Part shown: in pieces, positions 1 to 21,501 of the stretch
Layout: the number at the start of each line of letters is the position of its first letter
Position numbering within the stretch: position 1 is the first letter of the stretch
Source of the DNA: a virus
DNA length: 21,501 nt
Virus record (IMG/VR): IMGVR_UViG_3300043411_000682
Location: 1 to 21,501 of that record
Strand: one strand, 5' to 3'
Position numbers and translations under genes: made by a program
Notes under the pieces: generated by a model
What the model was told of the DNA's origin: nothing
Database searches by the model: none
Seen by the model: only the letters and a program-made list of their open reading frames with translations

Positions 1-93
1 CAACGCCGTGAGGTTCTTGCGGTAAAGATTGCACTTGGTTTGGTCGCAGTATCAGCGATAGGTGTTTACGTTCACTATCTTTTCTTTATCTAA
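1..93 (+). CDS. C-terminal end of a membrane protein (partial)
   Basis: The window opens inside a reading frame that stops with TAA at 91-93. The 30 visible residues begin with basic residues (QRRE) and continue into about 20 hydrophobic residues ending YLFFI, which reads as one transmembrane helix with a very short tail. The next gene starts one base after the stop (TAA-C-ATG), so the two are probably in one operon. Family cannot be named from this fragment. Confidence 0.5.
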   Translation, partial: QRREVLAVKIALGLVAVSAIGVYVHYLFFI

Positions 94-94
94 C

Positions 95-268
95 ATGATA
101 GTCCCAAGCGAAAAATGTACTTGCGGCCACGATGACTTTGACCACCTCGATATGGGTATGTGTCAGATACCACGTTGCAAGTGCGAAGAGTTTGAGTGGA
201 GAGAAGAAGCGGACGAAGAAGATTTTAGCGGGGCAAGTTATTTAGAAGGAACTAACAACGAACGATGA
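95..268 (+). CDS. Small Cys/His-rich putative zinc-binding protein
   Basis: 57 residues. The N-terminal half holds CTCGHDDFDH followed by a CxxxxCKC pattern, giving four to five Cys plus His able to bind one zinc. The C-terminal half is acidic (EEADEEDF). I chose the ATG at 95, one base after the preceding stop, because the upstream in-frame ATG at 62 lies inside the previous gene. The stop overlaps the next start as ATGA (265-268). Similar tiny CxCGH proteins are common in phage early regions. No enzymatic function can be assigned. Confidence 0.65.
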   Translation: MIVPSEKCTCGHDDFDHLDMGMCQIPRCKCEEFEWREEADEEDFSGASYLEGTNNER

Positions 269-426
269 AAAAACTAAACCCAGAGGAACGAGATAACCAC
301 CTTCATCTGGCCGCAGGACTAATTGATTCTGGTAAAGATGAAGAAGGCAGAACTGAATGGATTGGAACGGATAGACAATGGCAGACCTATAAATGTCTAA
401 GAGACACATCAGACGAAAATGAATAA
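265..426 (+). CDS. Hypothetical protein, 53 aa
   Basis: Starts at the ATG that overlaps the preceding stop (ATGA) and ends in a stop that overlaps the next start by 8 bp. Both junctions indicate translational coupling and support a real gene. The protein is charged and hydrophilic (starts MKKLNPEERDNH, ends RDTSDENE) with no membrane segment or recognised motif. Role unknown; its place in the early run suggests a small host-takeover or accessory factor. Confidence 0.5.
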   Translation: MKKLNPEERDNHLHLAAGLIDSGKDEEGRTEWIGTDRQWQTYKCLRDTSDENE

Positions 427-601
427 AACTCAAACCGAACATCATAACGACCTCGCAAAATTGATAGACAGTAACCCTGATTATCAAAAGGGCGGGAAAA
501 TGAGATGGCTTGCAGAACTCATGGGTGAGGAGATGGGGATTGATAACGACCACGAAAGAGGGGTAGATGACGGAACTGGTGTTTGGAATATGCCAGAGTA
601 A
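419..601 (+). CDS. Hypothetical protein, 60 aa
   Basis: 60 residues, acidic and soluble, with no recognised domain. The N-terminal part (QTEHHNDLAKLIDSNPDY) could be helical, and the middle has MRWLAELMGEEMG. The start overlaps the previous gene by 8 bp, which supports coupled translation. The gene ends about 45 bp before an extended -10 promoter, so it may be the last member of this first early sub-operon. Confidence 0.5.
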   Translation: MNKTQTEHHNDLAKLIDSNPDYQKGGKMRWLAELMGEEMGIDNDHERGVDDGTGVWNMPE

Positions 602-647
602 AAAATAGGCTATACACACCCATTATCATTTTGATTAGTAGCGTGCG

Positions 648-656
648 TGATATACT
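648..656 (+). promoter_or_regulatory. Extended -10 promoter before the DUF559-like gene
   Basis: TGATATACT matches the TGn-TATAAT extended -10 form. No good -35 is seen at 16-18 bp. A start near 663 would give a leader of about 25 nt before the ATG at 688. The leader coincides with the inverted repeat at 652-689. Confidence 0.45.
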
Positions 657-689
657 TAAGTATCTAACATTTAGTAGATACATAAGTAT
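652..689 (+). repeat. Inverted repeat covering the start codon of the DUF559-like gene
   Basis: ATACTTAAGTATCTA (652-666) and TAGATACATAAGTAT (675-689) are complementary over 15 bp with one mismatch and an 8-nt loop. The right arm contains the first two bases of the ATG at 688. The left arm overlaps the -10 element and contains the palindrome ATACTTAAGTAT. It could be an operator in DNA or, if transcription starts upstream, a hairpin masking the start codon. Confidence 0.6.
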
Positions 690-1158
690 GAAAAAAGTAG
701 ACGGATTACGAAGTAGACACAGCAGACAGACGTTCTTTGCAACAACGGTTCACCACCCAAAAGTTAAAAACTGCATAAGTGGTAGAAACGAAACATCGGT
801 GATGGGGATTCTAAAAGATATTGGTTTCATTATTGATGTCGATTTTGTTAGGCAACACCCAGTAGGTGAAAAATTCGTTCTGGACTTTGCGTTTATACCA
901 GAACAAATTGCACTAGAAATAGACGGCGAAAGTCATGAGAGTAAACTACAAAAACTCAAAGATAAGAGAAGAGACTCATATCTAAGAAACATCAACTGGA
1001 TACCAATAAGAATAAAGGACAAAGAATTATTTGGTTACAAGGGTTCGTTCTACAAATCACTTGTAAAAGAAATTGTTGATGAAAGGAGAAAGCAATGGGA
1101 AATAGGAGAATTATTTAGTATAGATTTCCCAAATTATATAGACGAAGATTATGAATGA
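688..1158 (+). CDS. DUF559/Vsr-like PD-(D/E)XK nuclease
   Basis: 156 residues from the ATG at 688. A longer frame opens at 583, but its extra residues are not nuclease-like and that start lies inside the previous gene. The core matches the DUF559 branch of Vsr-like endonucleases: Glu35 in an early helix, LDFAF with Asp66, then ALEIDGESH with Glu77, Asp79 and His83, followed by a basic helix (KDKRRDSYLR) and a WIPIRI strand. These proteins are often free-standing DNA nucleases in phages and mobile elements. Target and role here are unknown: homing, repair, or attack on host DNA are all possible. The start is embedded in a 15-bp inverted repeat, so expression may be tightly controlled. The end overlaps the next HTH gene by 8 bp. 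Confidence 0.7.
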   Translation: MKKVDGLRSRHSRQTFFATTVHHPKVKNCISGRNETSVMGILKDIGFIIDVDFVRQHPVGEKFVLDFAFIPEQIALEIDGESHESKLQKLKDKRRDSYLRNINWIPIRIKDKELFGYKGSFYKSLVKEIVDERRKQWEIGELFSIDFPNYIDEDYE

Positions 1159-1318
1159 ATTTGTACCAGTCCATAAATACGCAAAGCTAAAAAATACCAG
1201 CACACAAAATGTTTACAGGTGGATTAGAGAAAAAAAGTTCAAAGACGAAGATATAACAAAAGAAGAAGTTTGTTCTGAAAGAATAAGAATAAATAAGTCA
1301 GCAGAAATAAAAAAATAA
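1151..1318 (+). CDS. Small helix-turn-helix DNA-binding protein
   Basis: 55 residues, starting at the ATG that overlaps the nuclease stop (ATGAATGA). Residues 4-30 read VPVHKYAKLKNTSTQNVYRWIREKKF, split as a helix (VHKYAKLKN), a turn and a recognition helix (TQNVYRWIRE). This resembles excisionase/MerR-type or phage HTH_17 proteins. The rest is a charged tail. It may regulate the early region or act as a small excisionase-like factor. The tight overlap with the nuclease suggests co-expression. Confidence 0.6.
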   Translation: MNEFVPVHKYAKLKNTSTQNVYRWIREKKFKDEDITKEEVCSERIRINKSAEIKK

Positions 1319-1358
1319 ATCGCATTACACGAACGCATTATATAAACACGATAATAAT

Positions 1359-1850
1359 ATGGCTAAATTCAAAATAGACTCAATAACCACAAAAAACCTT
1401 GCTTCGGGTAAGTTGCTTAAAAAAGCAAATCTCACAGGTGAAAATGGTGGCTTGTACGAACAGGTGGCTATCTGGGACAGTTTTCCAATGTTTGCTTCCC
1501 TTGCGGAGGGTCAAACAGTTGAGGGCGACCTTAAAACCGTCGTAAACGGACAGTACACGAATCACACGTTGTACCCAATGCCCACAGGTAAACCTGCATA
1601 CGGGGCAAAGAGCAATAACATCTCAAAGGCAATGGAACGCAAGGAAGCGTCAATCGAGACCTTTCAAGGAAATAAAGAACTTTCTATCAAAGTTTCTGCG
1701 ACACTCCGTGACGCTGTACTGCTTGCCATCTCTGAATACGAAAATAGTGACGACAACCAATACCAACTTGATGAGTTAGTTACCAAGTGGCGTCATTGGC
1801 TCTGGCTACAGTGGGACAAGACAACTACTGACGAGATAGCCCCTTTCTAA
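1359..1850 (+). CDS. Probable single-stranded DNA-binding protein (OB-fold type)
   Basis: 163 residues. The N-terminal 75 residues alternate beta-strand-like segments (KFKIDSITTKNL, LYEQVAIWDSF, TVEGDLKTVVNGQYTNHTLYP), as expected for an OB-fold. The C-terminal region has a helical, Trp-rich stretch (VTKWRHWLWLQWD). The last six residues, DEIAPF, closely resemble the acidic DDDIPF tip by which bacterial SSB recruits partner proteins. Next to a NinG-like recombination nuclease, an SSB role in replication or recombination fits. I see no direct family signature for classical SSB, so this call rests on fold-like pattern, tail and context. No SD precedes the ATG. Confidence 0.5.
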   Translation: MAKFKIDSITTKNLASGKLLKKANLTGENGGLYEQVAIWDSFPMFASLAEGQTVEGDLKTVVNGQYTNHTLYPMPTGKPAYGAKSNNISKAMERKEASIETFQGNKELSIKVSATLRDAVLLAISEYENSDDNQYQLDELVTKWRHWLWLQWDKTTTDEIAPF

Positions 1851-1936
1851 TGGATACTGAAGAAATCTTGTGGGCTATCGTTTCTATCGTGGTGTCAATA
1901 GTAACGTCGATTATTACAGTTTTATATCTAACATGA
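1850..1936 (+). CDS. 28-aa single-pass membrane microprotein
   Basis: MDTEEILWAIVSIVV then continued hydrophobic residues to TVLYLT. After a short acidic start, nearly the whole chain is one transmembrane helix. The ATG overlaps the stop of the SSB-like gene (TAATG), which supports coupled translation. It ends in ATGA with a 10-codon ORF that itself overlaps the next gene. Function unknown; such peptides can modulate membrane enzymes or exclude other phages. Confidence 0.5.
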   Translation: MDTEEILWAIVSIVVSIVTSIITVLYLT

Positions 1937-1965
1937 ATTACGAGAATCCTGAACTACTAAAATGA
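1933..1965 (+). CDS. Possible 10-codon linking ORF
   Basis: ATG at 1933 overlaps the stop of the 28-aa ORF, and its stop overlaps the start of the next gene at 1962; both are ATGA junctions. It encodes MNYENPELLK. It may serve only to pass ribosomes to the downstream gene. Support is positional only. Confidence 0.25.
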   Translation: MNYENPELLK

Positions 1966-2222
1966 AACCAGAAACTATCTGCTACGAAACAGTAAAATTC
2001 CTAGACGGTAGAGATTGGATGTACGGCGGGGATATTTGTAGGCAACTTTCCCCTATTGTGAAGCATAAAGAAAGTGTAATCGAGCGTCATGCTCTAAGGG
2101 GGCGAATCAGAAAAGACGGCACGTTAGAAACTAGACAAGTCTCCAACCCGAACGGTCGTGGTGCGCCAGTGCTGATGTTTAGATTAAAACCAAAAGAACC
2201 TGTAACGCAAACATTGTTATGA
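1962..2222 (+). CDS. Hypothetical protein, possible winged-helix DNA-binding
   Basis: 86 residues, basic and soluble. The order is a helix (ETICYETVKFLDG), a middle segment SPIVKHKESVIERHALRGRIRKDG, then a strand-turn-strand (TLETRQVSNPNGRGAPVLMFRL) resembling the wing of a winged helix. That pattern suggests nucleic-acid binding, but no family is recognised. The end overlaps the NinG-like gene by 4 bp (ATGA), so the two are probably co-expressed. Confidence 0.5.
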   Translation: MKPETICYETVKFLDGRDWMYGGDICRQLSPIVKHKESVIERHALRGRIRKDGTLETRQVSNPNGRGAPVLMFRLKPKEPVTQTLL

Positions 2223-2647
2223 ACGGTAAACCACTCTTAAAAGATAAGGACAAGCCGCGCAAGCAGAGAAAAATTGGTATCTCTGGCTATAAAAAGAAGC
2301 TTGATGAGGTGTTCTCTAAATTTATCCGCCAAAGAGGTGCAGATGTGGAGGGTATGACGCACTGTTACACCTGTGGAGTTAGAAAGCATTGGAAAGAACT
2401 TCAGTGTGGTCACTTTGCTCCTCGCCAATACACCGCCCTTAGATACGATGAGATTAATTGCCAGACTCAATGTTATGCATGCAACATGCTTTACAACGGA
2501 CAGCCTTCCGCTTTCGCCCTTAGGCTCAAAAAAGATTACGGAGATGACATTGTTGAGAAACTAGAAGCTCGTCGAAAGGAAATCGTAAAATACTTCCCCT
2601 ATGAACTAAAGATTCAGGAGTATAAAAGTAAAATAGAAAAACTATGA
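2219..2647 (+). CDS. ninG: NinG/Rap-like recombination nuclease
   Basis: 142 residues. After a basic N-terminus comes KKLDEVFSKFIRQRG, then CYTCG (Cys49, Cys52), LQCGHFAPR (Cys63, His65, Arg69), and NCQTQCYACN (Cys81, Cys85, Cys88), followed by FALRLKKDYG and a helical tail. This order of the zinc knuckles and CGHF motif is characteristic of lambda NinG (Rap), a structure-specific endonuclease that acts on Holliday-like junctions during phage recombination. The adjacent SSB-like protein fits a recombination module. Its 142 residues are shorter than lambda NinG (about 200), lacking mainly N-terminal sequence. It overlaps both neighbours by 4 bp. Confidence 0.8.
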   Translation: MNGKPLLKDKDKPRKQRKIGISGYKKKLDEVFSKFIRQRGADVEGMTHCYTCGVRKHWKELQCGHFAPRQYTALRYDEINCQTQCYACNMLYNGQPSAFALRLKKDYGDDIVEKLEARRKEIVKYFPYELKIQEYKSKIEKL

Positions 2648-2853
2648 AAGAAACTTATTATAAGTGCAAAAAATGTTGGGATGTGTGGGGTTTTTCCCCT
2701 GAAGATTACGATGGGCAAACAGACTACCCAGATGTTTGCCCACTCTGCTCTATGCCAATCACACAAATGATTCGTGACGTTTATGAAGTCGAAGGAGTTT
2801 GGGAAGTGCTTAAAATGGTGTGGTTAAGAGTTAAAAATATATTTAGAAAATGA
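2644..2853 (+). CDS. Small zinc-ribbon protein
   Basis: 69 residues with two CxxC pairs: Cys8/Cys11 (YKCKKCWD) and Cys32/Cys35 (VCPLCS), spaced as in a rubredoxin-like zinc ribbon. The C-terminal third (VWEVLKMVWLRVKNIFRK) is amphipathic and basic and could contact membrane or nucleic acid. The start overlaps the NinG-like stop by ATGA and the end overlaps the next gene. Specific function unknown. Confidence 0.55.
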   Translation: MKETYYKCKKCWDVWGFSPEDYDGQTDYPDVCPLCSMPITQMIRDVYEVEGVWEVLKMVWLRVKNIFRK

Positions 2854-3227
2854 GCGAACTAACAATAAACAGTCACATCTTAAAGCTGTCTGGCAAGGCA
2901 GAGTTGCCAAAAGAGATAACCCCAGGCCATAACTACCATGTAGCTATTGATGGCTCAATCCCAAAGGTTGAGTTGCACGATAACGAAAATGGAACTTGGG
3001 ATAAAGTCTACACATTCAAACCAGTAAAAATTGATGTGCTTGACCCATTAGGTGAAACATTAATCCTCAAAGACACCCGCAGTCAGAGTCAGCTATTCCG
3101 AGCGAAGCTAAGACACATCTACAACTTCGATAAGAACATCACAGTAGACTTTGATACGTTCTACAAGAACATTATGGGGAATTTAATAGAAAACGCCGCC
3201 GAGGTAGCGGAAATGTATAAAGAATAA
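2850..3227 (+). CDS. Hypothetical protein, beta-rich, 125 aa
   Basis: 125 residues. The first two thirds alternate strand-like segments (LTINSHILKLSG, HNYHVAIDGSIPKVELHD, VYTFKPVKIDVLD, ETLILKD), followed by a basic turn (FRAKLRHIYN) and a helical end (MGNLIENAAEVAEMYKE). This could be an OB-like or barrel fold, but no family is recognised. It is coupled to the zinc-ribbon gene by a 4-bp overlap, within the recombination-linked run. Confidence 0.55.
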   Translation: MSELTINSHILKLSGKAELPKEITPGHNYHVAIDGSIPKVELHDNENGTWDKVYTFKPVKIDVLDPLGETLILKDTRSQSQLFRAKLRHIYNFDKNITVDFDTFYKNIMGNLIENAAEVAEMYKE

Positions 3228-3232
3228 ATAAT

Positions 3233-3490
3233 ATGAAAACAATAATTATCGTAATCGCATTTTTAGTAGCAGTGCCCGTATATGGTCAGGTAACAGAAAT
3301 GACCGCAGTAGACAGTCCAGTTATTAGTGCAGACGCGCATGAAGCGGCAGATATAGATGAAGTCGTGCCAGAACCCACACCCGCTCCAGAGACGCGTCAG
3401 TCAAGCTCTGGTGGTTCTAGTAACCGCGCTCTCATGCTACAGCTTATTGAACTACTACAAACCTACATTGCTCTTTTGCAGGTGAAGTAA
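3233..3490 (+). CDS. Secreted small protein with Leu/Gln-rich C-terminal helix
   Basis: 85 residues. Residues 1-18 form a clear signal peptide (MKTIIIVIAFLVAVPVYG, likely cleavage before Gln19). An acidic, Pro-rich linker follows (EVVPEPTPAPETRQ), then a Ser/Gly stretch (SSSGGSSN), and a terminal helix LMLQLIELLQTYIALLQVK. The helix is amphipathic and could oligomerise or bind membrane or envelope. A Ser/Gly linker followed by a repeated L-x-x-L-L-Q helix recalls exported proteins of candidate-phyla bacteria; that comparison is from memory. A phage-encoded exported peptide could act in superinfection exclusion or surface alteration. No SD is present. Confidence 0.6.
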   Translation: MKTIIIVIAFLVAVPVYGQVTEMTAVDSPVISADAHEAADIDEVVPEPTPAPETRQSSSGGSSNRALMLQLIELLQTYIALLQVK

Positions 3491-3491
3491 C

Positions 3492-3761
3492 ATGCCAAAC
3501 ATTAAAGATAGCTTGAGGGAGGAGTTTTATGAAACCTTTACCACTTCCAGCAAACAACAAATCGCCGACTTCTGGCTCTCAAAACGAGACACCGAACTAA
3601 AAACATTACTGGTGAAGGTGGAGGAAAGGAAGAGAGACAAGGTTACGGGCGGTTTTGAAGGAGAGAACGAAATGAATATAGAAATTGCGACTTACAATGA
3701 AGCCCTCACCGACATCTCAAACATTATTAAAACCTTAATTGGAGAATCCCATGCCAACTAA
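3492..3761 (+). CDS. Hypothetical helical protein, 89 aa
   Basis: 89 residues, charged and predicted largely helical (IKDSLREEFYETF; ISNIIKTLIGE). No recognised motif. It starts two bases after the preceding stop and overlaps the next gene by 11 bp, so it belongs to the same transcription unit. TTGAGGGAGGAG lies just inside its own 5' end and does not help its start. Function unknown. Confidence 0.55.
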   Translation: MPNIKDSLREEFYETFTTSSKQQIADFWLSKRDTELKTLLVKVEERKRDKVTGGFEGENEMNIEIATYNEALTDISNIIKTLIGESHAN

Positions 3762-4050
3762 TCCACCAGCAGAAAATTGGGAGTCAGAAGCAAAAAAATT
3801 ACTATCGAAGATTTGTTGTGATGGTCAGTATGTACAAGAGTCGATAAACTTCCTCCGCACCACAATCGAAAAAACCCTTGAAGAACAGAGGGAAAAAATC
3901 ATGTCGGACATTGAGGAGAGGTTTGGTTGCAGGGGTACGATGAACGGCTCGTTGGGGTATCAAGGCTTAGTAATGGACATTACTGCCTATCAAACACCAG
4001 AAGACAAGCAACGTGATGAGATTTTACAAATAATCCAAAACATGAAATGA
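3751..4050 (+). CDS. Hypothetical protein, 99 aa
   Basis: 99 residues from the ATG at 3751. The frame opens earlier at 3739, but GGAG at 3741-3744 sits 6 bases before the chosen start and makes it more likely. This is one of the few early genes with a visible SD. The protein is mostly helical and charged with a pair of adjacent Cys (KICCDG) and one later Cys (RFGCRG). No family recognised. Its stop overlaps a 19-aa ORF by ATGA. Confidence 0.55.
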   Translation: MPTNPPAENWESEAKKLLSKICCDGQYVQESINFLRTTIEKTLEEQREKIMSDIEERFGCRGTMNGSLGYQGLVMDITAYQTPEDKQRDEILQIIQNMK

Positions 4051-4106
4051 GAGAATCAATTAAAAGCTCTAACACCACTGGTTATAATTCACCAGAGGAG
4101 GAATAA
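4047..4106 (+). CDS. Possible 19-aa ORF
   Basis: Encodes MRESIKSSNTTGYNSPEEE from an ATG overlapping the preceding stop. Its last codons contain GAGGAGG (4095-4101), a strong SD-like sequence 18 bases before the next ATG at 4120. It may act as a coupling leader rather than a functional peptide. Confidence 0.3.
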   Translation: MRESIKSSNTTGYNSPEEE

Positions 4107-4119
4107 TTAAAATAAAAAC

Positions 4120-4344
4120 ATGAAAAACATAAATAGAAAAGTTCGATTGACAAACATTACAAACAGAGAAAAACGTCGAAATTTAATCAACGCAGTACTC
4201 CCAGATGTTCGTAAATTGGTTGAGAAATATGACTTGGCCGCTGTTCAAGGTGCATTGAAAAACTTATATGAAAACCGAAAAGCTGAGAAAGAATTGAAAG
4301 AAGCAGAACAAAAAGTTGAAGCTCTGAGAAAGAAAATCGGTTAA
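4120..4344 (+). CDS. Small basic coiled-coil protein
   Basis: 74 residues. The N-terminus is very basic (KNINRKVRLTNITNREKRRN). The C-terminal 30 residues (ENRKAEKELKEAEQKVEALRKKI) have heptad spacing of a coiled coil. An in-frame stop upstream excludes an earlier start. Such basic helix-coil proteins can bind nucleic acid or act as adaptors; no family recognised. Confidence 0.55.
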   Translation: MKNINRKVRLTNITNREKRRNLINAVLPDVRKLVEKYDLAAVQGALKNLYENRKAEKELKEAEQKVEALRKKIG

Positions 4345-4366
4345 CCACCCCTAAATCTAAAGATAA

Positions 4367-4576
4367 ATGAAAGAAACTAAATATAAAATTGGAGACGTAG
4401 TGGAAATTGTGCCGTCGTTTACAAAGTCTGTTGAAAAGGGCGTAGTTATGCGAGTAATTAAGGGCTGGTTTGGAAAACCAAAATATATAGTGAAGTCAAA
4501 ACCGTTTTTCAACGAAAAGATTGAGAAATTTCGCGAAGAGAATGTTTACCCAGTCACCCCACTAGAGAAAATATAA
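4367..4576 (+). CDS. Small SH3/KOW-like barrel protein
   Basis: 69 residues. The sequence YKIGDVVEIVPSF...KGVVMRVIKGWFGKPKYIVKSKPF...FREENVYPVTP follows the pattern of small SH3-like barrels: a hydrophobic strand with Gly-Asp, a diverging turn, a strand with VVxRV, then a closing strand. The frequent function of such barrels is nucleic-acid or protein binding. It closes the early run before the promoter at 4615. Confidence 0.5.
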   Translation: MKETKYKIGDVVEIVPSFTKSVEKGVVMRVIKGWFGKPKYIVKSKPFFNEKIEKFREENVYPVTPLEKI

Positions 4577-4577
4577 A

Positions 4578-4640
4578 ATGACCCACCAAGACAACATTGA
4601 GAGGGTGATAGCACTTGACAATAAAACAGCACCATGTTAG
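4578..4640 (+). CDS. Possible 20-aa ORF under the promoter
   Basis: Starts one base after the preceding stop and encodes MTHQDNIERVIALDNKTAPC. The DNA carries the -35 and spacer of the promoter at 4615-4643, so its coding value is doubtful. There is no SD. Confidence 0.2.
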   Translation: MTHQDNIERVIALDNKTAPC

Positions 4641-4643
4641 TAT
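4615..4643 (+). promoter_or_regulatory. Strong sigma70-type promoter
   Basis: TTGACA (4615-4620), a 17-bp spacer, and TAGTAT (4638-4643). This is the best consensus promoter in the window. Transcription should start near 4650 and enter the hairpin leader at 4668-4726 and the two SD-led ORFs behind it. Confidence 0.8.
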
Positions 4644-4667
4644 ATAAAAAATAACATTGATAGCAGA

Positions 4668-4726
4668 CGGTGGGTACACACTCACCGCTTGCTCTCAAAT
4701 GAGGCAAGTACCGATATGTTTCGGTA
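4668..4726 (+). ncRNA. Structured 5' leader: three abutting hairpins
   Basis: Hairpin A (4668-4687) pairs CGGTGGGT with ACTCACCG, 8 bp with one G-U and loop ACAC. Hairpin B (4688-4708) pairs CTTGC with GCAAG and CTC with GAG around loop AAAT, with one bulged T. Hairpin C (4709-4726) pairs TACCGA with TCGGTA around a 6-nt loop. There is no unpaired base between A and B or between B and C. The leader starts about 18 nt after the predicted transcription start and ends 9 nt before an AAGGAG SD at 4733. It may be a cis-regulatory RNA, a stability element, or part of an independent RNA. It matches no riboswitch class that I recognise. Confidence 0.65.
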
Positions 4727-4745
4727 ATTTACAAGGAGACCTGTC

Positions 4746-4811
4746 ATGTTTGAAGACCCTTACGACGATTACGTTGATGCATGGGTAGTAATAAACATCA
4801 TCAACAAGTGA
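4746..4811 (+). CDS. 21-aa peptide ORF behind the structured leader
   Basis: Encodes MFEDPYDDYVDAWVVINIINK: an acidic half, then a hydrophobic half. AAGGAG at 4733-4738 lies 7 bases before the ATG, an SD of a quality rare in this window. The stop codon lies inside the hairpin at 4808-4830. It could be a functional microprotein or a leader peptide controlling the next gene. Confidence 0.5.
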   Translation: MFEDPYDDYVDAWVVINIINK

Positions 4812-4830
4812 GTCAGACGTTCTGATTCAC
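4808..4830 (+). promoter_or_regulatory. Hairpin across the stop codon of the 21-aa ORF
   Basis: GTGAGTCAG (4808-4816) pairs with CTGATTCAC (4822-4830) over 9 bp including one G-U, with a 5-nt loop. A ribosome finishing the 21-aa ORF would open it, so it could couple peptide translation to downstream expression. No T-run follows, so it is not an intrinsic terminator. Confidence 0.55.
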
Positions 4831-4843
4831 AGGTTCGGTTGTT

Positions 4844-4857
4844 CTTTTGTACAAAAG
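4844..4857 (+). promoter_or_regulatory. 14-bp palindrome containing the SD of the acidic protein
   Basis: CTTTTGTACAAAAG is a perfect palindrome. Its right half supplies most of the AAAAGGA SD (4853-4859) for the ATG at 4868. It could be a dimer operator in DNA or, less likely, a tight hairpin hiding the SD. Confidence 0.5.
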
Positions 4858-4867
4858 GATACGTATC

Positions 4868-5053
4868 ATGTGGCCATTCACCTCAAGCCCCGAAGAAGAA
4901 GCGACGCGTGACGCAATTCGAGACGCTGGTGGCATCTCGAAGCCCGACGAGGACGACGATGACGACAAGCCCTCACCGCCACCGCGCCGTCCAGAGCCAG
5001 ACGACGATGACGATGATGAGCCCGTTCATCCCGAGGGCTATCAGAACGCATGA
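4868..5053 (+). CDS. Asp-rich acidic protein, 61 aa
   Basis: Starts MWPFTSSPEEEATRDAIRD. Two Asp runs (DEDDDDD and DDDDDDEP) flank a Pro/Arg segment (KPSPPPRRPEP). I chose the ATG at 4868 because AAAAGGA lies 8 bases upstream; longer frames starting at 4839 or 4847 cross the palindrome. The DNA is visibly GC-richer than its neighbours, and the gene has its own promoter and a closing hairpin, as expected for a moron-type insertion. Strong negative charge could mimic DNA or bind a basic partner, as in some anti-restriction proteins, but no family resemblance supports that. Function unknown. Confidence 0.55.
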   Translation: MWPFTSSPEEEATRDAIRDAGGISKPDEDDDDDKPSPPPRRPEPDDDDDDEPVHPEGYQNA

Positions 5054-5063
5054 GGCAAACTTT

Positions 5064-5104
5064 TCGGCATAACAGCCGATGTGGGGAAAGGACTCCCCAC
5101 TTTA
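5064..5104 (+). terminator. Two adjacent hairpins, possible terminator of the 4650 transcript
   Basis: TCGGC/GCCGA (5064-5079) is followed after one base by GTGGGGA/TCCCCAC (5081-5100), a 7-bp GC-rich stem with loop AAGGAC. Only TTTAT follows, so termination may be partial. The hairpins sit just after the acidic gene and just before the membrane-protein gene, as an attenuator would. Confidence 0.45.
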
Positions 5105-5108
5105 TACA

Positions 5109-5333
5109 ATGATTAAAATGACTTTATTTCTTATAGCTTCCCCCTTTGTGGCTTTGCCAGTTCTCTTTTTGCATTGGACGTACGGTGACAAAGACGGCAA
5201 CGGTGGGTATCAGGGACTCTGGATTGGTGACTGGAAAAAGAAAACTCTGGCTGCAATTCTCGCGCCAGTCTATTTGGTTATTATTTTGTACGTTCGGTTC
5301 GTTATGCCGAAATGGGAGGGGCTTTTAGACTAA
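5109..5333 (+). CDS. Small membrane protein, two transmembrane helices
   Basis: 74 residues from the ATG at 5109. Helix 1 is MTLFLIASPFVALPVLFLHW, then a polar loop (YGDKDGNGGYQGLWIGDWKKK), then helix 2 (LAAILAPVYLVIILYVRFV). An in-frame ATG at 5079 would add ten residues but lies in a GC-rich hairpin, so I prefer 5109; neither has an SD. The stop (5331-5333) overlaps the stop of the converging - strand gene. Function unknown; an envelope role such as superinfection exclusion is possible. Confidence 0.5.
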   Translation: MIKMTLFLIASPFVALPVLFLHWTYGDKDGNGGYQGLWIGDWKKKTLAAILAPVYLVIILYVRFVMPKWEGLLD

Positions 5334-5578
5334 CGCCACCTACAAGACTCACAGTATTGCTTCTCCTCACCATCTACAGACCACACCCACGTACAGCCAG
5401 TGCATTCATACATCTTTGAAGTGTGGTCACAGGAGATAGGTAGTGTTGAAGTGGCAACTAAACCGACATCAGAAGCGGGTTCTGGACTAGCGTTTACTGC
5501 AATAAAAGACGCCACCAGTATTCCTAAAAAGAAAAGTGCAAAAACAGATATTGCTGAAATTTTTATAAAGTTTGTCAT
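5330..5578 (-). CDS. Membrane-anchored Cys-rich protein
   Basis: 82 residues from the ATG at 5578. Residues 5-29 are a hydrophobic signal-anchor (ISVFALFFLGILVASFIAV). After a short linker come CDHTSKMYECTGC and YCESC, with Cys at 50, 59, 62, 76 and 79, suggesting a zinc knuckle or disulphide domain outside the membrane. A second ATG at 5584 lies directly upstream, and the longer frame to 5719 crosses a candidate structured RNA, so I reject that start. TGTTATAAT (5593-5585) places the predicted transcription start at about the ATG itself. Function unknown. Confidence 0.5.
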   Translation of the reverse strand: MTNFIKISAISVFALFFLGILVASFIAVNASPEPASDVGLVATSTLPISCDHTSKMYECTGCTWVWSVDGEEKQYCESCRWR

Positions 5579-5584
5579 GTACAT

Positions 5585-5593
5585 ATTATAACA
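5585..5593 (-). promoter_or_regulatory. Extended -10 promoter of the Cys-rich gene
   Basis: On the - strand this reads TGTTATAAT, a full TGn-TATAAT element. No -35 is evident. A start 7 bases downstream falls at 5578, the chosen ATG, so the mRNA could be leaderless. Confidence 0.45.
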
Positions 5594-5615
5594 AAAACAC
5601 CACCAATAAAGGTGG
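5593..5615 (-). terminator. Hairpin with T-run ending the structured-RNA region
   Basis: On the - strand CCACC, loop TTTATT, GGTGG is followed by TG and TTTTT. The stem is only 5 bp, so the call is tentative. It lies just after the last stem-loop repeat and overlaps the promoter at 5585-5593. Confidence 0.45.
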
Positions 5616-5639
5616 GCTTTTGTGTATACGTAGCTCTTC

Positions 5640-5752
5640 CAGAAGTGCTGGGTGCGATAGTTCCCGGGTCGAACCGTTTGCCGAGACTTACATGGGCCTT
5701 CAGCGCGCATATCTCCCATCGCTCGCCCTAACTACCGCACTCAACACTCCTG
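5640..5752 (-). repeat. Stem-loop copy 1
   Basis: Arms CAGAAGTGCTGGGTG (5640-5654) and CACTCAACACTCCTG (5738-5752), written on the + strand, pair 15 bp with few mismatches. They continue inward with 5655-5662 and 5730-5737, giving about 23 bp on the - strand. The 67-nt interior contains GGGC/GCCC (5694-5697, 5725-5728) and a nested AGCG/CGCT pairing. Confidence 0.6.
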
Positions 5753-5764
5753 TAAAGAACTATT

Positions 5765-5867
5765 CAGAAGTGCTGGGTGTTGGGTATTAGGTATACGACC
5801 TAAGTCAGAGCTACTCGAATATTAAGACGCGCATCAGCTCTTATTGACCCAACACTCAACACTCCTG
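5765..5867 (-). repeat. Stem-loop copy 2
   Basis: Uses the same arms (5765-5779 and 5853-5867), continued inward by TTGGGT/ACCCAA (5780-5785, 5847-5852) to give 21 bp. The interior differs from copy 1 and contains hairpins AGGT-ATACG-ACCT and AGAGCT/AGCTCT. The right arm plus 9 more bases forms an exact 24-bp direct repeat, 5738-5761 and 5853-5876. Confidence 0.6.
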
Positions 5868-5877
5868 TAAAGAACTC

Positions 5878-5923
5878 CTTGCGAATCTCGTCTTTGGTTT
5901 GTCACCGTCCGAGAGTCCGCAAG
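5878..5923 (-). ncRNA. First hairpin of the candidate RNA
   Basis: CTTGCG/CGCAAG (5878-5883, 5918-5923) encloses CTCG/CGAG (5887-5890, 5910-5913), and GGT/ACC pairs inside. It begins about 11 nt after the predicted transcription start near 5934. Confidence 0.5.
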
Positions 5924-5940
5924 CAATCCTCTACCACTTA

Positions 5941-5946
5941 ATTATA
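5941..5946 (-). promoter_or_regulatory. Possible -10 element for the structured RNA
   Basis: TATAAT on the - strand, between the terminator at 5959-5999 and the first RNA hairpin. No TGn extension and only a weak -35 (CTGTTT) can be seen, so support is positional. Confidence 0.35.
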
Positions 5947-5958
5947 CAAAACTTCATG

Positions 5959-5999
5959 TAAAGAAAACAGTGGGTTTCAGCTTTCGCCTACGCCCACTG
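5959..5999 (-). terminator. Intrinsic terminator of the small GC-rich gene
   Basis: On the - strand CAGTGGG (5999-5993) pairs with CCCACTG (5974-5968), followed by TTTTCTTT. The loop can fold further into GGC-GAAA-GCT, a GNRA-type tetraloop. It lies about 100 nt beyond the stop at 6100. Confidence 0.65.
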
Positions 6000-6073
6000 G
6001 AGGTGAGAGGAGATTCCACGAGACCCGAAATGCCCGTGATGCCCGTCCTAGAACACCACGGACAGGGAGCGAA

Positions 6074-6091
6074 GTTCCTCACGAGAGGAAC
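6074..6091 (-). other. Hairpin in the 3' region of the small GC-rich gene
   Basis: GTTCCTC, a 4-nt loop, and GAGGAAC pair perfectly over 7 bp. It begins 9 nt after the stop at 6100. No T-run follows on either strand, so it is more likely an mRNA stability or structured-RNA element than a terminator. Confidence 0.4.
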
Positions 6092-6099
6092 TACTATGA

Positions 6100-6360
6100 C
6101 TACTGACAGCTATCTGCTTCCAAGTCGTGATGGATGTCCTGACCGAATAGGCCTTTTTCGCTCGCGCTTGAGAGGTTTAACGCCCTTTGTGGCTTCCCAC
6201 CAGTAAGGACATCGGAGCACCATGCCTCGAGCCACCCTGGCAGCTTCCCTGTCTGCTTCCATTCCCAGTAGGCTTGTGTGCCCACGGCTGGGGACGCGAG
6301 TTCGCATACCTGTCGGGTGGTCTGACCAAGACGGACAGCAACGTCTGTGAGTACGCACAT
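6100..6360 (-). CDS. Small GC-rich gene, possible Cro/YdaS-like HTH regulator
   Basis: 86 residues. AGGAGGAG lies 5 bases before the ATG, the strongest SD in the window. An extended -10 (6411-6403) and a terminator (5999-5959) make it an independent unit. Residues 5-50 (TDVAVRLGQTTRQVCEL then AYWEWKQTGKLPGWLEAW) resemble the HTH-plus-Trp/Pro pattern of YdaS/Cro-like repressors, but the match is loose. The C-terminus is unremarkable. G+C is high: 76 of 120 bases in 6181-6300, against about 40% in a sampled late gene. Because GC-rich, structured DNA in an AT-richer phage can also mean a large noncoding RNA, this ORF could be incidental. Position in the central regulatory region fits a regulator. 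Confidence 0.45.
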   Translation of the reverse strand: MCVLTDVAVRLGQTTRQVCELASPAVGTQAYWEWKQTGKLPGWLEAWCSDVLTGGKPQRALNLSSASEKGLFGQDIHHDLEADSCQ

Positions 6361-6402
6361 TTTTCTCCTCCTAAAAGGAAAAGGTGAACTTTCTAGTATC
6401 TA

Positions 6403-6411
6403 ATTATACCA
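6403..6411 (-). promoter_or_regulatory. TGGTATAAT extended -10 promoter
   Basis: The - strand reads TGGTATAAT, identical to elements at 7242-7250 and 14594-14602. No -35 is recognisable. The predicted start near 6396 gives a leader of about 36 nt containing the AGGAGGAG SD. Confidence 0.6.
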
Positions 6412-6435
6412 CGAATCACACATCAATTTATGCAC

Positions 6436-6464
6436 AAAAAAACCACCTACAGCTAAAGTGGTTT
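6436..6464 (-). terminator. Intrinsic terminator of the lysin gene
   Basis: On the - strand AAACCAC (6464-6458), an 11-nt loop, and GTGGTTT (6446-6440) are followed by TTTT. It lies about 40 nt beyond the lysin stop at 6505. Confidence 0.75.
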
Positions 6465-6504
6465 CTTTGACAAATTTATCGCAACATTTCTATTGCATTT
6501 ACAA

Positions 6505-7140
6505 TCATATCACTTTCCAAAATCCAACCAAAGACTTGTCTACATTTTCTACTCTTCGGTCCTGATATAGACATGGCGTGTAGTTACTTTCTGTAACAAT
6601 GAAGTATGTATCGTAAACTTCTTTAACATAGGCAACATGCTTGATTGGATACTGAAATACTGCCACACTACCGACCTGAATTTCAGAGTTTGGCACAATG
6701 TCTTTCATTCGTGGAAGTGTGGGTATTTTGGTTTTTACCAAAGCCCAACACGAACAAACTACAAAGCGATACTCCTCACCCGACGCAACTTTCTCTGCCG
6801 CCCAATTAAGAGAAAACTCAGGGTCAAATGCCATCTCGTCTGTTATGTCAGGCCACGACTTGCGGTTTATTTGAACAAGACCTCTATCAAACCCATTGTC
6901 AGCTTTTATGTCCCAACGTGACTCAGACCAAACCAAATTACGAAGCGTGCTAGTCGCGATTTTGTGTTCAATGGCGATTCTGTCCGCCATTTCTTCTAAA
7001 GATTCAACGGGTAATTCAGGTGTAAAAACTGTTTCAACATACGGAGCTACTAATGCTATGACTGGCTTTTCCTCTGCATACACTACTTGTGGTGGAGCAA
7101 TTACGCCCAAACTTATAGCAGCGATTAAAAGTAAATTCAA
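6505..7140 (-). CDS. Exported lysin: lytic transglycosylase plus CHAP
   Basis: 211 residues. Residues 1-22 are a signal peptide (MNLLLIAAISLGVIAPPQ then VVYA, cleavage before Glu23). Residues 55-118 match an SLT-type lytic transglycosylase, with WSESRWD (likely catalytic Glu73) and DRGLVQIN, then FSLNWAAEKV. Residues 127-211 match a CHAP amidohydrolase: CSCWALV (catalytic Cys129 or Cys131), GSVAVFQYP, KHVAYVKEV (His168) and VTESNY (Glu184). The two domains would cut glycan and peptide bonds of peptidoglycan. Start is TTG because an in-frame TAA lies two codons upstream; there is no close SD, though AGGAG and GGGAG occur about 25-40 nt away. It has its own TGGTATAAT promoter and a terminator. 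The signal suggests Sec export without the holin. Confidence 0.75.
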   Translation of the reverse strand: MNLLLIAAISLGVIAPPQVVYAEEKPVIALVAPYVETVFTPELPVESLEEMADRIAIEHKIATSTLRNLVWSESRWDIKADNGFDRGLVQINRKSWPDITDEMAFDPEFSLNWAAEKVASGEEYRFVVCSCWALVKTKIPTLPRMKDIVPNSEIQVGSVAVFQYPIKHVAYVKEVYDTYFIVTESNYTPCLYQDRRVENVDKSLVGFWKVI

Positions 7141-7241
7141 ACATTATGTTTATATTATTAAGCAATTCTCCCTTTTTCTCCTAGTTCGACGAGAACAGTT
7201 ACAAAGGTTTGCCAACTTATCACCAGAGACTGTATCTATAG

Positions 7242-7250
7242 ATTATACCA
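7242..7250 (-). promoter_or_regulatory. TGGTATAAT extended -10 promoter of the lysin gene
   Basis: Identical to the 6403 and 14594 elements, without a recognisable -35. Transcription from about 7235 leaves a leader of roughly 95 nt before the TTG start. The element lies immediately after the terminator of the holin-like gene. Confidence 0.65.
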
Positions 7251-7256
7251 AAAACG

Positions 7257-7330
7257 AAAAACCCCGTGTCTAGCTACTATCCTAGACAGAGGGGCGTTTC
7301 GACCAACCGTTACTGTAAGCAACAGTCGGT
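7257..7330 (-). terminator. Tandem hairpins and terminator after the holin-like gene
   Basis: On the - strand a first hairpin (7330-7306) pairs ACCG+ACTGT with ACAGT+CGGT around AAGCA. A second, GC-rich one (7294-7262) pairs CCCC with GGGG and GTCTAG with CTAGAC, followed by TTTTT (7261-7257). It should end transcription from the late block and insulate the lysin unit. Confidence 0.75.
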
Positions 7331-7354
7331 AACTTTATTATACTACTAAAAAGT

Positions 7355-7546
7355 CTACTTTCTTACACCCAATGGAGTGATGTCACCACGGCGGTATCTT
7401 TGAACAAGAACCCATGCGCCCGCAGCGGCCTGAACAACTAGAGTGATAACACTGGTCAGTTCCTCTGTGCCAATCTGAACACCAAAGCGAGGAAGTAACT
7501 GAGCTAAAATTGCAACAATAACGGCAGCGTATGTAGTTGAATACAT
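7355..7546 (-). CDS. Holin-like small membrane protein
   Basis: 63 residues with two hydrophobic segments: residues 5-19 (TYAAVIVAILAQLLP) and 30-48 (LTSVITLVVQAAAGAWVLV), separated by a polar turn (GVQIGTEE). The basic tail is RYRRGDITPLGVRK. Length, two helices and a charged C-terminus are typical of small phage holins, and it lies between an amidase and the lysin. AAGG lies about 8 bases before the ATG. Holin function is inferred from size and context. Confidence 0.65.
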   Translation of the reverse strand: MYSTTYAAVIVAILAQLLPRFGVQIGTEELTSVITLVVQAAAGAWVLVQRYRRGDITPLGVRK

Positions 7547-7576
7547 GATTTTACCTTAATGATAATTCGCACAAAG

Positions 7577-7691
7577 CTGAGGAGTGCGCATCTAGCATCG
7601 AAGAGCGTTTATATAAAAATATTTTGTCTCTGTTGCATTTTGCTATACACGGTATCGCCAGCCACGACAAGCGAATCGTGGTACTCCTCAG
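7577..7691. repeat. Inverted repeat in the amidase-holin gap
   Basis: CTGAGGAGT (7577-7585) and ACTCCTCAG (7683-7691) are perfectly complementary over 9 bp and enclose 97 nt. Inside, CCACGA/TCGTGG (7662-7667, 7676-7681) forms a second stem and an AT-rich stretch lies at 7610-7625. This 156-bp gap holds no convincing ORF. It may be a structured part of the late mRNA or a control site for the holin gene. Confidence 0.45.
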
Positions 7692-7702
7692 GTTTGTAAG
7701 AA

Positions 7703-8311
7703 CTATCCTCGAACGTCCGCCATGCCGCAGTCTACTCCAGTTGCTCCGAGCTTCTTTAATTTTAGCAACTTTCTGTACAACTCCAACAAGGTTGTTAACA
7801 GATTAATTTGAACTTCATTAGTTACCAGACTCTTCGCCCAGTTATCTGACAGAGAATTGCCATAACAAGACGTGTGATTAGGTTGTAGGACGCGGTGAGG
7901 GTAGATTCTGTCTACACTAAAGTCACACGATGTCCCGTGTTTAATCATCATGCCCTTGAGGTCGTTTCGTAGAAGAGCAAGTATCGTGTTTTTCAGCTTC
8001 ATCTTTTGAGTCAAAGTGGGTGACTCTACGCCCGTTGTGAAGTTACCTGCTAGGCAGATTGAGAGGGTGTCAAAGTTATGACCTTTTTGTGCCGCAGTTT
8101 CCTCGCCTATAAAGCGGTACTGCTTCATCTCACCGTTGGGATAGATTATAAAGTTATATCCAATATAAGAATTGTTTAGTTCAGAAGGAAACTCAGGCCA
8201 TCGGTTTTTGTGGGCGTTATTGATATTACTCTCTGTTAGGTGAGCAGACTTTGATAGTGGGTCAACGCCATTCGGACCAAAATTGTGAACGGCTATGTTT
8301 TTTATGACCAT
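7703..8311 (-). CDS. N-acetylmuramoyl-L-alanine amidase (PGRP/Amidase_2)
   Basis: 202 residues. IAVHNFG supplies zinc ligand His9; YIGYNFIIYPNGEMKQYR is the typical amidase core; AAQKGHN contains His78; SICLAGNF is the central strand; YPHR (His139) and TSCYGNSL (Cys149) complete a His-His-Cys zinc site as in T7 lysozyme and PGRP proteins. The enzyme cleaves the bond between N-acetylmuramate and L-alanine in peptidoglycan. No signal peptide is present, so it needs a holin or acts from the virion. The start overlaps the upstream peptidase gene by 10 bp. The C-terminal 40 residues are a basic helical tail (LYRKLLKLKKLG). Confidence 0.85.
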   Translation of the reverse strand: MVIKNIAVHNFGPNGVDPLSKSAHLTESNINNAHKNRWPEFPSELNNSYIGYNFIIYPNGEMKQYRFIGEETAAQKGHNFDTLSICLAGNFTTGVESPTLTQKMKLKNTILALLRNDLKGMMIKHGTSCDFSVDRIYPHRVLQPNHTSCYGNSLSDNWAKSLVTNEVQINLLTTLLELYRKLLKLKKLGATGVDCGMADVRG

Positions 8312-9078
8312 TTGAATATTTTTAGAAAGTTCTTAATAAGTTCAACAAGCCAATTGTCTTTAGGTACAACTTCTTTCTTTTCAACAAGCTGAAATCTCTT
8401 TACACAATAGAATCCAAAATCCCAATCGAGATACTTTATCGAGTGGTCGTATGAATCAAAGCACTTCCAATATTTACCTTCTTCGTATCCAAAAATCATA
8501 CACCAATGATTGTCTGTACCCATACGCATATACTTATCTCCATCAGGAAACCATGCATACACAGCCACCCCGAGTGGTGAGTATTTAAGTGCTTCTTTCA
8601 TCTTTTCCTTTTGCTTTTTGTCGTCTCCAAAAATCACCCACTCATGGTAAAAAAGAAACGGCCATCTTTGAGCCGTGAGTAGTAGTTCGGAATCCATTGG
8701 TTTTGGAGTAATGAAAGCCTCCAACGTATCCGCCATCGGCAAGACTTCACTGCCGACCAAACCGTCCATTCGTATCTCTTCACATACTGCATGCGGGTCA
8801 GCACCAGGGCACGTAATGTTATTCAAAATGTAGTTAAATCGTTCAGAGTAATTACTTTCTTTTCCTGTAAGTTTTTTCTCTAAAGTTTCTACGCAATTCT
8901 GTGTGCCCCATACAGTACATCCGCATGTCTCAAAATTCTCTGATTGTGGTTCGTATTGTGGTAGAAAAGTATCCCATTGGCCGTCTTCTTGTAATACAAC
9001 TTGTGGTAACGAACGTGCGCTACCGAGTGCGTATGCTTTTTTGTCGGGGTACGATATTTGTAAACCGTATTGTCTCAT
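8302..9078 (-). CDS. Papain-like cysteine peptidase
   Basis: 258 residues. ETCGCTVWGTQN offers a catalytic Cys (Cys54, or Cys52) in a context like papain CGSCWAF, with Gln45 as a possible oxyanion residue. NHWCMIFGYE provides His191, and CFDSYD offers Asp208 as third member. The order Q-C-H-D and spacing fit clan CA peptidases. The last 17 residues (WLVELIKNFLKIFKW) form an amphipathic, basic helix. Position between amidase and a coiled-coil membrane protein suggests a role in envelope crossing or lysis, but cleavage of virion proteins is also possible. The start overlaps the previous stop by ATGA. No SD. Confidence 0.65.
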   Translation of the reverse strand: MRQYGLQISYPDKKAYALGSARSLPQVVLQEDGQWDTFLPQYEPQSENFETCGCTVWGTQNCVETLEKKLTGKESNYSERFNYILNNITCPGADPHAVCEEIRMDGLVGSEVLPMADTLEAFITPKPMDSELLLTAQRWPFLFYHEWVIFGDDKKQKEKMKEALKYSPLGVAVYAWFPDGDKYMRMGTDNHWCMIFGYEEGKYWKCFDSYDHSIKYLDWDFGFYCVKRFQLVEKKEVVPKDNWLVELIKNFLKIFKWS

Positions 9079-9416
9079 TTTAATATTTCTCTAACCATTA
9101 AAAATGCACCGCCAATACCCGCAAAGATACTTAGCCCCCAGAACATTACTTTCTTTGCACCGTTCATGTTATTAAAAAACTCAATCATCGGCTCAGTGGA
9201 TTTTCGGTATTCGTCAGTTTGAACAACATACTCATCTAAACTTTGTTTTATTTTTGTTCTCTCGTTAGTCTCATGCTCTTTCCAATGATTAAAGTTGTTG
9301 GTGAGCTTATCTATTTTACCATTCACCGTTGCCTCAATCGTTTTAATGATGGTGTCGTTGTGAGCTTCAAAACCCTTCTTAATATCCTCTAATAATTTCT
9401 TTGATTCTAAATCCAT
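9075..9416 (-). CDS. Coiled-coil protein with C-terminal transmembrane helix
   Basis: 113 residues. Residues 1-80 are charged and helical with coiled-coil character (ESKKLLEDIKKGFEAH onward, later ERTKIKQSLDEYVVQTDEY). Residues 89-108 (KVMFWGLSIFAGIGGAFLMV) form one transmembrane helix, with a short REILK tail. Such tail-anchored coiled coils are frequent beside phage lysis genes and may act as holin, spanin-like or accessory factors. It starts after the preceding gene as TAA-C-ATG and ends with an ATGA overlap. Confidence 0.55.
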   Translation of the reverse strand: MDLESKKLLEDIKKGFEAHNDTIIKTIEATVNGKIDKLTNNFNHWKEHETNERTKIKQSLDEYVVQTDEYRKSTEPMIEFFNNMNGAKKVMFWGLSIFAGIGGAFLMVREILK

Positions 9417-9417
9417 G

Positions 9418-9669
9418 TTAGTTCAACGGGTCAGTTCCCAAAGCGTCAGCAGCAATTTCAATTTGTCGTCGTGCTTCATTATATAAAGGTAGGTAAACCG
9501 TAACAAGTTGGTTTACTTCTGCTTGAGTAAGCGGGAACTGAAACTCGTTTCTTATGGCTGATTGCTTTGCTCGTTTAAGCAAAAACTCAAGTCGTTTGCC
9601 AGACGATGTGACGTTGCGAGCAAGCACTTCAAGACCTTCGATTGTTGGAATTATGTTTGATGGGTTCAT
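9418..9669 (-). CDS. Small helical protein, 83 aa
   Basis: 83 residues, predicted all-helical (LEVLARNVTSSGKRLEFLLKRA; EVNQLVTVYLPLYNEARRQ). No signal or motif. It follows the large fibre gene with a stop-start overlap (TAATG) and precedes the coiled-coil membrane protein. It may be a virion-associated or assembly factor; function is not evident. Confidence 0.5.
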   Translation of the reverse strand: MNPSNIIPTIEGLEVLARNVTSSGKRLEFLLKRAKQSAIRNEFQFPLTQAEVNQLVTVYLPLYNEARRQIEIAADALGTDPLN

Positions 9670-11216
9670 TATAGTTTTTCTACGGTTACAAATAAATCGT
9701 ACTGCATTGTGGTCGCACCAACTGACGTGTAGCCGAACTGGTACTGCAAATTCGTTGACGCCTTACAGTTTGCTATTAGGCAACCGCTAATAGTAGTACC
9801 TGTGGCGTTCACCGCACTTATCACTGGCGTTGTTGGATTACTTGTCTTTACCACTGAATCCGTGGGGTCGGTGAAAATTATCTGAAAACCGTTTGCTCCG
9901 CCAAGGACACAAGATGTTGTTGCGGCGCGAGTAACTGTTGCGACATAAGACACTCGGTAATAGCCCGCACCAGAAGCAGGGACGGCATACAGCGTTGTGG
10001 CGGTTTTTGCCGCCGCTTGTGCTGTTAGTGACGCAGTTGCGTATTCAGCAGGAACGCCGCCGTTGACTGTCGCGATGTTGTTGTACTCCTTAACAATCTT
10101 TTCATGGTAAATACCGTCATATTTAACAGTCGTTACTAGGGCGGAAGCCTGTGTTGCTGCTCCCGACGAACCACCGCCCGACGCCCACAGCTCTACAGTT
10201 CCTTGACCAGTACCCGTAGAATTTCCACCTTTGATTTGAATATCGCTACCATTAAGGTTAGAACCAGCAGTTGCGGGTGGTCCAATAAAGGCAACATCAT
10301 TAGCGTCAGCACCAGCAATAATTGCATTCCAAGTTACGCCGCTTGTACTGATATTAATAAGACCACCAGACGCAGGTTCAAGAATCAGCGACGTGCCACC
10401 AAAATAGAGGTAGTCAAAGAACTCGCCGTTGTAGTAAGACCACGTAGCAGAACCAGCGACCATTCCAAAATTTGTGTATGTTCCTGGGAAGGTTTCGTCC
10501 GTAAGCGTGATTGTTGCGTCACCACTTACAGTAATTTCTAGCGGTGCGGTGAGTGGGTCATTTGAAGCGTCGAGCTTGAGGTAACGAGCGTCACCAGCAG
10601 CTTGAACGTCTATGCTTGTCACACCAGATGGAGTCTGAGTAACAGTTGCTCCAGTAAAATCAAGGATTCTAGCGTTCTTGGTTTTTGTTGTGCCAGATTG
10701 CTGAACAGTAATAGGGTGAGCACCCCAGCCAGCACGGGATTGTCCTGCTGTCTTTACAGACTTAACCTCATCTTTTAGGTCATTAAGCCCTTTAACACGT
10801 TCAGGTTCAATTTGATATTCCGAGGAGTTTATCTTGTCTACAATCTTTTCAGGGGTATCAGTAACCGCAACCTCTACTACGTTTTCGGTAACAATAGGTA
10901 TTTCACGAATAGTTTGAATTTTCTCAATAACCTTTTCGACAACAGGAACGGTAATCTTTGAGGCAATTTCTGCCTTATCTTCTTCGGTCAAAACATAATC
11001 CTCACCAGGCTCACCTTGGGGTCCAGCAATGTCAGAGTCTTTACCTGGCTGGCCCTTTACCGATTCTAAAACGTCGTCTAAGTCAGGGATTTCCTCTTTA
11101 ACTTCGTCTATCTTGGTTTCTAGCTCGAATAAGTGCTCTAAAATAGCTAAATCACCCTGGTTAACAACCTTAGTAAGTTTCTCTAGTTTTCTTTGCTGTT
11201 GAGGAGTTAGTTCCAT
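9669..11216 (-). CDS. Large tail fibre protein
   Basis: 515 residues. Residues 1-50 look helical; residues 55-73 have a short collagen-like stretch (GQPGKDSDIAGPQGEPGED). A charged helical part follows to about 155. Then comes a repetitive beta-rich region with DARYLKLDASNDPLTAPLEI (about 209-228), a motif often seen in tail fibres. The C-terminal 150 residues are Thr/Ala/Gly-rich strands suitable for a trimeric tip. The protein likely contributes to host-surface recognition. The start has no SD. A divergent + strand promoter lies only a few bases upstream. Confidence 0.65.
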   Translation of the reverse strand: MELTPQQQRKLEKLTKVVNQGDLAILEHLFELETKIDEVKEEIPDLDDVLESVKGQPGKDSDIAGPQGEPGEDYVLTEEDKAEIASKITVPVVEKVIEKIQTIREIPIVTENVVEVAVTDTPEKIVDKINSSEYQIEPERVKGLNDLKDEVKSVKTAGQSRAGWGAHPITVQQSGTTKTKNARILDFTGATVTQTPSGVTSIDVQAAGDARYLKLDASNDPLTAPLEITVSGDATITLTDETFPGTYTNFGMVAGSATWSYYNGEFFDYLYFGGTSLILEPASGGLINISTSGVTWNAIIAGADANDVAFIGPPATAGSNLNGSDIQIKGGNSTGTGQGTVELWASGGGSSGAATQASALVTTVKYDGIYHEKIVKEYNNIATVNGGVPAEYATASLTAQAAAKTATTLYAVPASGAGYYRVSYVATVTRAATTSCVLGGANGFQIIFTDPTDSVVKTSNPTTPVISAVNATGTTISGCLIANCKASTNLQYQFGYTSVGATTMQYDLFVTVEKL

Positions 11217-11221
11217 TGTTA

Positions 11222-11249
11222 TTGACTTATCTACGGTTTGTGATAAAAT
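11222..11249 (+). promoter_or_regulatory. Promoter opposing the late genes
   Basis: TTGACT (11222-11227), 16-bp spacer, and TGATAAAAT, a TGn-extended -10 with hexamer 11244-11249. The predicted start is at about 11256, the A of an ATG. It reads away from the fibre gene and into the 3' end of the upstream - strand gene. Confidence 0.6.
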
Positions 11250-11255
11250 AGAGGC

Positions 11256-11321
11256 ATGTTGATATTAATTCTGATTCTCATTGGAATTTTTGTTCTTGAT
11301 GTTTCGGCAAGAACTCATTAG
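11256..11321 (+). CDS. 21-aa hydrophobic peptide on the opposite strand
   Basis: Encodes MLILILILIGIFVLDVSARTH, about 14 hydrophobic residues followed by a polar tail. It is directly behind a good promoter, probably leaderless. GAGG occurs only 1-4 bases upstream, too close for an SD. The stop overlaps the stop of the converging 560-aa gene. A membrane peptide expressed against the late operon resembles type I toxins or lysogeny-expressed morons, but no homology is claimed. Confidence 0.4.
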   Translation: MLILILILIGIFVLDVSARTH

Positions 11322-11329
11322 GGTTTTTT
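11292..11329 (+). terminator. Hairpin and T-run ending the + strand mini-unit
   Basis: GTTCTTG (11292-11298) and CAAGAAC (11308-11314) pair over 7 bp with a 9-nt loop. A run of six T follows at 11324-11329. The 9-nt gap before the T-run is unusual, so termination may be weak. Confidence 0.35.
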
Positions 11330-13000
11330 GCTTAAAATCTTCGTTATCTTGTCTGCATATCGCGCTACATACTCAGCAGGTGCTTCGGATAACAACGACT
11401 TTAAGGCGACAGAATCTTCATGAAGAAGAGCTGTATCGAACACCTGGCGCATTCCAGGTTTCCAGCCAGTTGCCGACTCTAGGAGTTGTTCTGTTGAGCC
11501 AGCTTTAGGAGCAACGGGATTCATGTTTTGTGCAAGAGGATTTTTTACAAAACCAGCCTGCTTATCTGCCGCCGCTAAACTACTTTTTAGTGTTGCAACA
11601 GCACCAATGTTTTCTAGGTGTTCACCTAGTGTTTCTACACCCTTTTCACCAATAAACTCTAGTTTATTGCCTACACGATACAGCACCTTACCCCCAATAG
11701 TTTTGACTGGAGTAGTTGCTTGTTCATATACAGTTGTCCAGAAGTTTCCAAACCCTCCTTTTTTACCTGCAGTTGTGAGAGCTTTGATACCGACCTTCTC
11801 TAACTCTTTTAGGTTTGAGTAATCACGGTAAGCTGCCTGGGTACTCTGGTCTCCAATCTTTGTTATTGACTCCCGTGTTTTATCACGGATAGCATCAGCC
11901 ATGTCTGCTTTCAGGGTTTTTACTTCACTTGCAACATCCTGCCCCTTGAAAATCTTTGAAGGGGTAAACTTATCGAGGGAGGTCTTTATCTGATTCGCTT
12001 TTATCATATCAGTCCCACTAAAGTCTTTGTAGTCATCTTGTAGAGATTCAAAAGCTCGCTGAAAGTCCGCCTTTCTTGAGGGTTCGACTTCTTCCGCAAC
12101 TCTTTTTGCCGCTTTGGCAAACAACTCATCTTTGGTAATTGTCTCTTTTGAATTTTTAAGAGCTGGCTCAATCTTGTTCTTCCATAGGTCAAGTTTCTCT
12201 ACATTAGATTGAACACCGATTTGTTTTTCAGTACCAGCAATACCCTTACGAAGAGCGGTATCACTCGAGATAACAGGCTTTGCCTTGATTGCATCGTCGA
12301 GTTGCTTAGAAACTTCAGTAAATTCCTTTGTGCCTTTCGTGGTTTTAGCCAATTCTTGCTTCAAGAATTTAACTTTGGCCTGATTTCCTTGGAGTAGTCG
12401 AGCCTCATCAGCCGTAGGAGTGTAAGCAGATTTAAAGACTTTCTCACCAACCTTGCTAACTCCTTGTCCTACTTTTGATATAGCCTTAGCCCCAGCTTCC
12501 GCGCCTACTTGGGCTAATTTTGCTCCCTGATTAATTATTAGAATATCACCAGCGATTTGACCTGCGGCTGAACCGATGCCAGCAACTTCTTCAAGTGAAC
12601 GAGCTGCTTCTGGGTGCTTCATAACCCAGTCTTGTAGGGCTGGACTATCACCAATTTTATTAGTAACCGCCTGAAAACCCTTACCTACAACCTCACCCGC
12701 TTTTGAAAGACCTTGGCGAGCTACTTCGGGCAGAGCTTCATAGCCAATCTTCGGAACAGTATTGAAAGCCTGAGCAGTAGCCTCAAAACCACGACGTACT
12801 GAAGATTGTCCAGCAAACTCATCTGTGCCAGATATAGCCTGGTTTACGTTCTCTCCTGCATTAGCCACCACTTTTCTTACTCGGGATAAAAAACCTGGAG
12901 TGTTAACCTGGTCCTGAACTTCTTTAGAGACACCTGAAAAAGGTTTCTTTTTATATTTTGCCTCAAACTCTGCTGCTGTCATTGGTGGAAGTATCTTCAT
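11318..13000 (-). CDS. Large helical virion protein, possible internal protein
   Basis: 560 residues, almost entirely helical and Ala/Lys/Glu-rich. The first 25 residues are polar with KKKPFSG. Residues 130-190 contain Ala/Gly-rich amphipathic helices (EEVAGIGSAAGQIAGDILII; AKLAQVGAEAGAKAISK). A charged central region (EVSKQLDDAIKAK, KADFQRAFESLQDD) could form coiled coils. No enzyme motif is visible. Size, composition and position in the virion block resemble ejected or internal proteins of podoviruses; that is inference. The start follows the next gene's stop after one base. It has no SD (AATAAAATG). Confidence 0.5.
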   Translation of the reverse strand: MKILPPMTAAEFEAKYKKKPFSGVSKEVQDQVNTPGFLSRVRKVVANAGENVNQAISGTDEFAGQSSVRRGFEATAQAFNTVPKIGYEALPEVARQGLSKAGEVVGKGFQAVTNKIGDSPALQDWVMKHPEAARSLEEVAGIGSAAGQIAGDILIINQGAKLAQVGAEAGAKAISKVGQGVSKVGEKVFKSAYTPTADEARLLQGNQAKVKFLKQELAKTTKGTKEFTEVSKQLDDAIKAKPVISSDTALRKGIAGTEKQIGVQSNVEKLDLWKNKIEPALKNSKETITKDELFAKAAKRVAEEVEPSRKADFQRAFESLQDDYKDFSGTDMIKANQIKTSLDKFTPSKIFKGQDVASEVKTLKADMADAIRDKTRESITKIGDQSTQAAYRDYSNLKELEKVGIKALTTAGKKGGFGNFWTTVYEQATTPVKTIGGKVLYRVGNKLEFIGEKGVETLGEHLENIGAVATLKSSLAAADKQAGFVKNPLAQNMNPVAPKAGSTEQLLESATGWKPGMRQVFDTALLHEDSVALKSLLSEAPAEYVARYADKITKILSKKP

Positions 13001-13001
13001 T

Positions 13002-14582
13002 TTATTGGATTATTGGCACTAATTCGCCAGTATCAGTAACTGCATACCCAAACTTTGCGACTTTTTGTTTATACTGTTTTCTTGCTTGTAAAACGGCGTC
13101 GTAAACATCTTCTGATGTATATTTTTTTCCTCCAACAAAAGGAGTGTTCCTTCTAAAGAATTGTTTAACCTTGCCACTAAATCCAGTTGCCTCAAGTGCA
13201 TTACCAGCATCACCTCCGACTTTCTCAAGCTGTGGATTCTGTATAATCGCCAGTGACTTTCCAACCACGTCCATATCGGCATTACTGAATTTCCTAATAT
13301 CATTTATATCAAGCTGAAATACGTCCTTATCGTAGTCGGCTGCAATAGCTCGAATACTATCGAAAGCTTGGTCAAGATTCTGAAACTCCATTTGAGTCTC
13401 TTCCATTGTCTTTGCATTCTCAAAGCCTGGAGTGGTACTAACACCATCAGGAGTTTCTGGTTTAATCCATGACTGTGTTATAGGTTCCCACTGATAATCA
13501 GTACCATTTATAGTTTTTATTGTAGGAATGCCATCATCACTACTAACTGGAGCCATCCTACCTTGAATCTTGGCAAGTTGTTGCTTAAATGTTGGTGATT
13601 TTGGGTCAATTCTGTGTATAGACGCAATCAGTTCTGGATGACCATTAGTTAGGGCTGTTCTTGCCCACTCATCTTGAGAATCAGCATTTGATTGGTACTC
13701 GTTATAAGTTCTAGTCTCAAGTGCTTTTGCTTCGTTATACTGTCTTTCCTCTGCTTTGGTAAGTAGCCCCGAAATGGAATTGAATAGGTTAACTTTGTAG
13801 TTATATTCATTAGTCAATTCTTCTGATTTCATTGCATACAAAGATTCTAGGTGACTTTGTGCCGATTCTAAGTCACCCTGTGCAGCTGCGATTTGAGCTT
13901 GTACTGGCAGTGCGGCTACTGCAGTACGCCTTGAAATCTCGTAAGACTGTGTGTCGAGAATATCAGTAGTGATACCCCTTCCTTGATTTTCTAGGTTTAA
14001 TTTTTGTTGTTGCGAACTAGTGATAAGAGCATTGAGGTTATCTGTATAACCCTTAACGGTTCTAGCCGCACTTTCTTTAGCCTTTAGTGCTTTACGATAC
14101 TCAGGGTCATCAGAAACATTCTTCTGTTGAGGCATATTTAGGCCCATATAACCCAGAATATCTTGTTGGGTTATGCCTCCAGTTTTAGCTCCCATTGTTA
14201 GGGGTGTATCTGTGAATTGATTGCTTTTAGTGTCGTAAGTTCGGCCTGTTCCTTCTAAATTAAGCCCAGCATTATTACCAAGAACAGCACCCAGGGGGTC
14301 AGGCGGAGTATCTTTTATAGGTAAATTTATTGGTGTTGACGGAGCGACTGACTCTGAATTTATAGTGTTAGTATTTGTGTCTACGTTATATCCTCTACCT
14401 GTGTTGGTATCAAAACTCTGGTTTGAACCACGTCCAGCAAGCACCTGATTTGTTCGTTGAGTTGCAGACCTGACTCGATTAGCCAAAGCAGAATTACCAA
14501 ATCCATCTGATGTAGTTTTGCCACCTTGTGATGAACTTCTCATGCCACGCCCCGACCTTCTTGATTTGTTTTTATTTGCCAT
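13002..14582 (-). CDS. Large virion protein with disordered head and coiled coil
   Basis: 526 residues. The N-terminal 100 residues are polar, Ser/Asn/Thr/Arg-rich and probably disordered (NKSRRSGRGMRSSSQGGK). Residues 155-300 are helical with Gln/Ala/Glu-rich segments suited to a coiled coil (AAQGDLESAQSHLESLYAM). The rest mixes helices and loops, ending AVTDTGELVPIIQ. A TGGTATAAT element ends 12 bp before the ATG, so this gene can be transcribed independently with a leader of only about 5 nt. With the following gene it may form the internal or ejected protein set. No enzymatic motif seen. Confidence 0.5.
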   Translation of the reverse strand: MANKNKSRRSGRGMRSSSQGGKTTSDGFGNSALANRVRSATQRTNQVLAGRGSNQSFDTNTGRGYNVDTNTNTINSESVAPSTPINLPIKDTPPDPLGAVLGNNAGLNLEGTGRTYDTKSNQFTDTPLTMGAKTGGITQQDILGYMGLNMPQQKNVSDDPEYRKALKAKESAARTVKGYTDNLNALITSSQQQKLNLENQGRGITTDILDTQSYEISRRTAVAALPVQAQIAAAQGDLESAQSHLESLYAMKSEELTNEYNYKVNLFNSISGLLTKAEERQYNEAKALETRTYNEYQSNADSQDEWARTALTNGHPELIASIHRIDPKSPTFKQQLAKIQGRMAPVSSDDGIPTIKTINGTDYQWEPITQSWIKPETPDGVSTTPGFENAKTMEETQMEFQNLDQAFDSIRAIAADYDKDVFQLDINDIRKFSNADMDVVGKSLAIIQNPQLEKVGGDAGNALEATGFSGKVKQFFRRNTPFVGGKKYTSEDVYDAVLQARKQYKQKVAKFGYAVTDTGELVPIIQ

Positions 14583-14593
14583 CAGTTTTTATA

Positions 14594-14602
14594 ATTATAC
14601 CA
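14594..14602 (-). promoter_or_regulatory. TGGTATAAT extended -10 promoter in the virion block
   Basis: Identical to the elements at 6403 and 7242, located in a 22-bp gap between two virion genes. No -35 is recognisable (GTCGGA at the expected place). The predicted start near 14587 lies 5 nt before the ATG at 14582. Confidence 0.55.
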
Positions 14603-14604
14603 TT

Positions 14605-14880
14605 CTATGTTTGTGTTCCGACTACCGTATACACTGCCGCAGTTGGACTTGCCGTAGTACATATCTTTAATTTGCCCCCAACTTCGATAATCTCGCCAAC
14701 CTCTCCATAAACAGGGTCAGAAGCATAGTGGGGAACCTTTAATCTCGAATTAAATCGAGAATATTTATTAAAATCCTGACTTGCTGAGAAGTTGTTTGCG
14801 TAATACTCATCACTCAAGGCTTTCAAGTCCTTCTCAAACTGGTCAATCTTATTCTGTTGGTCCGTGTTTGGTTTCATCAT
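14605..14880 (-). CDS. Small virion-block protein, 91 aa
   Basis: 91 residues from the ATG at 14880, which overlaps the previous stop as ATGA; a longer frame to 14907 lies inside the previous gene. The N-terminal half is a charged helix (QQNKIDQFEKDLKALSDEY). The C-terminal half is beta-like (YGEVGEIIEVGGKLKICTTASPTAAVYTVVG), resembling a small surface-fibre or capsid-decoration strand pattern. Function unknown. Confidence 0.5.
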   Translation of the reverse strand: MMKPNTDQQNKIDQFEKDLKALSDEYYANNFSASQDFNKYSRFNSRLKVPHYASDPVYGEVGEIIEVGGKLKICTTASPTAAVYTVVGTQT

Positions 14881-16373
14881 GGTACGTTTAGAAGCGTTGC
14901 TTGGCACTTGTAGCCCGTAATTTCTGCCCCGCCCGTACTCGTAATCTGGAACTTGAACTCTTTACCTGATGAAAACGCAGCCCCAGTGCTTTCAATATTC
15001 AAAAATGTTCTCGACAAGTCACCCACTGTGCTGTCAGTTCCTATCGTAGTCCACGAAGTAGCGTCATCTACCTTGTATTTCACGGTCACAGACTCACCTG
15101 TAGCTAATTTTCTAAAATAGACCTTTACCGACTCGAGTCTTTTATCGCTATCAATGTCTCCGAAGTCGTAAATTTGTGTCTCGTAAATAGAAGTAAATGC
15201 GTAGGTGGCCGCATCGTTAGTTTTGTCGATTGAACCGTCGCCAGAGTGAGAAATGAAGAAGTAGTTTGCCGCAGTACCAAAAGACTGGATACCTGATGTG
15301 TTTATGTTCTCATCAATAATATCGAGAGTGAGTGTGTAAGGGTAATTAATGTTCTTCCTACCAAAAGACCAAATACCTTCGTTATACTCAGTACCCGCAG
15401 AATTGGTCATCAACTTTGCCGCAAAGAAAACACGGTTATTCTTTACCGCCTTTGATAGTGGCATTGTTTTACCGCTAAGTGCTTGGGTAAATACTTCTTT
15501 TAAGACCTGCGGGACGCCACCTGTATACCCTTGGATAATCATAGAACCTCGTCCCGCGCCTGTTGCGTTGTTTAAGTAACGGTCAGTGATACCAATAAGC
15601 ATACCCTCAATGGTTTCAAGGACTCGTAGTTCACCCTCACCCCAATCAATCGCTTCCTGAACGTCTGTAGAGGTTAAGTTCCACAAGAACACTTTGGACG
15701 CACCGTTAAAAGTAGAGATAGGTGCACAAGCGATAGCTAGGTAACTACCAAAGTTGGCGATAGATGTGATTTTGAAATTAGTAGGCAGGGTGAGTTGAGC
15801 ATCAGCTACTGTTCCGCTTGCGTTCACTCTTACGAGCTTGTTGTTGTACGGAAGATAAAGATTGTCGTCTTTAGCAATTAAGCCTTGTGCAACAGACGTG
15901 ATTGTTCCCACAGTACCCTGTGAGTTGGTAATGCTAGGAGTTCCCGAAAGCAGTCCCCACCTAAATACTTGTGTTGTGCCCTGAAAGCCCCAGAGGTAAT
16001 CCTTATACTCTACGAGACAGCCGTTCTGAACTGCTGCGTCACCTTCGGAAGAAGTAGGAAGCGTCCAATTTCCAGTAGTGGCATCTGCTTTATAGACAAT
16101 CTTCGTAAGTCCTGCACCCGTTTGGCCTAGACCGTAGAGTTTTGCAGAAGCAGAGTGGTATACGAAGTCTTTAACAAAATACTGCTTCATGCCAGTCGCA
16201 GTAGAACCGTCGTTTGTATCTTGTTCTAACGACCTATACGGAATAAGTCTCGTCGGGTCGCTAAACACATCAAAGTGTTTTGAGATTTGGAATCCATTTG
16301 CACTCGTTTGACGTGGTGAATCAGTGATTCCCCCGCTAAACTGGTTAACTCTAATTTCAACAGTCTTGCTCAT
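14877..16373 (-). CDS. Virion protein with beta-propeller-like repeats
   Basis: 498 residues. It begins [18 protein letters not shown] and [20 protein letters not shown], a pattern seen near the start of some podovirus tail-hub or nozzle proteins. The middle (about 90-340) contains repeated strand-turn units such as [37 protein letters not shown] and [14 protein letters not shown], like propeller blades. The C-terminal 110 residues are a beta-sandwich ([20 protein letters not shown]). The protein is probably part of the tail machine. Its first ten codons encode almost the same peptide as the upstream HNH gene, and the start overlaps that gene's stop by ATGA. Confidence 0.55.
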
Positions 16374-16855
16374 TTTGTATTTTTATTAAATCCCCATGTG
16401 TCGGTAGTCCTGTGACAGTCCTCGCACAATGTCCTTCCGTTATCAATAGCTAGTCTTAATTCTGGGTATCTCGAAAAGGGTTTTATGTGGTCAGCGTGCA
16501 ATTTACCACCCCTTACGCCACACCAAATGCAAGTCCAGTTATCACGAGCAAATACTGATTCTCTCCAACATTTATATTCAAACGATGTTCTTATTTGCTG
16601 ATTTACTGGAGTCACCCCACCCTTCCAATTAGAATTTTTTTCCTTGGTCATTTTTCCTAAATGTGAATTAACCAAAGCCTTTCTGTGTTTTTCAGTTAGT
16701 TTCTTGCCTTTATTCCAAGATGCAACACCCTTTCTTTTGTTGGAAAATTTAGCTAAAGTCTCCTCTGAATAGACACCAGTTTTACCTTTGTGCCAAGGGA
16801 TTGAACCTTTCTTAAACTGTCCGTTATTCACTTTTATCTCAACTGTTTTGGACAT
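16370..16855 (-). CDS. HNH homing endonuclease with NUMOD3-type repeats
   Basis: 161 residues. The N-terminal part has NUMOD3-like motifs: [38 protein letters not shown] and NSNWKGGV. The C-terminal domain is a clear [16 protein letters not shown], then [17 protein letters not shown], then [13 protein letters not shown], with two CxxC zinc pairs and the catalytic ADHI histidine. Such proteins cut DNA at specific sites and spread themselves; NUMOD3 units bind DNA. It sits between a fibre gene and the propeller-like gene. The N-terminus ([10 protein letters not shown]) copies that of the downstream gene, which points to insertion at that gene's start. Confidence 0.85.
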
Positions 16856-16861
16856 AATAAT

Positions 16862-17710
16862 TTAAGCTGTTCTCTGCCACATATAACACGTAATAAATGG
16901 TTGCATGTTGTTCATTGAGGCATTACCGCCAGATGAAGTTGATGTCCTAGAATATACAGGTATCTCTGTTCCAGGACTAAGTGACGTTCCACTACCTCCA
17001 CCAGTTGAAGTTGGAAGTGTGTGCGTGTGTGCCAATAATTCACTTGAACTCATCGCATGATTTTCTTCTCCACCAGTATCACCAGATGTTCTTGCTGTAA
17101 GTGTCAATGTGAATGTTTGTGTGCCTGTTCCATCACTCGAAAGAGTAATGACCGTACCATTTTGAGCATTTGCTAGAGATGAAGCTAGTGAGAAAGTAGT
17201 ATTTGAAACTCTAACAATATAGTAAGTTGAAGTTGAAGTAAGACCTGTAATCACTGAACCAGTCGAAACATAGACTACCGCTTGCCCTGTTTGAAACTCA
17301 TTATTTGCTGCATTTGTAAGTCCTGTAACTGTAATAACATTAGAAGAACGTGAGGCAAAAGTAGCAACAACCGTTCCAGTACCAGCACCTATTAACACTC
17401 TACCTGAACCAAAAGCAGACCATGTTCCTAACCCAAAGAGAACATTTGGGTTAGTTGATACTGTCGATAGATAAATTGAACCTACAGGATAAACAGCATT
17501 AATTGGGCTTATAAATGAATCTGCATACGCCTTGACTGCTTTTTGAGATGGAATCTTTGCGTCAGAATTAGCGGCCAGTGTTGTGTCAGTATCAATAACC
17601 GATGTCTCGATTTTATCAGTGTTGAGATTCGTAAAATTCGTATTTATCTTGGTCATTGAGTTGGCCGTAGTGATGCCGTCTCCGCCTACAAGTGAAGTTA
17701 TTGTTGACAT
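16862..17710 (-). CDS. Tail fibre with tail-collar domain and inserted beta domain
   Basis: 282 residues. Residues 1-66 are an adaptor-like region (INTNFTNLNTDK; AANSDAKIPSQKAVKAYAD). Residues 67-110 (INAVYPVGSIYLSTVSTNPN and GTWSAFGSGRVLIGAG) are the first half of a phage tail-collar domain. GGEENHAMSSSELLAHTHTLP (213-233) and MQPFITCYMWQR (269-280) are its usual second half and end. Between them, about residues 111-207, lies an extra beta-domain (VITVTGLTNAANNEFQTGQA, then TYYIVRVSNTTFSLASSLAN). The protein is a likely receptor-binding or collar fibre. It starts four bases after the preceding fibre gene. Confidence 0.75.
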   Translation of the reverse strand: MSTITSLVGGDGITTANSMTKINTNFTNLNTDKIETSVIDTDTTLAANSDAKIPSQKAVKAYADSFISPINAVYPVGSIYLSTVSTNPNVLFGLGTWSAFGSGRVLIGAGTGTVVATFASRSSNVITVTGLTNAANNEFQTGQAVVYVSTGSVITGLTSTSTYYIVRVSNTTFSLASSLANAQNGTVITLSSDGTGTQTFTLTLTARTSGDTGGEENHAMSSSELLAHTHTLPTSTGGGSGTSLSPGTEIPVYSRTSTSSGGNASMNNMQPFITCYMWQRTA

Positions 17711-17714
17711 ATTT

Positions 17715-18245
17715 TTATCCTATTTTCATTACGATAATAACGACATTCTCAAGTGTCCCAGCACCAGCCGTTACGGTTACGTTCTGGGTCGCTGCCCCAG
17801 GAGTTTCTGTGTACATCAAGGCGAAAGCATGTCTTCTTGTCACACCCGAAGCATCAACCTTATGAGCCGTAGTGTCTTTGGTCACCCCGTTATAGGCTAA
17901 CAAACATGTTGTGTCTACGTTTGTTGAGAATAAAATATTTCCCTTTGCCCACACAATTACTTTCTGTCCTGCGGTAGTAGTAAGAGAGTGAGTTACTCCC
18001 GTGGTTGTTTCAATGGTAACCGTTCCAGAAGCCTGAACCCAACTAGCATCACCATCGGCATCTGATTGAAGTAAATATCCAGAAGAAGCTCCTGTGGTGA
18101 TTTTGATTGCTGGAGTTGTAACTAATCCTGTAAAAGTTGGTGAAGCTAAATCAGCCTTAGTGGTATCAAGGTCAGTAAAGTTGTCGTTGATTGTTGTCCT
18201 CGAGGTTGAGCCACTATCTGATGCGTTTAATGAAGTGATTGCCAT
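17715..18245 (-). CDS. Fibre-like virion protein, 176 aa
   Basis: 176 residues. The N-terminus (ITSLNASDSGSTSRTTINDN then FTDLDTTKADLASPTFTG) is a typical fibre attachment segment and resembles the N-terminus of the next gene's collar fibre. SGYLLQSDADGDASWVQAS is a common phage-fibre linker motif. The C-terminal 100 residues are beta-rich (QKVIVWAKGNILFSTNV; NVTVTAGAGTLENVVIIVMK). It is likely a short tail fibre or a subunit of the same fibre complex. No SD precedes the start (CATAACATG). Confidence 0.6.
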   Translation of the reverse strand: MAITSLNASDSGSTSRTTINDNFTDLDTTKADLASPTFTGLVTTPAIKITTGASSGYLLQSDADGDASWVQASGTVTIETTTGVTHSLTTTAGQKVIVWAKGNILFSTNVDTTCLLAYNGVTKDTTAHKVDASGVTRRHAFALMYTETPGAATQNVTVTAGAGTLENVVIIVMKIG

Positions 18246-18246
18246 G

Positions 18247-18501
18247 TTATGCTGGTTTACTTATATTCGTAATGCCGTTATCTGTAAGCCATGGTGCGGT
18301 TTCAGTCCAAGGAAATCTTGTTAAAGACCAAAGAAATCCTGTTGTTCCCTTTGAAACATTATCGAACAAAGACCCCATATCGTCCCATGTGCGAGTTTCT
18401 GTATCCCAAGTCGTCGTGTTAGTGTCCCAAGTCTCATAAGAAGACACCTTAGTGGTGTTAGTGAGTGAAGTGGTTGGTTTTGAAATGTTTACGAGTGCCA
18501 T
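18247..18501 (-). CDS. Small Trp-repeat virion protein
   Basis: 84 residues. Near-heptad units ETWDTNT, TTWDTET and RTWDDMG run in tandem (about residues 23-43). The motif NISKP occurs near both ends (residues 5-9 and 79-83). Trp residues are also frequent in the C-terminal half (FLWSLTRFPWTETAPWL). It sits between the adaptor and the fibre genes. Function unknown; a linker or decoration protein fits the position. Confidence 0.5.
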   Translation of the reverse strand: MALVNISKPTTSLTNTTKVSSYETWDTNTTTWDTETRTWDDMGSLFDNVSKGTTGFLWSLTRFPWTETAPWLTDNGITNISKPA

Positions 18502-18506
18502 ATTAA

Positions 18507-19229
18507 TTATCTAAACGATATTGACTTCATTGTCATCATTTGGTTGTCGTCCTTGTTGCGGTCAGAAAAGTATTGAATCATTTTCTTTTCCTCCATTTGT
18601 CTTTCAACAGAAAGCGGTTGCAAGTTTGGAAGACCCAAAGTCATTGCACCGTCATAAGCAGCAGCAATAACAAACCCGCGATGAAGTAGGGGAGACACAC
18701 CAGGAGCTTTTGTTGTATCAGTTGCCGCAAAATATGATGGCGTACGTTGGAAGAAGAACTTGAGGCCAGCAGATACCGTTGCTGGTGGCTTTGTGTCTAA
18801 ACGAATAATATTGTCCGCAATTTTGTCATAACAGGTTGGTGTTCCTGACACAATTCCAAAGTTTGCGGCATCATAATCAGAATCATTCCTATCAATGAGA
18901 TAAAGTGGCTCGTAGTTAGAACCCGACTCAAGCCGTGATATACCTGTAAGTGTGATAATCGAATTTCCCTGCTCGTCTGTGAGGAATGAATAATCCGAAA
19001 CATTTATCGTTAAGTCAGTAGTACCCTCTGGGAGCTTGGTGTGGTTTGTATCGTCCCACTGAAACCTGCGGTCAGCACCGATTGCATAACCAGTGACCAA
19101 ATCAAGATAGTTGTTCACCGAGTTTACGATTCGAGATGTCGGCCACTGTGTAGCGTCAACACGCATCAAATCACGAACCTGCTGGACGATTCCTGTGTTA
19201 TTTACTGTGTCTGAAAAAGCTATAGACAT
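18507..19229 (-). CDS. Head-tail adaptor-like protein
   Basis: 240 residues. It opens with a helical segment VQQVRDLMRVDATQWPTSRI followed by VNNYLDLVTGYAIGADRRFQWDD, a pattern typical of podovirus-type head-completion/adaptor proteins (P22 gp4-like in general form). A beta-rich centre follows (TDLTINVSDYSFLTDEQG; ITGISRLES region), then a helical C-terminus (SVERQMEEKKMIQYFSDRN). Its place after capsid genes and before the fibres fits a connector role. The exact family is not certain. No SD. Confidence 0.6.
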   Translation of the reverse strand: MSIAFSDTVNNTGIVQQVRDLMRVDATQWPTSRIVNSVNNYLDLVTGYAIGADRRFQWDDTNHTKLPEGTTDLTINVSDYSFLTDEQGNSIITLTGISRLESGSNYEPLYLIDRNDSDYDAANFGIVSGTPTCYDKIADNIIRLDTKPPATVSAGLKFFFQRTPSYFAATDTTKAPGVSPLLHRGFVIAAAYDGAMTLGLPNLQPLSVERQMEEKKMIQYFSDRNKDDNQMMTMKSISFR

Positions 19230-19235
19230 AATTGT

Positions 19236-19835
19236 TTAATATATAAAAGTTCCTATATGACCCGCTTTAATAGTCGGGTCTATCCACACCTCGTAACCGT
19301 TATCCTGTGCCGTGTAACAAAACCAAGCGTCCTCCCCTAATGCTAGTGCACCCTGACTATCCCTACCAAATGAAAACCACGGAGCTTTCTTTCCGCTTTG
19401 TGGGTCTATCCACTCCTTATCAAAAATGGACAGGTCAATGAGCATGACCCCAGTTCCAACGTATCGAGCACGATAGATTTCATTCTCCTTACGTTCTGTG
19501 AGGGGCTGTGATGTGCCCTCAAGGGGGAACTTACGACGGTTATATTCCAAACCAATAATGTGCTTCTTGTGCGCCAAGAGTTTAGGAATAACCTCGTAAG
19601 GAAACACCATGTCGCTATCGATAAAGAGTAGGTGGGTAGCCCCAGCTTTTATCGCTTGTTGCACGAGGTATGTTCTTGAGCTCGCAATCTCGCATGAAAT
19701 GTGAAGAACTGCGTCAATGACCGTACCCTCTGCTCCAATAACAGCCCCCGCAATCGCTTGAGCAGTTTGTGCGCAAATACCGTCAGTACACGGCATGCCA
19801 ATTACGACTTTTTCTTTCTTTGATTTATTTGCCAT
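19236..19835 (-). CDS. GT-A fold glycosyltransferase-like protein
   Basis: 199 residues from the ATG at 19835; a TTG-initiated frame at 19871 would add 12 residues, which I reject. The N-terminus (KVVIGMPCTDGICAQTAQAI) is the usual first strand and nucleotide-binding turn. HLLFIDSDMVFP contains the DSD motif (Asp73-Ser74-Asp75) that binds metal and nucleotide-sugar. RYVGTGVMLIDLSIF and GEDAWFCYTAQDNGYEVWID supply the acceptor side, with Glu168-Asp169, and His193 near the end may complete the metal site. It lies between the capsid and adaptor genes. It could glycosylate the capsid or a fibre, or alter host surface sugars. A 5-bp GC-rich hairpin occurs in the gap before its ATG. Confidence 0.7.
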   Translation of the reverse strand: MANKSKKEKVVIGMPCTDGICAQTAQAIAGAVIGAEGTVIDAVLHISCEIASSRTYLVQQAIKAGATHLLFIDSDMVFPYEVIPKLLAHKKHIIGLEYNRRKFPLEGTSQPLTERKENEIYRARYVGTGVMLIDLSIFDKEWIDPQSGKKAPWFSFGRDSQGALALGEDAWFCYTAQDNGYEVWIDPTIKAGHIGTFIY

Positions 19836-19872
19836 ATCTTGCCCCCGCGAAGGAGCAAAGATGACAAACAAA

Positions 19873-20772
19873 CTAAGCTACGTTCACGTCGAAGAGTGTA
19901 GGCTTGAGGTTTGTTGGAACCAAAAGGCCGTAATCCAATCGAGTGTGAATTTGTGTACCTGAGAGTGAACCAGCTGTTGAACTTGCTGGCATATCAGCTG
20001 CACGAATCTTTCCGTAAGTTGAAGACAAGATACCGAATTTCTGAACTCCGCGTACACCCGCCATGACGTGACCAGCTGCATGAGAAGTAGAAACGTAATG
20101 GTTGAGTCCGAGGTAATCAATACCGATAGTTGAGCCACCACTTAGTGCCTTATCAGCCAAATTGAAACCGTTAGCCTGCATGAACTGTGTCATAAGAGTC
20201 CAGTCAGAAGGACGCCATGTGATGAAACCTCCATTCTCTTTGTAGAGATTGAAGCCGTTAGCTGTGTAAATCTGCTCAATAACACCGCGAACAATGTCAT
20301 CGATGTTTGAAGCAGATACTGTGATAGCTGTAGACGCGAGACCTAGAACACCACCGCCAGTATCACCGAAGTTGGTCCAATTTGCATGATTCGCAAGGAC
20401 TACTGTTTCTGCACGTTCGTTAATCTTCTTACCGAGCAAAGTACCCATTTCTGCCAACTTTGCGTAATTTGACTGTGCTTGGTCAGCAAAATCAATGTAC
20501 ACAGAGTCAATCTCAGCCGTAATGATTGAGAGTGTTTCGTTTGTGATTGTTACATCGACAAATGGAATGACGTTAGAGAGCGTTGAACGGCCAGCTGCAG
20601 TATTCGTAAGAGTAGCTACTGCTGGTTCGCCTGTTGTCGCAATGAGAGGGAAGTTGTATGTCTGTGAGTCTGTGTAGACCACATCGCAAACCTCTTTCCA
20701 ATTTTGCGCCTTATCAAGACGTTGTGCGAGCTTATTCTCCCACAGTGCCTGATAGATAATTGTATTAGCCAC
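19873..20772 (-). CDS. HK97-fold major capsid protein
   Basis: 299 residues. The first 60 residues are helical and polar (ANTIIYQALWENKLAQRLDK; ATTGEPAVATLTN). Then follow patterns of small HK97-fold capsid proteins: an E-loop-like strand region (SNVIPFVDVTITNETLSIIT), a spine helix (DFADQAQSNYAKLAEMGTLL then NERAETVVLANHAN), and the A-domain region (WRPSDWTLMTQFMQANGFN; RGVQKFGILSS). The following genes and the upstream scaffold-like gene support the call. The start must be GTG, because TAA precedes it directly in frame and no Met occurs for over 100 residues. The start lies inside an 11-bp hairpin and has no SD. Confidence 0.8.
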   Translation of the reverse strand: MANTIIYQALWENKLAQRLDKAQNWKEVCDVVYTDSQTYNFPLIATTGEPAVATLTNTAAGRSTLSNVIPFVDVTITNETLSIITAEIDSVYIDFADQAQSNYAKLAEMGTLLGKKINERAETVVLANHANWTNFGDTGGGVLGLASTAITVSASNIDDIVRGVIEQIYTANGFNLYKENGGFITWRPSDWTLMTQFMQANGFNLADKALSGGSTIGIDYLGLNHYVSTSHAAGHVMAGVRGVQKFGILSSTYGKIRAADMPASSTAGSLSGTQIHTRLDYGLLVPTNLKPTLFDVNVA

Positions 20773-20804
20773 TTAATTTATAGAATTAACTTGTAAATTA
20801 AGTG
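20770..20804 (-). promoter_or_regulatory. 11-bp hairpin covering the capsid start codon
   Basis: CACTTAATTTA (20770-20780) and TAAATTAAGTG (20794-20804) are perfectly complementary, with a 13-nt loop. On the - strand the downstream arm ends in the GTG start of the capsid gene. It may be an RNase III processing site or a translation switch between scaffold and capsid genes. Confidence 0.65.
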
Positions 20805-20811
20805 AATTAGC

Positions 20812-21354
20812 TTATCCCCTATGCCACGGCGGTTTACTAGAACCACCCTTAGCAGTAACAGAGTTTATAACTTCTGTGCGGGTTGCAAAATCGTCAGGTA
20901 ATTCTCCAGTCTGTTCAAACCTTGCTATTGCCGCAGCAACATTAGTTGTTGGGTTGCCACCGCGCTTTGTAGCACCTGGCGTAGCATTTTTGACAGACTT
21001 ATCAGCTTTTAGGGCGTTCAGCTTTGTTTGAACATAGTCATCTTTCAAGGCTTGGCGAACAGTTTGACCTGTTTTAGCCACAAACTTTGAAATGATGCCA
21101 ATTTCTTCTTCGTCTGATATGCCTTTAAGCTCAAGATACTCCAACTGAGATTCCGCTAATTCACCTGTAGAAGTTTCTTGGGATTCAGCGGCCTTTTTAA
21201 GGGTCTTAATCTCCCTCTTGAGTGAGCCGACAGTTTGCTGAGTCTTATTCCATTCACCTTTAGGAATGGTGATGACATCAGATTCTTCGGTTTGCTCTTC
21301 GGTAGTCTCCTCTGCTACCTCTACTGTTTCTTGATTGTTTTCTTCAGTGTTCAT
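20812..21354 (-). CDS. Scaffold-like protein
   Basis: 180 residues from the ATG at 21354; an upstream in-frame ATG at 21393 would add 13 residues of non-acidic sequence. The N-terminal 35 residues are very acidic (NTEENNQETVEVAEETTEEQ), followed by a helical coiled-coil region (QTVGSLKREIKTLKKAAESQ) and a conserved-looking helical block (LEYLELKGISDEEEIGIISK). The end is basic and Gly/Ser-rich (KGGSSKPPWHRG). Acidic head, central coiled coil, basic tail and a position directly before the capsid gene are typical of phage scaffold proteins. The basic tail would bind the capsid. Confidence 0.7.
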   Translation of the reverse strand: MNTEENNQETVEVAEETTEEQTEESDVITIPKGEWNKTQQTVGSLKREIKTLKKAAESQETSTGELAESQLEYLELKGISDEEEIGIISKFVAKTGQTVRQALKDDYVQTKLNALKADKSVKNATPGATKRGGNPTTNVAAAIARFEQTGELPDDFATRTEVINSVTAKGGSSKPPWHRG

Positions 21355-21429
21355 AACTGTTTTTGTGATTTTTAACGAATAATCATAACGCAATCAATTT
21401 TGTTAACGAGATTGAGAACTCAAATGCTA

Positions 21430-21501
21430 TTAATCCCCCTCAATAAACTCGTCCATAATCACTGTCACAAGATGTTGTGAGGTGTGAATAATGGTAAGTT
21501 T
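21430..21501 (-). CDS. C-terminal end of an upstream late gene (partial)
   Basis: The last 23 codons of a frame that enters from the right edge: KLTIIHTSQHLVTVI then MDEFIEGD and TAA. By gene order (portal usually precedes the scaffold) it could be the end of a portal or maturation protein, but the fragment is too short to tell. The 75-bp gap to the scaffold start is AT-rich and holds no convincing promoter. Confidence 0.4.
   Translation of the reverse strand, partial: KLTIIHTSQHLVTVIMDEFIEGD

Follow-up and report, generated by a model that had tools for sequence, protein, structure and literature searches.

A probable gene for an orphan structured RNA in the gap between convergent gene blocks of an uncultured phage

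Does the gap between the converging early and late genes of an uncultured phage hold an RNA gene and, if so, what might that RNA do? Most structured phage RNAs come to light through covariation among numerous homologues, and orphan RNA genes with fast turnover are therefore missed. The locus described here shows that a single genome can suffice for strong evidence of selection on an RNA, in the form of folding strength, strand-specific use of G-U pairs, and framing by a promoter and a terminator. The window, that is, the whole stretch of DNA analysed, is a 21.5-kb IMG/VR virus record (IMGVR_UViG_3300043411_000682). Early-type genes (NinG and others with weak relatives) occupy the plus strand to position 5333, late genes occupy the minus strand from 6505 on, and the RNA locus lies in the convergent gap between the two blocks. 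On the minus strand, this gap comprises three successive small units, each consisting of a TATAAT followed by a gene, with a terminator hairpin in units 1 and 2. The features to which we refer below are as follows.

6408-6403, 6360-6100 and about 5999-5960, minus strand: unit 1 (TATAAT, 86-aa ORF and terminator, respectively)
5946-5941 to 5621-5593, minus strand: unit 2 (TATAAT, structured RNA, terminator)
5590-5585, then 5578 to 5330, minus strand: unit 3 (TATAAT, then, 6 nt on, the ATG of an ORF), assigned from the sequence and the spacing rule given below
5941-5946, minus strand: -10 box TATAAT of unit 2, from the sequence, with the predicted +1 at G5934 after a 6-nt gap
5593-5934, minus strand: proposed non-coding RNA, about 342 nt, with pairing from the first base to nearly the last
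5867-5934, minus strand: hairpin H1, 10+8+5+3 bp, directly abutting H2
5766-5866, minus strand: H2, in which the shared arms (10+9 bp, one A.C) close a three-way junction from which two small hairpins branch
5631-5762, minus strand: H3, a stem of 9+11+11 bp with the same arms as H2 and a different interior
5853-5876, minus strand: 24-nt repeat, copy 1, AGTTCTTTACAGGAGTGTTGAGTG, in the 3' arm of H1 and the 5' arm of H2
5738-5761, minus strand: 24-nt repeat, copy 2, in the 5' arm of H3
5765-5779, minus strand: 15-nt repeat, copy 1, CACCCAGCACTTCTG, in the 3' arm of H2
5640-5654, minus strand: 15-nt repeat, copy 2, in the 3' arm of H3
5593-5621, minus strand: intrinsic terminator, its stem listed on both strands and terminator-like for the plus-strand early transcript too

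The 86-aa ORF of unit 1 (6100-6360, minus strand), which adjoins the RNA gene upstream, has a strong Shine-Dalgarno-like sequence (AGGAGGAG) and no family match; its AlphaFold model is a three-helix structure of low confidence (pLDDT 55). Unit 2 holds no internal ORF of more than 30 codons on its own strand. Elsewhere in the window, an HNH-endonuclease-like ORF amid the late genes (16370-16855, minus strand) looks, by its sequence, like a homing element, and several similar ORFs are present in the related genome G018. No terminase was recognised in the 21.5-kb fragment; in a relative, the terminase-like large subunit ORF at L049:2653-4626 (plus strand) appears, by eye, to be interrupted by an intein-like insert (CFTKDTKIEVPVG ... 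VVVSNCD).

The boundaries of the RNA follow from promoter spacing. Across the window and the related records, with 571 TATAAT sites in all, the commonest distance to an ATG was 6 nt (5.6%, compared with 1.8% for control hexamers). This roughly threefold enrichment of TATAAT-N6-ATG across the phage group provides sequence evidence for widespread leaderless mRNAs, and the TATAAT of unit 3 would, judging from its sequence and spacing, drive a leaderless mRNA for a small membrane-type protein. The same 6-nt spacing, measured from the TATAAT at 5946-5941, places the +1 at G5934, where H1 begins, and the RNA would therefore be paired from its start. Thus, the coordinate 5934 given in the preliminary description matches the group-wide peak, and the TATAAT and the terminator-like hairpin that were said to bound the structure are both present (5946-5941 and 5621-5593). 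Because no convincing -35 box accompanies this TATAAT, we infer the promoter of the RNA gene; against it also counts that the hexamer is found 15 times over the window.

Within these boundaries, the architecture is dominated by two direct repeats, of 24 nt (5738-5761 and 5853-5876) and 15 nt (5640-5654 and 5765-5779), each 100% identical between its copies as read from one assembled record, where an assembly error is possible. Among 2000 composition shuffles, the longest exact repeat was 14 nt (mean 7.6). The 24-mers are spaced 115 nt apart and are deployed differently: the first 10 nt of copy 1 close H1 and the remainder opens H2, and copy 2 lies entirely in the 5' arm of H3. The interiors of H2 and H3 show no significant alignment (p = 0.08), and a fold with arms exchanged between the hairpins costs 20 kcal/mol relative to local folding. 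The earlier proposal of two stem-loops with the same 15-nt arms and different interiors stands; the ends assigned to them have shifted slightly, to 5866-5766 and 5762-5631, because the 24-mer also pairs beyond the 15-nt arms.

The folding of this region is far stronger than expected from its composition. For the minus strand of 5590-5945, the minimum free energy (MFE) is -158.6 kcal/mol, compared with -104.2 +/- 5.2 for dinucleotide shuffles (z -10.5), and none of the 100 shuffles folded as well; the minus-strand value for the exact span 5593-5934 is -154.3. The plus strand of 5590-5945 reaches -113.6 (z -5.3). When the window and four relatives were scanned with regression normalisation, the minus-strand stretches 5581-5760 and 5761-5940 were the two most strongly folded.

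The difference between the strands is more telling. Imperfect inverted repeats in DNA lose pairing equally on both strands. At this locus, the minus-strand MFE is lower than the plus-strand MFE by 43.8 kcal/mol (a difference of -43.8), a gap reached in 0 of 120 shuffles (-13.2 +/- 4.9) and in 0 of 120 simulated, neutrally decayed inverted repeats (+7.5 +/- 11.7, minimum -18.2). In this neutral null, perfect inverted repeats in the layout of the RNA each received 20 random transitions; the null is simple, being limited to transitions and to a layout derived from the minus-strand fold, and the comparison therefore amounts to strong support rather than proof. In terms of individual pairs, the minus-strand model contains 18 G-U pairs and 2 A.C mismatches, and the plus-strand model contains 4 and 6, respectively. 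Given that the strand gap lies beyond all shuffles and all simulated decayed repeats, an RNA transcribed from the minus strand was probably a target of selection. This asymmetry, which requires no homologue, is the strongest single argument for such an RNA and supports it strongly. Both the minus-strand structure of the preliminary description and the strand asymmetry that it linked to selection on an RNA accordingly hold up under explicit nulls, in support of its reading as a discrete structured RNA.

The RNA is an orphan in the data searched. Neither the window nor six related loci had any Rfam match at the gathering threshold, and up to E = 10 the gap region gave only spurious matches of the miRNA and sRNA types, in line with the initial view that no known RNA class is represented. 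ARAGORN detected no tRNA or tmRNA in the window or in the RNA, the relaxed threshold included, and a tRNA-like reading of H3 was rejected for want of a cloverleaf at that threshold. Searches by blastn against phages and against plasmids returned no homologue of the RNA, the sets of 25 and 46 related phage records searched in the same way yielded short, weak matches only, and an exact 23-mer had no match in IMG/VR. The 15-mer arm patterns had 62, at least 120 and 60 matches in IMG/VR, all attributable to chance by comparison of the flanks, as was the one match, in Butyribacter, to a 20-mer in GTDB genomes. A covariance model built from H2 and H3 and run over 869 kb (the window and relatives) found the window alone. 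Altogether, no homologue turned up in Rfam, phages, plasmids, IMG/VR patterns, one GTDB scan or some 70 related records, a set from which records very near the window's own were possibly left out. A resemblance of GTTGGGT/ACCCAAC to the core sites of integron attC was rejected, as the sites stand in the wrong order.

The relatives, which were found via the major capsid protein (identity up to about 83%), among them five fuller records, each roughly 30-35 kb long, provide a background for comparison. Of the 53 TATAAT-to-terminator units with little coding content that the window and 26 related records contain, the RNA unit ranks first by folding (z -10.2). Smaller, unusually folded units are present in L049 (1662-, 95 nt), L032 (13786-, 103 nt) and L036 (about 12002-, a single hairpin with a terminator), and none of these has a detectable homologue in the other related records compared. 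Small RNA genes that change fast thus seem to be a feature of the phage group, although some of the small units may be short coding ones, and homology is established neither among them nor with the 5593-5934 RNA. The lysozyme neighbour of the RNA gene had no relative in IMG/VR by scan and is present in two related records, strongly in G030 and weakly in G039. The best positional analogue of the RNA, at L194:5980-6450 (plus strand) in G030, lies beside the lysozyme homologue, is structured (z -3.7) and has in common with the window RNA a 14-nt string at the terminator (ATACACAAAAGCCC); the two are not alignable beyond chance.

Possible pseudoknots were noted in two candidate leader or hairpin RNAs of this group. 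In relative G015, the L036 unit mentioned above (11860-12002, minus strand) would specify a TATAAT-led hairpin RNA with a terminator, in which crossing stems (GUUCACUCC/GGGGUGAAC and CCGCAAA/UUUGCGG) would make a pseudoknot possible. At L034:11937-12036 (plus strand), a TATAAT is followed after 6 nt by a 31-codon leader ORF, and an H-type pseudoknot (AGCCUUUG/CAAAGGCU crossing GUCCC/GGGGAC) may form in its RNA, close upstream of the next gene.

These observations translate into a graded interpretation. The locus is very likely a real RNA gene: the unit, its folding and the selection for minus-strand pairing are supported by sequence and computation. As to function, we tentatively favor a fast-evolving, non-coding phage RNA that acts in trans and offers its repeated arms to a protein, as a decoy or a scaffold, an account that as a whole we consider plausible, if somewhat short of probable, and whose mechanism (trans action and protein binding) we infer. 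Under this model, a host-type RNA polymerase would initiate at G5934 on the minus strand and halt at the terminator at 5593, producing an RNA of about 342 nt that would fold locally, in the order H1, H2, H3; H1 and H2 abut and might stack end to end. The RNA would act in trans and without base-pairing, given that pairing covers almost all of it and that no consistent match to phage translation starts emerged for its few loops. The identical arms around unrelated interiors would constitute a duplicated protein-recognition site, through which, during infection, the RNA could hold back an RNA-binding protein of host or phage, such as a defence factor, or serve it as a scaffold. A host-facing role would agree with the fast turnover from one relative to another, and the identity of the arms suggests, at the sequence level, that the arm sequence and not pairing alone has been kept; recent duplication or arm-to-arm recombination, with no protein site involved, would be an equally simple account of that identity. 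The decoy role is proposed by analogy only: phages are known to use decoy RNAs, in that Racr acts against CRISPR-Cas (PMC10651486) and pseudo-ToxI against ToxIN (PMC3475682).

The best-surviving alternative, albeit an unlikely one, is a base-pairing sRNA whose loop would pair with phage or host mRNAs and control late or lysis genes. Such RNAs typically come from genes with their own promoter and terminator, as here, and phage-derived sRNAs that regulate gene expression have been reviewed (PMC12197685). However, the RNA is mostly double-stranded, with no unpaired stretch longer than about 10 nt, and its loops gave no consistent antisense signal against phage translation starts, the best duplexes being mostly no better than those of shuffled loops; pairing of the H1 loop (GGTGACAAACC) with one start region beat 30 shuffles and was not significant after seven tests. 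This scarcity of loops and their unconvincing pairing with phage translation starts make regulation by base-pairing the less likely option.

We regard as quite unlikely a cis-acting leader, in which the RNA would be the 5' UTR of the unit-3 ORF (5578-5330, small membrane-type protein), with the terminator as an attenuator or riboswitch switch. An aptamer-like structure and an intrinsic terminator just 5' of an ORF on the same strand do form a riboswitch layout, but a second TATAAT, with the 6-nt ATG spacing enriched in the group, intervenes between the terminator and the ORF, a read-through mRNA would have no Shine-Dalgarno sequence near the ATG, Rfam contains no matching riboswitch, and antiterminator pairing is absent from both the MFE and the centroid models.

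Still more doubtful is a self-assembling or virion-associated RNA comparable to pRNA, GOLLD or ROOL, in which kissing loops within or between molecules would build an RNA particle or a motor part. The ornate structure in a phage, the three-way junction at the end of H2 and the GC-rich AUGCGCG common to H2 and H3 would suit such an RNA; yet the bases of AUGCGCG are partly paired in the MFE model, no tRNA genes are nearby, the covariance models of GOLLD, ROOL, OLE and pRNA give no Rfam match even at E = 10, and 342 nt compares with the approximately 660 to over 800 nt of GOLLD and ROOL (PMC12286853). Finally, that the locus is a DNA-level element and not an RNA gene, with decayed inverted repeats serving as signals for replication, recombination or bidirectional termination, is most improbable: inverted repeats can be DNA signals and the site lies between convergent early and late blocks, but the strand asymmetry falls far outside the neutral decayed-repeat null and the better-folding strand is the one that carries the TATAAT and the terminator.

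Returning to the trans-acting, protein-binding RNA, a bolder version of this reading, which we consider rather unlikely, posits a new class of decoy or scaffold RNA. In this class, the duplicated identical arms would be a protein-recognition element and the interiors would be free to change, with evolution so fast that a different RNA gene, or no recognisable one, is present even where the capsid proteins of two phages are about 80% identical. More broadly, the locus hints that this uncultured phage group has a whole set of small RNA genes, which may act on host factors.

Among known systems, GOLLD and ROOL are ornate, stand-alone, highly structured large RNAs of phages and prophages, of unknown function, often found beside tRNA islands and conserved in their folds (PMC12286853). 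The window RNA resembles them as a phage-encoded, highly structured, stand-alone non-coding RNA and differs in its length and in that the window has no tRNA gene; with this and no Rfam match up to E = 10, their use in the preliminary description as a comparison only was apt. Racr, a solitary repeat unit, is a small, non-coding anti-CRISPR RNA of phages that has its own promoter, as the window RNA presumably does, and acts as a decoy via repeat mimicry (PMC10651486); whereas Racr mimics a single CRISPR repeat, the window RNA contains its 24-mer twice, 115 nt apart, as hairpin arms. Pseudo-ToxI of phage PhiTE is likewise a repeat-bearing phage RNA, a mimic of a type III antitoxin that targets a host defence protein (PMC3475682). 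In ToxI, however, head-to-tail units of about 36 nt form pseudoknots, unlike the hairpin arms with unrelated interiors seen here, and a ToxI-like type III antitoxin was rejected for the window RNA on the basis of its two 24-nt repeats spaced at 115 nt. With the phi29-type pRNA, the window RNA has in common a phage origin and a helix that closes a three-way junction (H2), but not a match to the Rfam pRNA model up to E = 10. What the window RNA does display are the general features of a stand-alone non-coding RNA gene of a phage: its own promoter-like and terminator sites, no notable ORF, and structure beyond chance on the transcribed strand.
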